NCBI RefSeq assembly: GCF_023499215.1
Contig: NZ_JAKHSK010000013.1
Coordinates: 1-64,000 of the forward strand
Reading direction: 5' to 3'
DNA: 64,000 nucleotides
Origin: Zunongwangia pacifica
GTDB lineage: Bacteria > Bacteroidota > Bacteroidia > Flavobacteriales > Flavobacteriaceae
Of the stretch, positions 1 through 64,000 are shown in pieces. Within the stretch, counting starts at the first letter, position 1. Each line of letters opens with the position of its first letter. Both the position numbers and the translations under genes were made by a program. The notes under the pieces are model-generated. The model was not told the DNA's origin. It saw nothing but the letters and a program-made list of their open reading frames with translations, and ran no database searches.

Positions 1-102
1 GCTTTGATAGCGGTGGTCAACAAACTTTTAAAGCAGGCCTTTGCTATTGCTACACAAAAAACCTATTACACCGAAAATAACTTAAATTTATCTTGTATAT
101 AA
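1..102 (+). CDS. C-terminal end of a putative IS110-family transposase (cut by window edge)
   Basis: Reading frame 1 is open from the first base to a TAA at 100-102 and encodes 33 residues beginning ALIAVVNKLLKQAFAIAT. An 'ALIAVxNKLLKQAFAIA' stretch close to the C terminus is, from memory, typical of Bacteroidetes IS110/IS1111-type transposases (DEDD recombinases with a C-terminal transposase_20 domain). Only the tail is inside the window, so whether the gene is intact is unknown. The element's right end would lie in the following repeat-rich stretch, but I see no terminal repeat that marks it. The family call rests on one short motif. Confidence 0.45.
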   Translation, partial: ALIAVVNKLLKQAFAIATQKTYYTENNLNLSCI

Positions 103-109
103 ACACAGT

Positions 110-201
110 TCATCTCGACCGAAGTGGAGAGATCTCTTGTGTACAGTATTTTTGAACATTAAGATTTCTCCGTTCCGTTACGCTTTAGTCGAAATGACAT
201 A
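110..201. repeat. Imperfect foldback repeat
   Basis: The left arm (TCGACCGAAGTGGAGAGATCT-like) and the right arm (AGATTTCTCCGTTCCG... ending TCGAAATGACA) are diverged reverse complements around a ~35-base centre. Dispersed intergenic foldbacks of this kind are frequent in Bacteroidetes. No function is known to me. Confidence 0.5.
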
Positions 202-215
202 GTTTTCTATTTACT

Positions 216-402
216 TCTCGATACAATTTCTCTTCCCGATTGTTATCGGGACTCGAAATTACTCGAAGTGACACTTCAATATGGTTCATTACGAAACTGA
301 ACTATCTTGTTGATTTTTAAGAAATCGACAATTTGAAAATATTCGCTGGAATGTCAGGTCGAGTGGTTTTGTGCAGTGAAGCGAAGCAAAATTGTATCGA
401 GA
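216..402. repeat. 187-base nested palindromic element
   Basis: The outer arms TCTCGATACAATTT (216-229) and AAATTGTATCGAGA (389-402) are perfect 14-base reverse complements. A second, inner pair (261-273 and 352-364, ACTCGAAGTGACA versus TGTCAGGTCGAGT) matches at 11 of 13 positions. A small hairpin, CCCGAttgttaTCGGG, lies inside the left side. The nested symmetry suggests a foldback or MITE-like unit. Confidence 0.6.
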
Positions 403-570
403 CCTTAATCTGATAGAAGTTAGTGTAAAATAGAACCAAGACAAAAGAGCTAGGAATCAGGATTGAAAATGCTGGATTTTGAATGCATTTTAGCCAAAGG
501 CTAATGGTTTATTACTGTAAATTTTTCTGGTTTTTAGATTGGCTATCACTTTTTGGAAAGTATTATCTGT

Positions 571-637
571 CGTCATTCTGAACTTGTTTCAGAATCTCAT
601 AAGAGTGATGAGATCCCGGATCAAGTCCGGGATGACG
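571..637. repeat. REP-like double hairpin, copy 1
   Basis: Outer arms CGTCAT/ATGACG enclose two hairpins, CTGAA...TTCAG and CCCGGA...TCCGGG. A close relative lies at 7562-7631, a half copy at 15620-15650, and a degenerate copy inside the MITE at 27167-27303. This resembles the widespread 'GTCATTCTGAACTTGTTTCAG' intergenic repeats of bacteria. Confidence 0.65.
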
Positions 638-678
638 GATTTCAAAAAATCTAGCAGCGAAGCGGTATAAATTCTATT

Positions 679-713
679 TAAACTGCTTACTGCGACTGTT
701 TACTGCCTACTGG
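679..713 (-). repeat. 7-base-periodic tail after the oxidoreductase gene
   Basis: On the minus strand the bases after the stop codon read as degenerate heptads with CAGT recurring about every 7 bases (for example CCAGTAG, GCAGTAA, GCAGTAA). The same type of tail follows the genes ending at 2300, 3306 and 8980. Confidence 0.5.
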
Positions 714-714
714 A

Positions 715-2073
715 CTACGTCATTCCCTTAATATCGTTGCTCCAGGTAGGGTAGGCGAAAATCATTGCTTTTAGGTCTTGGCAGGAAAGACCGCCACACA
801 TTGCCATTACAAACATATTAATCATTTCGCCGGCATCTGGACCCACCAGGTGAGCGCCAAGAACTTTTTCGGTTTTTTTATCTTTAATCACTTTAAACGC
901 GTAGTGCTGATTGGCAATACGCTTGGAATTAAACCAACTGGGTACCGATTTGTGTTTTACCACATAATCAAAACCTCTTTCTTTCGCTTGCTGTTCTGAA
1001 AGTCCTACGGAAGCCACATTGGGCAGTGTAAACACTACCGAAGGTTGCGGCGGATAATGCGCTTCGGTTTTATTATATTTTCCTAAAAGGTTAGTGGAAA
1101 CCACCCGTGATTCTTGAGAAGAGAGCGGCGTAAGCGGTAAACCTTCACTATCTGAAACATCTCCGCATGCATAAACACTTGGGTTGGTAGTACTTTGCAG
1201 ATGCTCATTCACCGTAATTCCTTTATTGCTGAAGGCGACATTCCCTTTTTCCAATTCCAATTCGTCAATCGAAGGAACGCGACCGGCGGTATTAAAAACC
1301 AGTTCCGCTTTTGCTGAAACTTCTTTTCCATCTTTCGTTTCCGCAGTTACCCGAAGGTATTTTCTAAGCTTTTCTACTTTTGAAGCTTTCGCATTAAACA
1401 TAAATTTGATGCCAATAGCTTCGGAAGCTTCGGTAAGATGCGCGACCATATCTTCATCAAAATTGGAAAGTGGTCTCGGCTCCGTATCAATCACGGTAAC
1501 TTCTACGCCAAGTCGGGCGGCGATATGGGCAAATTCCATCCCAATGTAACCGGCTCCGATAAAAATCATCGATTCGGAGAGCTTTTCCAATTCCAGGAAA
1601 TCGTCGCTATCTAGCATTAATTCGGTTCCCGGAATTTTTAGTGGCATTGTTTTATTTCCCGTGGCGATCACGATTTTCTTGGCCTTTACAGTTTTACCCT
1701 CTACCGAAAGCGTGTTTTCATCTAAAAATTTAGGTGATTGGTGATACATTTTGATATCGAGAGCCGCCAAATCTTTTTCGGTCGCTGCGGGAATAGCGCC
1801 GGTAAATTTGTATTTGAATTTCTGTAAATCTTCCCAGCTTACTTCCGGCATTTTAGAAATTCCCAATCCCAGCATATTTTGGGAACGCTCGATAATTTCG
1901 GTAATTCCTACCAAAACTTTTTTGGGGTCGCAACCGCGATTGGGGCAGGTGCCGCCGTACTCCCGATTATCGGCAATGGCGACTTTCCATCCCGCTTCAG
2001 CACAATCTTTGGCTACACCTTTCCCGGCAGTTCCGGTACCGATTACAAAAACATCAAATTCTTCTATTCCCAT
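715..2073 (-). CDS. FAD/NAD(P)-dependent disulfide oxidoreductase (class I)
   Basis: Cytoplasmic flavoprotein of the glutathione reductase / mercuric reductase / lipoamide dehydrogenase family; 452 residues is the normal family length. In order I see the FAD-binding GTGTAGKG (12-19), the redox pair Cys43/Cys48 in GGTCPNRGC, the NAD(P)-binding GAGYIGMEF near 175, the ACGD FAD motif near 305 and the dimerisation domain. The C-terminal His-Glu base pair of glutathione reductase is replaced by AYPTWSND, a trait shared by a large subfamily of unassigned substrate, so I do not name one. ATG start. A ~190-base spacer repeat separates it from the SDR gene upstream, and the 3' side carries a heptad-periodic tail instead of a hairpin terminator. 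Confidence 0.9.
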   Translation of the reverse strand: MGIEEFDVFVIGTGTAGKGVAKDCAEAGWKVAIADNREYGGTCPNRGCDPKKVLVGITEIIERSQNMLGLGISKMPEVSWEDLQKFKYKFTGAIPAATEKDLAALDIKMYHQSPKFLDENTLSVEGKTVKAKKIVIATGNKTMPLKIPGTELMLDSDDFLELEKLSESMIFIGAGYIGMEFAHIAARLGVEVTVIDTEPRPLSNFDEDMVAHLTEASEAIGIKFMFNAKASKVEKLRKYLRVTAETKDGKEVSAKAELVFNTAGRVPSIDELELEKGNVAFSNKGITVNEHLQSTTNPSVYACGDVSDSEGLPLTPLSSQESRVVSTNLLGKYNKTEAHYPPQPSVVFTLPNVASVGLSEQQAKERGFDYVVKHKSVPSWFNSKRIANQHYAFKVIKDKKTEKVLGAHLVGPDAGEMINMFVMAMCGGLSCQDLKAMIFAYPTWSNDIKGMT

Positions 2074-2096
2074 TTTTTTTATTTTAGATATTATAT

Positions 2097-2299
2097 CGCT
2101 GCGCTGTTAGAATTTAGACAATTTGATAATGTGCTAATTTGAAAATGAATGAAATCTTTATTTTCAAATTTAGAGACAGTCAACTGCCGTTTTAAACATT
2201 GTCTTGATTCCTGATTCTTATTTCCTGTTTCGAGATATTCTATGGTCTATTTTCTCTTATCTCACGTCTCATTACTCAATTATAACTACTCGCTACTAT
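2097..2299 (-). repeat. ~190-base spacer repeat, copy a
   Basis: First of three related spacers (a 2097-2299, b 3114-3305, c 3810-3985). All share GCTGCGCTGTTAGAAT, AATGTGCTA..TTGAAAATGAA, CAAATTTAGA.ACAGTCAACTGC, AAACATTGTCTTG and TTCCTGATTCTTA in the same order. On the minus strand the part next to the upstream gene's stop codon is 7-base periodic. Confidence 0.8.
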
Positions 2300-3079
2300 T
2301 TAAATATACTTCACTACTCCGCCATCAACCCGTAAACTTGCTCCATTGGTAGCCGAGGAAAGTGGACTCGCAACATAAGCAATCATATTGGCGACTTCCT
2401 GCGGATCGGCAAATCGCTGGATTAACGAACTGGGGCGCTGAGTTTCAAAAAACTCATTTTCTATTTCCTTTTTGTCATTATTGTCGGCATCTACCATATC
2501 TTTTACACCTTCAGAATAGGTGGGGCCCGGTAATACGCTGTTTACGGTAACATTGGTACCTTTGGTGATTTCGGCAATTCCTCTTGAAATAGAAAGTTGT
2601 GCGGTTTTCGTCATTCCGTAATGAATCATTTCTACCGGAATATTCAACCCGCTTTCACTTGAAATGAAAATCACCCGTCCCCAATCCTGATCGAGCATTT
2701 TAGGCAGTAAAGCTTTGGTAAGCCGAACGCCGCTGAGCACATTTACTTCATAGAAATCTTTCCATTCTTCATCTGGAATTTCAAAAAAGTCTTTCGGATT
2801 AAAAATGCCGACATTATTGATAAGAATATCGACTTTACCAATTTTTTCGATTAGGAGATCGACCTCATCTTTTTTCGAAAAATCGCAGGCAATTCCAGAG
2901 ATTTTAGTGTTTTTGATTTCGCTGTTTATACTTAAAATGGCTTTGTCTATGCTTTCTTGCGATCGCCCGTTAATAATCACTTCGGCACCTTCTTTTGCCA
3001 GGGTTTTCGCTGTGGCATAACCAATCCCTTTGGTTGATCCTGAAATAAATACTTTTTTGTCTTTTAACTGATAATCCAT
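2300..3079 (-). CDS. SDR family NAD(P)-dependent oxidoreductase
   Basis: Classical short-chain dehydrogenase/reductase of 259 residues with a Rossmann fold. The cofactor motif GSTKGIG is at 14-20 and NNVG (the NNAG variant) at 88-91. The catalytic residues are Ser141, Tyr154 and Lys158 (YGMTK), followed by the PG motif after the sixth strand and a C-terminal NGASLRVDGG, usual for SDRs. The substrate cannot be read from the sequence. It sits in a three-gene minus-strand group with a flavin oxidoreductase and DoxX, suggestive of redox or detoxification work, but ~190-base repeats separate the genes, so a single operon is not assured. ATG start at 3079. Confidence 0.9.
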   Translation of the reverse strand: MDYQLKDKKVFISGSTKGIGYATAKTLAKEGAEVIINGRSQESIDKAILSINSEIKNTKISGIACDFSKKDEVDLLIEKIGKVDILINNVGIFNPKDFFEIPDEEWKDFYEVNVLSGVRLTKALLPKMLDQDWGRVIFISSESGLNIPVEMIHYGMTKTAQLSISRGIAEITKGTNVTVNSVLPGPTYSEGVKDMVDADNNDKKEIENEFFETQRPSSLIQRFADPQEVANMIAYVASPLSSATNGASLRVDGGVVKYI

Positions 3080-3113
3080 TTTGTCTTTTTTTAATTTAGG
3101 AATTAGATGTTAG

Positions 3114-3305
3114 ACCGCTGCGCTGTTAGAATATAGATGATTTGATAATGTGCTAATTTGAAAATGAACGAAATGCTTACTTTTTATTTCCAAATTTAGA
3201 AACAGTCAACTGCCGTTTTAAACATTGTCTTGGTTCCTGATTCTTACTTCCTGTTTCAATATTCTCTTGTCTCTTATCTCACGTCTCATTACTCAATTCT
3301 AATTA
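3114..3305 (-). repeat. ~190-base spacer repeat, copy b
   Basis: Second copy of the spacer family, lying exactly between the SDR start and the DoxX stop. Read on the minus strand, the part next to the DoxX stop codon is a run of degenerate heptads ending in AGA or GGA (for example AATGAGA CGTGAGA, then TAAGAGA CAAGAGA). Confidence 0.8.
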
Positions 3306-3701
3306 CTATTCCTTACTCTTCTTCACGGCCCAAACTTCATATTCCAGGTTTTTTATGAGAAAAAAGATAAATAACGCGTAAAGCATTTGTGTTCCGATCG
3401 CGCTCCAATCTTCTTTAAAGGCACATCCGGTAATGAGCAGCATTATAAAAATAGCTGCGGCGGCTAGTGTTTTTTTACTGAAAATGCCTAAAAAGACGAA
3501 AATCCCCAGCACCACTTCGATAAAAGGAATGGCATAAGCCACCATTTCTATTAAGGGTAATGGCAGCATTGTACCTTCAAAGCCTTGTGTGAGTCCGTTA
3601 GTAAAGGCTTCCAGTTTGGGAATCCGAACAAATCCGTGCAGGAAAAAGTTGATTCCCAGTGTTATCCTGGCCAATAAAAAAGCGAGCTGGTGGTTGGACA
3701 T
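3306..3701 (-). CDS. DoxX family membrane protein
   Basis: 131-residue integral membrane protein with the DoxX pattern: LLLRIxLGxxFxxHG-like start (LLARITLGINFFLHGFVRIPKL), a second segment with PFIEVVLGIFVFLGI, and further hydrophobic segments (LAAAAIFIMLLITGCAF and the MLYALFIFFLIKNLEYEVW region), about four helices in all. DoxX proteins are small membrane subunits linked in some bacteria to quinone or thiol oxidation; the role here is not determined. Its flavin-oxidoreductase and SDR neighbours are compatible with a redox role, which is inference only. ATG start at 3701; flanked on both sides by spacer repeats. Confidence 0.85.
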   Translation of the reverse strand: MSNHQLAFLLARITLGINFFLHGFVRIPKLEAFTNGLTQGFEGTMLPLPLIEMVAYAIPFIEVVLGIFVFLGIFSKKTLAAAAIFIMLLITGCAFKEDWSAIGTQMLYALFIFFLIKNLEYEVWAVKKSKE

Positions 3702-3809
3702 TGCAATTTTTTTTGAAATTACATTCTTTGAGACGGAATCCCTGTTATGGAAATTGTAAAATATTCAAATAGCGGTAAGATGATTTGTTGTCCGGAATTA
3801 GAAGTTCGA

Positions 3810-3985
3810 CCGCTGCGCTGTTAGAATATAGATGATGTGTTAATGTGCTATTTGAAAATGAACGAAATACTTACTTTTTATTTCCAAATTTAGAAACAGT
3901 CAACTGCTGTTCTAAATATTGTCTTGATTCCTGATTCTTATTTCCTGTTTCAATATCTCTCCTCTATTTTCTATTGCTCCTTTTT
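3810..3985 (-). repeat. ~190-base spacer repeat, copy c
   Basis: Third copy, upstream of DoxX and before the mfd promoter. No gene stop codon borders its left side on the minus strand, so this copy may mark a lost gene or a duplicated boundary. The order of conserved blocks is the same as in copies a and b. The rest of 3702-4131 holds only the mfd promoter. Confidence 0.75.
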
Positions 3986-4095
3986 ATATTTATTTAAATT
4001 GGAATTCAAATCTTTCACTTTTCCATTCCAATAAGCTGAGCGCTAATTGCTGATAGCTTAGAGCTAATTCTATACGTTAAAAATATCATAGTCAG

Positions 4096-4126
4096 TTGTG
4101 AAGCTTTTCTTTTGCAATTATCTTTG
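4096..4126 (+). promoter_or_regulatory. mfd promoter, nearly leaderless
   Basis: TTG at 4096-4098, a 20-base spacer, then TATCTTTG at 4119-4126. This fits the Bacteroidetes consensus of TTG or TTTG, 17-23 bases, then TAnnTTTG. Only five bases (CAGCA) separate the -7 element from the ATG, so the transcript should begin at or almost at the start codon. Confidence 0.7.
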
Positions 4127-4131
4127 CAGCA

Positions 4132-7100
4132 ATGAGTACATCTACCATCGCCCAAAGTTTTGCACAATCCCCGCAACAGCAGGAATTGCGGGACGCTATT
4201 GCCGTTTCTGAAAAAAATACCGATAAAATTCATCTAAAAGGCCTTGTAGGCTCGTCACTTTCGTTTGTGGTGGCCAACGCGTTTAAAGAAGCCAAGCGTC
4301 CTTTTTTAATGATTTTAAACGATAAAGAAGAAGCCGCCTATTACCTAAACGATCTAGAACAATTAATTGGTGAAGACGATGTGTTGTTCTATCCCGGCAG
4401 TTACCGCAGGCCCTATCAAATTGAAGAAACCGACAACGCGAATGTTCTGTTGCGTGCCGAGGTATTAAACCGAATCAACTCACGCAAGAAACCGGCGGTG
4501 ATTGTGACTTATCCCGATGCGCTGTTCGAAAAAGTGGTAACCCGAAAAGAACTCGATAAAAGCACGCTGAAGATTCACGTAAACGACGAACTTTCCATCG
4601 ATTTTGTCAATGAAGTTTTGTTTGAATACAAATTCAAACGTGTAGATTTTGTTACCGAACCGGGAGAGTTTTCAGTACGCGGTGGGATTATTGATGTATT
4701 CTCTTTCAGTAATGATGAGCCCTACCGGATCGAATTTTTTGGGGATGAAGTGGATAGCATTCGGAGTTTCGATGTAGAGACGCAACTTTCTACCGATAAG
4801 GTGAAGAAAATCTCCATAATGCCGAATGTCGAGAACAAAAAACTCGATGAGGTTCGGGAGAGTTTCTTAAAATATGTCGCCGCAAATACATTGATATTCG
4901 TTAAAAATATCGACCTTTTTTCAGCACAACTCGATAAACTTTTTGAGAAAGCCGAAGAAGCTTTTCAAAAGATTTCAGGAGAAATCAAGCAAAGTGAGCC
5001 CGCTGCCCTTTTTTGTAATTCAGCATTAATCAATAAGCAATTAGTGGAATTTTCGGTGGCCGAATTGAGCAATCAGGCCTTTTTAAAACCGAAAAAAGAG
5101 ATTGTTTATTTTGTGACTCCGCAACCCTCCTTCAATAAACAATTCGATTTATTGATTGAAAATCTTATTGAAAATCAGGAAAAAGGCTATACCAATTATA
5201 TTTTCTGCGGGAGCGAGCAGCAGGCGAAGCGCTTTCACGATATTTTCGACGATCAGGAAAAGAAAGTAAAATACCAAACGGTGGTACTTTCCTTGTTTCA
5301 GGGATTTATTGACGAACAGGCGAAAAATGTTTGCTATACCGATCATCAGATTTTTGAACGTTACCATAAATTCAGCTTAAAAAATGGCTATGCCAAAAAG
5401 CAGGCGATAACGCTGAAAGAGCTCACCAATCTTACCGTAGGCGATTATGTTACCCATATTGATCACGGCATAGGGAAGTTTGGCGGACTTCAAAAAATTG
5501 ATGTAGAAGGCAAGAAACAGGAAGCCATTAAACTGATTTATGGCGAGCGCGATATCCTGTATTTAAGCATTCATTCCCTACATAAAATTTCAAAATACAA
5601 CGGTAAAGACGGGAAAGAACCTAAAATCTTCAAGTTAGGTAGCAATGCCTGGAAAAACCTGAAGAAAAAGACCAAAGCCCGCGTTAAACATATCGCCTAT
5701 AATTTAATTGAATTATACGCCAAACGCCGCTTGCAGAAAGGTTTTGCTTACGGTCCCGATTCGTATTTGCAACACGAGCTGGAAGCGTCGTTTATTTATG
5801 AAGATACGCCCGATCAAAGTACTGCGACTGAAGCGGTGAAAAAAGATATGGAAAACGAGCGCCCAATGGACCGATTGGTTTGTGGGGATGTTGGTTTTGG
5901 AAAGACCGAAGTTGCCATTCGCGCCGCCTTTAAAGCCGTAGATAATGGGAAACAGGTAGCGGTGTTGGTGCCCACGACGATTTTGGCCTTTCAGCACCAT
6001 CAAACATTTTCTGAGCGTTTAAAAGATTTGCCGGTAACGGTGGATTATTTAAACAGATTTAGAACCGCCAAAGAGCGCCGCGAAACGTTGGCCGATCTGG
6101 AAAGCGGTCGCGTAGATATTATTATCGGAACGCATCAGTTAGTCAACAAGTCCGTTAAATTTAAAGATTTGGGGCTGCTGATTGTTGATGAAGAGCAAAA
6201 GTTTGGTGTTGCGGTAAAAGATAAGTTGAAAACCATCAAAGAAAACGTTGATACGCTAACGTTAACGGCAACGCCAATTCCGCGTACGCTTCAGTTTAGT
6301 TTAATGGCAGCGCGGGATTTATCGACCATTACCACGCCTCCGCCTAACCGTTATCCGATTGAGTCGAACGTGATCCGTTTTTCCGAAGAAACCATTCGGG
6401 ATGCAGTGTTGTATGAAATTCAGCGTGGTGGACAGGTATTTTTTATTCATAACCGAATCGAAAATATCAAGGAAGTTGCCGGAATGATTCAGCGCTTGGT
6501 TCCCGATGCGAAAGTAGGCATTGGTCACGGACAAATGGAAGGGAAGAAGCTGGAGAAGTTGATGTTGAGTTTTATCAACGGGGAATTCGACGTGCTGGTT
6601 TCGACCACCATTATCGAAAGCGGATTGGATGTCACCAACGCGAACACCATTTTTATTAATAATGCCAATAACTTCGGACTTTCAGATCTGCACCAAATGC
6701 GGGGTCGGGTAGGGCGAAGCAACAAAAAAGCTTTCTGTTATTTTATCACGCCGCCTTATTCTGCGATGACCGAAGAAGCGCGTAAACGAATGACGGCTTT
6801 AGAGCAATTTTCAGACCTGGGAAGCGGCTTCAACATTGCGATGAAAGATTTGGAAATCCGGGGTGCCGGAGATTTACTAGGTGGTGAGCAAAGCGGATTT
6901 ATCAACGAAATTGGTTTTGATACCTATCAGAAAATTTTATCGGAAGCTATTGAGGAACTGAAAGAAAACGAATTTAAAGAACTGTATAACGAAGAAGATA
7001 TTGAATATAAAGATTTTGTAAAAGAAACGCAAATCGACACCGATTTTGAGATTCTGTTCCCAGACGATTATATCAACAATATCGCGGAACGACTGAATTT

Positions 7101-7512
7101 ATACACCAAGCTGAATGAACTAAAAACCGAAGAAGAATTAGAGAAATTTGAAGCCGAATTGGTGGATCGTTTTGGTGAATTACCGGTACCGGCAGTAGAT
7201 TTGCTGAACAGTGTGAGAATCAAATGGATCGCTTCAAAAATCGGACTCGAAAAAATTATAATGAAACAAAATAAACTGATTGGATATTTTATTTCAGATC
7301 AGCAATCACGATTCTATCAAACAGCCAATTTCACCAAAGTCCTGCAATACGTGCAATCCCACCCGCAGGCCTGCAAAATGAAAGAAAAGAAAACCCGAAA
7401 CGGTTTACGTTTACTATTGACGTTTGAAAAAATCAATTCAATTGAAAAAGCTTTAAAAGTATTGCAGCCTTTAGATTTTAGAAAGAAAAAGGAGGAAGTG
7501 GAAGAAGCTTAG
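4132..7512 (+). CDS. mfd: Transcription-repair coupling factor Mfd
   Basis: 1126-residue ATP-dependent DNA translocase that removes RNA polymerase stalled at lesions and recruits UvrA. It shows the UvrB-like N-terminal region with GSYRRPYQ and GEFSVRGGIIDVF. Next comes the CarD-like RNA-polymerase interaction domain (about 430-530, VGDYVTHIDHGIGKFGG). Helicase motifs follow: Walker A GDVGFGKTE near 585-593, DEEQ near 686-689, TATPIPRTL, and motif VI with QMRGRVGRS. The C-terminal TRCF domain contains LYTKLNELKTEEEL. Length is normal. Motif II is DEEQ rather than the DEEH of E. coli, which I treat as a lineage variant. A consensus promoter stops five bases before the ATG. Confidence 0.97.
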   Translation: MSTSTIAQSFAQSPQQQELRDAIAVSEKNTDKIHLKGLVGSSLSFVVANAFKEAKRPFLMILNDKEEAAYYLNDLEQLIGEDDVLFYPGSYRRPYQIEETDNANVLLRAEVLNRINSRKKPAVIVTYPDALFEKVVTRKELDKSTLKIHVNDELSIDFVNEVLFEYKFKRVDFVTEPGEFSVRGGIIDVFSFSNDEPYRIEFFGDEVDSIRSFDVETQLSTDKVKKISIMPNVENKKLDEVRESFLKYVAANTLIFVKNIDLFSAQLDKLFEKAEEAFQKISGEIKQSEPAALFCNSALINKQLVEFSVAELSNQAFLKPKKEIVYFVTPQPSFNKQFDLLIENLIENQEKGYTNYIFCGSEQQAKRFHDIFDDQEKKVKYQTVVLSLFQGFIDEQAKNVCYTDHQIFERYHKFSLKNGYAKKQAITLKELTNLTVGDYVTHIDHGIGKFGGLQKIDVEGKKQEAIKLIYGERDILYLSIHSLHKISKYNGKDGKEPKIFKLGSNAWKNLKKKTKARVKHIAYNLIELYAKRRLQKGFAYGPDSYLQHELEASFIYEDTPDQSTATEAVKKDMENERPMDRLVCGDVGFGKTEVAIRAAFKAVDNGKQVAVLVPTTILAFQHHQTFSERLKDLPVTVDYLNRFRTAKERRETLADLESGRVDIIIGTHQLVNKSVKFKDLGLLIVDEEQKFGVAVKDKLKTIKENVDTLTLTATPIPRTLQFSLMAARDLSTITTPPPNRYPIESNVIRFSEETIRDAVLYEIQRGGQVFFIHNRIENIKEVAGMIQRLVPDAKVGIGHGQMEGKKLEKLMLSFINGEFDVLVSTTIIESGLDVTNANTIFINNANNFGLSDLHQMRGRVGRSNKKAFCYFITPPYSAMTEEARKRMTALEQFSDLGSGFNIAMKDLEIRGAGDLLGGEQSGFINEIGFDTYQKILSEAIEELKENEFKELYNEEDIEYKDFVKETQIDTDFEILFPDDYINNIAERLNLYTKLNELKTEEELEKFEAELVDRFGELPVPAVDLLNSVRIKWIASKIGLEKIIMKQNKLIGYFISDQQSRFYQTANFTKVLQYVQSHPQACKMKEKKTRNGLRLLLTFEKINSIEKALKVLQPLDFRKKKEEVEEA

Positions 7513-7561
7513 ATTTTTATAGTATTCGCTTTTTGTCAACTTAATCTTTTCACTTTAAAAA

Positions 7562-7631
7562 TGTCATGCTGAACTTGATTCAGCATCTCATGCTGCTTAG
7601 GATGAGCCCCTGAATCAAGTTCAGGGTGACG
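7562..7631. repeat. REP-like double hairpin, copy 2
   Basis: Two hairpins, GCTGAAC..GATTCAGC and CCCTGAA..TTCAGGG, between outer TGTCA and GTGAC ends, just downstream of mfd and convergent with the next gene. It may serve as a transcription barrier, but no U-run follows. Confidence 0.6.
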
Positions 7632-7694
7632 AAAATTCACATATTATGATATAGCGGATATACAATGTGCTTAAGATTAATAACATCTAAACCA

Positions 7695-8495
7695 TCATAT
7701 CTCATATTTAAACTCAAACCCAATTTTATCCAAGTTTACCGAAGAAATTATTTTTCCTTTTGAAGGTCGATTTTGGTCATATTCGGGGGCTTTTATATTT
7801 CTGGATTTTGCTTCTTTGGTATAGTATTCATGTTTTTTAGGATGCTCGGGATAAGCGGCATTAAAAACAGTTCCGAATTCATCATTTTCGATGATTTTGG
7901 ACAATAATTCAATACAATCTTCACGCTGAATTAAATTTGCCGGTGCATCGGCATTTTTGAGTCCGCTTTTATTAGAAAGCATCGTTACCGGATGCCGATC
8001 TTTACTAATTAAGCCGCCAAACCTTATCACGGTAGTTTCAAAGTTGGGGTTATCGCCTAATATATTTTCACAGGCAATTAGTTGCTTTGCAGCTTGTGAA
8101 TTTCCATTCGGTTTATTTTCTTCAGTATATTCAGGAAAATTTTCCTCATCTTCAAAAACACTTGTTGAGCTTACAAAGATCACTTTTTGGATGCCCGATT
8201 TTTCAATGTAAGAAATGATATTGGTGATTTTTCCGGTAAAATCTGTTTCTGGATTTTTTCGTAATCCCGGCGGAATGTCGATAATCAGAATTTCAGAATT
8301 CGACAAAAAGGAACTCATATCACCCTGAATCCCGTTATCGTAAAGTTCGAGATGATAAGGGGTGATGCCTGCTGAAGAAAGTTCTTGCATTTTAGCAACC
8401 GTGGTGGTGGATCCTTTAATGGCATAACCATCTTCCATTAGTTTTTTTGCCAACGGAAAACCTAACCAACCACATCCTAATATTGAAATTTGCAT
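7695..8495 (-). CDS. YeeZ-like NAD(P)-binding epimerase/dehydratase-family protein
   Basis: Rossmann-fold protein of 266 residues from the chosen ATG at 8495. An in-frame upstream extension of 18 lysine-rich residues is rejected because the fold begins at MQISILGCGWLGFP. GCGWLG (7-12) is the dinucleotide-binding glycine motif, and the protein resembles E. coli YeeZ and other atypical extended SDRs. VSSTSVF is present in mid-protein, but the YxxxK catalytic motif is not obvious, as is usual in this subgroup. Substrate unknown. It converges with mfd and is preceded by a long non-coding region. Confidence 0.8.
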   Translation of the reverse strand: MQISILGCGWLGFPLAKKLMEDGYAIKGSTTTVAKMQELSSAGITPYHLELYDNGIQGDMSSFLSNSEILIIDIPPGLRKNPETDFTGKITNIISYIEKSGIQKVIFVSSTSVFEDEENFPEYTEENKPNGNSQAAKQLIACENILGDNPNFETTVIRFGGLISKDRHPVTMLSNKSGLKNADAPANLIQREDCIELLSKIIENDEFGTVFNAAYPEHPKKHEYYTKEAKSRNIKAPEYDQNRPSKGKIISSVNLDKIGFEFKYEI

Positions 8496-8979
8496 ATTTT
8501 TTTTAGATTTTGTTTGTTTTTTCTTTTTCCATTGCTGAAAAAGAAACAAAAAAGCTAGGCTTACAAAAATTGTCTGAAATTTATCGTTCGAATCCTAAAT
8601 TTCAGGAACTCGACTACGTCTCAGACAGCCTGAAATTATTACGGATTTTTCACTTCAAATTTTTACACCAATTTTTGATAGGCCATTTTTTCAATTGGAT
8701 ATCTCTATTTGATGTACCAATTGAAATTGAAAATTTTATGCTTCTTGTTTGTATACCCAATCTTCAAACTGGCCTATTTTTAAAATTATTTTTCTCTTTT
8801 TTAATTTGTATGGCTACATCTATAGATCTTTTGCGATAGCTATTGGAACTATCAAGATACCGGTTTTATCAAATTCACCATTCAACATTTTTAATTCAAT
8901 TTATCCTGTCTCCTGTCTCCTGTCTCTTGTCTCCTGTTTGAGACTGCTTACTGAATCTGGCAACTGCGACTGCTCCCTG
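8496..8979. other. Non-coding region with a foldback and a heptad-repeat tail
   Basis: Short open frames here are AT-rich, Phe/Leu/Ile-rich shadows without motifs. A foldback lies at 8571-8627: outer arms TGTCTGA and TCAGACA, inner arms CTGAAATTTA (8574-8583) and TAAATTTCAG (8596-8605). Bases 8903-8978 form the 7-base-periodic tail of the M28 peptidase gene. I see nothing definite in 8628-8902. Confidence 0.6.
8903..8978 (-). repeat. 7-base-periodic tail after the M28 peptidase gene
   Basis: On the minus strand, starting within ten bases of the stop codon, the sequence falls into heptads. The clearest block is GACAAGA GACAGGA followed by GACAGGA GACAGGA. The block nearer the stop is more degenerate, with CAG as the repeated core. 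No hairpin terminator is seen for this gene. Confidence 0.65.
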
Positions 8980-11295
8980 TTATTGGTTCAACTTAATTCG
9001 TTTTTTATAAATCACCGCATCGTTTAACACAAATGGTTTTGGGATCATGGCTTCAGAACGTTTTGGTACATTAAGCTGCTCGTTTTCCAAAAGATCGTAG
9101 CTGGATTCATATAAAATGAATTCGGCCGACTTGTTCTTATCTAAACTAAAATTCATTCGCAGTGTATCTTTGCTGGAAATGTAATAGCTTAGCAAACGAT
9201 TTTTCCATCTGCGCGTAAACATATTAAAGGATTCCTGCCCAAGTTTTACGTTTTCGGGTTGTAGTTCGTTGACTTCAAATTCGCTAAAATCGGTAATATT
9301 TTCAGTATAAATTTCTAATCGTTTGGCATCTCTATTTGGTGCGATTTTTAACGAATATTGAAATTCGTTATTAGTGCTATCAATTTTTTGAAGAATGATA
9401 GCAGGTTTTTCAATATCGATTTTTGGAGCGTCACTTCTCCAGGTAAAGCCAGAATGATATTTACTGCTGAATTTTGTTTCGGCATTCGTTAGCGTTACCG
9501 GTTCTTTTCCAAAATATTTTGAGGTCCATTCATCGGGCATGGTATCATAAGAATACCAGTTGGCTTTGTCTTCATCGGCATCATACAAATACACCAAACT
9601 GTTGGGTTTGGGTCTTTCCGCAGTAAATTCTGATGTAAAATGAGCATAAAACATAAAGGCATTAAAGCCTAAAAACAATAATACTGCGAGTAGGTCTTTT
9701 TTGCTGAAATAGCCAAAAACCGGTAAAAAAAGGCTAAACAATAAAATACTAAGAATGCCCGCAACAAATAACATTTTTAATCCTAGTGCCACCGGAAACA
9801 TTGGGATAAAGGGAAACAAAATGAATACAGCGGGTAAACTTAAAATGGTATTTATAATTAAGTTCGGTTTTTTCTGGTGGATCATTAACAGCAACTGCAT
9901 ACATCCAAAATACGCCGGAATTATAAAATAAGACGCGCCTTTTAAACCAACAGCCAGTAGCGCGCAAATTAGTATCCAGAAAAATAAGGGCGCAACAAAT
10001 TGGGAAGCCGTATCTTCTTCAGTATAAAACTTATGATATACAAAAAAAGCAACGGTTAAACTTAGCAATACTGCCGCGGTGATGTAGCTGTAGCCGTTAT
10101 ACGTAAAGCCTTGCAACATTTCTGAATATTCAGGATAAATGTAAAGGCAAAATTTCCAAAGTCCAAATACCAAAAGTCCCCCAATAATCAGACTTAAAAA
10201 ATAAGGGATGAAACCTTTGAAAATGGATTTTACTTGAAGTTTCTTTTTGAAAATACCGTATCCTACTATTCCTAAAAATAAAATAAATGCCAAGATATTC
10301 ATAGGCGTAATCCAGGCAAACGGATAAGTAATAAATTGACCAAAGGGGAGATTGAAATATAAAAGATCGCTATCTGAATGTAACTGATTGAGATCTGCAT
10401 CCTGAAAATAATGGAGTAGGGGCATGAGGTAATCTCCCTGATGGGCTAAGGTTTCTAAATCCAGATTTTTAGGAACGTCATTCGCGGTATGATAATCGAA
10501 ATGATCATCAATAAACGCAAAATTAAATCCGTTAATGTTTCCAAATTCCCTTAGAACGGTAAGATCTGTATCGTTTGGTAAAAGTTTATAAACACTGTAT
10601 GCTAAAGAATTTGTGGTAGGGAAAGGAACCTGGGCTTCTTTAAAAGCTTTTATAAGTTTGGTGTTTCCGGCATTGGTTTCTAATAGCATAAAAGAACTAC
10701 CACCGCTGCCACGGGCTTCGAAATTTAGGGCAAGTTTTACATCTTTTGCCCAGGGATGTTCTTTCACAAATAAGTCGGCCCCCATTAACCCAATTTCTTC
10801 AGCATCGGTAAATAAAATGATAATGTCGTTTTTAGGTGTATTCCCTTCAGCGATAAAAGCACGTACACCTTCCAGAATGGTAGCAACTCCGCTTCCTGCA
10901 TCACTTGCACCATGAGAAGAATGTGGCTGGCTATCGTAATGCGTCATTAAAACCAGCGCATCACCGTCACCGCTTCCTTTAATTCGGGTTAAGATATTTT
11001 GTGGCCGGCTAAGTAGAGCCTCGTCGTTTAACACAAAATTTTCCTGCGTTTGTACTTCTAAACCTAGATTTTGCAGGTCGTTAACGATATAATTTCTTAC
11101 CGTACTATGTGCTGCACTCCCCAGGTAATGTGCAGCTTCTCCTATTTTTTCTACATGCTGAAAAGCTTTGCTAACAGAGAATTCATTTTCAGGAACCTCT
11201 TCAGGAATTTCTGAAGGTTTAAGGCTATGATAACTTAACCAGCAACTAAAGCTTATAAGTAGTAAAGCAATTAAAGCTTGGAGATTTTTAGACAT
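8980..11295 (-). CDS. M28-family zinc metallopeptidase with multi-helix membrane domain
   Basis: 771 residues. An N-terminal hydrophobic anchor (about 6-22) precedes an M28 aminopeptidase-like domain with metal-ligand motifs: MTHYDS (His119), GASDAGSG (Asp132), TDAEEIG (Glu166/Glu167), and a late FDYHTANDVPKNLD His. About nine hydrophobic segments follow between residues 325 and 560, then a C-terminal extracytoplasmic domain. This layout matches the large membrane M28 proteins (FXNA/Ermp1-like) common in Bacteroidetes. The expected role is trimming N-terminal residues from peptides outside the inner membrane; the substrate is unknown. ATG start at 11295. Confidence 0.9.
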   Translation of the reverse strand: MSKNLQALIALLLISFSCWLSYHSLKPSEIPEEVPENEFSVSKAFQHVEKIGEAAHYLGSAAHSTVRNYIVNDLQNLGLEVQTQENFVLNDEALLSRPQNILTRIKGSGDGDALVLMTHYDSQPHSSHGASDAGSGVATILEGVRAFIAEGNTPKNDIIILFTDAEEIGLMGADLFVKEHPWAKDVKLALNFEARGSGGSSFMLLETNAGNTKLIKAFKEAQVPFPTTNSLAYSVYKLLPNDTDLTVLREFGNINGFNFAFIDDHFDYHTANDVPKNLDLETLAHQGDYLMPLLHYFQDADLNQLHSDSDLLYFNLPFGQFITYPFAWITPMNILAFILFLGIVGYGIFKKKLQVKSIFKGFIPYFLSLIIGGLLVFGLWKFCLYIYPEYSEMLQGFTYNGYSYITAAVLLSLTVAFFVYHKFYTEEDTASQFVAPLFFWILICALLAVGLKGASYFIIPAYFGCMQLLLMIHQKKPNLIINTILSLPAVFILFPFIPMFPVALGLKMLFVAGILSILLFSLFLPVFGYFSKKDLLAVLLFLGFNAFMFYAHFTSEFTAERPKPNSLVYLYDADEDKANWYSYDTMPDEWTSKYFGKEPVTLTNAETKFSSKYHSGFTWRSDAPKIDIEKPAIILQKIDSTNNEFQYSLKIAPNRDAKRLEIYTENITDFSEFEVNELQPENVKLGQESFNMFTRRWKNRLLSYYISSKDTLRMNFSLDKNKSAEFILYESSYDLLENEQLNVPKRSEAMIPKPFVLNDAVIYKKRIKLNQ

Positions 11296-11425
11296 TAATA
11301 CACATTTAGTTTTCTAAGAAATAAAGATACTATAGTTATAAAAACTAACCTGAAAAAATAGATTTCTTTAAAAAGATATTAAAATTGTTTATATTTAAAT
11401 AATTAGTAATCAAAATCTTACAATT

Positions 11426-11893
11426 ATGGGAATTAAAAGTTTTCAAGGCAGGCGTGCGGCTCCTGAAAAAATAGAGAGCGCACCAATTATGGTGAGTGAT
11501 TATATGACAAGCTCATTAATTACTTTTAAAAAAGATCAATATGTTGCAGAGGTAATGGAAGCATTGCTTAAAAACAAAATTTCTGGAGCGCCAGTGGTAA
11601 ATGATCGTTACGAGCTGGTGGGTATAATCTCTGATGCAGATTGTATGAAACAAATTTCAGAAAGTCGGTATTTTAATATGCCTATTGGCGATATGAAAAT
11701 AGAAAATTATATGAGTACCGATGTGGCTGTGATCGATAAGAATCTAAGTATTTTTGATTGTGCACAATTGTTCTATAATAATAGTTATAGACGTTTTCCG
11801 GTTGTAGAGTACGGAAAACTAATTGGGATGATAAGCAGAAAAGATATTCTTTGTGCAGCGTTAAAATTAAGGGCTCAAAATTGGCATTGCTAG
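11426..11893 (+). CDS. Tandem CBS-domain protein
   Basis: 155 residues made almost wholly of two CBS motifs, at about 25-80 (VSDYMTSSLITFKKDQYVAE...) and 90-150 (ENYMSTDVAVIDKNLSIFDC...). CBS pairs (Bateman modules) bind adenine nucleotides or S-adenosyl compounds and act as sensors, usually on a partner protein. No effector domain is fused, so the target is unknown. It is transcribed away from the M28 gene and overlaps the next gene tail-to-tail by 4 bases. Confidence 0.88.
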   Translation: MGIKSFQGRRAAPEKIESAPIMVSDYMTSSLITFKKDQYVAEVMEALLKNKISGAPVVNDRYELVGIISDADCMKQISESRYFNMPIGDMKIENYMSTDVAVIDKNLSIFDCAQLFYNNSYRRFPVVEYGKLIGMISRKDILCAALKLRAQNWHC

Positions 11894-12240
11894 TTTCTTT
11901 TCACCAGTGCATAAAACTCCTCGTTGTCTAAAGGTAAATACCCCTGATTGTAAATAAAATAATACGTTTTCCCCGCCTGAGTGGTATATATACTGGTGAA
12001 ATATTGAAAATTGAAACCCTCGGCCAGCAATTTTGTTTTGCTGGTTTTTGTTTTTTCTTCCGGGTTAAGTTTCTCTAGGATTCTATAATTTTTGCGCAAG
12101 ATATTATTGATATTACGCATTAGGTTTTTGGTATCTTTATTAAGTTTATTATGATAAGAATTCCTGCAATAATCACTACAGAATTTTTTATCAACTCTAC
12201 CAATAAGCTTTTCTCCACATTCTAAACAGTATTTATCCAT
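11890..12240 (-). CDS. Small zinc-ribbon (DUF2116-like) protein
   Basis: 116 residues. The N terminus CLECGEKLIGRVDKKFCSDYC has a Cys-x2-Cys ... Cys-x3-Cys pattern (Cys5, Cys8, Cys21, Cys25) expected to hold one zinc, as in DUF2116-type zinc ribbons. The C-terminal half is a conserved flavobacterial region with FNFQYFTSIYTTQAGKTY and no known role. DNA or RNA binding is possible but not shown. ATG start at 12240; it converges with the CBS gene. Confidence 0.75.
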   Translation of the reverse strand: MDKYCLECGEKLIGRVDKKFCSDYCRNSYHNKLNKDTKNLMRNINNILRKNYRILEKLNPEEKTKTSKTKLLAEGFNFQYFTSIYTTQAGKTYYFIYNQGYLPLDNEEFYALVKRN

Positions 12241-12982
12241 CTTTCTTTATATATCTACATAAAATTTAATCAACTAAAAGTCAAATGCTTCGTTATCTTG
12301 TTGAAAAATAAAGCATATAATTTCAACCTTCTCCTAAAAGATCATACTGTAGTTTGTGGGGTAGCATTTTGAATTCTGTCTACAGTTTACCGAATCTTAA
12401 TATTAATCAATTTATTACCTTAGTTTTAAGGTCACATAATGATCACCTAGAATATTTTATTCGAGAATCGAGATTAAATGCTCCGGTCTCGTCGCGATAA
12501 CCATCGAGATTTGGGGATGCCTCGAAATAAAAAATGATTTACTATATTTTTTAAAAGTAGATTTGGGGAATAGTACTTTCTACTTTTGGTATTGGTTGAT
12601 AACAATATTTTCGCTATCACCAATTATACTTTACATATTATTTGGGTTACTATAAAGGCTATAAAATTTCCTTTTGCCTTTTTTAGACTTCTATAAATAA
12701 GTTTAATTCTTTTTATCTATAAGTCTAGTCTTACCAACAATACTATGATATCTCGTTATAATCCAAGTAGCAACGCTTACAGATGCTTAATACCATAAAA
12801 TTTATATCAATGATAAACTGGCAAATTCATTTTGTATTTCCTTCTAGGATATCGCGAGACTATTATTTATTTCAACGATTATTAAAAGCTCATACAATTT
12901 AATTTACGCTCATTATCGAGCTAGCTAATTTTTTGGCTAGCTTAAATTTACATAAAATATTGTTTTACAACTTAAAAGAAAC
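12241..12982. other. 742-base gene-free, AT-rich region
   Basis: No coding frame is supported. It holds one copy of the CTCGAT-A-ATCGAG-type dispersed repeat (12461-12540) and a small hairpin at 12919-12942 (AGCTAGC ... GCTAGCT, 10-base loop) about 40 bases past the DUF4174 stop codon, without a U-run. Nothing else is recognisable. Confidence 0.6.
12461..12540. repeat. Dispersed repeat with CTCGAT-A-ATCGAG head, copy A
   Basis: It shares TCGAGATTAAA, CTCCGGTCT, GGGATGCC, TCGAAATAAA and AATGATTT in order with copy C (32483-32590), and part of this with copy B (19891-19970). The head palindrome is decayed in this copy (TTCGAGAATCGAG). Confidence 0.65.
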
Positions 12983-13408
12983 TTACAATTTATTAATTTC
13001 AGCTTTTCTAATAGGCATGCTGTCGATTTTTTCGAAAAGTTCATCGGCAGGTATAAATTCTTTCTTTCGCATTTTCGTACCCCCGTCCAGACCAATTAAT
13101 ATAAGTTCGAAGCCCGTATTCGATTTTTTGAACTTTTCATAGAAATTATCTCCTTTATTCCAATCTGGAGCATCGCTAATCCCAGTAGCATATTTTTTTG
13201 GAGTTACCTGATAGACCACAATTTTGCGATCTTCTAACTCTTCTTCTTTATCCCTAAATTCTCCCAGCTGCTGCTTAAAATCGCTATTTTCGATAGAATT
13301 GGTAAGCATTAAGACCAAGCGGTTCTCCCAAAGGTAAGAATCGTTATCCTGTGCGTTCATATTTCCTAAAGCCATAATACTTAAAATTGTGATTGATAAA
13401 AATTTCAT
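12983..13408 (-). CDS. Secreted DUF4174 protein
   Basis: 141 residues with a signal peptide (MKFLSITILSIMALGNMNAQ, cut after about residue 20) followed by a DUF4174 domain. The family-typical core ELILIGLDGGTKMRKKE and the closing IDSMPIRKAEI are present. The fold is thought to be thioredoxin/peroxiredoxin-like but there is no CxxC, so enzymatic activity is doubtful. Periplasmic. ATG start. Confidence 0.85.
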   Translation of the reverse strand: MKFLSITILSIMALGNMNAQDNDSYLWENRLVLMLTNSIENSDFKQQLGEFRDKEEELEDRKIVVYQVTPKKYATGISDAPDWNKGDNFYEKFKKSNTGFELILIGLDGGTKMRKKEFIPADELFEKIDSMPIRKAEINKL

Positions 13409-13597
13409 GGCTAAAAGTAGAAATGATTATTATAGACTAGTTTTAATTAGTTGTTAAAGAGTATGTTATTTAACTAATTTTAGAAATGATTTTCAGCAAA
13501 TTTGATTTTATTTAACGAAGCAGGCGAAGCCGTTATCGAAGTTCATTAAAATAAGTGGTGATTTTTAAATTTTATTCTAGTCCTTAAATTGAATATC

Positions 13598-14539
13598 ATG
13601 AAATATGTAAAATTATTAGTCTTTGTATTGCCCATATTATTCAGCTCTTGTTATAAGGATATGGATGATCGTCTACAAAGACAGGAAAATACACCAGACC
13701 CTATAGACGATAACCAATTTATTACTAAAGAAGGAGAAGTTTTTGCTACAGGATTGGAATGTACGGGTACTGGCGCTTATTCTACAGGAGGGCATTTTAT
13801 TTTAGAAGATCTAGATATCCCTGAAGATTTACCCATCGAGTATGATCTTTCTGAATTTTTACCACCGATTGGCGATCAGGGACAGTTGGGATCTTGTTCT
13901 TCCTGGGCAGTAAGCTATTATTTAAAGTCTTTACAGGAGCATATAGAAAGTGGTGCACCCTATTCTTTAGCGACAATATTTAGCCCATCCTTCACCTACA
14001 ATCAATTAACTATGGGAGCCTGTGGTGGTACCAGCATTGCAGAAACTTTAGATCTTGTACAGGAAGTTGGTGTTTGCTCTTTAGAACTTTTCCCTTACGA
14101 CGATAGTGGGTGCTCAGAACAACCAAACGAAACACAAATAGCGCAGGCAGCTAGGGCGAGGATTTCAGAATTTAGAAGTTTAAGTGGAGAAAACATGATT
14201 GCTGAAATGAAAACATTGCTTTTACAACAACAGCCTATTGTAATTGGAGCTTACTTATCTTCAGAATTTGGTAAAATAGATCGTTTGGGGCTTACTGCCT
14301 ATCGTGAACATGCGGTCGATTATGAAAATGGTGATTGTCATGCAATGCTGGTGGTGGGATATTCAGATGAATATGATGCTTTTAAAGTGGTAAACTCCTG
14401 GGGAGAAAATTGGGGATCAGATGGTTTTGTGTGGATCGATTATGCCGCTTTTGAAAATGTAACTGACGTGAGTGCTAATTTCAGAGTGATTAACAATGCT
14501 TATATCGCTTACGATTTGGTAGCCGAACCACAGGTTTAA
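13598..14539 (+). CDS. Papain-like (C1) cysteine peptidase lipoprotein
   Basis: 313 residues from ATG 13598; an in-frame TTG nine bases earlier is rejected. Lipobox LFSSC puts the lipid on Cys18, and the following YKDMDD resembles the acidic/lysine surface-export signal of Bacteroidetes lipoproteins. The catalytic set is visible: Gln94 (GDQGQLGSC), Cys100, His248 (DCHAM) and Asn266 (NSWGENWG). There is no long propeptide, only ~80 residues before the core, including a low-complexity linker. It probably acts at the outer membrane surface as an endopeptidase. It stands alone between genes of opposite strand. Confidence 0.9.
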   Translation: MKYVKLLVFVLPILFSSCYKDMDDRLQRQENTPDPIDDNQFITKEGEVFATGLECTGTGAYSTGGHFILEDLDIPEDLPIEYDLSEFLPPIGDQGQLGSCSSWAVSYYLKSLQEHIESGAPYSLATIFSPSFTYNQLTMGACGGTSIAETLDLVQEVGVCSLELFPYDDSGCSEQPNETQIAQAARARISEFRSLSGENMIAEMKTLLLQQQPIVIGAYLSSEFGKIDRLGLTAYREHAVDYENGDCHAMLVVGYSDEYDAFKVVNSWGENWGSDGFVWIDYAAFENVTDVSANFRVINNAYIAYDLVAEPQV

Positions 14540-14583
14540 CTACGCTTAGGTGTATATAACTATAATCTTGTATTCAGGTTTTA

Positions 14584-15084
14584 TTATGAAACGGCCGCAA
14601 TTGAAGCTCCCGCGGCTGCAGATTTTAAACGGTTGTTAATTAAATAAACACTGATGGCGATTATCAGGTTAAAATCTTCATGTTCCTGATCATCTTCGGT
14701 ACTCAAGAGAAAATCAGGATAAAATTTTTTCCAATTTCTCTTTGCATGAATTCTAAGCACTGAACTTTCGTTAGCTTTTACGACAAACTTAGTATGCCAA
14801 AAGCTTTCTTGGTAAAGATGATAATTCTTTTCAGTTTTACTTTTAGCTTTAAGGCTTATGACCGAATCTTGTTTCCAGTTCAGTTTAATGCTTCCAATTT
14901 CAAGTCCGTTTTTTAAAATGATAAAGGTATTTTGCCAAAAGCCTTTCGCTTTAATTTTAAATTGTTTTCCCAGATATCGAATTTCAGCATTATTGGACCA
15001 CCATCTTGGATAGTAAAGCTCTAAAATAATTTTGTGATTTTCGAGAAACTGAAATTTACGTTGATTGATGACTTTTATTTCCAT
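14584..15084 (-). CDS. Conserved hypothetical protein
   Basis: 166 residues from ATG 15084 (an in-frame TTG two codons earlier would overlap the OsmC stop). It is beta-rich, with basic and aromatic residues, and has motifs such as LELYYPRWWSNNAEI and EIGSIKLNWKQDSVISLKAK. This reminds me of LURP-one/tubby-like scramblase-fold proteins, but the match is weak. The C terminus has a hydrophobic stretch (FNLIIAISVYLI) and an Ala-rich end. It starts two bases after the OsmC gene stops, so the pair is probably co-transcribed. Confidence 0.65.
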   Translation of the reverse strand: MEIKVINQRKFQFLENHKIILELYYPRWWSNNAEIRYLGKQFKIKAKGFWQNTFIILKNGLEIGSIKLNWKQDSVISLKAKSKTEKNYHLYQESFWHTKFVVKANESSVLRIHAKRNWKKFYPDFLLSTEDDQEHEDFNLIIAISVYLINNRLKSAAAGASIAAVS

Positions 15085-15086
15085 AT

Positions 15087-15551
15087 TCAAAAATGATAAT
15101 TTGCCTGGTGATGAATTGGGAAGTTACAAGAATTTGCTATAAAACAGTATTTATTCGCTTCATGATGCAGTTTTTCAGCTTTTTCTAGCATGGTTTTATC
15201 AGCTAAGGTAATTTCCGGATACAGTGTTACTTCGGTAAATTTACCACTGCCATCTTTATTTTCGATCATCTTACCTTCCGGTCGATCTTCGTACCCTAAT
15301 ACTATAATTTTGTTGCTGGCACAAAGGTGAAGATACCAAAGCATGTGGCAGGAAGCGATGGACGCCAGTAAAAGTTCTTCTGGATTATATAGTTCTGGAT
15401 TGCCTAAAAATGCAGGATCTGAAGAGCCTTGTATCGGTGTTTTTCCTTTTGCATGAAAAGTGTAATCCCTGTCGTAATCTTTGTAGCTCTTGGTCCCGAT
15501 GCCTTTATTACCGGTCCAGTTGAGGTTGATAGTGTAGTTATGGGTTTTCAC
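15087..15551 (-). CDS. OsmC family peroxidase-like protein
   Basis: 154 residues. OsmC/Ohr proteins reduce organic hydroperoxides with a two-cysteine centre. Here Cys68 lies in LLASIASCHM and Cys136 in KYCFIANSC, the expected positions, with extra Cys77 and Cys142. NPEELLLASIASCH is the family signature. No ATG is available: the frame starts with GTG at 15551 and an in-frame stop lies four codons upstream, so GTG is the likely start. The gene is followed at once by the hypothetical gene at 15084. Confidence 0.9.
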   Translation of the reverse strand: MKTHNYTINLNWTGNKGIGTKSYKDYDRDYTFHAKGKTPIQGSSDPAFLGNPELYNPEELLLASIASCHMLWYLHLCASNKIIVLGYEDRPEGKMIENKDGSGKFTEVTLYPEITLADKTMLEKAEKLHHEANKYCFIANSCNFPIHHQANYHF

Positions 15552-15619
15552 GTATGGTAATTATTTAAACTTTTGCACAATCAAACTTTTTATGTTTAAA
15601 TTCTGAAAATTACATGCTA

Positions 15620-15650
15620 GATGAGATTCCGTGTCAAGCACGGAATGACG
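15620..15650. repeat. Half REP-like element
   Basis: GATGAG, then ATTCCGTG-TCAA-CACGGAAT, then GACG: a single hairpin identical in layout to the right half of the REP-like copy at 571-637. Confidence 0.55.
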
Positions 15651-15670
15651 ATATTAAAGTCTAAAATACA

Positions 15671-15703
15671 AAAAGCCGGTAAATCTTAGATCTACTGGCT
15701 TTT
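15671..15703 (-). terminator. Hairpin terminator of the S9 peptidase gene
   Basis: AAAAGCCGGTA (15671-15681) pairs with TACTGGCTTTT (15693-15703), 11 pairs with one G-T, loop 11. On the minus strand it is followed by a T-run and lies 24 bases after the stop codon. It may also work for the plus strand. Confidence 0.75.
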
Positions 15704-15726
15704 CTATTTTTTGAATTCAGGAGAAA

Positions 15727-17898
15727 TTATCTTCTTCTTTCCGGCATTTCTATTTTAAATTCTTTTGGATGCTCGGCGCCCATAAGATTTTCAACAAAAT
15801 AATCCCATCTTCTTCGCGTCATATAATAACTATCGGTCCCATAACCATGACGTGCATTTGGGAAAATGATTAAATCAAAATCTTTATTCGCTTTAATTAA
15901 AGCATCGATCACTAAATACGAATTATAAGGGGGAACATTGTCATCTAAATTACCATGAGCGATTAACAAATCTCCCTGAAGGTTCGCAGCATTGTACTGG
16001 TTGGCCTGTAGCTCATAATTTGTTTTTCCGTTTTCGGTCTCTTCTATAAGTCCGATATAACGCTCGCCCCAGTCGTCCTCGTAGTTTCTGTTATCGTGGT
16101 TTCCAGATTCAGATATCCCTACTTTATAAAATTCAGGATAAGAAAACATGGCATCTGCAGTGGCAAATCCACCACCAGAATGTCCCCAAACCCCCACACG
16201 GTCTAAATCCATATAAGGGTATTTTTTAGCTAACTGTTTTAGTCCGCTTATCTGGTCTTCCAACGTATTGTCTCCCATATTTCCGTAGCATGCATCGTGG
16301 AACGATTTAGATCGACCAGGATTACAGCTACCATCGATGATTACCACGATAAAACCAAGTTCTGCCAACGACTGGTGGTCACCACGGGAAGGGTAGAAGG
16401 CACGAGGGCCAACACCACCACCTTGCGGGCCGGGATAAATGTAGTTTATTACGGGATATTTTTTAGATTCATCCAGATTTGTGGGCGTAAACATGAGTCC
16501 GTATAAATCCCATTGTTCATCGGCAGACTTCACTTTTATTGGTTTAGGAGCCTGCCAGCCTATGGCTTCTAAGCGGGAAATATCTGCTTTTTCAAGATCC
16601 ATTATTTTTCGGCCTTTACTATCCCTAAGTACTGCAACATTGGGAACGTTAGGCTGTGAATAATTATCAACAAAGTAGTTGTTGTCAGGGGATAGGGAAA
16701 CGCTATGTGTGCCGTTTTCCGGAGTTAAAAGTTTTAATCCTTTACCATTAAAGTTTATGCTATAAAAATAACTAAAGTAAGGATCGTGACCTTCTTCTTT
16801 TCCCTGTGCATAAAAGTAGAGTTTTCTTTTGTCTTGGTCTACTTCAACTAAACTGGTCACTACAAAATCCCCTTTTGTGATTTGGTTTCTTAGCTCTCCG
16901 CTTTCCAGATCATAAAGATATAAATGCCCCCAATCATCACGTTCAGAATACCAGATAATTTCATCAGATTCTGGTAAGTAATGCCAGTTAATAGTGCCTT
17001 GTCCCGATTCGAATTGGGTGGCTACTTCTTCCGTTAAAATATCTCTCACTTCTCCGGTTTCAGCATCAGCTACTCGAAGGGTTACTTTCTTGTGATCTCT
17101 GGAAACCGAAGCAAAAGCTAAGGTCTCTGAGTCTGGTGCCCATTCGTTATCACCAAAGCTGCCATCGCAGGCAATGTCGTCGCAAAGAGTTCCACGTCTT
17201 GCATCTGCCGGAATGTTTAGTTTAGTGATCTCGTTATCTTCTGTATCGATAATTACACGTTCAATTTTAATGATGGCGGAATCCTGCGGAATTGGATATT
17301 TCCATTCTTCAAGTTTTGGTTCTCCAACTTTAGTCTCTACCAAGTACATATCGCTAACATGACGCTGATCTTGTTTAAAAGTGGCAATCTTTTTAGAATC
17401 TGGACTCCAAAGCACAATAGGTTTGTCACTATGTTTCCACCCTGCATTATCGGTAGCATAACCATAATTTTTCTCGCCATCTTTGGTAAGTTGTGTTTCT
17501 TCACCCGTTTTGTTGTCTCGCATCCAAAGATTCCAGTCTTTAATGTACACTACTTTAGAACCATCTGGAGAAGCAACCTCTGTCCATGATCCTCTTTGCT
17601 GATTTTCTGATGGATTTCCAATTAATTCTTCCAGAGAATTGGACGTTTGCTTTGATTTTTTCTTTGGATCTACAAGCACATATTGGCGGTCTCCATTAAC
17701 CCGAATATCATACCAGAAACTACCATTTTTTAACCAGTTAGGGCTTACGTTGCTTTTATCAACCAAGGGGTAGGTATTAAAGCCAAGAAATTTTGTGGCC
17801 TGTTCGTAATCTTGGGTGGTTAATTTTTTTGGGGACTGTTGTGCCATTCCCGAAACAGAAATGCTAAGTGCACAAAGAAGGGTAACTATTTTTCTCAT
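15727..17898 (-). CDS. S9 family (DPP IV-like) serine peptidase
   Basis: 723 residues with signal peptide MRKIVTLLCALSISVSGMAQ, then an N-terminal beta-propeller (DPPIV_N, about 60-470) and a C-terminal alpha/beta-hydrolase domain. The nucleophile is in GVWGHSGGGF near 572, the Asp in NLDDNVPP and the His in NARHGYG near the end. Periplasmic dipeptidyl or oligopeptidase, normal length for the family. ATG start at 17898. A strong hairpin follows the gene. Confidence 0.93.
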   Translation of the reverse strand: MRKIVTLLCALSISVSGMAQQSPKKLTTQDYEQATKFLGFNTYPLVDKSNVSPNWLKNGSFWYDIRVNGDRQYVLVDPKKKSKQTSNSLEELIGNPSENQQRGSWTEVASPDGSKVVYIKDWNLWMRDNKTGEETQLTKDGEKNYGYATDNAGWKHSDKPIVLWSPDSKKIATFKQDQRHVSDMYLVETKVGEPKLEEWKYPIPQDSAIIKIERVIIDTEDNEITKLNIPADARRGTLCDDIACDGSFGDNEWAPDSETLAFASVSRDHKKVTLRVADAETGEVRDILTEEVATQFESGQGTINWHYLPESDEIIWYSERDDWGHLYLYDLESGELRNQITKGDFVVTSLVEVDQDKRKLYFYAQGKEEGHDPYFSYFYSINFNGKGLKLLTPENGTHSVSLSPDNNYFVDNYSQPNVPNVAVLRDSKGRKIMDLEKADISRLEAIGWQAPKPIKVKSADEQWDLYGLMFTPTNLDESKKYPVINYIYPGPQGGGVGPRAFYPSRGDHQSLAELGFIVVIIDGSCNPGRSKSFHDACYGNMGDNTLEDQISGLKQLAKKYPYMDLDRVGVWGHSGGGFATADAMFSYPEFYKVGISESGNHDNRNYEDDWGERYIGLIEETENGKTNYELQANQYNAANLQGDLLIAHGNLDDNVPPYNSYLVIDALIKANKDFDLIIFPNARHGYGTDSYYMTRRRWDYFVENLMGAEHPKEFKIEMPERRR

Positions 17899-18043
17899 TA
17901 TGAATACTTGCTTTAGGGTTCAATTTAAAAAGAATTTTTCAATACGTCCTGTAGAATTATTTCTGTAAGTAGGTTAAGATTATTAGTTCACCAGAAATTG
18001 TAAATATCAAACAGTTTAGTTTGTAATAAGCACATAAAACGAT

Positions 18044-18122
18044 TTAACTTCCTGGCGTATAGTTAGGGGTAGAAATAGAAATTTTACATTCAGGACAAAA
18101 AAGTGAAATGCCAGGAAGTTAA
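18044..18122. repeat. 79-base foldback with perfect 13-base ends
   Basis: TTAACTTCCTGGC (18044-18056) and GCCAGGAAGTTAA (18110-18122) are exact reverse complements with a 53-base interior. It lies between the MutS-like stop and the S9 peptidase start. The rest of 17899-18156 shows nothing else. Confidence 0.65.
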
Positions 18123-18156
18123 TCTGATAATTTAGACTAGGGAAAAACTAAATGGT

Positions 18157-19800
18157 TTAACGTGATTTGTTTTTTAACATTTCAGCTTCGTTAATTATCT
18201 GTTTTGGGAAGTTGTAGAGCGCCAAGATCTTTATCGCATTTTTAGTTTTAAGCGGCCCTTCTTTTAGCTTGTGATCAAAAATTAATTCCTGGTTTTGAAT
18301 ACTTTCACTAAAATGATAGCGCTCAAAATCGTTTTTCGTCAGCATTTCGGTAAGTTCAATATCATGGGTAGAAACCATCACTATATTTTGTGAGGTATTT
18401 AAATAGGATAAAATAGATTTTCCGGCTGCGATACGTTCTTCGGTATTCGTTCCTTTAAAAATCTCGTCTAACACAAACAACTTAGGGATGTCTTCTTTAG
18501 ATGCATCTAGGAGCTTTTTAATTTGCAAGACCTCTTCCAGATAGTAGCTGGTGTTTTCACTTAGATTATCGGTAATTCTTATTGAAGAATATAATTTTAG
18601 AAACGGAGCCGTAAAATGTTCAGCAAAACATCTATTGAGCGTCTGGGCCAACAAGGTATTTATGGCGACTGTTCTTATAAAAGTGCTTTTTCCAGACATA
18701 TTGCTGCCGGTAAGTAGCATGCTTTTTTCTGAAAGCTGTAAGTCGTTAGGAACACAATCGTTGATTAATGGATGCCGAATTTCATTGAATCTGATCTCTT
18801 TTTTATTGCTGAAGTTAGGCTGGCATGTGTAATCTTGATATTCAGTTTTGATAGATGCCACTGCAATTGCCGAATCGATCTCGCCTAAATACCGAAAAAG
18901 TTTTTCTATATCGTTTCTTTTATGCTGAATGTCCTCTAGAAAGCTGAAAAATAACAAGATTTCGATATTAAAAGTGATTTTTAATACTTCAAATAAAAAC
19001 CACCCCAAAAAGGCAAATTCATCATTGATCTTATTTTCGAAACTAATTAGCGAGGTTTTAAACTGAATTTTTTGAACAGACCGTAGATAAGACAGATCCT
19101 TAAAATAGCTTTTAATATTATCGAAATTCGATATTTTGTTTCCTGATTTTATAGCAATGCTAAGCTGATGGACCGCATTTAGATAATAGTTGAGGTTGTT
19201 TTTGTTGCGATAATGCAATACCATATTGGCCATAAAAACCGGAAGGATAAGCAGGAATAATATGGGATAAAAGAAACCGCCAACCAAGCTAAAAATGGCT
19301 AAAGCACTAAGAATAAATACCCAAACGATCCATTTGGGACGGTACATGGGTTCATCTGTAATTAACCTAACAAAATCGTATGCATTGTAATGGTTCATTT
19401 TCGATAATTGCGACTGGATTTTTAAGCGATCATTTTCATCTTCTAAAAATGTATCTGAAAATGTCGAAAATCGCTTTAATTGCGCTTGACTGTTAATATT
19501 CCGAAGGTGATTATAAAAATATTGTTGTCCGGGTTTGGAAGTGGTTCGATCTAAAAGCGTGAAAAGCGCTTCGAGATCCAGATCTTTTGCCGTTTGATCG
19601 TTAATTTGATGAAAATCGCCAATATGAAGCTGGGCGTTACAATAACTTTTAATCTGATCGAAATTAAATTTTTCGTTTTTGGCTTTTGCCCAGTTTTCTT
19701 TAAGGTTTTTTATATGATTTCTTTCAGATCTTTTCTTTAAGAACCGAACCAGTAAGAAAAGGGCAATCCCGAATATGGCAAGGAAATAATACAGCTGCAT
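18157..19800 (-). CDS. Membrane-anchored MutS-family ATPase
   Basis: 547 residues. An N-terminal membrane segment (about 3-19) is followed by a basic stretch and two more hydrophobic segments near 153-195. A MutS core/lever region and the MutS ABC-type ATPase domain come next: Walker A GSNMSGKST near 365-373, Walker B LFVLDEIFKG near 443, and switch His in VSTHDIEL. It lacks the mismatch-recognition domain I of MutS, as do other 'MutS-related' membrane proteins of Bacteroidetes. DNA mismatch repair is therefore not implied; the function is unknown. ATG start. Confidence 0.85.
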   Translation of the reverse strand: MQLYYFLAIFGIALFLLVRFLKKRSERNHIKNLKENWAKAKNEKFNFDQIKSYCNAQLHIGDFHQINDQTAKDLDLEALFTLLDRTTSKPGQQYFYNHLRNINSQAQLKRFSTFSDTFLEDENDRLKIQSQLSKMNHYNAYDFVRLITDEPMYRPKWIVWVFILSALAIFSLVGGFFYPILFLLILPVFMANMVLHYRNKNNLNYYLNAVHQLSIAIKSGNKISNFDNIKSYFKDLSYLRSVQKIQFKTSLISFENKINDEFAFLGWFLFEVLKITFNIEILLFFSFLEDIQHKRNDIEKLFRYLGEIDSAIAVASIKTEYQDYTCQPNFSNKKEIRFNEIRHPLINDCVPNDLQLSEKSMLLTGSNMSGKSTFIRTVAINTLLAQTLNRCFAEHFTAPFLKLYSSIRITDNLSENTSYYLEEVLQIKKLLDASKEDIPKLFVLDEIFKGTNTEERIAAGKSILSYLNTSQNIVMVSTHDIELTEMLTKNDFERYHFSESIQNQELIFDHKLKEGPLKTKNAIKILALYNFPKQIINEAEMLKNKSR

Positions 19801-19890
19801 TAAGAAAATTTATTGACAAGATAGCCAATAATTGAAGCTAATCCTATCCAAAAAATAATGCCGTAAATGATTAGTTCATTGGCTTGTTTT

Positions 19891-19970
19891 ACTCGATAAT
19901 CGAGATTAAACGCTCCGAGGTTTGCCTCAAAATAAAGATGATTTTCTAACAAATGTCTTGTAAACTTGCC
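19891..19970. repeat. Dispersed repeat with CTCGAT-A-ATCGAG head, copy B
   Basis: ACTCGATAATCGAGATTAAA is followed by CTCCG, then AAATAAA.AT.ATTTTCTAA and AAATG.CT.....CTTGCC, shared with copy C. Its right end (19946-19970) lies inside the C-terminal codons of the small gene at 19946-20158. Confidence 0.7.
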
Positions 19971-20158
19971 AATAGGTCGTCCACTTTAGTACCGTAGCCA
20001 TATTTTTTAAAACGTTCTAACTCTGATTGGCTAAAATCATCTGTAGACTTATATCGTGCTCTTGGAGTAGTAAAAGGCAAAATGAAAAACCGTAGACATT
20101 CACTATTGCTTAAGTTTGCTTTTGCGCGTTTTCTTTTATTTTCTTCTTCTAGATTCAT
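19946..20158 (-). CDS. Small hypothetical protein with repeat-derived C terminus
   Basis: 70 residues, highly charged N terminus (MNLEEENKRKRAKANLSNSE) and no membrane segment. The middle (FFILPFTTPRARY, then FSQSELERFKKYGY) looks like a conserved flavobacterial small protein of unknown role. The last ~8 codons (ASLQDIC region) fall in a dispersed intergenic repeat, so the present stop may have been captured from the repeat. It starts 14 bases after the thioredoxin-like gene ends and is probably co-transcribed with it. Confidence 0.6.
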   Translation of the reverse strand: MNLEEENKRKRAKANLSNSECLRFFILPFTTPRARYKSTDDFSQSELERFKKYGYGTKVDDLLASLQDIC

Positions 20159-20171
20159 TTAATAGAATTGG

Positions 20172-20849
20172 CTAATTTAATATGCTCAAAAATTCTTCCT
20201 GTTTAGATGGTCGCGGAGAGTTAGTGGAAAGAATAATACTATCGTTCTTAATAACAGTGTACTTAGGGATAGAATATCTATTTTTGGTTTTACCTAATTG
20301 CAGAAAAACACGGGCTAAATTTGATTTTTTAAAGTCGGCAAAACGATAATGTTGTTCTTTATTCGTGTAATCTTCAAGCTGATTTACCGTTTCTTCCCAT
20401 TTTTCCAGATCCTCGTCGACAGAGATATACACGGTAGAAATATCATTTTCCTTTAGCATCGGGTTATACTCATCAGACTTTTGAATTTCAGCAATACAAG
20501 GGCCGCACCAACTAGCCCAATGATCTATTAATTTAAATTTTGAAGGATCATTCTTAAAAATATCCTTCAGTTTTATCGAATCTCCATGATTTTCTTTTTT
20601 TAGGTTTGATACTTCGTTAAAGAGACCGGTATGAACTAAAAGATTAAAATATTTAAAGTTATAGGGAGCATCTGTTTTACCAATTAAAATGGCTTTAGCG
20701 CTAGTTGTATCAATTGTTTTGTATTGTAGGGTAGGAATAGGCTCTTCTTCTAAAGAAGCGCTTTCAGCTAAATTTTTATCCGAATTTTTGCAGGAAGCAC
20801 AAAGAATAATAATAAAGGGGATGAGGTAATGATGATTTTTGAATGACAT
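20172..20849 (-). CDS. TlpA-like thioredoxin lipoprotein
   Basis: 225 residues. The lipobox ends at Cys20 (ILCASC). The thioredoxin-fold active site WASWCGPC has Cys115 and Cys118, and a cis-Pro (YSIPKYTVI) occurs near 195. TlpA/ResA-type proteins reduce disulfides in envelope proteins. An N-terminal region of ~80 residues before the redox domain has no recognised motif. It is the middle of a minus-strand run of small genes (22081 down to 19946). ATG start at 20849. Confidence 0.87.
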   Translation of the reverse strand: MSFKNHHYLIPFIIILCASCKNSDKNLAESASLEEEPIPTLQYKTIDTTSAKAILIGKTDAPYNFKYFNLLVHTGLFNEVSNLKKENHGDSIKLKDIFKNDPSKFKLIDHWASWCGPCIAEIQKSDEYNPMLKENDISTVYISVDEDLEKWEETVNQLEDYTNKEQHYRFADFKKSNLARVFLQLGKTKNRYSIPKYTVIKNDSIILSTNSPRPSKQEEFLSILN

Positions 20850-20863
20850 GTTTCATTTTATGT

Positions 20864-21358
20864 CTAAAAGTTAGTGTTTTTATACAAGAATGTTGAGATT
20901 TCCAATAGATTTTTATTCAATTCGATTTCAATGTTTTCTTGTAAAAGTGGGAGATCGTCAAAGTTGGGCGTTTCGATTAAAACCACTTCTAAAACTGAAT
21001 AATCTGGCATTTCCATGCGATTTTTATTCCATTTTGTTTCCTTCAAGAATGTCCAGTATTTTTTCTGAATTTCAGCAGTATTACCCAAAAGCCAAAGTTC
21101 AAATCGCATTTCGAGGTGGTTTAAGACCAATCCGAATTTTAGTTTTTTGCTTTTCAGAAAATCATTAGAAAAATAGAAATACGTATAATCCAGATAGCCA
21201 TGCAAAATTCCGGTAACCGAATAATCAAAAGAAGAATCTCGCTTAAGATCAGTCCTAAGTTTCATAACGAATGAAACCAGTTCTTTGTAAGCAATAAGAA
21301 TATCGCCTTTTTGAAGCTGAGCCTGGTAACTGGCGATATAATCGTTTAGATTTTTCAT
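20864..21358 (-). CDS. DUF7000-like conserved protein
   Basis: 164-residue soluble protein. The stretches MKNLNDYIASYQAQLQKGDI, GYLDYTYFYF, HLEMRFELWLLG and KYWTFLKETKWN match my memory of the DUF7000 family, whose function is unknown. No catalytic motif or membrane segment is visible. It ends 14 bases before the TlpA-like gene, in the same direction, so they are likely co-transcribed. Confidence 0.7.
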   Translation of the reverse strand: MKNLNDYIASYQAQLQKGDILIAYKELVSFVMKLRTDLKRDSSFDYSVTGILHGYLDYTYFYFSNDFLKSKKLKFGLVLNHLEMRFELWLLGNTAEIQKKYWTFLKETKWNKNRMEMPDYSVLEVVLIETPNFDDLPLLQENIEIELNKNLLEISTFLYKNTNF

Positions 21359-21376
21359 AAAAAGGAAATTGTCCTG

Positions 21377-22081
21377 CTAAAATAATCTTTTGACGAAAAG
21401 ACCAACTCTTCTAAAAACATTCATTTTCTTTACAATCACGACTTCTCCCATTAGTAAAGTTTCCATTTTTAGCTCGATGTTTAAACTTGTAGATTTCGCA
21501 TCGACATTTATAATCTTGTTTTCATAACCAATAGACGTAAACTCTAATTTGAGATTATTTGCGGTAGTTTTTTCAGCTAGGATAATTTTAAAATTTCCAT
21601 CAAAATCGGTTTGCGTTACAATTTTAGAATCTATGAGCTTAATGTGTACGCCAGGAATAGGAAGATCGTCTTCATCGATCACGGTGCCAGAAATTATAAT
21701 ACTATCTTTAGCTGAAATTGAATGTTTTTCTTCGGAATTTTTTTCTGAAGATTTCTCTAGTTGTTCGGTTTTAGTTGAAGTTTTTTGAGCATTTGCCGGC
21801 GCAGCGATTGCCAGAACTGAAGTAAATCCTGCCGCTACAGCTAGTTGTTTCCAGTTGCTTTTAGAGTTGTTAGATTTTAAATCATGAGAAAGCTGAGATT
21901 GTTTAAATCTGCCACAAATTTTTTGTCCTTTTTTTATTTTCTCAAATAACTCAACCTCGGCAGTTTTGGTGAAATCGATCACTTCCTTTTTACAAACCTG
22001 GCAGAATTTTCCTTGCTGAGAAACCATCATGTGTTCCCAATTTTCACCACAGGCTTTAGGAATTTCAATAGAGATTTTCAT
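21377..22081 (-). CDS. Carboxypeptidase-like regulatory domain membrane protein
   Basis: 234 residues from ATG 22081 (a TTG three codons upstream is rejected). The N-terminal ~65 residues carry a Cys-rich cytoplasmic segment (CGENWEHM, then KFCQVCKKEVIDFT), as in many flavobacterial proteins. One membrane segment follows near 80-98 (LAVAAGFTSVLAIAAPANA), then a low-complexity Ser/Glu/Lys linker. A CarboxypepD_reg-like beta-sandwich (ISGTVIDEDDLPIPGVHIKL...DFDGNF) completes it. The last is the domain found at the N terminus of SusC/TonB receptors, but no barrel is attached here. Function unknown. Confidence 0.78.
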   Translation of the reverse strand: MKISIEIPKACGENWEHMMVSQQGKFCQVCKKEVIDFTKTAEVELFEKIKKGQKICGRFKQSQLSHDLKSNNSKSNWKQLAVAAGFTSVLAIAAPANAQKTSTKTEQLEKSSEKNSEEKHSISAKDSIIISGTVIDEDDLPIPGVHIKLIDSKIVTQTDFDGNFKIILAEKTTANNLKLEFTSIGYENKIINVDAKSTSLNIELKMETLLMGEVVIVKKMNVFRRVGLFVKRLF

Positions 22082-22134
22082 AGTTTTCAATTTGTGAATA
22101 CCACATTAGCATAGTATAGGACTAAAATTTAGTA

Positions 22135-23040
22135 CTAATTATATAAGCTGTTTAAATAGTCTTTCTTTTCTGTTAATCTTTCAAGATTTATCATAACAGG
22201 TATCGAGTCATTCATCACTCCATTTATGGTGAAATTTTCTTTATCCAGGCGCCCTGTGATCGAATTGATTTGATCTACCGGAGGGTCAAAATACATTCTA
22301 ATTTCTCTTTTAAAGATCGAATATGCGCCATAGTAAATAGAATCATTAATAGAGATTACCGCCTGTTGATTATATTCTAAAAATAACATGGGATCAGATC
22401 CTAATTTCCCTTTTTTAATATTGATGTCTGAATGGTTAATCTTAAACTCCTCAATCGTATAACTTCCAGTAATCGTGTCGTCTACTTTAGATTTCATATT
22501 ATACGAAAATATGCCGTAACCAATAGGCAGGATTAAAACATATAGAAAAGGAAGCTTATGTACGAATCCTTTTTTCTTCGGAAGCAATGATGTCTTAAAC
22601 TTACCGCTATTAAGGATAAAAAATTTATAAAGATCTTTTCTATATTCAAATAACAATAAGATAGTTAGGACAAGATCCAAGATGATATGTGAAATTGCAA
22701 AGTAAATTTCAAATTCTATATTTAGTATTAGAATGTTTAGGCAAATCCCAATGGAGAGTAATAAAGCAATTAATCTTGTTCTTCTAAAAACGATTAAAAT
22801 TCCTATCAATAGCTCAGCTAAACCAATAAAGATATTGTAATTATATGACCTTCCAAAGAAAGACCACATGTGTTGATATTTAGATATTTCGACTAGCGGT
22901 AAAAATGACTCGTAATGCAAGATCCTAAATTGCATAAACAGCAATTTGGGAACTCCAAAACAGATCATTTTAATAGATAGATAATAAATGGCCAGATACT
23001 TAAAAACGCCAAGTATCTTTTTAGTAAGGTTTGATTTCAA
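22135..23040 (-). CDS. DoxX-like multi-pass membrane protein with C-terminal extracytoplasmic domain
   Basis: 301 residues. Four hydrophobic segments between about 10 and 130, with a pattern like DoxX/MauE proteins (GVPKLLFMQFRI...LAELLIGILIVF), then a fifth near 165-180 and a soluble C-terminal region (185-301). There is no ATG at the beginning: the frame opens with TTG at 23040, no in-frame ATG lies upstream, and the first internal ATG (22968) would remove the first membrane segment, so TTG is favoured. It is divergent from ssb. Function unknown. Confidence 0.65.
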   Translation of the reverse strand: MKSNLTKKILGVFKYLAIYYLSIKMICFGVPKLLFMQFRILHYESFLPLVEISKYQHMWSFFGRSYNYNIFIGLAELLIGILIVFRRTRLIALLLSIGICLNILILNIEFEIYFAISHIILDLVLTILLLFEYRKDLYKFFILNSGKFKTSLLPKKKGFVHKLPFLYVLILPIGYGIFSYNMKSKVDDTITGSYTIEEFKINHSDINIKKGKLGSDPMLFLEYNQQAVISINDSIYYGAYSIFKREIRMYFDPPVDQINSITGRLDKENFTINGVMNDSIPVMINLERLTEKKDYLNSLYN

Positions 23041-23119
23041 TGGATAATTTAATAGTGATAAAAATAAAACGCCTTTATTCTTAAGCTATTGTTTACTAGC
23101 GAGATATTCAATAAATTTT

Positions 23120-23185
23120 GTCGTTTGCAAACGACTTCAATCGTTTACAAACGTATCTATACGAAAACAATTAGTTTACAGACGG
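23120..23185 (+). promoter_or_regulatory. Cluster of phased palindromic operator-like sites upstream of ssb
   Basis: GTCGTTTGCAAACGAC (23120-23135) is a perfect 16-base palindrome. TCGTTTACAAACGT (23141-23154) is a near copy whose centre is exactly 20 bases away, and TAGTTTACAGACGG (23172-23185) matches the pattern at 11 of 14 positions. Two helical turns between the first two favour cooperative binding of one regulator on one DNA face. The regulator is unknown. Confidence 0.6.
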
Positions 23186-23205
23186 ATATAGTTTTAATGC
23201 TCATC

Positions 23206-23213
23206 TATGTTTG
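23206..23213 (+). promoter_or_regulatory. -7 element of the ssb promoter
   Basis: TATGTTTG fits TAnnTTTG. No good TTG -33 element is found 17-23 bases upstream; the third operator-like site ends there, so the promoter may need an activator. The leader would be about 45 bases. Confidence 0.5.
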
Positions 23214-23263
23214 CAGTGTTGAAATGAACGAATGATTTTCAATTACAATTAAATTCTATAGTT

Positions 23264-23596
23264 ATGAGCACTTTACGAAACAGCGTTAAATTGATTGGCC
23301 ACGTAGGCACAGAGCCCGAAATTGTAAATTTAGATTCAGGTAAAAAACTGGCGAAATTTTCTATTGCAACCAACGAGTATTATAAAAATGCCAAAGGAGA
23401 GAGGGTTTCTGAAACCCAATGGCATAATCTTGTAGCTTGGGGGAAAACGGCAGATTTGGTCGAAAATTATGTGCCTAAAGGAAAAGAAATCGCAATAGAT
23501 GGTAAACTTACCAGTAGGAGTTATGAAGATAAAACAGGCAATAAAAGATATATTACCGAAATTATATGCAACGAAATCCTGCTGTTAGGAAAGTAG
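23264..23596 (+). CDS. ssb: Short single-stranded DNA-binding protein
   Basis: 110 residues comprising one OB fold: LRNSVKLIGHVGTEPEI, the FSIATNEYY strand, TQWHNLVAWGKTADLVENYVPKGKEIAIDGKL and the RSYEDKTGNKRYITEI hairpin. It ends at LLLGK, directly after the OB fold, so the disordered linker and acidic DDxxPF-type tip that recruits repair and replication proteins in the main Ssb are missing. This suggests an accessory Ssb. It is preceded by unusual palindromes and followed by a strong bidirectional terminator, so it is a single-gene unit. Confidence 0.92.
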   Translation: MSTLRNSVKLIGHVGTEPEIVNLDSGKKLAKFSIATNEYYKNAKGERVSETQWHNLVAWGKTADLVENYVPKGKEIAIDGKLTSRSYEDKTGNKRYITEIICNEILLLGK

Positions 23597-23627
23597 ATCG
23601 AATTGGGATTGATCTTAGTGTAAATCA

Positions 23628-23664
23628 AAAACTCCGTTTTTTTAATCATAGAAAACGGAGTTTT
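23628..23664. terminator. Bidirectional terminator between ssb and the symporter gene
   Basis: AAAACTCCGTTTT (23628-23640) and AAAACGGAGTTTT (23652-23664) form a perfect 13-pair stem with an 11-base loop and T-runs on both strands. It serves both convergent genes. Confidence 0.85.
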
Positions 23665-23676
23665 ATTTTTAGATTT

Positions 23677-25449
23677 TTAATGCATTTGTGCCTCGCCGGC
23701 ACCGCTTGGAATCCTGATGTCCTCAACAATTTGCTGTACATTTTCTGGTGGGGCAGGCGTAAGTCTAGAAATAACGATAGCCAAGATAAAATTAACCAGC
23801 ATGGCAATAACGCCAAAACCTTCTGGAGATGTGCCAAACCACCATTCACTTTCTGGAAGCGGATCCATAATCCCTATCAATCCTGTTTTAAACCTGATCA
23901 TATAAAATAGCATTAAACTAATTCCAGCGATCATTCCAGTTACAGCTCCCTGACGATTCATTCGTTTATCAAAGATTCCCAATACTATAGCCGGGAAGAA
24001 AGAGGCTGCGGCCAGCCCAAATGCTAATGCGACGACAGCTGCAACAAAACCAGGCGGATAAATCCCGAAGAAACCGGCAACAACTATCGCTACCAAAATG
24101 CTAATTCTTGCAATTAAAAGTTCTCCTTTATCTGAAATATTTGGTTTCAATTGCTTTTTTACCAGATCGTGAGAAACAGAAGTAGAAATCACCAATAATA
24201 ATCCCGCAGCGGTAGATAAAGCAGCAGCAAGTCCACCGGCGGCGACCAAACCTATTACCCAATTAGGCAATTGCGCAATCTCTGGATTGGCCAAAACCAT
24301 GATATCCTTATCTACATATAATTCATTTTCAGCTGCACTGGGATTGCTAATAATACGTTCACCATTTGCTCCTCTTTTATCGGTAAAAAGTGGCTTCCCG
24401 TTCACCGCTTCAGAATTTCGATATTGGATCTTTCCGTCGTTGTTTTTATCGGTCCATGAAATTAACCCGGTATTTTCCCAATTTTTAAACCATTCGGGTA
24501 ATTCTTTATAGGCTGTTTCATTGACCGTTGTGATGAGATTGGTTCTGGCAAAAACCGCAACTGCGGGTGCTGTAGTGTATAAAATGGCAATAAGCAGTAA
24601 AGCATATCCGGCAGATTTTCTGGCATCTTTTACCTTCGGTACCGTAAAAAAGCGAACTATAACATGAGGTAAACCAGAAGTTCCTGCCATCAAAGCCAGG
24701 GTAATGGCAAATATATCCCAGGTAGATTTTGTGCCGCTGGTATATTCTTTAAATCCTAACTGGGTATGTAATTGATCTAATTTATCCAGAAGAAAAGTGC
24801 CGTCTTCTACCTTAGCGCCCATCCCAATTTGTGGAAAAGGATTGCCCGTCATTTGAATGGAAATAAAAATAGCAGGTACCATAAAAGCAAAAATAAGTAC
24901 ACAATATTGGGCCACCTGTGTGTACGTGATCCCTTTCATTCCGCCTAAAAAAGCAAACACTAAAACGACCGCCATACCAATAAGCACACCCTTGGTAATA
25001 TCTACCTGTAAAAACTGAGAGAATACAATTCCTACGCCGCGCATCTGTCCTGCAACATACGTAAACGAAACAATTAAAGCGCAGATAATGGCAATGGTTC
25101 GGGCAGAATTAGAGTAATAACGGTCGCCGATAAAATCGGGAACCGTAAATTTTCCGAATTTCCTTAAGTATGGCGCCAGTAAAAGAGCAAGGAGAACGTA
25201 ACCGCCTGTCCACCCCATTAAATAAACCGAGCCATCGTAACCGCTAAAAGATATAAGTCCGGCCATGGAGATAAAGGAAGCAGCGCTCATCCAATCGGCT
25301 GCTGTGGCCATACCATTCGCCAAAGGAGAAACGCCACCACCGGCGATATAAAAATCTTTAGTAGAAGAAGCCCTGGCCCAGATGGCTATACCAAAATACA
25401 GCGTAAAACTAATGCCGACTAAGATCCAGGTCCATAATTGTACATCCAT
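23677..25449 (-). CDS. Sodium:solute symporter, VC_2705/ActP-like large subunit
   Basis: 590 residues with about 13 membrane segments, of the sodium/solute symporter (SSS) family. WARASSTKDFYIAGGGVSPLANGMATAADWMSAASF is the classical early signature with the sodium-site region, and GGMKGITYTQVAQY is also typical. An extracytoplasmic loop of ~90 residues (about 300-390, DKNNDGKIQYRNSEAVNGKP) resembles those of VC_2705-type proteins. Close homologues are annotated as cation:acetate symporters, but the substrate is not proven. It forms a unit with the DUF4212 small subunit upstream (46-base gap). ATG start. Confidence 0.9.
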   Translation of the reverse strand: MDVQLWTWILVGISFTLYFGIAIWARASSTKDFYIAGGGVSPLANGMATAADWMSAASFISMAGLISFSGYDGSVYLMGWTGGYVLLALLLAPYLRKFGKFTVPDFIGDRYYSNSARTIAIICALIVSFTYVAGQMRGVGIVFSQFLQVDITKGVLIGMAVVLVFAFLGGMKGITYTQVAQYCVLIFAFMVPAIFISIQMTGNPFPQIGMGAKVEDGTFLLDKLDQLHTQLGFKEYTSGTKSTWDIFAITLALMAGTSGLPHVIVRFFTVPKVKDARKSAGYALLLIAILYTTAPAVAVFARTNLITTVNETAYKELPEWFKNWENTGLISWTDKNNDGKIQYRNSEAVNGKPLFTDKRGANGERIISNPSAAENELYVDKDIMVLANPEIAQLPNWVIGLVAAGGLAAALSTAAGLLLVISTSVSHDLVKKQLKPNISDKGELLIARISILVAIVVAGFFGIYPPGFVAAVVALAFGLAAASFFPAIVLGIFDKRMNRQGAVTGMIAGISLMLFYMIRFKTGLIGIMDPLPESEWWFGTSPEGFGVIAMLVNFILAIVISRLTPAPPENVQQIVEDIRIPSGAGEAQMH

Positions 25450-25495
25450 ATTTGTGATGTTAAGTTGAGGTGAGTTTTAATATTTTAAAGTTTGA

Positions 25496-25747
25496 TTATT
25501 CGGAATAACCATATTTTTTATCCAGTTTATTCATTAAGCGTATGTAAATGAAAATAAGGATCACAAAAACATAAATAGAGCCTTGCTGTGCAAACCAAAA
25601 TCCGAGCTTAAAACCTCCAATTTTAAACTGATTTAGAAAATCCTTAAATAAAATTCCTGTACCAAAGGAAACAATAAACCATACGCTTAAAAGTATAAAC
25701 AGATATTTGAGGTTTTCGCGCCAATATTTTTTTGCTTTGTTTTTCAA
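25496..25747 (-). CDS. DUF4212 symporter small subunit
   Basis: 83 residues with two membrane segments (about 14-32 and 48-68) and the pattern YWRENLKYLFILLSVWFIVSFG...GFKLGFWFAQQGSIYVFVILIFIYI, typical of DUF4212 proteins found beside VC_2705-type symporters and thought to be their small subunit. No ATG is available; the frame opens with TTG at 25747, and an in-frame stop lies five codons upstream, so TTG is the start. First gene of the symporter pair. Confidence 0.88.
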   Translation of the reverse strand: MKNKAKKYWRENLKYLFILLSVWFIVSFGTGILFKDFLNQFKIGGFKLGFWFAQQGSIYVFVILIFIYIRLMNKLDKKYGYSE

Positions 25748-25963
25748 AATGTCATTGTATTAAAAATATATTCAAAATTTAATAAATAAAGTTTAAATAT
25801 TTCAAACAAAATATTGTTTAAATACGATTTATGTATCCTGTACTGTAGGGTAATCTATATTCTTTGGGATAGAATAGGGAGATGCTATCAAAAATGTTAG
25901 TGAATCTATTTTAAAAAAATCCCGCCTTAGCTTTTGGATATGGTAATTTGCATAAAAAAGAAA

Positions 25964-26254
25964 ATGGCAAAGAAAGCTAATGTTTACCGCCTTAAGTTAG
26001 AGACGATATCTACCCTAAAAGAAGATGTTAAGCATCAAAATATCGAATTTGAATTTGGAAATCATGATGAGATCTTCGGAATTATAGATGCTGTAAAATC
26101 TAAAGAACTTTTTGAAAGCGAAGCCGAAGCAACCGAATTTGCGCTGGGATTAAAATTGTTTAGCGGAGTAATGCTGAAAAATAAAAAGCACCCTTTATTT
26201 GAAGAATTTCAGCCAGAATTCGTCAAATTCATGAAAAAATTGAAAGCCAGCTAA
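25964..26254 (+). CDS. DUF3861 family protein
   Basis: 96 residues from ATG 25964, preceded by an A-rich ribosome-binding region; a TTG ten codons earlier is rejected because family members begin MAKxxNxYR. Conserved features: YRLKLE, FEFGNHDEIFGIIDAVK and GLKLFSGVMLKNKKHPLFEEF. Small cytoplasmic protein of unknown function. It overlaps the deacetylase gene tail-to-tail by 4 bases. Confidence 0.82.
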   Translation: MAKKANVYRLKLETISTLKEDVKHQNIEFEFGNHDEIFGIIDAVKSKELFESEAEATEFALGLKLFSGVMLKNKKHPLFEEFQPEFVKFMKKLKAS

Positions 26255-27153
26255 AAATAAATATGTTGCGCTAAGCGATAGGTGTTGGCGTGTGCTTCGA
26301 TAATTACTTTAATTTCTGGAGAATAACCGCCACCCATACTACATTGTACCGGGATTCTTAGGTCGTGACAGGTTTGCAATACAAATCGGTCACGTTCTTT
26401 GCATCCATCAATGCTACAAGAAAGTCGGCCAAGTTTATCGGTTTCCAGAATATCTACTCCGCACAGATAAAAAATAAAATCTGGTTGTACTTTTTCAATA
26501 AGATCGGGTAGCGTTTCTTTTAATGTTGTTAGGTAATACTCATCTTTGGAGCCATCGGGAACTTCGATATCTAGGTCTGAAATCTCTTTTCTAAAAGGAT
26601 AGTTTCCTTTGCCATGCATCGAAAATGTAAAGACTGAATCATCATTTTTAAAAATTTCAGCCGTACCATTTCCCTGATGAACATCCAGATCGATAATCAG
26701 TATTTTTTCAGCTAATTTTTTCTTCTGAAGATATCTTGCCGCAATTGCCTGATCGTGCAACAGGCAAAAGGCTTCGCCATGCTCGCTGTAAGCGTGATGC
26801 GTGCCACCGGCAATATTCATTGAAATTCCATGTTCTAAAGAATAATGACAACCTTCAATAGTGCCGCCCGCAATAATGATTTCACGATCCACCAGTTCCT
26901 GAGAAAGTGGAAATCCTGTTTTTCTAATCGCTCTTCGATCCAGCGTAAGATTCGTTAAATTTTCGAAATATTCTCTGGTATGTACCGCAAGAATATCTGC
27001 CAGATCTGCTGGTTTTGGCTCAAAAAAATGTTGCTTTTCACACGTGCCCTCATGTAAAAGTTGTTTAGGCAGCAAATCGTATTTCTCCATGGGAAAACGA
27101 TGTCCTTCTGGTAAAGGATGTTTGTAAATAGGGTGGAAGGCAATTTTGAGCAT
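26251..27153 (-). CDS. Histone deacetylase-like (AcuC/HDAC11-type) amidohydrolase
   Basis: 300 residues. Zinc-dependent deacetylase fold with GGTHHAYSEHGEAFCLLHDQAIAARYLQ (tandem catalytic His), DLDVHQGNGT (zinc Asp and His), a second metal Asp in CGVDILETDKLGRL, and GGGYS near the end (Tyr expected to stabilise the oxyanion). Bacterial members act on acetylated polyamines, acetoin-pathway proteins or lysines; the substrate is not determined. ATG start at 27153. A MITE lies just upstream of the start. Confidence 0.92.
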   Translation of the reverse strand: MLKIAFHPIYKHPLPEGHRFPMEKYDLLPKQLLHEGTCEKQHFFEPKPADLADILAVHTREYFENLTNLTLDRRAIRKTGFPLSQELVDREIIIAGGTIEGCHYSLEHGISMNIAGGTHHAYSEHGEAFCLLHDQAIAARYLQKKKLAEKILIIDLDVHQGNGTAEIFKNDDSVFTFSMHGKGNYPFRKEISDLDIEVPDGSKDEYYLTTLKETLPDLIEKVQPDFIFYLCGVDILETDKLGRLSCSIDGCKERDRFVLQTCHDLRIPVQCSMGGGYSPEIKVIIEAHANTYRLAQHIYF

Positions 27154-27166
27154 AAGTAATATAAAA

Positions 27167-27303
27167 AAAGAGGCTGTCTAAAAATATCCCAAAAATGTCA
27201 TTCTGAACTTGTTTTAGAATCTCATCTAATTGATTTAAAAATAGTTAGGGGGATCTGAAACAAGTTCAGGTTGACTAAAATTGAGTTTTTAGACAGTCTC
27301 TAG
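27167..27303. mobile_element. MITE with IS1182-type ends, carrying a REP-like core
   Basis: The left end AAAAGAGGCTGTCTAAAAA (from 27167) and the right end TTTTTAGACAGTCTCT (27286-27301) form terminal inverted repeats that match those of the IS1182-family element at 56428-58149. There is no coding frame. The interior, 27196-27275, is a degenerate REP-like double hairpin. It sits between the hypothetical gene ending at 27314 and the deacetylase start at 27153. I cannot settle target-site duplications. Confidence 0.7.
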
Positions 27304-27313
27304 GTTTGATATT

Positions 27314-28768
27314 TTAGAATTGTCTTATTCTATAAGAATCATTCTTTTTATAATAATACCCATAGTAAACATGATCATTCCATTTAAACACATTCTCTGC
27401 GGTATCGTTATTTTTAAGTTCTTTTGTGAATTTCTTGATTCTATCGAAAACATTGTCCTTGATCGGTCCGTCGATATGTTCAAAATTTTGGTCAAATAAG
27501 CATTTAATACGTACCGATTTCCCTCTGGTATATGAAAAGTAAGCACCACCGTATAAACTAAAATTACCTGAAACATACAATGGCATCCCGGGCATACCAC
27601 CTACTCCTGGCATTCCCATCATCATAGGAGCACCTCCTGCTGCTATTTCCAAATGGCTTCCTATGGTGATAATATTTTTATCATCATTTTTAAAAACTGA
27701 AATACCTATATTTTCATTATCAATTTTTCTTAGAAATTTGGAAGTTTTTTCCAGCTCGCGGTGAGGAGCAAACCAATCCCCTTCCTTATCCTGAATAATC
27801 GGAGTGTTTTTAAAATTAATTTCTTCATCCTTCGTTAGAAATATCTTTTTAAGAATTTCATTTGAGTTTCTGTTTTTTACTTCAAAATATAACTCATTAG
27901 AATTCGCAACTACCTGATAAATATGATTATTCAGTAGAAAAGAATTACTGTGATATTCGTTCAACGCACTAAATTTGGGCTTCTCAAATTGCTTAATTTT
28001 GGCAGTATAATTTTTTAGATTTACCGAGATAAGAAAAGTTTCAAAAATGCTTTTATCTAAGGTAAGATCGAAACCATTTAACGTTTTATACAGTTTATTA
28101 GTAGCACTGGCCAGTTCTATACTAATAGGGACTTGATTATCAATTTTTTCAACCTCTATACTTGAACTCATTCCATTGTGACTCAGTAGCATCTCATGAA
28201 GATCTTTTGAGTGAATATCCTTGATCCTATATTCAAAATCCAGATTTATTTTATTCTTTGATTGTTTTAGGCCATTAAAAGTGTAAATATTTAGGTTCGA
28301 TGAATTTTTTTCAATGGTTAATAAATAGAGCTTATTGTTTTTACTTAAAGCTTCTATATAGGCTTCTTTTTTGAGTTTGAAATCGAACTCAATTTCTTTA
28401 GTTTGTTTGGTTGAAAAATCAAACTGTATGGCTCCAAATTTTCTTTTGTTTCTATGCTGTAGAAACAATGTGGTTGCCTCTCCGTTCTGAACGTAACCTA
28501 TTATGTTGTCATATTTATTCGGTAAACCATCGGATTTAAGTTGATTTACCTGTTTTACTTCTTTATTGTAGATGTAGGCATTAAACGTTTTGTTATCATC
28601 TATAAAAAGGGTTAAGTTCCCATTTTCATCATTTGTTATGGTAAAAACCTCTTTTATGGAACGGTTACTGTCTTTTAGATCGTTTGGAAGGTCGAAATAT
28701 CTGTTTTGAGCTTGGAGATTAAAGCTAAAATAAATTAAAATTGAAAGGAGAGTGTAAAATTTTTTCAC
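27314..28768 (-). CDS. Secreted hypothetical protein with a Met/Gly/Pro-rich segment
   Basis: 484 residues if started at GTG 28768, which yields a clean signal peptide (KKFYTLLSILIYFSFNLQAQ); a TTG ten codons upstream would precede it with a non-signal stretch. The body is Asn/Lys/Ile-rich with repeated short beta-strand patterns such as KLYLLTIEKNSSNLNIYTF, suggestive of a beta-propeller-like fold but without a recognised family. Near residues 390-410 lies a striking low-complexity run (GGAPMMMGMPGVGGMPGMP). Periplasmic or surface; function unknown. The MITE borders its 3' end. Confidence 0.65.
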   Translation of the reverse strand: MKKFYTLLSILIYFSFNLQAQNRYFDLPNDLKDSNRSIKEVFTITNDENGNLTLFIDDNKTFNAYIYNKEVKQVNQLKSDGLPNKYDNIIGYVQNGEATTLFLQHRNKRKFGAIQFDFSTKQTKEIEFDFKLKKEAYIEALSKNNKLYLLTIEKNSSNLNIYTFNGLKQSKNKINLDFEYRIKDIHSKDLHEMLLSHNGMSSSIEVEKIDNQVPISIELASATNKLYKTLNGFDLTLDKSIFETFLISVNLKNYTAKIKQFEKPKFSALNEYHSNSFLLNNHIYQVVANSNELYFEVKNRNSNEILKKIFLTKDEEINFKNTPIIQDKEGDWFAPHRELEKTSKFLRKIDNENIGISVFKNDDKNIITIGSHLEIAAGGAPMMMGMPGVGGMPGMPLYVSGNFSLYGGAYFSYTRGKSVRIKCLFDQNFEHIDGPIKDNVFDRIKKFTKELKNNDTAENVFKWNDHVYYGYYYKKNDSYRIRQF

Positions 28769-28981
28769 GTTTAGAGATGTTAAAATTATGAGGTGCAAAT
28801 ATATTCTTTCAACTTAAAATTTCAATTAAAAACGATCGCGAAAGTTTGATTTTGCTGGATTCTTAATAGTAAATCGGTTTTGCACGAGAGCGTGCTTTTA
28901 TAGAAAAACATTCTCATTATAAGTAAATATTGTAGCATTTTTCTAAATAAAATTCGTCTTAAAAATCACGAAAGATACCTG

Positions 28982-30334
28982 TTATTCTAATTGAGTTTTA
29001 GATGGTTTAGAATGACGTATTGTTCGTTCTAACAAAGAAGTATAAATGGGTTTGTTTCCTAAAAATGCGGTAAATACAGAAGCTGTAACTGTGGTAATTA
29101 TCAACGGAAGCGTAAGCTCGTAATTAGACGTGATTTCTATGGCCAGCATAATCCCGGTAAGTGGCGCCCTAACGGTAGATGCAAATATTGCTGCCATTCC
29201 GGCAACCGCATAGACCCCGGTTTCGTTAATTAAATGAGGGTTAAAATGCTGAATGGTGTACCCGAAAACCATCCCAAAAATAGCTCCTAAACTTAATAAA
29301 GGGGCAAAAATACCGCCGGGAACACCAGAGCTGTAACTTAAAATAGAAAGGATAAACCGAACTGCAAACATAATGATGAGCACCCATATCGTAAAAGAAT
29401 GCCCTAATACATCCTTAATCGTATTGTAGCCTGCACCCGTCATATCCGGGAAATAAATACTAAGTACAGCAATTATAATTCCCAAACCAATGCTAAAAAA
29501 TAGAATAGGGTTTTTAAGCTGATCGAAAATATCCAGCGATTTTAGTAAAATGTTATTAAAAAGGTAGCCTATAAAACTAAACAAGAGTCCTAATAACCCA
29601 AAAAGCCAAATCTCGCTAATGTCTGGCGATGTAAATATTTTAATAGAAAGTGCGGGATCCTCACCAATTAAGTAACGAACAATAAGATCTGAAGTTCCCG
29701 ATCCAATCATAATAGCGGCAACCGAGTAAAAGTTGAATTTAAAATGCCCGTGCATTTCTTCAATAACAAAAACAATCCCCGAAAGTGGCGCATTAAAAGC
29801 ACCTGCCAGTCCTGCTGCTGCTCCTGCAGATAAGAGAGGGTTGTTTTGCTCATCTTGCTGCTTAAAGAGCTCCTTGACCATTTTGCCTACATTGGCCCCA
29901 ATTTGTACCGTGGGGCCTTCTCTTCCCAAAAGCATTCCGCTTCCCAAAGAAAAAATAGAGGCTATAAATTTTACAGGTAACACCCGTTTCCAGCGGGTTG
30001 GTCGAACTTCATCTAAAGCGCCTTCAATTTCTTGGATTCCACTTCCACCAGCTTCGGGAGCAAATTTTTTAACTAAAAAAAGGGCTATAAGAATAGCCCC
30101 GATGATTAATAATATTAGTCCTATACCTTCTAAGATCGGTGATAGGGAAAAATCGAAATTTCCATACAATTTTTCTCTAAGGATCTCAATTTTAGAAATG
30201 CATATTCTAAAAGCAGAAGATAATAGGCCTGCTATAATACCTACAATCAAAGAATACAATAAAACGTTTATATTTTTAGCATCTGCTTTAATATTACGCT
30301 GGGCAACTTTATAAAAATAAGCAGTTTTTCCCAT
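28982..30334 (-). CDS. ClC-family chloride channel/antiporter without CBS domains
   Basis: 450 residues, about 10-12 membrane helices. ClC selectivity-filter motifs: GSGIQEIEGAL, GREGPTVQIG with the gating glutamate, GVPGGIFAPLLSLGA, and a late MLAIEITSNYELTLPL. The gating Glu and bacterial origin point to Cl-/H+ exchange rather than a pure channel, by analogy. No C-terminal CBS pair, unlike the paralogue at 39960-41750. It ends 90 bases before a weak GCACG/CGTGC hairpin and starts 42 bases after the metG stop, so it may be read with metG. Confidence 0.93.
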   Translation of the reverse strand: MGKTAYFYKVAQRNIKADAKNINVLLYSLIVGIIAGLLSSAFRICISKIEILREKLYGNFDFSLSPILEGIGLILLIIGAILIALFLVKKFAPEAGGSGIQEIEGALDEVRPTRWKRVLPVKFIASIFSLGSGMLLGREGPTVQIGANVGKMVKELFKQQDEQNNPLLSAGAAAGLAGAFNAPLSGIVFVIEEMHGHFKFNFYSVAAIMIGSGTSDLIVRYLIGEDPALSIKIFTSPDISEIWLFGLLGLLFSFIGYLFNNILLKSLDIFDQLKNPILFFSIGLGIIIAVLSIYFPDMTGAGYNTIKDVLGHSFTIWVLIIMFAVRFILSILSYSSGVPGGIFAPLLSLGAIFGMVFGYTIQHFNPHLINETGVYAVAGMAAIFASTVRAPLTGIMLAIEITSNYELTLPLIITTVTASVFTAFLGNKPIYTSLLERTIRHSKPSKTQLE

Positions 30335-30376
30335 ATCCTTTGCGTTACCGGTTAGGTACTATAGTTAGTGACATCT

Positions 30377-32464
30377 TTAATTTATTGTCGCACCATTAAA
30401 AACCCCATCTTCATCTGGGTTTACAAAAACCAGTTTACCTTCGTTATTTTCGGTAAGTAAGATCATGCCTTCGCTTTCTACGCCTCGTAATTTTCTTGGG
30501 GCAAGATTCGCTAAAACCGTTACCTTTTTTCCAATTAACTCTTCGGCTTTAAAATGCTCTGCGATACCAGAAACGATAGTTCGTTTATCTAATCCGGTAT
30601 CTACTTTTAACACCATTAGTTTTTTGGTTTTTGCCATTTTATTGGCTTCAATAATGGTTCCTACACGAAGATCCATTTTGGTGAAATCTTCAAAAGTAGC
30701 AGTGTCTTTTTGTGGCTCTACACTTTCGTCGGCCTTAGCATTTGCTGCTTTAGAAGCTTCTAATTTTTGTAGCTGAACTTCGATCTTTTCATCTTCAATT
30801 TTAGCGAAAAGTAATTCGGCTTTACCAATAATATGCCCGGCAGGTAAAAGTGCTTCGCGAGTGGCAATTTTATCCCATTGTGAAAGTTCATCTTCATTAA
30901 GATTTCTTTCTTCGGCACTAAATTTCAAAATCTCTTTTAATTTATTTGAAGTAAACGGTAAAAAAGGTTCACTAATTGTAGCCAGTGCCGATGCGATTTG
31001 TAACGCCACATACATAATGGTTTTGGTGCGTTCTTCGTCGGTTTTTACCAGTTTCCATGGCTCGGCATCTGCCAGATATTTATTCCCCAAACGGGCAAGG
31101 TTCATTAGTTCGGCCTGGGCTTCTCTAAATCGATATTTTTCGATAGAACTTGCAATTACTGCCGGATAGGCTTTCAAGGCCGCAATAGTCTCTTCGTCTA
31201 CCTGCGAATATTCTCTTGGGGTAGGAACTTCGCCATTGTAATATTTATTGGTTAATACCACCACGCGGTTAATAAAATTCCCGAAAATGGCTACCAGTTC
31301 GTTGTTATTTCTAGCCTGAAAATCTTTCCAGGTAAAATCGTTGTCTTTTGTTTCTGGCGCATTAGCGGTTAATGCATAGCGCAATACATCCTGCTGGCCG
31401 GGGAAATCGTTAAGATATTCGTGTAACCAAACCGCCCAGTTTTTAGAAGTCGATAATTTTTTACCTTCTAAATTTAAAAACTCATTAGCCGGTACATTTT
31501 CTGGTAAAATATAATCGCCATGCGCTTTAAGCATCACCGGAAAAATAATACAGTGAAAAACGATATTATCTTTCCCTATAAAATGAACCAATTTGGTGTC
31601 TTTATCTTTCCAGTAGGGCTCCCAGTCTTTTCCTTCACGCTCGGCCCATTCTTTAGTAGAAGAAATGTAGCCAATAGGAGCGTCAAACCAAACGTAGAGT
31701 ACTTTACCTTCGGCACCTTCAACCGGTACCGGGATTCCCCAGTCTAAGTCACGGGTTACCGCTCTGGCACGTAAACCATCATCGATCCAGGATTTTACCT
31801 GTCCGTATACATTCGGTTTCCAGTCAGATTTATGGCCATCAAGAATCCATTCTTTTAGCCAGTCCTCATATTGATCTAAAGGTAAAAACCAGTGTTTCGT
31901 TTCCTTTAAAGTTGGTGTGGCACCGGTAATGGCCGATTTTGGATTGATAAGATCTGTAGCGTTTAGCGATGTTCCGCAGCTTTCGCACTGGTCGCCATAG
32001 GCTTCTTCGTTACCACATTTTGGGCAGGTACCGGTTACAAAACGATCGGCAAGAAATTGTTTTGCTTCGGCATCATAAAGTTGCTCTGTAGTTTCTTCAA
32101 TAAACTTTCCGTCTTCATATAGTTTTTTAAAAAATGCTGAAGCCGTTTTATGATGAATTTCAGCAGAAGTTCTCGAATAATTATCAAAAGAAATTCCGAA
32201 GTTATTAAACGAATCTTTAATAATTCCGTCGTATTTATCTACAATATCCTGTGGAGTAACTCCTTCTTTTTTAGCCTTAATGGTAATAGGTACCCCATGC
32301 TCGTCGCTTCCGCAAACAAAAGCTACATCGTGCCCCTGCATTCTTAAAAATCGAGAATAGATATCTGCCGGAACATAAACTCCCGATAGATGCCCAATAT
32401 GTATAGGTCCATTAGTATAAGGCAAAGCTGCCGTAATTGTATATCTTTTTGGCGTGTTACTCAT
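30377..32464 (-). CDS. metG: Methionine--tRNA ligase
   Basis: 695 residues, class I synthetase charging tRNA-Met. The signatures are HIGH at 22-25 (IHIGH) and KLSTS (KMSKS-type) near 337. A zinc knuckle (CPKCG ... CESCG) near 145-161 and an anticodon-binding helical region follow. The C-terminal EMAP-II/Trbp-like tRNA-binding domain occupies about 590-695 ([14 protein letters not shown]). Full length. The start codon ATG 32464 is preceded by a dispersed repeat copy (32483-32590) that would lie in or near its leader. Confidence 0.97.
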
Positions 32465-32885
32465 TTTTCTGTTTTAACTTTTACTCGATAATCGAGATTA
32501 AATATTCCGGTCTACTCCCAATAGCCGTCGGGATTGGGATGCCCCGAAATAAAAAATAATTTTCTAATAAATGCCTCATGGGCTTGCCCTGAGGTAGTTT
32601 ACCGGTTTCCCGGGATTCGATTCATTTTCCCGATATATCGGGGATTTATTTTTAAAATTCATCTTCCTTTTTGCAAGGAACGATTTAAGGGCGTAAAGGT
32701 AAGCAACTGCGTTATAATACGCGTTAAATTCTTGCAAAACACCGTGTCGCCTTTCAATTTGTTTCTAATTTAGTAGCATGATATTGTAAAAAAATAGGAG
32801 TGTTTTTTATAATGACCATAAATCGATAAATAAAATTTTAATCATCTCTTTTGAGACTACAAATTTCAGTAAAAACTAACCAAAA
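32465..32885. other. Divergent intergenic region between metG and a lipoprotein gene
   Basis: It contains repeat copy C (32483-32590) and a perfect 14-base palindrome CCCGATATATCGGG (32629-32642). A TACCTTTA that could be a degenerate -7 element for metG lies on the minus strand about 230 bases upstream of its ATG. Nothing else is recognisable. Confidence 0.5.
32483..32590. repeat. Dispersed repeat with CTCGAT-A-ATCGAG head, copy C
   Basis: The fullest of three copies. ACTCGATAATCGAGATTAAA head (CTCGAT and ATCGAG form a palindrome round one base), then CCGGTCT, an inner palindromic part with CCCAATAGCCGTCGGGATTGGG, GATGCCCCGAAATAAAA, ATTTTCTAATAAATGCCT and GGCTTGCC. Confidence 0.7.
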
Positions 32886-33455
32886 ATGAAAAAACTACTT
32901 TTATTATTTGTAATCATTAGCCTTGCGGCTTGTGGCGGAAGTAAAAAAGCGGTAAAAAGTGATAAATTTACCATAGAATCTCTACAGGATAAAAATTATC
33001 AGCAGGTAATAAGCATGTATAGCGACTCCAACCCTGAAAATGGTACCGGAGTTATGGAGGAAGGGACTAAAGAGCGACCTTACACTGTTTTATATCCTGG
33101 TAGCAAGAACGAAATTTTAATTACCTGGAAAGATGCCCCGAAAACATCGATTTTTGATATTAATTATTCTGAAGATGGAAAATGGAGCTCGGCGACAGGA
33201 ATTAAAATTGGGACAACGTATGATGAGCTGACTAAAATTAACGGAAAAGAGGTGAAATTCTACGGATTCGGCTGGGATTATAGCGGTGCCGTAGATTGGA
33301 ATGGCGGAAAACTGGAAGATTCGAATATCCGCGTGTTTTTAAACCCGGAAGGAGAAATAGCGGATAAGTTTTATGGAGACCGAATTATTAATGCCACTCC
33401 TGAAGAAATCGAAGCCTTAAATCTAAAAGTTTCTACCATTATGTACCGCGATTAG
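32886..33455 (+). CDS. Putative lipoprotein of unknown function
   Basis: 189 residues. Lipobox SLAAC puts the lipid on Cys16, followed by GGSKKAVKS. The body contains VLYPGSKNEILITWKDA and YDELTKINGKEVKFYGFGWDYSGAVDWNGGKL, with no family I can name; predicted beta-rich. Envelope-anchored. Followed by yraN after 23 bases, so it could be co-transcribed with it and the acetyltransferase gene. Confidence 0.75.
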   Translation: MKKLLLLFVIISLAACGGSKKAVKSDKFTIESLQDKNYQQVISMYSDSNPENGTGVMEEGTKERPYTVLYPGSKNEILITWKDAPKTSIFDINYSEDGKWSSATGIKIGTTYDELTKINGKEVKFYGFGWDYSGAVDWNGGKLEDSNIRVFLNPEGEIADKFYGDRIINATPEEIEALNLKVSTIMYRD

Positions 33456-33478
33456 GTAACATTTTAAAATAAAAAACT

Positions 33479-33838
33479 ATGGCTGGTCATAACGAACTTG
33501 GGAAAAAGGGGGAAGGGCTGGCTATTGCTTTTTTAAAAGAGAACGGTTACAAAATCCTGGAGAAAAATTATAGATTTCAGAAAGCTGAAGTTGATATTAT
33601 TGCGTTTAAAGATGAAATTCTAATAGGGGTTGAGGTAAAAACCAGAAGCACGGCACATTTTGGAAATCCTCAGGATTTCGTGAAAACTGGGCAAATTCAG
33701 CGATTGGTATTAGCCATGAATCATTATGCCGAGGTTAAGGATCTGGATGCTGAAATTCGATTTGATATCGTAGCAATTATCAAAAATGCTTCAGGCACCA
33801 GGATCGAGCTTATCGAGGACGCTTTTTATTATTTCTGA
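33479..33838 (+). CDS. YraN family (UPF0102) endonuclease-like protein
   Basis: 119 residues, the usual size for UPF0102. The nuclease-like pattern is present: GKKGEGLAIAFLKENGYKILEKNYRF, AEVDIIAFKDEILIGVEVKTR (Asp and ExK of a restriction-endonuclease fold), and the QRLVLAMNHY helix. Family members are proposed DNA- or Holliday-junction-processing proteins, but the function is not established. Downstream GNAT gene begins 8 bases after its stop. Confidence 0.9.
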   Translation: MAGHNELGKKGEGLAIAFLKENGYKILEKNYRFQKAEVDIIAFKDEILIGVEVKTRSTAHFGNPQDFVKTGQIQRLVLAMNHYAEVKDLDAEIRFDIVAIIKNASGTRIELIEDAFYYF

Positions 33839-33846
33839 ATTTGAAG

Positions 33847-34371
33847 ATGAAAACAATAACTTCTGAAAGATTAGTACTTAGATCAATATCAGATATTGAC
33901 CTTCAGGATATTCATAAATTACATTCCCTGCCGCAAGTGGATAGATTTAATACCCTTGGAATACCAGAAAGCCTTGTAGAAACAGAAGAGACGTTAGCAA
34001 TTTGGTTAAAAAGTAATGATCTTGTTTTTAAAATTGAATTAAAAAAGGACAAATCTTTTGTTGGCCTTATCGCATTAAAACCAGGAAATCCAAAATTTAA
34101 AAAAGCGGAAGTGTGGTATAAATTATCTCCTGATTTTTGGAATAAGGGTTACGGCACAGAAGCTTTGGAAGCCATATTGAATTATGGCTTTAAAGAATTA
34201 GGATTCCACCGAATTGAAGCGGGCTGTGCCGTTAATAATTTTGGTAGTATTCGAGTATTGGAAAAAGCAGGGATGAAAAGAGAAGGAAGAAAAAGACAAA
34301 TTTTACCTCTTAAAGATGGCTGGTCTGATAGTTTTGAATATGCGATCCTTTCTACAGATATAAATCATTAG
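33847..34371 (+). CDS. GNAT family N-acetyltransferase (RimJ/RimL-like)
   Basis: 174 residues from ATG 33847 (a TTG two codons upstream is rejected). RimJ/RimL-type acetyltransferase: MKTITSERLVLRSISDIDL at the N terminus, EVWYKLSPDFWNKGYGTEALEAILNYGF (acetyl-CoA-binding V/I-x-x-x-x-GxGxA-type region) and NFGSIRVLEKAGMKREG near the C terminus. Substrate may be a protein N terminus or a small amine; not determined. Last gene of the short plus-strand group with yraN. Confidence 0.9.
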   Translation: MKTITSERLVLRSISDIDLQDIHKLHSLPQVDRFNTLGIPESLVETEETLAIWLKSNDLVFKIELKKDKSFVGLIALKPGNPKFKKAEVWYKLSPDFWNKGYGTEALEAILNYGFKELGFHRIEAGCAVNNFGSIRVLEKAGMKREGRKRQILPLKDGWSDSFEYAILSTDINH

Positions 34372-34377
34372 AATTCG

Positions 34378-34818
34378 TTAATCCTGAATTTTTACAAATT
34401 CAAAATCCACATCAAATTCGGAGGTAGAAACATTGGCTTTTAAAGTATCATTTTCGAGTTTGTAAATGATTTTCTTCGGAAATTCATTTGTGTCATTTTC
34501 AGCAATAAAATATTCAGGTTTTAATTCTGAAAGGACAAAGGGGGTTGGTGCTTCGTTAACTCCGGTTACTTGTAGCGTCCATTCATCATTTTCTTTAAAG
34601 AGTTTTAGGTCTTCTTTAAAAATAGTATCGCCTTCTAACATGGTATAGCCTAATCCTGAATAGTATTTTTTGTCTTTCTGCCATATTTCGAAGGTTTCGA
34701 ATTCCTTTTCGGCATTTACGCGTTTCCATTCACCTACAAGCCAATCAAAATCTTCTTCATCTTTAGTACAGGAAAATAAAAATAGCAGACTACAAATAAC
34801 TAAAAAGAAACGTTTCAT
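34378..34818 (-). CDS. Lipocalin-like (DUF6265-type) lipoprotein
   Basis: 146 residues. Lipobox LFSC (Cys17), followed by TKDEEDFD, an acidic tail expected of a surface-export signal in flavobacteria. The body (WLVGEWKRVNAEKEFETFEIWQ...KIIYKLENDTLKANVS) has the WLxGxW opening of lipocalin-like DUF6265 proteins, which form small beta-barrels. Ligand and role unknown. It converges with the GNAT gene with only 6 bases between the stops. Confidence 0.75.
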   Translation of the reverse strand: MKRFFLVICSLLFLFSCTKDEEDFDWLVGEWKRVNAEKEFETFEIWQKDKKYYSGLGYTMLEGDTIFKEDLKLFKENDEWTLQVTGVNEAPTPFVLSELKPEYFIAENDTNEFPKKIIYKLENDTLKANVSTSEFDVDFEFVKIQD

Positions 34819-34861
34819 AGGGTTTTATATATTAGATTGTGAAATTAAAAATTTAAATAGA

Positions 34862-34889
34862 AAAAGCCTGAAGATATCTCCAGGCTTTT
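34862..34889 (-). terminator. Hairpin terminator of the M13 peptidase gene
   Basis: AAAAGCCTG (34862-34870) pairs with CAGGCTTTT (34881-34889), loop 10, followed on the minus strand by a T-rich run; 21 bases past the M13 stop codon. Confidence 0.75.
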
Positions 34890-34909
34890 GAATATAAATT
34901 ATAAAGTCA

Positions 34910-36976
34910 TTACCAGATTTTTACACGATCTTCTGGTGCAACATACATCGAATCTCCTTCTTTAATATCGAAAGCTTCGTAAAACGCATCGATATTTTGT
35001 AAAGGCACGTACGCTCTGTACATTCCAGGAGAGTGAGGGTCTGTTTTAATTCTGCTTTTTAAAGCTTCCTCTCGCATTTTAGTACGCCAAACAGTTGCCC
35101 AAGAAAGGAAGAAACGTTGCTCTGGAGTAAATCCGTCAATCTTTCCCGGATCACCATGTTCTGCTAGGTGCATTTGTAAACCATCGTAAGCGGCGTTAAC
35201 ACCCCCAAGATCACCAATGTTTTCACCTAATGTAAACTCTCCATTAATAAAAGTACTGTCTAAAACTTCAATAGCACTGTACTGGTCGGCAAGATCTTTT
35301 CCAAGACCTTCAAATTGCGAAAGATCTTCATCTGTCCACCAGTTGTTAAGATTTCCTTCAGCATCAAAACGAGCCCCGCTATCATCAAATCCGTGAGAAA
35401 TTTCATGGCCAATTACGGCACCAATTCCGCCATAATTTACAGCAGCATCGGCTTTGTAGTCGTAGAAAGGTGGTTGTAATATAGCCGCAGGGAATACAAT
35501 CTCGTTGTAGCTTGGATTGTAGTATGCGTTAACGGTTTGCGGAGACATAAACCATTCAGATTTATCTACAGGTTCGCCTAGTTTTGCAATGTTTTTAGCA
35601 GTACTCCATTTACGGGCGTTCATTACGTTTTGAAAATAAGAACCATCTTTAGAACCTTCGATTTCTAAATCACCATAATCTTCCCATTCGTCTGGATATC
35701 CAACTTTAATAGTGGTAGTGCTTAGTTTTTCAATCGCTTTTTTCTTGGTGTCTTCGCTCATCCAGCTAAGGTTGTTAATACGCTTTTCGTATGCTTTAAT
35801 AACGTTGGCGATCATTTCCTGCGCTTTTTCTTTTGCTTCTGGCGGGAAGTGTTTTTCAACGTATAATTTTCCTAAAGCTTCTCCAACCATACTGTTCACA
35901 GTACTTAAAGCTCTTTCGTCTCTTGGACGTTGCTCTTTAGCACCTCTTAAGGTTTTGCTATAAAAATCCCAGTTTGCTGTTTCGATATCTGTAGAAAGCA
36001 TTCCTGCTGCGGCATCAAATGCGGTCCATTTTAGATATTTTTTCCAGGTATCAACGTCTTTTTTTGCTAGAAGGTCCTGCATGGCCTTCATATATTTTGG
36101 CTGAGAAACGATGATGGTATCTAATTTACCTGCGCCAATTTCTTCGAAATACCTATTCCAGTCTATTGCCGGTACCATTTTTTGAAGTTCTGCAACGCTC
36201 ATTGGATTGTAAGTTTTACGGGCATCACGGCGTTCTACTTTATCCAATCTGGGCTCTGCAAGTTTTGTTTCGAATTCCACTACAGTTTTAGCAAATTCCT
36301 TCGCATCTTCTTCAGAGTAATCTAAAAATTGCATCATACGCGCGATATGCTCTTCGTATTTTGCTTTTTTCTCTTTAGAATCTGAATCTTCTGCTACATA
36401 ATAATCACGATCTGGTAATCCCAGGCTGCCAGGATAAAGGTAAGCTGCATTCTGGTTACTGTTCTTAGCATCTGCGCTAACACCAAAAGAGAAGAAACCG
36501 CCACCGCCATACTTAGATATTTCAGTTAAGTAAGCTTGTAAATCTTCTTTGTTAGAAATTTTATCTACTTTTTCTAAATAAGGTAATACAGGAGTGACAC
36601 CCTGCTCGTTACGGGCAACGGTATCCATTATGGTTTTATAAAGGTTTACTGCTTTGGCCTGATCGCTATTGGCATCCAGGTTTTCATCTGTAGAAGCCTC
36701 ATTTAATAATGCCAGTGCATCATTATCTGTATTTTCACGAAGTTCCATAAAACTTCCCCAGGTGGTCTGATCACTGGGAATTTCTGTAGTATCCAGCCAT
36801 GTACCATTCACATAACGGAAGAAATTATTTTTAGGTGTTGTTGTAGTATCCATATAGGCTACATTGATACCATGAATTTCCTCTGTTTCCTTTTCTGTAG
36901 TCTTTTCACCGTCTTTACAACCAATTATGGCTGCACCTAATAGTGACAAGCATACTGCATTAGTTATTTTTTTCAT
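34910..36976 (-). CDS. M13-family (neprilysin-like) zinc endopeptidase lipoprotein
   Basis: 688 residues. Lipobox at Cys20 (IIGC, then KDGEKTTEKE, a possible surface-export signal). N-terminal Peptidase_M13_N region (NFFRYVNGTWLDTTEIPSDQTTWGSF) and C-terminal catalytic region with GHEISHGFDDSGARFD (HExxH zinc site) and GENIGDLGG (third ligand Glu), ending in VKIW, the family-typical C terminus. Expected to cut peptides at the outer membrane. ATG start; hairpin terminator follows. Confidence 0.95.
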   Translation of the reverse strand: MKKITNAVCLSLLGAAIIGCKDGEKTTEKETEEIHGINVAYMDTTTTPKNNFFRYVNGTWLDTTEIPSDQTTWGSFMELRENTDNDALALLNEASTDENLDANSDQAKAVNLYKTIMDTVARNEQGVTPVLPYLEKVDKISNKEDLQAYLTEISKYGGGGFFSFGVSADAKNSNQNAAYLYPGSLGLPDRDYYVAEDSDSKEKKAKYEEHIARMMQFLDYSEEDAKEFAKTVVEFETKLAEPRLDKVERRDARKTYNPMSVAELQKMVPAIDWNRYFEEIGAGKLDTIIVSQPKYMKAMQDLLAKKDVDTWKKYLKWTAFDAAAGMLSTDIETANWDFYSKTLRGAKEQRPRDERALSTVNSMVGEALGKLYVEKHFPPEAKEKAQEMIANVIKAYEKRINNLSWMSEDTKKKAIEKLSTTTIKVGYPDEWEDYGDLEIEGSKDGSYFQNVMNARKWSTAKNIAKLGEPVDKSEWFMSPQTVNAYYNPSYNEIVFPAAILQPPFYDYKADAAVNYGGIGAVIGHEISHGFDDSGARFDAEGNLNNWWTDEDLSQFEGLGKDLADQYSAIEVLDSTFINGEFTLGENIGDLGGVNAAYDGLQMHLAEHGDPGKIDGFTPEQRFFLSWATVWRTKMREEALKSRIKTDPHSPGMYRAYVPLQNIDAFYEAFDIKEGDSMYVAPEDRVKIW

Positions 36977-37060
36977 TTAATGTTTGTGAGTTTGTAAAAT
37001 CGTTGCTAATGTAATAAAACAGTCGCATTCTTTTATTTTTTGTTACAAAATGAGAAGGGT

Positions 37061-37585
37061 TTAGTTCTTAGATTTTAAAGTCTGCAACATTTTGGTATCA
37101 AAATCTTTTTTGATGTTGGTGATTTGCGTAATGTCATCATTTGGTATTTCGATAGAAAGGACATAGTGGGCAATCTTCCAGTCACCATTGATATATTGCA
37201 TTACGCCAGAACCTCGGCAAATTCCCATGTGGGTATCCAATAATTCGTCAAACCAGGCAATTCCTTTTTTATCGGCCAGGTAAATATTTCTTTCTACTGA
37301 AGTGAAATCCCAAGCCCTGCCTTTGTCGAAATGAGGTTTAGAATAGGCTTTAAATTCGTCTAATTGCCAGTTTTCTGTAGCATCGGTGCCAATAAAAACG
37401 GCATCTTTAGTCATATAATTGAAGTAATTTTCAAAATTCGCTTCCGCGGCAGCTTTGTGCCAGTTATCGATGACGGCAGAAATTTCAGACTTTGCTTGTT
37501 TAGCATTCGATTGGTAGGGCATTGTTTGCGAAAAACCGGTGAAGCCAATAAGGCATAAGATAAGAGCGATGAGCTGTTTTTTCAT
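37061..37585 (-). CDS. Secreted SnoaL/NTF2-like protein
   Basis: 174 residues with signal peptide MKKQLIALILCLIGFTGFSQ. The rest is an NTF2-fold domain (VIDNWHKAAAEANFENYFNYMTKDAVFIGTDATENWQLDEFKAYSKPHF... VMQYINGDWKIAHYVLS), the 'SnoaL-like' type common in the periplasm of flavobacteria. No catalytic residues can be assigned. It stands alone between the M13 gene and a lipoprotein gene, all minus strand. Confidence 0.85.
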   Translation of the reverse strand: MKKQLIALILCLIGFTGFSQTMPYQSNAKQAKSEISAVIDNWHKAAAEANFENYFNYMTKDAVFIGTDATENWQLDEFKAYSKPHFDKGRAWDFTSVERNIYLADKKGIAWFDELLDTHMGICRGSGVMQYINGDWKIAHYVLSIEIPNDDITQITNIKKDFDTKMLQTLKSKN

Positions 37586-37625
37586 GAGATTTATTTTCGC
37601 TGAATATACGATAAATCTCTATTAT

Positions 37626-38204
37626 TTAATTTTGGGTTGCAGTTTCCAGACTATCTTTTTGTTGTTGCTGTCTTAGGCGGTTTTCTTCCACTAACCGATC
37701 CAATTCGGCTTCAAAATCTTCAATACTTTCTATAAAAAGTTCGTTTAGCTGAATATTAAGATTATTAAAATCCATAGGGATTTCTATCCCTATTTCTTTT
37801 ACTTCTTCTGGGTTTATGATTTGCAAATGGGATTTTTGTTCCAGGATTTTTGCTTTTGTAGTAAGGACTCTTAACCTGGATTTTACTGGTTTAGAGTCTA
37901 AAGAATCGGGTAGGGTAGCCTGCAAAGTTTCCATAAGCTGAGCCAGTGCTGAAGAATTATCGATTAAATAATTTACCGATGTATTCTTAAGCTGCTTCAC
38001 TTCCTCATTTAATACAATATAGGCGGCCCACTTTGAGGCATACTTTTTTGCCGGGGTTTCTAAGGGCAAAATAGCGGTTTCAATAGCAAATTCTTTGGTG
38101 AAAGCTTCTGTTTCCCTTGGCTTAATTTCAGGTTTTTCTTTTTCCGAATCCTGAACGCAGGACGCCAAAATCATCAATAGTATTCCGAAAATTGCTCGCT
38201 TCAT
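37626..38204 (-). CDS. Putative lipoprotein with helical C terminus
   Basis: 192 residues from ATG 38204 (a TTG seven codons earlier would disrupt the signal peptide). Lipobox LASC at Cys15, then VQDSEKEK. The remainder is strongly helical and charged, with LNELFIESIEDFEAELDRLVEENRLRQQQQKD at the end looking like coiled coil. Function unknown. Divergent from the threonine dehydrogenase gene. Confidence 0.75.
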   Translation of the reverse strand: MKRAIFGILLMILASCVQDSEKEKPEIKPRETEAFTKEFAIETAILPLETPAKKYASKWAAYIVLNEEVKQLKNTSVNYLIDNSSALAQLMETLQATLPDSLDSKPVKSRLRVLTTKAKILEQKSHLQIINPEEVKEIGIEIPMDFNNLNIQLNELFIESIEDFEAELDRLVEENRLRQQQQKDSLETATQN

Positions 38205-38333
38205 TATCAAATTTTGATTGTACAAATGTAAACGATTAAAATACTAAAGCCATATATTTTCTTCATTCTTAAAAATAGCATAATTATTCAATTGAGTTAA
38301 ACGTTTTAGCAAAATATATTCGCAATAAATAAA

Positions 38334-38341
38334 TATATTTG
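38334..38341 (+). promoter_or_regulatory. -7 element of the threonine dehydrogenase promoter
   Basis: TATATTTG fits TAnnTTTG and lies 18 bases before the chosen ATG at 38360. No clear -33 TTG is seen. Confidence 0.45.
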
Positions 38342-38359
38342 CACAAAATTTTTAAGCGT

Positions 38360-39313
38360 ATGCCTGCAAAAACCTTAATTATTGGTGCCAGTGGCCAGAT
38401 AGGAACTGAACTTACCTTAAAACTCCGTGAAATTCATGGAAATAATAACATTATTGCCAGTGATATCAGGGAGGGGAGCGAAGAGCTTATGGCTAGCGGA
38501 CCGTTTGAGATTGCTAATGCGATGGATTACGGGCAAATTGCCGGTTTGATAGAAAAACATCAGATCGAAGAGGTATATTTAATGGCGGCCATGTTAAGTG
38601 CAACAGGAGAGAAAGCACCAATGAAAGCCTGGGCTTTAAATATGGATTCATTGTTTCATGTACTCAATCTTGCCAAAGACAAAAAGATCAAAAAAGTATT
38701 TTGGCCTTCCAGTATTGCCGTATTTGGTCCTTCGACTCCAAAAGAGAATACACCACAAACTACGATTATGGAACCCACTACCGTTTATGGTATAAGTAAA
38801 CAAACCGGGGAGCGTTGGTGTAATTATTACCATAAAAAATATGGCGTAGATGTGCGTAGTATTCGTTATCCTGGTATAATTAGTTATAAGACTTTACCAG
38901 GAGGCGGAACAACAGATTATGCCGTCGAGATTTTTCATGAGGCGGTTAAAGAAGGGAAATATACTTCATTTCTTAATGCTTCAACATCTTTACCTATGAT
39001 GTTTATGGAGGATGCCATAAAAGCAACGGTGGAGATTATGAAAGCTCCTTTTGAAGCTATTAAAGTAAGGTCATCTTATAATTTAGCAGCGATGAGCTTT
39101 ACTCCGGCAATTTTAGCTGAAGAAATTAAAAAGCATATTCCAGCTTTTCAAATTTCTTATGATCCAGATTTTAGACAGGATATTGCCGATAGCTGGCCTT
39201 CTAAAATTGATGATAGTGCCGCCCGGGAAGATTGGGGATGGTCACATGATTTTGATATTTCAGCTTTAACTGAAGCTATGCTAAGCGGGGTACAATCGCA
39301 ATTGGTTAAATAA
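38360..39313 (+). CDS. L-threonine 3-dehydrogenase, SDR (epimerase) type
   Basis: 317 residues from ATG 38360; seven codons of upstream frame from a TTG are rejected because they overlap the promoter. NAD-binding GASGQIG (9-15), Ser118 in WPSSIAVFG, Tyr143 and Lys147 (YGISK), then RYPGIISYKTLPGGGTTDYAVEIFHEA, a hallmark of the epimerase-like threonine dehydrogenases described from Flavobacterium. It oxidises threonine to 2-amino-3-ketobutyrate, normally passed to glycine C-acetyltransferase; no such gene lies in this window. Confidence 0.92.
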   Translation: MPAKTLIIGASGQIGTELTLKLREIHGNNNIIASDIREGSEELMASGPFEIANAMDYGQIAGLIEKHQIEEVYLMAAMLSATGEKAPMKAWALNMDSLFHVLNLAKDKKIKKVFWPSSIAVFGPSTPKENTPQTTIMEPTTVYGISKQTGERWCNYYHKKYGVDVRSIRYPGIISYKTLPGGGTTDYAVEIFHEAVKEGKYTSFLNASTSLPMMFMEDAIKATVEIMKAPFEAIKVRSSYNLAAMSFTPAILAEEIKKHIPAFQISYDPDFRQDIADSWPSKIDDSAAREDWGWSHDFDISALTEAMLSGVQSQLVK

Positions 39314-39341
39314 GGTTAATTCAGAATAATATGAATATAAA

Positions 39342-39364
39342 AAAGCCGCTCACTGAGCGGCTTT
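39342..39364. terminator. Terminator between threonine dehydrogenase and cold-shock genes
   Basis: AAAGCCGCTC pairs with GAGCGGCTTT across a three-base loop, at 39342-39364. A T-run follows on the minus strand (for the cold-shock gene); on the plus strand it lies about 30 bases after the dehydrogenase stop. Confidence 0.8.
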
Positions 39365-39401
39365 GACATTTGAATACTATATATAATCTAATCTATATGC
39401 A

Positions 39402-39596
39402 CTATCCAATAACACGAACCTGATCTGCATTAAGACCTTTTCGTCCTTCTTTCTCAACATACTCCACTTTGTCTCCTTCATTTAGAGTTTCACCGTCAAT
39501 CCCTGTTACGTGAACGAAGATGTCTCTTCCTGTGTCGTCGTTGGTTATGAATCCGTAACCTTTGGATTCATTAAAAAATTTAACTGTACCTTCCAT
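39402..39596 (-). CDS. Cold-shock domain protein (CspA family)
   Basis: 64 residues from ATG 39596; an in-frame TTG ten codons earlier lies inside the probable promoter. One cold-shock OB fold with RNP1-type KGYGFI and RNP2-type DIFVH, opening MEGTVKFFNESKGYGFI. Binds single-stranded RNA/DNA as an RNA chaperone. Typical size 63-70. Short leader of about 25 bases, so a long cold-box 5' UTR as in E. coli cspA is not apparent. Confidence 0.95.
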   Translation of the reverse strand: MEGTVKFFNESKGYGFITNDDTGRDIFVHVTGIDGETLNEGDKVEYVEKEGRKGLNADQVRVIG

Positions 39597-39623
39597 TGTA
39601 ATAAAATAATAATTAATAAAGTA

Positions 39624-39631
39624 CAAACATA
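39624..39631 (-). promoter_or_regulatory. -7 element of the cold-shock gene
   Basis: On the minus strand TATGTTTG, fitting TAnnTTTG. A TTG lies only 15 bases upstream, shorter than the usual spacing, so the -33 part is uncertain. Confidence 0.45.
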
Positions 39632-39701
39632 ATATAATATTATAGACAATGCTTGAATAATATGTAAAGATTCTGAATTTTTTTCAAGGTTTTGGGGGTT
39701 A

Positions 39702-39944
39702 TTAGTCAATACCCTTATCTCGCATTTTTTTCATATTCTTAGGACTTAAGGTGTAGTCTTCAAGCTTTTTGCCTCTCCAACGAACCGCCAAAAATATAGG
39801 CATTAATACGAATGATGAGGTGAGTACGGCAATACCTATAATCCTATCGCCTGTTACAATATCTTCTTCTGCAATTCTAAAATAGAATCCTACCGCTATG
39901 GCAATTAAAATCGCTATACCTAAAATTTTCATCACAATCTTCAT
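39702..39944 (-). CDS. Small two-helix membrane protein
   Basis: 80 residues: first helix about 5-22 (MKILGIAILIAIAVGFYF), second about 36-54 (IIGIAVLTSSFVLMPIFLAV), then a basic tail WRGKKLEDYTLSPKNMKKMRDKG on the cytoplasmic side. Conserved-looking flavobacterial protein without a known role. It starts 15 bases after the ClC-CBS gene stop, so it is probably translated from the same mRNA. Start ATG 39944; ATG at 39932 is possible too. Confidence 0.7.
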   Translation of the reverse strand: MKIVMKILGIAILIAIAVGFYFRIAEEDIVTGDRIIGIAVLTSSFVLMPIFLAVRWRGKKLEDYTLSPKNMKKMRDKGID

Positions 39945-39959
39945 AATTTCATCTTTTCA

Positions 39960-41750
39960 TTAAACGGTAACTTCGATTAATTTCTGGCGATATGCAGTGA
40001 GCATTTTTGATTTCGAAATAAACCCAACATACTTGTCGTCTTTAACTACAGGGAGATTCCATGCGGCGCTATGCTGAAATTTATTCATGATCGTTTTCAT
40101 ACTGTCGTTTTGCACGTCGATAATGTCTGGTGCCCTTTGCATTATATCACTTACCATAATTTCGCTGTAAAGATGTTGCTTAAACATTATTGGTCGTATA
40201 TCATCTAAAAGAATGATGCCCATAAAATTTTCATCTTTGTCGATTACCGGGAAAATGTTTCGGGAAGACTTAATTACGCCTTCATGGATCACATCGCCTA
40301 AATTCATATTCACATTTAAAGGAATAAAATTTTTCTCGATAATTTGATTAATATTCAGCAGGGTTAATACCGTCTGATCTTTGTCGTGCGTTAAAAGTTC
40401 GCCACGTTGAGCCAATTCTAAGGTGTAAACTGAATGTGGTTGCACGGTATTGGTGATCATATACGAGATTAGGGCAGTGATCATTAGCGGGACAAAAAGC
40501 TCGTAGCCTCCGGTTAATTCGGCAATAAGGAAAATAGCGGTTAAGGGCGCATGTAAAACCCCGGCCATTAGGCCTGCCATACCTACCATTGTGAAACTAC
40601 TGGTAGAAATAGGTTTATCGGTAATGCCTAAATGGTTAACCACTAAAGCGAAACAATGTCCTAAAGCGCTTCCCATAAAAAGTACCGGTGCAAAAATTCC
40701 GCCTACACCACCTGCAGCAAAAGTAAGCGAGGTTGCAACAATTTTGAAGACCACCAATCCTGCAAGTAATAAAATGACCACCCAGATGTTATCTAGGAAA
40801 TCATTTAAAAAGTTAGTCCCCAGGGCCTGAATATAATTTTCAGCTAAAAGATTGTTGATAACACCATAACCTTCACCATATAGCGGAGGGATAAAATAAA
40901 TAATGATTCCCAGGCCGCTTCCCGCTAATAATAGCCTGACAAATTTATTATCGATTTTGCCGAAGATCGTATGTATTTTAAAGTATATAATGGTAAAATA
41001 CATGGAGCCTAATGCACAAATACACCCCAAAATCATATAAAACGGCACTTCTGAAATGGTAAAATCGTCCATAAGCTCAAAAGGAAGAATAGTATCTGAG
41101 CCGAAGAAAAAATAAGAAGTTAGAATCGCTGAAACCGAAGCAGTGAGTAAAGGTAACATGCTTACCAGGGTAAGGTCTAAACTAAAAACTTCTATAGCAA
41201 AAATAATGGCAGCAATAGGTGCTTTAAAGATCGAAGACATCGCTCCGGCAGCCGCACAACCTATAAGGAGTGTACGTGCACTCTGGTTCATTCTAAATAA
41301 ACGAGAGATGTTAGAACCTAAAGAAGCCCCTGTTGCAACGGTAGGCCCTTCTAATCCTACAGATCCACCAAAACCAACAGTTAACGGTGCTGTTAGGATC
41401 GAACCATACATCTGGAAGGAGCGCATAAGTCCTTTTCTTTTTGAGATCGCATAAAGCGTTGAGGGTATCCCATGTCCTACCGGTTTTCGTAATACTTTTT
41501 TTATAATGAAAACCGTTAAGGCTAACCCAATAATTGGAAAAATAAAATAGAAAGCATGGTGATAATTGGCTATTAAATTTCCCTCTAATAGGTCTTGAAT
41601 AAAATGGGTTATATTTTTAATTATAACCGCGCCAAAACCTGCTGCAAAACCAATAATGGCACTAAGAATTAAAATAAACTGTTGCTGCGAAAGATGCTTT
41701 GTCTTCCACAGCAAAAACTTTTGTAATCCAGGGATTGCTTTTAAAAACAT
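39960..41750 (-). CDS. ClC-family chloride channel/antiporter with C-terminal CBS pair
   Basis: 596 residues. ClC membrane domain (about 20-430) with GHGIPSTLYAI (GSGIP-type), GLEGPTVATGAS (gating Glu), GGVGGIFAPVLFMGSALG and IFLIAELTGGYELFVPL. Two CBS motifs follow at about 455-590 (FIPLNVNMNLGDVIHEG..., MVSDIMQRAPDIIDVQNDS...), which bind adenine nucleotides in related proteins and could gate transport. Paralogue of the shorter ClC at 28982-30334. ATG start just after the aspS terminator. Confidence 0.94.
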   Translation of the reverse strand: MFLKAIPGLQKFLLWKTKHLSQQQFILILSAIIGFAAGFGAVIIKNITHFIQDLLEGNLIANYHHAFYFIFPIIGLALTVFIIKKVLRKPVGHGIPSTLYAISKRKGLMRSFQMYGSILTAPLTVGFGGSVGLEGPTVATGASLGSNISRLFRMNQSARTLLIGCAAAGAMSSIFKAPIAAIIFAIEVFSLDLTLVSMLPLLTASVSAILTSYFFFGSDTILPFELMDDFTISEVPFYMILGCICALGSMYFTIIYFKIHTIFGKIDNKFVRLLLAGSGLGIIIYFIPPLYGEGYGVINNLLAENYIQALGTNFLNDFLDNIWVVILLLAGLVVFKIVATSLTFAAGGVGGIFAPVLFMGSALGHCFALVVNHLGITDKPISTSSFTMVGMAGLMAGVLHAPLTAIFLIAELTGGYELFVPLMITALISYMITNTVQPHSVYTLELAQRGELLTHDKDQTVLTLLNINQIIEKNFIPLNVNMNLGDVIHEGVIKSSRNIFPVIDKDENFMGIILLDDIRPIMFKQHLYSEIMVSDIMQRAPDIIDVQNDSMKTIMNKFQHSAAWNLPVVKDDKYVGFISKSKMLTAYRQKLIEVTV

Positions 41751-41782
41751 CTGCTAAACCTCCAATTTTAGGATATGACGAA

Positions 41783-41808
41783 AAAATCCTGCTCTAAAGC
41801 AGGATTTT
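41783..41808 (-). terminator. aspS terminator
   Basis: AAAATCCTGCT (41783-41793) pairs with AGCAGGATTTT (41798-41808), 11 perfect pairs, loop CTAA, T-run on both sides; directly after the aspS stop codon on the minus strand. Confidence 0.85.
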
Positions 41809-41813
41809 GTTTT

Positions 41814-43565
41814 TTATTCAATATTCAGTTTTAAGCTTAATTCTTTTAGTTGCTCTTCATCTAATTTTGATGGAGCATCGATCATTACATCGCGACCAGC
41901 ATTGTTTTTTGGAAAAGCGATAAAGTCCCGAATAGTTTCCTGGCCACCAAGAATGGCTGTTAATCTATCAAAACCAAAAGCGATCCCGCCATGTGGTGGC
42001 GCACCGTATTGAAAAGCATTCATTAAAAACCCAAATTGTTCTTTGGCTTCATCTTCAGTAAAGCCTAAATGAGAGAACATTTTAGATTGTGTTTCTTTAT
42101 CATGAATTCTTATAGAACCTCCGCCAATTTCGTTCCCGTTTAATACGAGGTCATAAGCATTGGCTCTTACTTTACCCGGATCTGTCGCTAAGAGAGGAAT
42201 ATCTTCAATTTTAGGAGACGTGAAGGGGTGGTGCATGGCATGATAGCGTTCTGTTTCTTCATCCCATTCTAATAATGGGAAGTCGATTACCCAAAGTGGC
42301 GCAAATTCATTCGATTTTCTCAGGCCAATTTCGTTGCCAAGATGCATACGTAATGCACTTAATTGTGATCTCGTTTTGTTGGCCTCACCAGCCATCACCA
42401 AAATCAGATCACCCGGTTTTGCACCTGTTTCCTGTGCCCATTCTTTAAGGTCTTCTTCAGTATAGAATTTATCTACAGAAGATTTTAAACTTCCGTCTTC
42501 ATTATATTTAGCCCAAACAAGCCCGTTTGCACCAATTTGCGGGCGTTTTACCCAGTTAATCAAGGCATCAATTTGCTTTCGGGTATAAGAAGCTGCGCCA
42601 GGAACGGCAATACCAACAACTAATTCTTGCTGATCGAAAACATTAAAACCTTTATTTTTGGCAATATCATCTAACTCGGCAAACTCCATCCCAAAACGAA
42701 TATCAGGTTTATCGTTGCCGTATTTACGCATCGCTTCATCATAAGTCATTCTTGGGAACGTATCAACTTTTACATTGTTGATCTCCTTAAGAAGATGGCG
42801 TGTTAAGCCTTCAAAAATATTTAGAATCTCCTCCTGTTCTACAAAAGCCATTTCGCAGTCGATCTGGGTAAATTCTGGCTGGCGATCGGCTCTTAAATCT
42901 TCATCTCTAAAACATTTTACGATCTGGAAATACTTATCCATACCACCAACCATAAGCAATTGCTTAAAAGTTTGTGGCGATTGTGGCAATGCATAAAACT
43001 GCCCTTCGTTCATTCTACTTGGTACCACAAAATCACGGGCCCCTTCTGGAGTGGATTTAATAAGATATGGGGTTTCTACTTCAATAAATCCCTGATTAGA
43101 TAAATAGTTTCTAACCTGCATCCCCACTTTATGTCTAAAAATCAGTTTATTTTTAACTGGATTTCTTCGAATATCAAGATAGCGGTACTTCATTCTTAAA
43201 TCTTCACCGCCATCGGTTTCATCTTCGATAGTAAAAGGTGGCGTTAAAGAAGCGTTTAAAATAGCAAACTCTTTTACTAAAACTTCAATCTCACCGGTGG
43301 CGATATTGGGGTTTTTGGATTCCCTTTCTATCACTTCACCTTTTACCTGAATTACAAACTCGCGGCCCAAGGTTGCAGCTTTCTTCATCAGATCTTCAGA
43401 AGATCTTTCTTCATCAAAAATAAGCTGAGTAATTCCGTAGCGATCACGAAGATCTACCCAGATCATAAAACCTTTATTCCTAATTTTTTGCACCCATCCT
43501 GAAAGCGTTACGTCGTTCCCGATATTGGAAGAATTAAGCTCACCGCAAGTATGACTTCTGTACAT
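41814..43565 (-). CDS. aspS: Aspartate--tRNA ligase
   Basis: 583 residues, bacterial-type class II synthetase. N-terminal OB anticodon-binding domain (about 1-110, [22 protein letters not shown]). Class II motif 2 [18 protein letters not shown] comes next, then a GAD insert domain (about 280-420) and motif 3 [15 protein letters not shown]. Length is normal. No other tRNA synthetase or amidotransferase gene is adjacent. ATG start 43565, terminator immediately downstream. Confidence 0.97.
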
Positions 43566-43592
43566 AATTGTTTTCGTAAAATTTTAGTGGGG

Positions 43593-43600
43593 CAAAAGTA
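43593..43600 (-). promoter_or_regulatory. -7 element of the aspS promoter
   Basis: On the minus strand TACTTTTG fits TAnnTTTG, 27 bases before the ATG. No TTG at the standard distance. Confidence 0.45.
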
Positions 43601-43737
43601 ATAAGTAAATGTGGTTTGAGTAAATAAACAGACTAAAATTAATCACCATGTAAACTTAATGTTATGAAATTTAAATATTTATATTGCTTAAAATCAGGTA
43701 ATTAAGTGTTTAATGTTAATTTAATGTTACGTAAATA

Positions 43738-43768
43738 TTGTTTTAATGTAAACTTTGTGTTATATTTG
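43738..43768 (+). promoter_or_regulatory. Promoter of the YwqK-repeat gene
   Basis: TTG (43738-43740), 20-base spacer, TATATTTG (43761-43768): a full consensus match. Transcription would start near 43775, 20 bases before the ATG. Four TTAATGT-type repeats precede and overlap it. Confidence 0.7.
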
Positions 43769-43794
43769 TTAGCACAAGATTAATAGATAGCATT

Positions 43795-44163
43795 ATGAAG
43801 ACGATAAAAATAACAATGATGGCTGCGCTGATGATGATAGGAGGAGCAGCTATCGCACAGAACAGAATTAAAAAACCTGTGTTCGAAAAACAGGGAGATT
43901 TAATAAAAGGAACATATTATTATGAAGACGGAAGTATTAGGCAGGAAGGTACGTACAAGAACGGGGAACTCCACGGAAAATGGATTTCTTACGACGAGAA
44001 TGGTGAAAAGACAGCATCCGCAGAATATACCAATGGTGAGAAAACTGGTAGATGGCTTTTTTGGGAAGGTGATAAGGTTAAGCAGGTAGAATATAAATCG
44101 AATCAGATTGTATCTGTAGATAATATGTCATCTAAATCTTCTTTAGCAATAAACGAAGAATAG
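43795..44163 (+). CDS. Secreted YwqK/MORN-like repeat protein
   Basis: 122 residues. Signal peptide MKTIKITMMAALMMIGGAAIAQ, then about three tandem 'YxDGxxRxEGxYKxGxxHGxW' repeats (YYEDGSIRQEGTYKNGELHGKW, YDENGEKTASAEYTNGEKTGRW, WEGDKVKQVEY). Databases often label such proteins 'toxin-antitoxin YwqK antitoxin'; with a signal peptide and no partner toxin that label is not justified. Probable periplasmic or surface protein of unknown role. Consensus promoter upstream and strong terminator downstream make it a single-gene unit. Confidence 0.85.
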   Translation: MKTIKITMMAALMMIGGAAIAQNRIKKPVFEKQGDLIKGTYYYEDGSIRQEGTYKNGELHGKWISYDENGEKTASAEYTNGEKTGRWLFWEGDKVKQVEYKSNQIVSVDNMSSKSSLAINEE

Positions 44164-44185
44164 AGATTGATTTTAGTTTAAAGAA

Positions 44186-44221
44186 AAAAATCCCCGAACT
44201 TACTCAAGTTCGGGGATTTTT
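44186..44221. terminator. Bidirectional terminator after the YwqK gene
   Basis: AAAAATCCCCGAACTT (44186-44201) pairs perfectly with AAGTTCGGGGATTTTT (44206-44221), loop ACTC. A second hairpin, ATAATATCCC (44237-44246) with GGGATATTAT (44258-44267), lies between it and the RND stop codon. Confidence 0.88.
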
Positions 44222-44271
44222 TATGTTTAAGTCTAGATAATATCCCAGCACTTTCCCGGGATATTATTTAT

Positions 44272-47200
44272 TTAGTTGTTTGCCAGTTTTCGTTGTTTTC
44301 TGGCTATTTTTTTATCTCTGGTTTTAACCTTTGCGCGATTCACCAGGTAAAACATTACAGGGACCACAATCAATGTTAAGAAGGTGGCGAAAACCAATCC
44401 AAAAATTACCGTCCAGGCTAACGGACCCCAGAATATAACATTATCCCCTCCAATATAAATACCAGGATCGTAATCGATCATTAACCCAAAGAAATCAATA
44501 TTAAGGCCTACCGCTAATGGGATCAATCCAAGTACAGTGGTAATAGCGGTTAGTAATACAGGTCTTAACCTGGATTTACCGCCTCGTACAATACAATCAA
44601 AATATTGTGCTCTGGTAAGCAGGTCATCTTCCTCTAAATCAAGTTCATTTTTCTTGCGATCTATGAGTATTTGAGTATAGTCGATAAGTACAATAGCATT
44701 ATTCACCACAATACCAGCCAGCGATATAATTCCCATCATTGTCATAATAATCACAAAATCCATCTGGAAAATAATTAATCCGAAGAATACCCCCACTAAA
44801 CTTAGTACTACCGCACTAATAATAATCAATGGTTTAGAGATCGAATTAAATTGGGCTACCAAAATCAATAGAATTCCGCCAATGGCAATTAGTAAGGCTT
44901 TTAATAAGAAAGCCATATTATCTGCCTGTTCTTCCTGCTCACCGGTAAAGGCAAAATTCATTTCATCTGGTAATTCGTAATTCTGAAGCTCGGTTTTCAA
45001 TTGCTGAACAATTTCATTGGCATTATAATCGCCCAATACGTTAGAGTAAATGGTAATAACCCGTTTAAGGTCTTTTCTTTTAATCGAGCTGAAAGATGAT
45101 TCAACTTTAGTATGTACTAGTGCTGAAATTGGAACCTGAACCAACTGCCCATTATTTTGATCTCTAAAGGTAATGGGCTGATTGAATAAAACATTTTCAT
45201 CATATCTAAATTTATCGTTAAAGCGAACATTTACTTCATAATCGTCATCACCTTCTTTATAAGTAGAAACTTCTTCTCCATAAATTGCCCTACGCAAAGT
45301 TTGCCCAACAGCAACGGTAGAAACACCTAGTTGCCCTGCTTTTCTTCGGTCTACAGTTACTTCAAGTTCAGATTTAGATTTGTTTACATCTATTTTTAAT
45401 TCCTCTATTCCTTCTATACTCAAGGCCTGAATATAAGAACGCATATTTTCGGCTTCAGCTAACATTTCTTCGTAGTCCTCACCTTTAATTTCAATATTAA
45501 TTGGGTAACCCGAAGGAGGGCCTGCGGCATCTTTTTCAACGATAATGGATACACCGGGGAAGCCATGAACGGCTTCACGGATTTCTTCCATCACATCGCT
45601 ACTTTTTACTCCTCTACGCTCATTAAATTTTCGCATGGATAAGGTGATTTTTCCCTTATGCGGCATTTCATTTTGCTGCCCGCCATCGGTCTGGGGATTT
45701 CCCGCACCTTCACCTACCTGAGAAACAGCCGACTCGACCATATAATTATAGCCGTTGTCATTATATTTTTCAATGGCATCGTAGATTCTTTTTTCAACTT
45801 GTTTCGTTAACTGGTCGGTTTTCTCGATATCGGTTCCTTCGGGATACTCGATATAGGTGATAATCTGGTTTGGTTCATTTTCCGGGAAAAACAATACATT
45901 AGGCTGTATTGCACCAATAAGGATAAATGAAAGGATAAGCATAATCACGGTTCCGAAGAAAAATGCATAGGCTCTTTTACCACTTAAGGCATATTTTAAT
46001 GTGCTTTCATAACTGTTTTCTAATTTTTTTAGAGCATTAAACTGAAAATAAGAAATAGCTTTTGTTAATACATATTTATAAACCCATAATAGAATAACTA
46101 AAAGCAGTAAAATATTTCCAATTCCTCTAAAAGCACCTGAATCCAATAAAAATCCACCTAATAAAAGAACGATCCCTAAAGCACCAAATATTATGGATAA
46201 TCTAATAAGTTTCTTTTTGGTCATCTCTTCCTCTTCGGTCTTCATAAATTCAGAGGTAAGCATGGAGTTGATGATCAATGCTACAAACAGGGAAGAGCCT
46301 AGGACTATCGATAAGGTAATGGGGAAGATCACCATAAATTTACCAATGGTGCCTGGCCATAGGCCTAATGGGAAAAATGCCGCTAAAGTGGTTGCCGTAG
46401 AGGCAATAATAGGCCATGCAATTTCTCCAAGCCCTTGTTTGGCCGCTTGTTTTCGGGGCATCCCTTCGTCCATTAAAGTGTATACGTTTTCTACAACCAC
46501 GATACCGTTATCTACCAACATTCCCAGCCCCATAACCAGGGCAAAAAGAACCATTGTATTTAGGGTGTAGCCAAGGCTTGAAAGTACGATGTAAGATAAG
46601 AACATTGAAAGTGGGATGGCCAAACCAACAAAAAGTGCATTTCTAAAACCTAAGAAAAACATGAGTACTAAAACTACCAATATCACCCCAAAGATGATGT
46701 TATTTACAAGGTCGTCTACCTGCGTTTGCGTTTGAGTGGACTGATCGTTAGAGTATGTAATATGAAGGTTTTCTGGTAGGTAATCTTCCTGTTCTGCGGC
46801 GATAATCCCTTTAATATCTTCTACCGCCTGGATCATGTTTTTTCCCCCACGTTTCTTGATATCCAACATAACTACAGGCTCTCCATATTCTCTTGCAAAT
46901 GTGGTGGGATCTTTTTCTCTAAAATTTATTTTAGCGATATCTTTAAGGAAAATATTTCCTCCTTCACGTTTTACAATGACGTTTTCTAATTCTTTGGGGT
47001 CCTGGATTTCTCCTACTATCCTAATGTTCTTTTCAATGCCACTGGTAATGATATTTCCGGCAGAAATAGTTTTGTTTTCCATGCTTACCGCATTTATGAT
47101 GTTGTCGAAGCTTACCTGCGAGGCAGACATCTTGTAAACATCTACGGCAATTTCAACCTCCATATCTTCGGCACCACGAATACTGGCTTCTTTTATCTGC

Positions 47201-47742
47201 GGAAGTAATTCGATTTTCTCCTGAAGATATTCAGCATAGGTTTTTAATTCCTGAACCGGGTAGTCACCGGTTAGGTTAATATTCAGGATGGGTTGTTCTT
47301 CTGAAATATTAAGATCAAAAACATTAGGTTCTACTTTTGCCCCATTATCTAAAGTTGGCCAGGTAGTTTCAGCTTTTACCAAATCTACCTTATCTTTTAC
47401 TTTTGTTTTGGCGGCGTCTACACTAACGTCTTCTTCAAACTCTACAATAACAATCGAGTAATCCTGAAGAGTAGTTGAGGTGATTTCTTTAACTCCTGCA
47501 ATATCATTAAACTCTTCTTCTAAAGGTTCAGTGATAAATTTCTCGACATCTTCAGCCGAGTTTCCCGGGTTTACAGAACTTACGTAGATTTTAGTTTCTA
47601 TAATTTCAGGAAATGCTTCCCGGGGCATCCCGTAGTAAGAAAGCAAACCACCCAGCATAATGATCACAATAATGACGTAAACCGTCATTTTGTTATCGAT
47701 CGCCCAGGAGGAGAGTTTAAATTCTTTATCTAAATTGATCAT
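44272..47742 (-). CDS. RND-family efflux permease (AcrB-like)
   Basis: 1156 residues, proton-driven inner-membrane exporter. RND signatures: SSWAIDNKMTVYVIIVIIMLGG at the first helix, paired porter domains, the TM4 region MGLGMLVDNGIVVVENV (one of the two AcrB TM4 aspartates is Asn here, as in many relatives) and AGIVVNNAIVLIDY. About 100 residues longer than AcrB, partly due to two extra hydrophobic segments at about 510-560. Last gene of the tetR-tolC-MFP-RND operon; 3 bases separate it from the adaptor gene. Substrates unknown. Confidence 0.94.
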   Translation of the reverse strand: MINLDKEFKLSSWAIDNKMTVYVIIVIIMLGGLLSYYGMPREAFPEIIETKIYVSSVNPGNSAEDVEKFITEPLEEEFNDIAGVKEITSTTLQDYSIVIVEFEEDVSVDAAKTKVKDKVDLVKAETTWPTLDNGAKVEPNVFDLNISEEQPILNINLTGDYPVQELKTYAEYLQEKIELLPQIKEASIRGAEDMEVEIAVDVYKMSASQVSFDNIINAVSMENKTISAGNIITSGIEKNIRIVGEIQDPKELENVIVKREGGNIFLKDIAKINFREKDPTTFAREYGEPVVMLDIKKRGGKNMIQAVEDIKGIIAAEQEDYLPENLHITYSNDQSTQTQTQVDDLVNNIIFGVILVVLVLMFFLGFRNALFVGLAIPLSMFLSYIVLSSLGYTLNTMVLFALVMGLGMLVDNGIVVVENVYTLMDEGMPRKQAAKQGLGEIAWPIIASTATTLAAFFPLGLWPGTIGKFMVIFPITLSIVLGSSLFVALIINSMLTSEFMKTEEEEMTKKKLIRLSIIFGALGIVLLLGGFLLDSGAFRGIGNILLLLVILLWVYKYVLTKAISYFQFNALKKLENSYESTLKYALSGKRAYAFFFGTVIMLILSFILIGAIQPNVLFFPENEPNQIITYIEYPEGTDIEKTDQLTKQVEKRIYDAIEKYNDNGYNYMVESAVSQVGEGAGNPQTDGGQQNEMPHKGKITLSMRKFNERRGVKSSDVMEEIREAVHGFPGVSIIVEKDAAGPPSGYPINIEIKGEDYEEMLAEAENMRSYIQALSIEGIEELKIDVNKSKSELEVTVDRRKAGQLGVSTVAVGQTLRRAIYGEEVSTYKEGDDDYEVNVRFNDKFRYDENVLFNQPITFRDQNNGQLVQVPISALVHTKVESSFSSIKRKDLKRVITIYSNVLGDYNANEIVQQLKTELQNYELPDEMNFAFTGEQEEQADNMAFLLKALLIAIGGILLILVAQFNSISKPLIIISAVVLSLVGVFFGLIIFQMDFVIIMTMMGIISLAGIVVNNAIVLIDYTQILIDRKKNELDLEEDDLLTRAQYFDCIVRGGKSRLRPVLLTAITTVLGLIPLAVGLNIDFFGLMIDYDPGIYIGGDNVIFWGPLAWTVIFGLVFATFLTLIVVPVMFYLVNRAKVKTRDKKIARKQRKLANN

Positions 47743-47745
47743 GTG

Positions 47746-48912
47746 TTACTTTTTGCTAATTTTTACTTCCTGTCCGTCTCTTAAGCTTTTGCTTCCTTCA
47801 ACAATAAGAGTTTCACCTTGTGCTAAACCTTTAGTTACTTCTATCATATTATCGTAAATGTATCCGGTTTCGATAACATTTTTCTTAGCGATACCAGTAC
47901 TATCTGTTTTGGTTTCTAAGGTGTATACCACACTTTCGCCCATTGCATTTTTCTGGATGGTGCTCTCGGGAATGGTGATTGCAGATGCTGCGGTATAGTC
48001 GTTAAGAAGGATGGTGGCAATCTGGTTAGGACGTATAAGTTTATCGGGGTTTGGGATGGCTATTCTTACCCTAAAAGTCCTGTTATTTGCGTTAATGTTG
48101 CTACCAACATCAGTAACCTTACCGTCATATTCTTTGTTTACCGAGCTAATCATCACCTTTACAAAAGTTCCTTTTTCAATTTTTGGGAGGTAATTTTCAG
48201 GAACTGCGGCCTCAACATACATGTTGTTAAGGTTTACAATTCTGAAAAGCTGACTTTGTCCCGGGCTTACCACTTCTCCCTGATTGCTAATTACATTATC
48301 GATAACACCGCTAAAAGGAGCGGTAACCGTAGTTTTAGCAAGTTGAGCGTTTAATTGCTCGGCTGCTTTTTGGGTAGCCTCAAAATTGGTTTTAGCTTCT
48401 AAAAACTGAATTTCAGATCCTATATTCTGTTCCCATAGTCTTTTCTGGCGCTCATAGGTTGTTTTTGCTAAAGTTGCCTGTGCCTGCGTCTGTGCTACCT
48501 GGCTGGACAATCCACCATCATCAATTTTGGCCAAAATTTGCCCTTTATTTACACGGTCTCCTTCACTAACATATACCTTTTTAAGAATGCCGGAGTATTC
48601 TGGATAAATAATAATATTCTCATCGGTAGCGACATCTCCCTGTACTTCAGCAAAATGTTTAAATGTGCTGTCTTTTAAAGTTTGTACAGTGACAAGATTG
48701 AGGTTTTTGTTTTTATCCAGTTTGTTAATTGCTTCATCGAGTTTGTTGATATCTGAAGTTATTGCGCTTTGCTCTTTACTTAATTCAGATTTTCTAGCTC
48801 TTATTTCGGTAAGGTTACCTTCTTCGATAAGGTCGTCTACAGATTTTTTATTTTCGTTTCCGCAGGCGCCTAATAAAAGAGAGATGCTTAAAATTGCTGC
48901 TAATTTTTTCAT
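47746..48912 (-). CDS. RND efflux periplasmic adaptor (membrane fusion protein)
   Basis: 388 residues, lipoprotein (LLGAC, Cys17). Coiled-coil pieces (about 30-75 and 135-190) flank a biotinyl-lipoyl-like domain (GILKKVYVSEGDRVNKGQILAKID ... APFSGVIDNVISNQGEVVSPGQSQLF), then beta-barrel and membrane-proximal domains. It bridges the RND pump and TolC channel in the periplasm. 13 bases from the tolC stop, 3 bases to the permease gene. Confidence 0.94.
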   Translation of the reverse strand: MKKLAAILSISLLLGACGNENKKSVDDLIEEGNLTEIRARKSELSKEQSAITSDINKLDEAINKLDKNKNLNLVTVQTLKDSTFKHFAEVQGDVATDENIIIYPEYSGILKKVYVSEGDRVNKGQILAKIDDGGLSSQVAQTQAQATLAKTTYERQKRLWEQNIGSEIQFLEAKTNFEATQKAAEQLNAQLAKTTVTAPFSGVIDNVISNQGEVVSPGQSQLFRIVNLNNMYVEAAVPENYLPKIEKGTFVKVMISSVNKEYDGKVTDVGSNINANNRTFRVRIAIPNPDKLIRPNQIATILLNDYTAASAITIPESTIQKNAMGESVVYTLETKTDSTGIAKKNVIETGYIYDNMIEVTKGLAQGETLIVEGSKSLRDGQEVKISKK

Positions 48913-48925
48913 ACGACGGTGGTAA

Positions 48926-50305
48926 TTATTCTTTTTCTTTATATTTAGTGGTGTCTAATAAATTCTCTAGCTCAACTTTTTTGGTAATCACGTTAAGCAT
49001 CGATTGCAGGTAATCCTGTTGTGCGGTGTATAACTGCCTTTGTGCTTCATTTAATTCGAAACTGCTGGCAATCCCTTCTTCAAACTTTATTTTGTTTTTA
49101 TTTTCAATACGTTCAGCTAAAGCAAGATTTTTTTTCTGAACTTCATAATTGTCCAGGCTATATTCATATTCTGTTTTAGCGGAATTTATTTGTTGTTTTA
49201 CCTCGTTTTTGGTGTATTCTAAATCTGCAAGAGCCTGTTCTAAGGCGATTTTCTTTTGTTGAGTTCTTGCGGTACGCATGCCGCTACTAAAAATGGGGAT
49301 TTTTAAGCTGATCCCTAAAATAGACTGATCGAAATAATCTTGGTTGTCATTTAAAAAAGTAAACTCTTCACTATATCCCTGATATCCGTAGTTTACAAAT
49401 CCGGTAAGAGAAGGTAGCGCTTTAGCTTTTTCCAGTTTCACCTCAATTTCTGCAGATTCTGCCGTGTTTTTGGCAATTCTAAAATCGATATTCTCCTCTA
49501 CAGGAATGTTTTCTTGTAAGATCGAAAGATCGAAATATTGTATAGCCAGTTCTTCAAGCTCTTCAGTTAGTGTAAGGTCTGTTTCAACCGGAAGCCCTAA
49601 AGTAATGTTTAGCATTTCGTAAGCGATACGGGACATGCGTTCACTTCGGTTTAGGTTGTTTTTTAGGGTTAGCAGCGTGATTTCTAATTGTTCTACATCT
49701 TCTTCTTCTGCAAGGCCATTTTCAAAAGTCAGTTTTGTTTCGTCATAAGTTTGCTGTACGTTTTCCACATTCTTTTTAAGTATGGCAGCGTTTTCTTCGG
49801 CTAAAAGCACATTTCCGTAGGCATTGATAATTCCTTTTTTTACTTCCAGATCGGTTTTTGTTTTTGCATTTTCGGTAATTTGAAGTAGCGTTTTTGCCGA
49901 TTGTATACCCACCAGATAAGAACCATCAAAGATAATCTGGTTCCACGTAGCTGTAGCATTCATACTCTGCTGCGTACCAAAAGTTACCGGGATAAATGTT
50001 CCGGGTTCACCTCCGGTAATTTCAGCAGGTAATAATTGTACCGGCTGTTTAATGTAATTTTGGTAATCTACGGCACCGCTTACCTGCGGAAGTCCCTGCG
50101 CGATGATTTCCCATTTTTGTTTTAAGGAAATGGTAATGTCTCTTTGCGCATTTAAAGCTTCGACGTTATGTGCTAACCCGTATCGAATAGCTTCTTCTAA
50201 GGAGAAAGAATACGATTTTGGGGTTTCATTAGTCTCTTGTGCGTACGATGAAAGGCTTATAAAGCCTATAAGCATAAGTAAACTTTTAATTGGTAGGTTT
50301 TTCAT
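48926..50305 (-). CDS. TolC-family outer-membrane efflux protein
   Basis: 459 residues with signal peptide (cut after about SSYAQ, residue 23) and two OEP repeats of long helices and short beta strands (AIRYGLAHNVEALNAQRDI; QQINSAKTEYEYSLDNYEVQKKNLALAERIENKNKIKFEEGIASSFELNEAQRQ). Forms the outer-membrane exit duct of the tripartite pump. Its first 20 bases overlap the 3' end of the tetR gene, so translational coupling is likely. Confidence 0.94.
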   Translation of the reverse strand: MKNLPIKSLLMLIGFISLSSYAQETNETPKSYSFSLEEAIRYGLAHNVEALNAQRDITISLKQKWEIIAQGLPQVSGAVDYQNYIKQPVQLLPAEITGGEPGTFIPVTFGTQQSMNATATWNQIIFDGSYLVGIQSAKTLLQITENAKTKTDLEVKKGIINAYGNVLLAEENAAILKKNVENVQQTYDETKLTFENGLAEEEDVEQLEITLLTLKNNLNRSERMSRIAYEMLNITLGLPVETDLTLTEELEELAIQYFDLSILQENIPVEENIDFRIAKNTAESAEIEVKLEKAKALPSLTGFVNYGYQGYSEEFTFLNDNQDYFDQSILGISLKIPIFSSGMRTARTQQKKIALEQALADLEYTKNEVKQQINSAKTEYEYSLDNYEVQKKNLALAERIENKNKIKFEEGIASSFELNEAQRQLYTAQQDYLQSMLNVITKKVELENLLDTTKYKEKE

Positions 50306-50900
50306 TGGTATTTAATAGGTCTTCTAAAATTTTTAATCCTTTTTTAGTGGCAATTCCTCTTACGTGATATTCGATGTATAACTGAAATAAATTTGATTTA
50401 CTATAATGCTCTGCCGGGAAAATACGACTGTTCCTAATTACGTTGCTGCCTTCGTGGTAGAGTGTAGAAATAAATTTCACATCAATTTCCTTTCGGAATA
50501 GTCCTTCATTTATCCCTCTTGTTACATTTTCTTCTATACTACAGGCAACGAGATCTGATTTTTTACGCGTTACGTTAGCAAAAATTTTGGGGTAATATTT
50601 CTCTAGCTGAAACTGTGGCGATGTTTTTTCATCTTTTAAAAAGAGACTTATCTGTTTTTTTGCCTCAAATAATTCTTCGATAGCATTAAGCTGCTTTTCC
50701 TTGATTTTGACAATATTTTTTTGAATGGTTTCTAAAATATTAAATGCCACATCCTGCACTAAAAGTGTTTTTGTAGCGTAGTTAGCATAAATGGTTTTTT
50801 TAGAAATACCTAGTTTTTCAGCAATATCGTCCATGGTGACACTTTTAAAGCCATACTCCAAAAACATCTCGGTCGCCATATTTAAAATAGTCTCTTTCAA
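50286..50900 (-). CDS. TetR/AcrR-family repressor of the efflux operon
   Basis: 204 residues. N-terminal helix-turn-helix MDDIAEKLGISKKTIYANYATKTLLV (about 23-48), then a variable ligand-binding helical domain. The start must be TTG 50900: it gives the full first helix (KETILNMATEMFLEYGFKS), whereas the next ATG (50879) would cut into it, and no in-frame ATG lies upstream. It is first in the operon with tolC, MFP and RND genes. A perfect inverted repeat covers its own promoter, so autoregulation is expected. Confidence 0.9.
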   Translation of the reverse strand: MKETILNMATEMFLEYGFKSVTMDDIAEKLGISKKTIYANYATKTLLVQDVAFNILETIQKNIVKIKEKQLNAIEELFEAKKQISLFLKDEKTSPQFQLEKYYPKIFANVTRKKSDLVACSIEENVTRGINEGLFRKEIDVKFISTLYHEGSNVIRNSRIFPAEHYSKSNLFQLYIEYHVRGIATKKGLKILEDLLNTNEKPTN

Positions 50901-50916
50901 GCTTAAAAAATTTCGA

Positions 50917-50947
50917 CAAAAGTATGCTAAGGAAACTTTTAAAACAA
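50917..50947 (-). promoter_or_regulatory. Promoter of the tetR-efflux operon
   Basis: On the minus strand TTG (plus 50945-50947), a 20-base spacer, then TACTTTTG (plus 50917-50924), 16 bases before the TTG start codon. The inverted repeat at 50927-50962 spans the -33 element and most of the spacer. Confidence 0.7.
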
Positions 50948-50962
50948 ATAAAGTTTCCTTAG
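50927..50962. promoter_or_regulatory. Candidate TetR operator (13-base perfect inverted repeat)
   Basis: CTAAGGAAACTTT (50927-50939) and AAAGTTTCCTTAG (50950-50962) are exact reverse complements round a 10-base centre. It lies between the -33 and -7 boxes of the tetR promoter and abuts the -33 area of the divergent synthase promoter, an ideal place for repression of both. Confidence 0.75.
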
Positions 50963-50986
50963 TTTATGATTATTTAATAATCGCAT

Positions 50987-50994
50987 TAAATTTG
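50987..50994 (+). promoter_or_regulatory. -7 element of the polyprenyl synthase promoter
   Basis: TAAATTTG fits TAnnTTTG; a TTTATG about 18 bases upstream could be a weak -33. The leader to ATG 51037 is about 35 bases. Confidence 0.5.
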
Positions 50995-51036
50995 AAATTA
51001 TTCCAATTATGGTATTTTAGCGGAAAAATTATTTTA

Positions 51037-52011
51037 ATGTTAGCTATTACAGAGTATAGGGAGGTTTTTTTAAAATATCTTGAAGAAAAAATAACAATTA
51101 AAGAACCTGCTAATCTTTATGAACCAATGGTTTATATCCTTGGTTTAGGAGGGAAAAGGTTGCGACCTGTATTGGTGTTAATGGCTACAGAAATTTTTGA
51201 TAAAGATTATAGAGAGGCTTTAGATGCTTCCCTGGCGATCGAAATTTTCCATAATTTTTCCTTGGTTCACGATGATATCATGGACGATGCTCCTTTGCGA
51301 AGAGGGAAGCAAACCGTTCACGAAAAATGGGATGTTAATACCGGGATTCTTTCTGGTGATGCCATGCTTATAAATGCTTACCAGCTTTTTGAAAATTACG
51401 AAGGCAATACTTTTAAAGAATTGGCGCAACTTTTTACCAAAACAGCGATAGAAGTTTGTGAAGGACAGCAATATGATATCGACTTTGAAACCAGGGACGA
51501 TGTAAGTATAGAAGATTATCTTAAGATGATCGAATATAAAACCGCTGTGCTGGTAGGAGCCTCTTTACAAATGGGAGCTATTGTAGCGGGGGTAGATGAA
51601 GATTGTAAAAAAGCTATTTATCAATTTGGAAGACTTTTAGGGATTGCTTTTCAGCTACAGGATGATTATTTGGATGCCTTTGGCGATCCAAAAACGTTTG
51701 GTAAGCAGGTAGGAGGCGATATTATAGAAAATAAGAAGACATTTTTATATCTAAAATCACTGGAAGTTGCTACTGAAGATGACGCAAAGCAATTAGAATA
51801 CCTATATTCTATAAGTCCCGGGGATAATTCTGCGAAAATTGAGACCGTGAAATCTATTTTTCAAAAAAGCGGTGCTGCACAATTAACGAAAGAGGAGATC
51901 GAAAAATATACGATCATGGCTTTTGAAGTTTTAGAAAATACTTCTATTGCTGAAGAAAAGAAAAAACCATTGCGTGATTTCGGAAATATGCTCATGAACC
52001 GTACGGTTTAA
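51037..52011 (+). CDS. Polyprenyl (isoprenyl diphosphate) synthase
   Basis: 324 residues from ATG 51037. An 82-codon upstream extension is rejected: it would run through the promoter and antisense to tetR. First aspartate motif DDIMD at 79-83 (VHDDIMDDAPLRRGKQTVH), second FQLQDDYLDAFGD, and GGKRLRP at the start. It condenses isopentenyl units with allylic diphosphates. Phe74, five residues before DDIMD, is bulky and favours short products (C15-C20), but this is inference. It is divergent from the efflux operon across a shared control region. Confidence 0.93.
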   Translation: MLAITEYREVFLKYLEEKITIKEPANLYEPMVYILGLGGKRLRPVLVLMATEIFDKDYREALDASLAIEIFHNFSLVHDDIMDDAPLRRGKQTVHEKWDVNTGILSGDAMLINAYQLFENYEGNTFKELAQLFTKTAIEVCEGQQYDIDFETRDDVSIEDYLKMIEYKTAVLVGASLQMGAIVAGVDEDCKKAIYQFGRLLGIAFQLQDDYLDAFGDPKTFGKQVGGDIIENKKTFLYLKSLEVATEDDAKQLEYLYSISPGDNSAKIETVKSIFQKSGAAQLTKEEIEKYTIMAFEVLENTSIAEEKKKPLRDFGNMLMNRTV

Positions 52012-52310
52012 GTTTTAGAAAATTTTTAGTTTTCAGGTTTTTAGAGGAATTTAAAAATAAAAAGCCTGTAAAGTTAAAACCATCTTATATTATCCGGTTT
52101 TATTTAAATTTTAATCTCTTTCTAATTTTCTTTTCAATTTAAATTATCATATTCGTAATAGATAGTGCGATTTGGTACGCAAGATGCTTTGTCGCTATGT
52201 TAAAATTTTTTTAATGTATAAAATAAAACTATTGAATGCTACAAGCAGTTTTTTGTAAAAATCGTAGTTTTGCAATGTTTTACACTTTATAGAAACATTA
52301 GTTTCCACTT
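52012..52310. other. Intergenic region upstream of odhA
   Basis: AT-rich, no coding frame. It holds a candidate -7 element TAGTTTTG (52265-52272) 38 bases before the odhA ATG, without a convincing -33 TTG. I see no clear hairpin terminator for the synthase gene. Confidence 0.45.
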
Positions 52311-55082
52311 ATGGACAGATTTTCATTTCTAAATGCCGCGCATACTGCATATTTTGCCGAATTATACGATCAATATTTACAATACCCAGATAGCGTAGAG
52401 CCCAGTTGGAGGGCTTTTTTTCAGGGTTTTGATTTTGGGATGGAGCAAAATGGTGTTTCATCAGAAACTTTAAGAGAAGCTCCTGTATCGATTGAGGAGG
52501 GCGAAATGCCCGAGCATGTGTACAAAGAGTTTCAGGTTGTAAGGCTTATTGATGGATACCGTACTCGCGGGCATTTATTCACAAAAACAAACCCGGTTAG
52601 GGAAAGAAGACATTACGAACCAACGCTTAATATAGAGAGTTTTGGTTTAAGTAAGGACGATTTAGACACCACTTTTGGTGCGGGGGATATTTTAGGCATT
52701 GGTCCTAAAAAGCTAAAAGAGATTATTCAGCACCTGGAAAATATATACTGTGATGCCATTGGGGTAGAGTATATGTTTATTCGTAAACCTGAAGAAATCG
52801 ATTGGATTCAGAAAAAGCTGAATGTCAACGAAAATCATCCTGATTTTGATTCAGATAGGAAAAAGCAAATTCTTAGAAAGCTTAACGAAGCTGTTTCTTT
52901 TGAAGGATTTTTACATAGAAAATATGTTGGGCAAAAGCGATTCTCTTTAGAAGGAGGAGAAACTTTAATCCCTGCATTAGATGCTTTGATTGAAGGAGCC
53001 GCAGAAAAAGGAGTTAAAGATTTTGTAATGGGAATGGCTCACCGTGGTCGTTTAAATACACTTACAAATATCTTTGGTAAATCTGCCAAAGATATCTTTA
53101 GCGAATTTGATGGTAAAGACTATGAGCAGGATATTTTTGATGGTGATGTAAAATATCATTTAGGTTGGACGTCTTGCCGCCATACACAAAGCGGTAAGGA
53201 AATTAATATCAATATTGCACCAAACCCTTCACATTTAGAAACGGTAGGGCCGGTTGTAGAAGGTATTGCCAGGGCCAAAAGAGATCGAAGATATAGCGGA
53301 GATCCATCTAAAGTGTTGCCAATCCTGGTGCATGGTGATGCTGCCGTTGCTGCGCAAGGCGTAGTTTACGAGGTGGTGCAAATGGCTAAGCTAGATGGTT
53401 ACGAAAACGCTGGTACTATTCATATTGTAGTAAATAACCAGATAGGTTTTACTACTAATTATTTAGATGCCAGATCGTCTACCTATTGTACAGATGTGGC
53501 TAAAGTCACGTTATCGCCGGTACTTCATGTAAATGCAGATGATGCAGAAGCTGTTGTGCATGCTGTGCTTTTTGCTTTAGATTTTAGAATGGAATTTAAA
53601 CGAGATGTATTTATAGACCTATTAGGCTATAGAAAATACGGTCACAACGAGGGTGATGAGCCAAGATTTACGCAGCCTAAGCTTTATAAAGCAATAGCAA
53701 AGCATAAAAATGCCAGAGATATTTATGCTGAAAAATTGATAAAAGCCGGGGTGATTGAAGAATCTTATATCGAAAAGCTTGAAGATGATTATAAGAAAAA
53801 GCTTGAAGAAGATTTAGAAGACTCCCGAAAAGAGGATACAACCCGAATCACTCCTTTTATGGAAGATGAATGGGGTGGCTACGAAAATGTTCAGGAAGAT
53901 CGCATGATGGAAGCTGTTGATACTACTGTGAAAATTGAAGAGCTAGACCGTGTGGCAAAGGCCATTTCTAAGTTACCAGAAGGCAAGAAGTTTTTACGTA
54001 AGATTGAAAAAATAATCAACTTACGGGAGCAAATGTACTTTGAAGATAATAAGCTAGATTGGTCTATGGGAGAGCATTTAGCTTATGGAACTCTTATGGC
54101 CGAAGGTTATAATATAAGAATTAGCGGTCAGGATAGCGAAAGGGGAACATTCTCACACCGTCACGCCGTATTAAAAGTTGAAGATAGCGAAGAAGAAATT
54201 ATTCTTCATAATAATATTGAAGGAAGGGAAGGAGATTTCTTTGTATATAATTCTCCATTATCTGAATATGGGGTTGTAGGATTTGATTATGGTTATGCGA
54301 TGGCAAGCCCAAATACGTTAACCATCTGGGAAGCGCAATTTGGGGATTTTGTGAATGGCGCACAGATTATGATCGATCAATATATCTCGGCAGCAGAAGA
54401 TAAGTGGAAATTACAAAACGGGCTGGTAATGTTCCTTCCGCATGGTTACGAAGGGCAGGGAGCAGAGCATTCTTCAGCAAGAATGGAGCGTTTCCTTCAG
54501 CTTTGTGCTAAGGATAATATGTTCGTTGCCGATGTTACGACTCCGGCCAACATGTTTCATTTGCTAAGAAGACAAATGAAGTTTGGTTTCAGGAAACCAC
54601 TTATTATATTTACTCCCAAGAGTTTATTGAGACATGCTAAAGTGATTTCTACTAAAGAAGACTTAGCAGAAGGATCCTTCCAAATGGTAATTGATGATCC
54701 AGAAGCTAATGTAGATAAAGTTAAGACTTTAGTGTTCTGTACTGGTAAGTTCTATTACGATCTTTTAGAGTATAAAGAGGAAAATGATCGTGAAGATGTG
54801 GCCTTGGTAAGAGTGGAACAATTATTCCCGCTTCCGGTAGAGAAGATGAAAGAGATCATGAGCAAATATAAAAACGCAGATGATGTGGTATGGGCTCAGG
54901 AAGAACCTAAAAATATGGGGGCGTACGGGCATATGCTAATGCATATCCACGAGGCAAAGCAGTTTAGATGTTGTAGCCGTAAATTCTACGGATCTCCTGC
55001 CGCCGGTAGCTCGGTACGTTTCAAGAAAAGACATCAACGAGTGATCGATAGTGTTTTTGATAAATCATTAACTGAAGAATAA
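52311..55082 (+). CDS. sucA: 2-oxoglutarate dehydrogenase E1 component
   Basis: 923 residues, thiamine-diphosphate-dependent decarboxylase of the TCA cycle. N-terminal E2-binding motif FLNAAHTAYFAELYDQYLQYPDSVEPSW. Active-site region GMAHRGRLNTL; TPP/Mg motif HGDAAVAAQGVVYEVVQM...NNQIGFTT. Transketolase-type pyrimidine domain GHLAYGTLMAEGYNIRISGQDSERGTFSHRHAV, and a C-terminal domain with WAQEEPKNMGAYGHM. Close to E. coli length (933). Followed after 55 bases by sucB in the same direction, the usual pairing; the shared E3 is elsewhere. Confidence 0.97.
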   Translation: MDRFSFLNAAHTAYFAELYDQYLQYPDSVEPSWRAFFQGFDFGMEQNGVSSETLREAPVSIEEGEMPEHVYKEFQVVRLIDGYRTRGHLFTKTNPVRERRHYEPTLNIESFGLSKDDLDTTFGAGDILGIGPKKLKEIIQHLENIYCDAIGVEYMFIRKPEEIDWIQKKLNVNENHPDFDSDRKKQILRKLNEAVSFEGFLHRKYVGQKRFSLEGGETLIPALDALIEGAAEKGVKDFVMGMAHRGRLNTLTNIFGKSAKDIFSEFDGKDYEQDIFDGDVKYHLGWTSCRHTQSGKEININIAPNPSHLETVGPVVEGIARAKRDRRYSGDPSKVLPILVHGDAAVAAQGVVYEVVQMAKLDGYENAGTIHIVVNNQIGFTTNYLDARSSTYCTDVAKVTLSPVLHVNADDAEAVVHAVLFALDFRMEFKRDVFIDLLGYRKYGHNEGDEPRFTQPKLYKAIAKHKNARDIYAEKLIKAGVIEESYIEKLEDDYKKKLEEDLEDSRKEDTTRITPFMEDEWGGYENVQEDRMMEAVDTTVKIEELDRVAKAISKLPEGKKFLRKIEKIINLREQMYFEDNKLDWSMGEHLAYGTLMAEGYNIRISGQDSERGTFSHRHAVLKVEDSEEEIILHNNIEGREGDFFVYNSPLSEYGVVGFDYGYAMASPNTLTIWEAQFGDFVNGAQIMIDQYISAAEDKWKLQNGLVMFLPHGYEGQGAEHSSARMERFLQLCAKDNMFVADVTTPANMFHLLRRQMKFGFRKPLIIFTPKSLLRHAKVISTKEDLAEGSFQMVIDDPEANVDKVKTLVFCTGKFYYDLLEYKEENDREDVALVRVEQLFPLPVEKMKEIMSKYKNADDVVWAQEEPKNMGAYGHMLMHIHEAKQFRCCSRKFYGSPAAGSSVRFKKRHQRVIDSVFDKSLTEE

Positions 55083-55137
55083 TTAAATTTGAATAAATTT
55101 TCTGGGATAACCAGAATACAAAATAAAAAAGAAGAAC

Positions 55138-56403
55138 ATGGCCTTAGAAATGAAAGTTCCATCCCCCGGTGAATCTATAACCGAAGTAGAAATCGCAGAA
55201 TGGTTGGTAGAAGATGGGGACTACGTTGAAAAAGATCAGGCAATTGCCGAAGTCGATAGTGATAAAGCTACCTTAGAATTACCTGCTGAAGCAAGCGGAA
55301 TTATCACGCTTAAAGCAGAAGAGGGTGATACCGTTGCAGTAGGGGAAGTAGTATGCCTAATCGATACTGAAGCAGAAAAACCTGGAGGTGGTGAATCTGC
55401 CGAAGAAGAGGTGAAGGAACAACAGGAAAAGAAAGAATCTAAGGAAGATAGCGACAAAGCACCTGCAAAAACTGAAGAGCCTTCAAAATCTTCAACACCT
55501 TCACAAAAGCAGGATGATGGTACTTATGCAACAGGAAGTCCTTCCCCAGCGGCTAAAAAGATTTTGGACGAAAAAGGAATCGATCCTAAATCTGTAAGCG
55601 GTAGTGGTAAGGATGGAAGAATAACAAAAGAAGATGCAGTTCAGGCAAAAGCGTCTATGGGAACTCCGGGACCAGGAAAACGTGGAGAATCTCGTAAGAA
55701 AATGTCGATGCTTCGACGCAAAGTTGCAGAGCGTTTAGTTGCCGCAAAAAGCGAGACCGCTATGCTTACTACTTTTAACGAAGTAGACATGTCTGCGATT
55801 TATGCATTAAGAAAAAAATACAAAGAAGAGTTTAAAGATAAGCACGGGGTGAGTTTAGGATTTATGTCCTTCTTTACACTGGCTGTGGTTAGAGCTTTAG
55901 AGATGTATCCTGATGTGAACTCTATGATTGATGGAGATTTTCAGGTAAAATACGATTATAAAGATATTAGTATTGCGGTTTCCGGACCAAAAGGTTTAAT
56001 GGTGCCAGTGGTTAGAAATGCTGAAAACTTAAGCTTTAGAGGGGTAGAGGAAGAAGTAAAACGCCTGGCGCTTAAAGCTCGTGATGGTAAAATTACGGTA
56101 GATGAAATGACTGGTGGTACGTTTACGATTACCAATGGTGGTGTTTTTGGATCGATGATGTCTACGCCAATTATTAATCCTCCGCAAAGTGGTATTTTAG
56201 GAATGCACAATATCGTAGATCGTCCTGTAGCGATCGATGGTCATGTTGAAATTAGACCAATGATGTATGTTGCGCTTTCTTACGATCACAGGATTGTTGA
56301 TGGTAGGGAGTCTGTTGGTTTCTTGGTAGCTGTAAAAGAAGCTATAGAGAACCCAGAAGAATTACTTATGGATAACGATGTTAAGAGAGCTTTAGAGCTT
56401 TAA
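55138..56403 (+). CDS. sucB: 2-oxoglutarate dehydrogenase E2 (dihydrolipoyl succinyltransferase)
   Basis: 421 residues. Lipoyl domain 1-80 with the lipoylated Lys43 in DSDKAT. An acidic, Ser/Lys-rich linker follows (about 82-125). The peripheral subunit-binding domain is about 130-165 ([22 protein letters not shown]), and the catalytic domain carries His384 and Asp388 in SYDHRIVDG. Core of the 2-oxoglutarate dehydrogenase complex. An IS1182-family element begins 25 bases after the stop, so the native terminator may have been displaced. Confidence 0.96.
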
Positions 56404-56427
56404 AGATCTCTCTTCCATGTTCAAATA

Positions 56428-58149
56428 AAAAGAGGCTGTCTAAAAAGTATTTAGATGGTCTTTTTTTAATTATAGATGTTTTGTGAGAAGGAATCGCTTC
56501 TTCTTTTTGTAAATCTTCTTTCTGATGAAAAAAGGCAAAGAGCCCCTTCTTATACAATACTAAATTTTCTTAAGTTGTGCGCCATAGCTATTAATCCTAT
56601 TTCAGTAGTTACTTTATCCATTCCCCGTAACATAAACCGTTTAAAGCCCATGTTCTGCTTGATGTTCCCAAAGACGGCTTCTACATCCCAGCATCTTCTT
56701 TTGCGATGTGCTATTCCCTCTTCACTTAGTAGTAGGGTCCTGGCTTTTTCCTTGAGGCGAACCAGATGGTGATTACGTTCGATGGCCCTGTTCCCTTTGG
56801 CTTTATGACAGCTGCCCCGCAAAGGGCATCCCTTGCAGTTGGTGGCCTGGTAACGATGGATCTGCTGCTTAAAGCCAGTAGTGGTTTCACTGTGATAACT
56901 TCCTACTTTCTTCATCGCCTGGCCCATGGGGCAATAATACGTATCGGTCTCCTTATTATAAAACAGATTGTCCGGGTGGAATGGGTTTTCCCGGTGTTTT
57001 TTATCGCGTTGTTCTTTATGGAAGTAGTTATATTTTACAAAAGCAGTAATATTCTTCTCTTCTAAATCTGTGTAATTTTCTTCGCTGCCATATCCGGCAT
57101 CAGCTGTAAGGGTTTGAGGAGTTTGATCATAGGATTCAATGTGATCCTTAAGGTGGTCTTTTAAAGTGGTAGTATCAGCAGTAGTTTGAGCCAGGGTGTA
57201 GTTGGTGATAAATTGATTGTTTGTAGAAGCCTGAAGGTTATACCCGGGTTTTAGCTGCCCGTTTTGCATAGCATCATCTTTCATCCGCATAAATGTGGCA
57301 TCGGGGTCAGTCTTGCTATAGCTGTTACGTTTGCCCAGAATAGCTTCCTGCTCATTGTACTTCTGTAGGTTCTTTGGCCAGTTCTTTTTGGCATAATCCA
57401 GCTTTTGTTTAACCTTCTTATCAATCTTCTTGTCTTTCAATGCTTCATTGATGGTATCGATGGTCTGGGCTACTTTTTCTGGATCAATCTCTCCAAAATA
57501 GGGCTGGTTGGGAAGCATTTGCTCTTCAGCATAAACCTTCTCCACGTAAGACCAGAGTTCCTTGAGCTGTTTTTTGATTCGCTCCTTACCGGCCTTGATG
57601 GATTTGCCCCACACGAAGGTGTAGCGGTTGGCATTGGCCTCGATCTTGGTACCGTCCACAAATAGTTCTTTTAAGGATAATATGCCCTGATCAGCTAATA
57701 AAAGCACCACTTGGTTGAAAATATTTTTGAACTTCCCTTTTAAACGTTTGCCCCTAAAATCATTAATGGTATTATGATCGGGCTTGCTTTGACCACTGAG
57801 CCACATAAAATGAACGTTCTCCAAAAGGGCCTGTTCTATTCTACGCGAGGAATACATATTGCGCAGGTAAGCATAGATGGTCACCTTGAGCAGCATACGG
57901 GGATGGTAACTGGAAGTACCTCCTCCTTTGTAACTTCGCTCAAGCTCGGCGATGTCGATTTGATCAATAATCGTATTAACGGTTCTAACAGGATGATTTA
58001 AAGGAACCAAATCATCATAACTGGGAGGTAAAAGAATTAACTGCGACTGGTCATAGGTCTTAAATACAACTTTAGCTTTCACTACATCAAAATAATAAAG
58101 AACTTAAAATAATCCAACAAAAAAGCTGCCTTTTCAGACAGCCTCTTTT
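56428..58149. mobile_element. Intact IS1182-family insertion sequence
   Basis: About 1.72 kb, bounded by terminal inverted repeats AAAAGAGGCTGTCTAAAAAG (56428-56447) and its reverse complement at 58130-58149 (one difference in the 20 bases shown). It contains one full transposase gene on the minus strand. I could not identify a target-site duplication. It lies between sucB and a small membrane-protein gene, disrupting no evident reading frame. The MITE at 27167-27303 has the same ends. Confidence 0.88.
56550..58082 (-). CDS. IS1182-family DDE transposase
   Basis: 510 residues. N-terminal DUF772-type region (LVPLNHPVRTVNTIIDQIDI ... YHPRMLLKVTIYAYLRNMYSSRRIE), then the DDE nuclease domain: first Asp in LKELFVDGTKIEANANRYTFVW, second in LTADAGYGSEENY, Glu in DVEAVFGNIKQNMGFKRFMLRG. 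A Cys-containing block (CKGCPLRGSCHKAKG) is typical of the family. GTG start at 58082, since the only upstream in-frame codons before a stop lack ATG. No frameshift, so probably active. Confidence 0.93.
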   Translation of the reverse strand: MKAKVVFKTYDQSQLILLPPSYDDLVPLNHPVRTVNTIIDQIDIAELERSYKGGGTSSYHPRMLLKVTIYAYLRNMYSSRRIEQALLENVHFMWLSGQSKPDHNTINDFRGKRLKGKFKNIFNQVVLLLADQGILSLKELFVDGTKIEANANRYTFVWGKSIKAGKERIKKQLKELWSYVEKVYAEEQMLPNQPYFGEIDPEKVAQTIDTINEALKDKKIDKKVKQKLDYAKKNWPKNLQKYNEQEAILGKRNSYSKTDPDATFMRMKDDAMQNGQLKPGYNLQASTNNQFITNYTLAQTTADTTTLKDHLKDHIESYDQTPQTLTADAGYGSEENYTDLEEKNITAFVKYNYFHKEQRDKKHRENPFHPDNLFYNKETDTYYCPMGQAMKKVGSYHSETTTGFKQQIHRYQATNCKGCPLRGSCHKAKGNRAIERNHHLVRLKEKARTLLLSEEGIAHRKRRCWDVEAVFGNIKQNMGFKRFMLRGMDKVTTEIGLIAMAHNLRKFSIV

Positions 58150-58180
58150 AAGTTTTGGTTGGTTGGATAAAAAAATTAAG

Positions 58181-58291
58181 TTAAGAATAAACCAAATTTA
58201 GGATGTTTAAAAATATGATGCCTACAACAGCAACTATAAGAATATACGATGCAGGGTGAGGTTTTAATTGATCCTTCTTTTGGAAAAACAT
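58181..58291 (-). CDS. Small single-pass membrane protein (36 residues)
   Basis: ATG 58291 to TAA 58181 encodes 36 residues: a charged N terminus (MFFQKKDQLKPHPAS) and one strongly hydrophobic helix (about 16-33, YILIVAVVGIIFLNILNL). A full consensus promoter lies 20 bases upstream on the same strand, which makes expression likely. It ends 32 bases from the IS1182 element and was left untouched by the insertion. Function unknown; no paralogue recognised in the window. Confidence 0.6.
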   Translation of the reverse strand: MFFQKKDQLKPHPASYILIVAVVGIIFLNILNLVYS

Positions 58292-58311
58292 AAATCTAAC
58301 ATTGTTTGTCC

Positions 58312-58342
58312 CAAATGTAGGTTTAAATACATAGATGCAAAA
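58312..58342 (-). promoter_or_regulatory. Promoter of the 36-residue membrane protein
   Basis: On the minus strand TTTTG (plus 58338-58342), an 18-base spacer, then TACATTTG (plus 58312-58319), a consensus match. The predicted leader is about 13-15 bases. Confidence 0.6.
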
Positions 58343-58355
58343 GGGGAGAAACCCC

Positions 58356-58793
58356 CTATTTAAGGAATAAATTTTTAGATTTATAATCTATAATTGCTTT
58401 TCCTTTTTTTAGGATATCTGCACCAATAATACCGTGAACTTTCTCTGCATCGTGCTGCAAAAGAGCCTCGTTAACGTGGCGAAGATCAAATAGAACCAGA
58501 TCTGTTTTTTTCTTTTTCCAGCCGCTAATTTCCATTTTGTTTTTTTGCGAAATCTGGGTAAGCATATTAGAGGCGCCTGCCCCCGCAGCTTTTACATCGC
58601 TATCTTCTGGTAAAAGATCAAAATGTTCTATGCTATCTATTCCTACACAGGTGCTGGAAGCCCCAGTATCTAAAATAAAATTGCCTTCAATATTGTTGAT
58701 TTTTGCCTTAACTTCTAGATGATTGGTTTTGGTAAACTTAAATTTGATGCTTTTATATCCTTTTTCTTTTAGGATTTTCTTGAAACTCGCCAT
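58356..58793 (-). CDS. Retropepsin-like (clan AA) aspartic protease
   Basis: 145 residues, single-domain aspartyl protease that would act as a dimer. The active site is Asp42 in FILDTGASSTCVG. A psi-loop region (VHGIIGADILKKGKAIIDYKSKNLFL) closes the fold. No signal peptide, so it appears cytoplasmic, with a basic N terminus. It is divergent from tatD across 54 bases. Substrate unknown. Confidence 0.88.
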   Translation of the reverse strand: MASFKKILKEKGYKSIKFKFTKTNHLEVKAKINNIEGNFILDTGASSTCVGIDSIEHFDLLPEDSDVKAAGAGASNMLTQISQKNKMEISGWKKKKTDLVLFDLRHVNEALLQHDAEKVHGIIGADILKKGKAIIDYKSKNLFLK

Positions 58794-58834
58794 TCTTTTC
58801 CGTTTTAGAGCAAAGATAGGTTTTCAAAATAAAT

Positions 58835-58842
58835 TATTTTTG
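58835..58842 (+). promoter_or_regulatory. -7 element of tatD, nearly leaderless
   Basis: TATTTTTG fits TAnnTTTG and ends five bases before the tatD ATG, the same distance as at mfd. No clear TTG -33 element. Confidence 0.5.
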
Positions 58843-58847
58843 CAGAT

Positions 58848-59615
58848 ATGGTAATAACAGATACACATACACATTTATACAGCGAATCTTTTGATGAAGA
58901 TCGTGATGAGATGATACAAAGAGCGATACAGGCTAAGGTGGAACGATTTTTCATCCCTGCAATCGATTCTACTTATGCCGAAAGAATGTACAATCTCGAA
59001 AAGTCATTTCCAGATCACGTGCATTTAATGATGGGATTGCATCCTACACATGTAAAGGAGAATTATAAAGAAGAGCTTCAATTTGTCGAAAATCAATTTC
59101 AGCAAAGAGATTTTATTGCCGTAGGAGAAATTGGTATCGATTTATATTGGGATAAGAGTACACTTCAAATGCAGCAAGAAGCTTTTAGATATCAAATTAA
59201 GCTGGCTAAAAAATATAGATTACCTATTGTAATTCATTGCCGCGAAGCTTTTGAAGAGGTTTTTGAGATTTTGGAAGAGGAAAAGGGAGAAGATCTCTTC
59301 GGTATTTTTCACTGCTTTACCGGTACTTTAAAAGATGCCAAAAGAGCGATTTCTTATAATCTAAAACTGGGGATTGGTGGCGTTGTGACATTTAAAAATG
59401 GCAAGATCGATCAGTTTTTAGGAGATATCCCTTTAAAACATATCGTTTTAGAGACCGATGCACCTTATCTTGCACCAACGCCGTTTAGAGGAAAGAGAAA
59501 TGAATCTTCTTATATTGTTAATGTTGCTGAAAAATTAGCGGAAATTTATGACGAGCCTATAAAGGAAATTGCTAAAATCACAACGCAGAATTCAAAAGAT
59601 ATATTCGGTATTTAA
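58848..59615 (+). CDS. tatD: TatD family metal-dependent hydrolase (DNase)
   Basis: 255 residues, TIM-barrel metallohydrolase. Metal ligands: TDTHTHL (HxH), Glu in AVGEIGIDLYW, VIHCREAF, FHCFTG and the C-terminal ETDAPYLAP. Family members act as 3'-5' exonucleases or deoxyribonucleases in DNA repair and D-aminoacyl-tRNA quality control; the exact substrate here is not determined. First of three closely spaced genes with the acyltransferase (48-base gap) and asparaginase. Confidence 0.94.
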   Translation: MVITDTHTHLYSESFDEDRDEMIQRAIQAKVERFFIPAIDSTYAERMYNLEKSFPDHVHLMMGLHPTHVKENYKEELQFVENQFQQRDFIAVGEIGIDLYWDKSTLQMQQEAFRYQIKLAKKYRLPIVIHCREAFEEVFEILEEEKGEDLFGIFHCFTGTLKDAKRAISYNLKLGIGGVVTFKNGKIDQFLGDIPLKHIVLETDAPYLAPTPFRGKRNESSYIVNVAEKLAEIYDEPIKEIAKITTQNSKDIFGI

Positions 59616-59663
59616 ACTGAAATTAGTTAATTTTTTGTTCATTTGCTATAATAAGCCAGACAC

Positions 59664-60806
59664 GTGCAAGACTTTGAAGAGATAAGATTTTATAACGAAA
59701 AGGAGGTTCAAGAATCTCTTGAGCATTACATTAAGCATCCGATGATGAAGGCACTCCTTCATTTTACATTTCCGGAGAAAACTTCAGGAGAAATAAAGGA
59801 TATCGTGCTTAGCTGTAAAAGTATTCGTGATTTTCAAACCAAAATCATCTACCATTCTGTAGGGAAAATTATAGAAAAAAGTACCGACGGAGTGACGGAT
59901 AGCGGATTTGAAAAACTGAAGCCCGGTGAATCCTATTTCTTTTTATCTACACACCGTGATATTATTCTGGATACTTCTTTGCTAAATTATACCTTGTACA
60001 ATCATAATTTGGTAATGACGGCTTCAGCTATTGGTGATAACCTGGTGCAGAAGACTTTTCTGATGGCTTTATCGAAGCTGAATAGAAATTTCCTGGTACG
60101 TAGAAAGCTGAGTCCGCGTGAAATGCTGAAGAGTTCAATAGAGTTGTCTACTTTTATAAGAAAGATGCTTCTTGAAGATAAACGATCGGTTTGGATGGCG
60201 CAGCGCGAAGGAAGAACGAAGGATGGAAGCGATTACACCCAGCAGGGTGTTTTAAAAATGATAGGTATGGGAAAAGGAGATCTTAGTCTTACCGAATATT
60301 TTGGAAAACTTAAGATTGTTCCTATTTCGATATCGTATGAATTTGATCCTACCGATGTTTTGAAAATGCCAGAAATTCTTTCAAAAAGAATGAAAGAAAA
60401 ATACGTAAAAGCTCCCGATGAGGATTTTAAATCGATTATTCAGGGGATTTTAGGTATTAAAGGGAGGATTCATGTGAGTGCCGGAGATTTAATGGATACC
60501 AGTTTATTTTCAGAAATTGGTCATGATTTTGGATCGGTTAACGAGCAGCTTAAAGAGATTGCCAGTAAGGTAGATAGCGAGATTCATAAAAATTATAAAC
60601 TCTGGCCATCAAATTATATCGCGCATGATTTACTAAATAATACAGATCATTATTCGTCTAAATACACTTTTAAAGAGAAAAGACGTTTCGAAAGGCGACT
60701 TAAACGCCGTGTGGATTTTAAAAATTCTCTCGAGTTAAATAGTTACCTTTTGATGTATGCAAATCCTGTAATTAATAGAGAAGGATTGTATGGCGAAGAA
60801 AACTAA
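59664..60806 (+). CDS. PlsC-like acyltransferase
   Basis: 380 residues. Glycerolipid acyltransferase domain: STHRDIILDTSLL (His97, Asp103), a variant of the usual HxxxxD with one extra residue, and WMAQREGRTKDG in place of FPEGTRS. A long basic C-terminal region (KEKRRFERRLKRRV) may bind the membrane. It probably acylates lysophosphatidate or a related lipid at the inner membrane. GTG start 59664; the first ATG would remove 26 residues. It overlaps the asparaginase gene by 17 bases, a sign of coupling. Confidence 0.85.
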   Translation: MQDFEEIRFYNEKEVQESLEHYIKHPMMKALLHFTFPEKTSGEIKDIVLSCKSIRDFQTKIIYHSVGKIIEKSTDGVTDSGFEKLKPGESYFFLSTHRDIILDTSLLNYTLYNHNLVMTASAIGDNLVQKTFLMALSKLNRNFLVRRKLSPREMLKSSIELSTFIRKMLLEDKRSVWMAQREGRTKDGSDYTQQGVLKMIGMGKGDLSLTEYFGKLKIVPISISYEFDPTDVLKMPEILSKRMKEKYVKAPDEDFKSIIQGILGIKGRIHVSAGDLMDTSLFSEIGHDFGSVNEQLKEIASKVDSEIHKNYKLWPSNYIAHDLLNNTDHYSSKYTFKEKRRFERRLKRRVDFKNSLELNSYLLMYANPVINREGLYGEEN

Positions 60807-61818
60807 GATTCTTTTATTATATACTGGTGGTACCATTGGTATGATAAAAGATTATGAAACAGGAGCTTTAAAGCCCTTTAATTTTGACGATCTTCTGCAA
60901 AATATTCCAGAATTAAATATTCTGGAACATGAGATCGAAACGCTGAGTTTTGAGCATCCTATAGATTCTTCAGATATGAACCCTGAAGAGTGGCGAAAAA
61001 TTGCTTCGATTATTTATGAACGTTATGAAACCTATGATGGTTTTGTAGTGTTGCATGGAAGTGATACCATGTCCTATACGGCATCTGCACTAAGTTTTAT
61101 GTTCGAGAACTTAAGTAAGCCGGTTATTTTTACAGGTTCCCAGCTACCTATAGGAGATCTTAGGACAGATGCCAAGGAAAATTTGATAACCAGCATACAA
61201 ATTGCAGGTTTACAGAAAAACGGAAAACCTGTTATTGCCGAGGTAGGTTTGTATTTTGAGTATAAGTTATACCGCGCTAATAGAACCACTAAAATAAATG
61301 CAGAACATTTTCAGGCATTTGCCTCGCTTAATTATCCGCCGTTAGCAGAATCTGGCGTACATTTGTCTGTAAGTTCTAAAAGTCTTTGGAAACAAAGCAG
61401 AAAACAGCAGTTAAAACTACATCCTCGTTTTAATACAGATGTTGTGATCTTAAAAATGTTTCCGGGGATAACAAAAGAGGTGGTGACTCATATTTTAAGT
61501 CTTAAAGATTTAAAAGGGGTAGTTTTAGAAACCTACGGAAGTGGGAATGCGCCAACACAGCCTTGGTTTTTAGCATTGTTGGAAGAAAAAATAAATGCCG
61601 GACTTAGGGTGGTAAATGTTACCCAATGTGCTGGCGGAAGTGTGGCTATGGGAAATTATGAAACTAGTGTCGCCCTGAAAAAGATAGGAGTAGTCTCGGG
61701 AAAAGACATCACTACTGAAGCGGCGATAGCTAAATTAATGTATTTATTAGATAAAAAATTAACACATAAAGTCTTTAAAACTATATATGAAACCTCGTTA
61801 AGAGGGGAAATGTCGTAA
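60790..61818 (+). CDS. ansA: Type I (cytoplasmic) asparaginase
   Basis: 342 residues, no signal peptide. Nucleophile Thr12 in LLYTGGTIG; second signature VLHGSDTMSYTASALSFM near 88; GSQLPIGDLRTDAKENL near 115 and a lysine in a later conserved stretch. Hydrolyses L-asparagine to aspartate and ammonia. Starts inside the end of the acyltransferase gene. Some type I enzymes are allosterically regulated by asparagine; nothing here shows it. Confidence 0.93.
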   Translation: MAKKTKILLLYTGGTIGMIKDYETGALKPFNFDDLLQNIPELNILEHEIETLSFEHPIDSSDMNPEEWRKIASIIYERYETYDGFVVLHGSDTMSYTASALSFMFENLSKPVIFTGSQLPIGDLRTDAKENLITSIQIAGLQKNGKPVIAEVGLYFEYKLYRANRTTKINAEHFQAFASLNYPPLAESGVHLSVSSKSLWKQSRKQQLKLHPRFNTDVVILKMFPGITKEVVTHILSLKDLKGVVLETYGSGNAPTQPWFLALLEEKINAGLRVVNVTQCAGGSVAMGNYETSVALKKIGVVSGKDITTEAAIAKLMYLLDKKLTHKVFKTIYETSLRGEMS

Positions 61819-61888
61819 AATTAACGAATCATACTTGACCGAGATCATTTTTTTTTGTTATTTGGCGCACCGTTTTAAACATTAAACT

Positions 61889-61976
61889 AGAGAGGTGGCC
61901 GAGTGGTCGAAGGCGCACGCCTGGAAAGTGTGTATACGCCAAAAGCGTATCGAGGGTTCGAATCCCTTCCTCTCTG
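61889..61976 (+). tRNA. tRNA-Ser (GGA)
   Basis: 88-base class II tRNA. Acceptor stem AGAGAGG/CCTCTCT with discriminator G; anticodon stem CACGC/GTGTG round the loop CTGGAAA, so the anticodon is GGA. A long variable arm follows, then GGTTCGAATCCC of the T arm. CCA is not encoded. It reads serine UCC/UCU codons. No other tRNA is adjacent. Confidence 0.96.
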
Positions 61977-62046
61977 CTTGTGTTTTTATTAAAAAATTAT
62001 TTTTATATCTTTAACCCTTTAACTAATTAAATTAAGACAAACAGTA

Positions 62047-62850
62047 ATGAAAAGATTATTTTCTATTTTGGTAATCGCTGCGATTATGGTGTTAGGTGCC
62101 GGTAATCTTAAGGCGGCAAACATGGTTAACACATTGCCAGGTACGATAGCAACTTTCGTTCAGGAAGATGAAGATGCTACTACGGCAACGGCTGATGCAG
62201 ACGAAAAAGTTAGCTTTCATCAGCAATTAAAAAAACGTTTTATTGAAGGTGGTGCCGGATTCATGGGTATTGTACTTTTATGTCTTATTCTTGGTTTGGC
62301 AATTGCCATAGAGAGAATTATCTATTTAAACCTTGCCACTACAAACACAAAAAAATTAGCGCGTAATGTAGAAGAAGCTTTAAACAGCGGAGGTATTGAA
62401 GCTGCTAAAGAAGTGTGTAGAAATACAAGAGGACCTGTAGCTTCTATTTATTACCAAGGTCTTGATCGAGCTGACGAAAGCATTGAATCTGCAGAGAAAG
62501 CTGTGGTTGCTTATGGTGGTGTTCAAATGGGACAATTAGAAAAGAATGTTTCTTGGGTGTCTTTATTTATCGCGCTTGCTCCTATGCTTGGTTTCATGGG
62601 GACGGTAATTGGTATGATCGAAGCTTTCGATAAAATCGAGGCTGCTGGTGATATGCAACCATCTCTTGTTGCTGGAGGTATTAAAGTAGCACTTCTTACT
62701 ACGGTATTTGGACTTATTGTTGCAATTATCCTTCAGATTTTCTACAACTACATTATCGCTAAGATCGATAGTATCGTAAATGATATGGAAGATGCTTCTA
62801 TCTTATTAATTGATATGCTTGTAGATTACAAAAACAAAAAAAGAGTATAA
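62047..62850 (+). CDS. exbB: ExbB/TolQ/MotA-family proton-channel protein
   Basis: 267 residues. An extra N-terminal hydrophobic segment or signal peptide (about 1-23) and an acidic linker precede the ExbB core with three membrane helices: FMGIVLLCLILGLAIAIERIIYL near 75, VSLFIALAPMLGFMGTVIGMIEAF near 175, and KVALLTTVFGLIVAIILQIFYNYI near 222. With ExbD it harvests proton-motive force for TonB. The N-terminal extension is common in flavobacteria. First gene of a four-gene cluster running past the window edge. Confidence 0.94.
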   Translation: MKRLFSILVIAAIMVLGAGNLKAANMVNTLPGTIATFVQEDEDATTATADADEKVSFHQQLKKRFIEGGAGFMGIVLLCLILGLAIAIERIIYLNLATTNTKKLARNVEEALNSGGIEAAKEVCRNTRGPVASIYYQGLDRADESIESAEKAVVAYGGVQMGQLEKNVSWVSLFIALAPMLGFMGTVIGMIEAFDKIEAAGDMQPSLVAGGIKVALLTTVFGLIVAIILQIFYNYIIAKIDSIVNDMEDASILLIDMLVDYKNKKRV

Positions 62851-62871
62851 TAAGACCTGACTAATAAAGTT

Positions 62872-63309
62872 ATGACTTTACATAAAATTTTAAAATATGT
62901 TGCATTAGTTATAGGTGTGCTAGGACTTATCTTCTTAGGAAGAGTTCTTGCTGCTGGTGACGATGCGATTGAGGCATCGGCAGATGTGCAAAACAGCGTA
63001 CTGGAACCTATGATGTGGATCTCATATCTGGTACTGGCAGTTGTTATTGCTCTTGTCGCGATCTTTGTTATTGCAGGATTGTTCCGTGGTAACATTAAAA
63101 ATACAATAATTGGTATAGTATCCTTTGCAGTAGTTGTTTTGGTATCATATTTGTTGACTAGTGGTACACAGATAACTACAAACGACGGAGATATTTTATC
63201 TGCAAGTGCTGTACATTGGGTAGGAGCTGGTTTAGTTTGTTTCTATATTCTTGCGGCATTGGCAATATTAGCAATGGTATTTTCCGGAGTTAAAAAATTA
63301 ATAAGTTAA
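62872..63309 (+). CDS. Four-helix membrane protein between exbB and exbD
   Basis: 145 residues with hydrophobic segments at about 8-26, 48-70, 76-95 and 115-140. Proteins of this size regularly lie between exbB and exbD in Flavobacteriia, but I know no function; an accessory subunit of the energising complex is plausible. It starts 21 bases after exbB and ends 6 bases before exbD, so it belongs to the operon. Confidence 0.75.
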   Translation: MTLHKILKYVALVIGVLGLIFLGRVLAAGDDAIEASADVQNSVLEPMMWISYLVLAVVIALVAIFVIAGLFRGNIKNTIIGIVSFAVVVLVSYLLTSGTQITTNDGDILSASAVHWVGAGLVCFYILAALAILAMVFSGVKKLIS

Positions 63310-63315
63310 GAACCT

Positions 63316-63927
63316 ATGGCTAGAAGAGCATCACCAGAAGTAAATGCGGGATCTATGGCAGACATCGCTTTCTTGCTTCTTATCTTCTTCCTGGTAACCA
63401 CTACCATCGAGACAGATAAGGGGATTAGTAGAAAGCTTCCGCCATGGCAGCCTGAAGATGTGGACCCACCTACGCTTAAAATGCGGAATGTGTTTGAAGT
63501 AGTTGTTAATGCTAACAACGATTTGTTGGTGGAAGGAGAAGAAATGGAACTGAAGGATCTAAGAAAGGCTGCATTCGACTTCCTTGATAATGGAGGAGGA
63601 AGCGGAAGCGAGGCTTGTAGCTTCTGTCAGGGTTCTGCAGATCCAAATTTATCTGTAAATCCTCAGAAAGCGGTGATTTCTTTGGTGAATAACCGTGGTA
63701 CAGAATATGGTACTTATATTGCAGTGCAAAATGAATTGGTGGCTGCTTATAATGAATTGAGAAACCGTGAAGCTAAACGTCTGTATGGTTCGACTTTTGT
63801 TGAACTTGAGACTGAGTATAACGATCCTAAAACAGGTGAAGGTAGAAAGGAATCTTTAAAGGAAAAAATCGAAGCAATTAAAGATATGATTCCTCAAAAG
63901 CTTTCTGAAGCCGAGCCTAAAGGCTAA
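63316..63927 (+). CDS. exbD: ExbD/TolR biopolymer transport protein (first copy)
   Basis: 203 residues. One N-terminal membrane helix with the proton-carrying Asp16 (SMADIAFLLLIFFLVTTTIETDKG) and a periplasmic domain. Longer than typical ExbD (~140): a Gly/Ser stretch with a CSFC pair (near 97-103) and a C-terminal Glu/Lys-rich extension, as is often seen in the first of the two flavobacterial ExbD copies. Confidence 0.92.
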   Translation: MARRASPEVNAGSMADIAFLLLIFFLVTTTIETDKGISRKLPPWQPEDVDPPTLKMRNVFEVVVNANNDLLVEGEEMELKDLRKAAFDFLDNGGGSGSEACSFCQGSADPNLSVNPQKAVISLVNNRGTEYGTYIAVQNELVAAYNELRNREAKRLYGSTFVELETEYNDPKTGEGRKESLKEKIEAIKDMIPQKLSEAEPKG

Positions 63928-63962
63928 CAGCCTTTTTAAACTAAATTAATAGAACATTTATT

Positions 63963-64000
63963 ATGTCTAAATTTACAAAGAAAAAGTCTGGAGATTTGCC
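63963..64000 (+). CDS. exbD: Second ExbD (start only, cut by window edge)
   Basis: ATG 63963 opens MSKFTKKKSGDLP, the characteristic beginning of the second ExbD in the flavobacterial exbB-orf-exbD-exbD cluster. Only 12 full codons are in the window. Confidence 0.75.
   Translation, partial: MSKFTKKKSGDL

What the first reader, a model, noticed from the sequence alone, without database searches (positions are those of the whole stretch)
679..8978. Degenerate heptanucleotide-periodic sequence directly after stop codons of four minus-strand genes
Seen: on the minus strand, the bases following the stops at 715, 2300, 3306 and 8980 fall into 7-base units (CAGTAxG-like after 715; AGA- or GGA-ending units after 2300 and 3306; GACAGGA-like after 8980). 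Seven is out of phase with codons, so this is not decayed coding sequence. I found no hairpin terminator for these four genes, whereas other genes here (ssb, aspS, S9 and M13 peptidases) have good hairpins and no heptads. Inference: the heptads may be an alternative 3' end, an RNA stability element or a protein-binding array. They could instead be a neutral expanding microsatellite.
Basis: partly seen in the sequence, partly recalled or inferred. Interest (0 to 1): 0.62.

Follow-up and report, generated by a model that had tools for sequence, protein, structure and literature searches.

The report
Seven-base repeat arms of intergenic elements
The seven-base repeats after these genes are real and look like the arms of small DNA elements that lodge between operon genes of marine flavobacteria; elsewhere, arms of the same style flank genes for a small four-helix protein otherwise known from elements inside ribosomal RNA.

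Summary
Period 7 is the most enriched period in spacers of the 864 kb sampled from this genome (a Zunongwangia). The arrays are not specific to gene 3' ends: those beside stops are G-rich on the sense strand, those beside starts mostly C-rich. The window carries three homologous copies of a roughly 200-nt spacer element, two inside an operon whose junctions are 10-18 nt in two relatives of other genera.

The best reading is a family of modular intergenic elements with inverted heptad arms and exchangeable interiors: nothing, a non-coding module, a palindrome, or a ~120-aa four-helix-bundle gene (PF05635/TIGR02436), a family known from 23S rRNA intervening sequences (IVS). Such genes are flanked by such arms far more often than control genes, in Flavobacteriaceae and on mainly cyanobacterial plasmids. 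The published Coxiella 23S IVS has heptamers beside this gene too.

RNase III-type processing is inferred. The window copies carry no four-helix gene and the two full ones do not fold better than shuffles; most sampled arrays are far from any four-helix gene. Heptamer repeats are known; my searches listed no paper linking intergenic ones to this gene family.

The parts
2074..2299 (-). Full element copy filling the SDR > FAD-oxidoreductase spacer (226 nt)
   Evidence: Matches copy 3079-3306 at 84% over 2084-2289; relatives Mesonia algae L068 and Christiangramia L063 have 18 and 15 nt between last aligned codon and next start
2202..2297 (-). Left arm: degenerate G-rich heptads directly after the stop of the SDR gene
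   Evidence: Lag-7 run score 19 over 96 nt
2118..2147 (-). Octad-like module (TTTTCAAATTAGCACATTATCAAAT type)
   Evidence: Read from the sequence; segments ~139-172 and ~166-218 of the query spacer recur across the genome. Period 8 did not reach the threshold in this copy
2082..2119 (-). Right arm: C-rich heptad-like TCTAA units before the FAD-oxidoreductase start
   Evidence: Read from the sequence; similarity of 2074-2120 to flanks downstream of four-helix genes not significant (p 0.16)
3080..3305 (-). Full element copy filling the DoxX > SDR spacer (226 nt)
   Evidence: Query; four other Zunongwangia genomes have spacers of 79-244 nt here; 10 and 11 nt in L068 and L063
3228..3308 (-). Left arm heptads overlapping the DoxX stop
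   Evidence: Lag-7 score 16 or 18
3092..3138 (-). Right arm: C-rich heptad-like units before the SDR start
   Evidence: Sequence; 3085-3140 is more similar to flanks downstream of four-helix genes than to control flanks (p 5.7e-3)
3794..3972 (-). Third, partial element copy in the divergent mfd/DoxX spacer
   Evidence: 91% identity to copy 3079-3306 over query 28-208; lag-7 run 3922-3951, score 11
8904..8937 (-). Nearly perfect heptads (GACAGGA) downstream of stop 8980
   Evidence: Lag-7 score 23; TRF period 7, 4.9 copies, 92% matches
682..712 (-). Weak heptad-like CAGTAxG units after stop 715 (one unit is 6 nt)
   Evidence: Lag-7 score 7 only; TRF period 13

Best explanation
The heptads are the arms of small modular elements that lie between genes, most tellingly at operon junctions. 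Each element runs from the stop codon of one gene to near the start codon of the next, with a G-rich heptad (sometimes octad) array at the stop side and, where complete, an inverse C-rich array at the start side. The interior is exchangeable: nothing, a non-coding module, a palindrome, or a ~120-aa four-helix-bundle gene of the S23p/Avd superfamily (PF05635, TIGR02436). SHOWN HERE: position, composition rule, presence and absence at orthologous junctions, strong association of four-helix genes with such arms in Flavobacteriaceae and in a 16-locus plasmid set, and on average better pairing of an element's own arms than of arms from different elements. INFERRED: they behave as mRNA counterparts of 23S rRNA intervening sequences. 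The arms pair in the polycistronic RNA, RNase III or a similar nuclease cuts there, and the element is tolerated because cutting between cistrons costs little. Slippage renews the units; recombination or template switching keeps the two arms matched. The window copies are read as gene-less, partly decayed members. How elements move is unknown.
For: (1) Three homologous copies in the window and 27 matches in the genome, the query included; matches in all 6 Zunongwangia genomes searched, own included. (2) Compact junctions in two relatives: 10-18 nt in L063 and L068 at both junctions. Across genera sdhA-sdhB is 3-18 nt in 14 of 28 parsed loci and fadB-fadA 3-24 nt in 8 of 30, with heptad spacers or four-helix elements in others. 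(3) Filled versus empty within a genus: sdhA-sdhB of the own genome holds a four-helix gene (L344); Z. mangrovi and Z. atlantica share an identical 75-nt heptad hairpin. (4) Four-helix genes, 56 of 58 loci analysed, against 268 control ORFs: array score >=10 upstream 39/56 vs 3/268; downstream 23/56 vs 11/268; both sides >=8 27/56 vs 2/268. (5) Own arms match better than cross pairs: alignment score 15.8 vs 10.1; duplex -29.1 vs -20.0 kcal/mol, plasmids -49.0 vs -30.7. (6) Plasmid four-helix genes (16 of 26 records fetched: 14 cyanobacterial, Azospirillum, Gemmatirosa): array >=10 on at least one side 15/16 vs 8/99 control ORFs of four of the cyanobacterial plasmids, both sides 9/16 vs 1/99; with controls of 80-170 aa only, 4/47 and 1/47. 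(7) Strand rule: stop-adjacent arrays G>C in 10/10, start-adjacent C>G in 5/7 (no-array spacers: first 40 nt G>C 242/623; last 40 nt G<C 344/623). On plasmids, arrays upstream of the four-helix gene G>C 10/13, downstream C>G 11/11. (8) All 14 non-filled named sdhAB spacers (13 distinct) fold with negative z, 11 of 14 below -2. (9) Published Coxiella 23S IVS: RNase III excision, inverted ends, tandem heptamers upstream of this ORF (PMC4990558).
Against: The two full window copies do not fold better than shuffles (z 0.42 and 1.74) and none of the own genome's 7 PF05635 matches lies on the window's contig, so their assignment rests on position, homology and modest similarity of units (p 5e-4 to 2e-2 for left arms; right arms p 0.16 and 5.7e-3). 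Most arrays sampled have no four-helix gene within 200 nt: lag-7 arrays near one are 3 of 24 (own), 0/16 (G004), 0/15 (G005), 3/36 (named loci); lag-8 4/12, 0/7, 0/2, 1/14. In the same samples the four-helix genes with an array are 4/4, 0/1, none present, and 3/3. Array-bearing spacers overall are only slightly better folded than others: z < -2 in 18/38 vs 77/240. Own arms beat all cross pairs in only 3 of 19 sdhAB and 4 of 8 fadBA spacers (1.0 expected each). On plasmids L280 has no array, L279 and L289 have arms of one direction, L294 has one C-rich array upstream. In Nostoc PCC 7120 published repeats are seldom paired, more often on the opposite strand, and absent from its plasmids (PMC4692102). 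Four-helix loci are not independent: many are orthologous sites. No RNA data; target-site duplications not examined.
Confidence: 0.58

Rival explanations
1. Ordinary long simple-sequence repeats. Polymerase slippage favours 7-nt units (the proposal of Mrazek 2007 as reported in later papers), and the arrays persist only where indels are tolerated, i.e. between genes. No element and no function.
For: Heptamers are reported as the commonest long repeat class in most genomes then examined (PMC4679880 section 3; PMC4692102 passages). Units differ between species at one orthologous site. Intergenic excess of period 7. Most sampled arrays lie far from a four-helix gene.
Against: Does not explain homologous ordered ~200-nt copies, the inverted arm pairs, the strand rule, or the bracketing of four-helix genes in several phyla.
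Confidence: 0.22
2. Intercistronic RNA hairpins selected by the host as terminators, attenuators or stability elements. The heptads merely fill the stems.
For: Of 14 non-filled named sdhA-sdhB spacers, 11 fold with z < -2. G-rich 5' arm and C-rich 3' arm. No other terminator called at 2300 and 3306.
Against: Half of the parsed loci (14 of 28) have 3-18 nt at the same junction. The two full window copies are unstructured. Hairpins lie inside operons such as sdhAB, where full termination would be costly (inference).
Confidence: 0.12
3. DNA-level binding array or recombination substrate (for example, repeats that drive gene rearrangement, as suggested for Gramella heptamers by MacGregor 2015).
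For: Z. atlantica lacks the SDR gene here and has a single spacer where five other Zunongwangia genomes have two. MacGregor notes a possible role in rearrangement.
Against: Unit sequence is not conserved between species, which argues against one sequence-specific protein. SDR absence is also seen in L062 with a short spacer.
Confidence: 0.08

Closest known systems
23S rRNA intervening sequences (IVS) with the S23p/PF05635 ORF, e.g. Coxiella (PMC4990558)
   Same: ORF of the four-helix S23p family, complementary ends, 428 nt (8 filled fadB-fadA elements here 416-526 nt), tandem heptamers beside the ORF
   Different: The present elements lie between protein-coding genes, not in rRNA; excision is not shown; the window copies have no ORF of this family
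Heptameric GGGAATC repeats of Xanthomonas and GGGGA(C/T)T of Nostoc (Rehm 2015, PMC4692102)
   Same: Heptads, intergenic; abstract: G-rich strand sense near stops and antisense before ORFs; paired convergent repeats at 70 sites in Xcc
   Different: Other units; few inverted pairs in Nostoc; that paper ties them to G-quadruplexes, and its text holds no S23, four-helix or intervening
TAACTGA and other heptamer arrays in Beggiatoaceae, Gramella forsetii, Aequorivita, Elizabethkingia (MacGregor 2015, PMC4679880)
   Same: Partly the same family of bacteria; arrays present in one species and absent in a relative at the same junction; near-identical array-bearing spacers in Elizabethkingia
   Different: That work proposes translational or rearrangement roles; its text holds no S23, four-helix or intervening
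Diversity-generating retroelement protein Avd
   Same: Homologous four-helix protein (NF033474 hit, below its cut-off, in 5 of 8 proteins)
   Different: No template/variable repeat searched for; reverse transcriptase found in 32 of 120 genomes against 88 of 120 for PF05635

Membership tests
Heptanucleotide simple-sequence repeats of bacterial spacers | Period 7 enriched over other periods in intergenic DNA | tested here: met
   24 intergenic runs vs 3.4 expected; 13 vs 0.2 at the higher threshold
Heptanucleotide simple-sequence repeats of bacterial spacers | Copy number varies between strains | not tested
   No set of strains of one species was fetched
23S rRNA intervening sequence (IVS) | Located inside a 23S rRNA gene | tested here: not met
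   Window copies lie between FAD-oxidoreductase, SDR, DoxX and mfd ORFs; the only Rfam match in the window is a tRNA at 61889-61976. Hence not filed as an IVS, only as IVS-like
23S rRNA intervening sequence (IVS) | Complementary ends forming a stem | tested here: inconclusive
   Not in the two full window copies (z 0.42, 1.74); z < -2 in 11 of 14 named sdhAB spacers
23S rRNA intervening sequence (IVS) | Excision by RNase III | not testable with these tools
   Needs RNA
23S rRNA intervening sequence (IVS) | Optional S23p/PF05635 ORF | tested here: inconclusive
   No PF05635 match on the window's contig; present in filled elements, incl. own genome C17:5465-5782; 8 of 8 tested proteins hit TIGR02436
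Intrinsic terminators | GC-rich stem followed by T tract | tested here: not met
   None called on the minus strand in 2074-2300, 3080-3306 or 8840-8980
Mobile element with transposase (MITE or IS type) | Target-site duplication and terminal inverted repeats | not tested
   Target-site duplications were not examined
Diversity-generating retroelement | Reverse transcriptase together with the Avd-like gene | tested here: inconclusive
   One RVT_1 match in the own genome (C69). By my count from the listings PF05635 is in 26 of 32 genomes with RVT_1 and 62 of 88 without: no clear tie

The most novel reading that the evidence does not exclude
The long-noted heptanucleotide repeats of bacterial spacers (flavobacteria, cyanobacteria, perhaps Xanthomonas) are not microsatellites in their own right but the arms of one widespread family of IVS-type elements that settle between cistrons, are cut out of or cut within mRNA, and in their complete form carry an Avd/S23p four-helix protein. 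Gene-less copies, such as those in this window, are the majority.
Probability: 0.42. Interest if true: 0.82.

Novelty: new variant of a known kind. Interest (0 to 1): 0.62.

Why it matters
Heptamer repeats have long been noted in bacterial spacers without an accepted cause, and the four-helix 'S23p' proteins, though common, are described as having no known function (PMC4990558, passage). Tying the two together gives both a context: an element with inverted heptad arms, with or without the gene, sitting at operon junctions. It makes specific tests possible (RNase III cleavage between cistrons, effect of the element on operon balance, role of the four-helix protein in spread) in ordinary environmental bacteria, and would connect rRNA intervening sequences, Avd proteins and intergenic repeats.

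Tried and rejected
Rejected: decayed coding sequence (period 7; 7 of 31 runs >=12 lie in coding DNA and none of the 13 at >=16). Gene-3'-end-only element (arrays also at starts). A described Rfam RNA (only a tRNA reached the threshold in the window). Reverse transcriptase as a requirement (RVT_1 in 32 of 120 genomes, PF05635 in 88 of 120, no clear tie by my count). Phage carriage of the four-helix gene (no match to one query in the phage collection). A stable RNA fold in the two full window copies. A general folding excess of array-bearing spacers was only slight.

Led nowhere: PNAS 2007 paper on simple repeats not held; PMC4060949 has no heptamer passage; a search for cyanobacterial STRR papers (20 of 200 listed) gave no direct account by its listing; PMC5524665 and PMC8700078, opened for four-helix terms, list such genes but do not link them to repeats in the passages shown.

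Parsing faults to know: the automatic 'filled' count for sdhB (5 of 28) includes two other membrane-like ORFs (L330, L340) and one misparsed sdhB (L339, whose true spacer is short); genuine four-helix fillings are L337 and L344, and L348 holds a shortened one counted as empty. L331 and L345 were dropped there. In one search, 2 of 58 loci (L226, L260) were dropped for in-frame stops and 4 of 272 control ORFs were removed as four-helix genes. The control duplex mean used 150 of the 268 controls, the unit comparison used 100 of them. Searches use slightly different ORF callers (hence 11 vs 12 lag-8 and 35 vs 36 named lag-7 runs).
Full report
WHAT IS IN THE WINDOW. The window is the start of contig C5 of a 5.1-Mb, 100-contig genome. 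Lag-7 runs after the stops at 2300, 3306 and 8980 score 19, 16 and 23; the best score at any other lag after any of 49 stops is 11; stop 715 scores 7. In 864 kb of this genome, period 7 is the chief period enriched in spacers (24 runs >=12 against 3.4 in Markov controls, 13 against 0.2 at >=16), period 8 second, others not clearly. Eighty named loci around mfd, of flavobacterial relatives, show the same (lag-7 runs >=16: 20 intergenic, 3 coding, 1.4 in controls).

A DISPERSED ELEMENT. The spacer 3079-3306 has a second full copy at 2084-2289 (84%) and a partial one at 3794-3972 (91%), and 27 matches in the genome at E <= 1e-3, itself included, most of them to its second half. All 6 Zunongwangia genomes, own included, have matches, and 12 of 199 genomes drawn from the family have matches, all but those of the genus short; only 4 candidates per genome were scored there. 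In five of the six genomes there are two operon spacers of 79 to 384 nt, mostly bounded by similar heptads at the stop and TCTAA-type units before the start, with different interiors; Z. atlantica has a single spacer of 236 nt and no SDR gene there (modules judged by eye). In L063 (Christiangramia) and L068 (Mesonia algae) the same operon has 10-18 nt between the last aligned codon and the next start.

GEOMETRY. Of lag-7 arrays lying only within 20 nt of a stop, 10 of 10 are G>C on the sense strand; of those only within 20 nt of a start, 5 of 7 are C>G, 1 G>C, 1 even. Spacers without arrays give G>C in 242 of 623 for the first 40 nt; for the last 40 nt G>C 207 and G<C 344 of 623. The sdhA-sdhB spacer of 15 loci shows the pairing best: 13 spacers of 59-82 nt look like inverted pairs of heptads, or of octads in L054, L063 and L064; L098 has other units, and L053 is filled (by eye). 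Of the 14 not filled, all have negative fold z, 11 below -2 (-0.40 to -4.67); L050 and L056 are identical, so 13 are distinct. The two full window copies do not fold (0.42 and 1.74), and over 867 tandem spacers arrays make little difference (z < -2 in 18 of 38 against 77 of a sample of 240).

THE FOUR-HELIX GENE. In L053 an ORF lies between the two arms. PF05635 has 5-7 matches in each of 6 Zunongwangia genomes and at least one at E <= 1e-10 in 88 of 120 genomes of the family, none in 14 control genomes. Of 58 loci, 56 were analysed against 268 control ORFs of 90-170 aa from Zunongwangia samples: upstream array score >=10 in 39 vs 3, downstream 23 vs 11, both >=8 in 27 vs 2. Arms of one locus match each other better than arms of different loci (15.8 vs 10.1; own better than all 20 cross pairs in 23 of 56, 2.7 expected). 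Duplex energies agree (-29.1 vs -20.0; 150 of the control genes -20.2; own best of 31 in 15 of 56). These loci are not independent: many are the same junction in different genera, fadB-fadA above all, and the 28 Zunongwangia loci are roughly ten sites (by eye). The nearest solved structure is XCC0516 of Xanthomonas, 2gsc (E 3e-16).

FILLED, EMPTY, ABSENT. fadB-fadA in 30 loci (30 of 55 matching genomes had loci fetched): 8 filled (416-526 nt, 7 with arrays >=9), 8 of 3-24 nt, 14 of 42-135 nt of which 8 have arrays. sdhA-sdhB in 28 of 30 loci: 14 of 3-18 nt, two four-helix fillings (L337 and the own genome, L344) plus a shortened one (L348), heptad spacers (L325, L326, L327, L349), and others (corrected as told under Tried and rejected). 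So one junction can be bare, carry arms, or carry arms and gene.

OTHER PHYLA. The plasmid collection has 26 records with a relative of one Zunongwangia protein, 24 of them cyanobacterial; phages have none. I fetched 16 of the 26. Fifteen of 16 have an array score >=10 on at least one side and 9 of 16 on both, against 8 and 1 of 99 ORFs of 80-400 aa from four of the cyanobacterial plasmids (Fisher p 3e-12 and 1.5e-8). A further four-helix gene met inside those control stretches scores 26 on both sides. Upstream arrays are G>C in 10 of 13, downstream ones C>G in 11 of 11. Azospirillum shows heptads on both sides and Gemmatirosa a period-8 array on one; neither has controls of its own. Exceptions: L280 has none, L279 and L289 have arms of one direction, L294 is C-rich upstream. 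Three sit between cas genes.

LITERATURE. PMC4990558 (abstract, passages, section 19) reports the Coxiella IVS as excised by RNase III, with terminal inverted repeats, the S23p ORF, and tandem heptamers just upstream of it. PMC4679880 (abstract, sections 3 and 12, passages) reports heptamer arrays in Gramella forsetii and others. [quoted passage not shown] PMC10053308 (passages) notes the Avd resemblance of PF05635. Neither heptamer paper contains S23, four-helix or intervening. Searches listed no paper whose title or abstract start joins intergenic heptamers to this gene family; several lists were capped (for example 15 of 200 and 15 of 1,310), and the library is open-licence only.

HOW IT MAY WORK. 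Shown: arms, positions, association, matched pairs on average. Inferred: pairing in RNA and cutting between cistrons as in rRNA IVS; renewal of units by slippage; matching of arms by template switching. Not shown: any movement, any function of the protein, any effect on expression. For the window itself the claim is weaker than for the family: its copies hold no four-helix gene, the full ones are not folded, and most sampled arrays are far from a four-helix gene (3 of 24 near one in the own sample).

VERDICT. A real feature, ordinary as a heptamer repeat, and newly placed in a context that is unusual and testable.

Noticed in passing
window 571-637 and 7562-7630: Palindromic GTCATCC...GGATGAC-type elements downstream of stops 715 and 7695; the region 570-717 folds with z -4.53. 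A similar palindrome sits inside the Z. atlantica heptad spacer (by eye).
   Followed up: partly
window about 8520-8630: A stretch (GGCTGTCTGAGACGTAG... TTTTTGTTTCTTTTTCAGCAATGGAAAAAG) resembles the interior of the SDR > FAD spacers of G004 and G002 (by eye): perhaps an exchangeable module.
   Followed up: no
window 4035-4065: Another lag-7 run (score 10) of different units, upstream of mfd.
   Followed up: no
L330 and L340, sdhA-sdhB junction: A ~118-aa membrane-like ORF, unlike the four-helix gene, lies in the same junction.
   Followed up: no
L279, L281, L291: Four-helix genes with repeat arms sit between cas genes (cas6-cas4 twice, cas10-cmr3) on cyanobacterial plasmids.
   Followed up: no
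L054, L063, L064, L137, L244: Period-8 arrays (TTATCACA, TTTTCAAA types) take the place of heptads in some elements.
   Followed up: partly
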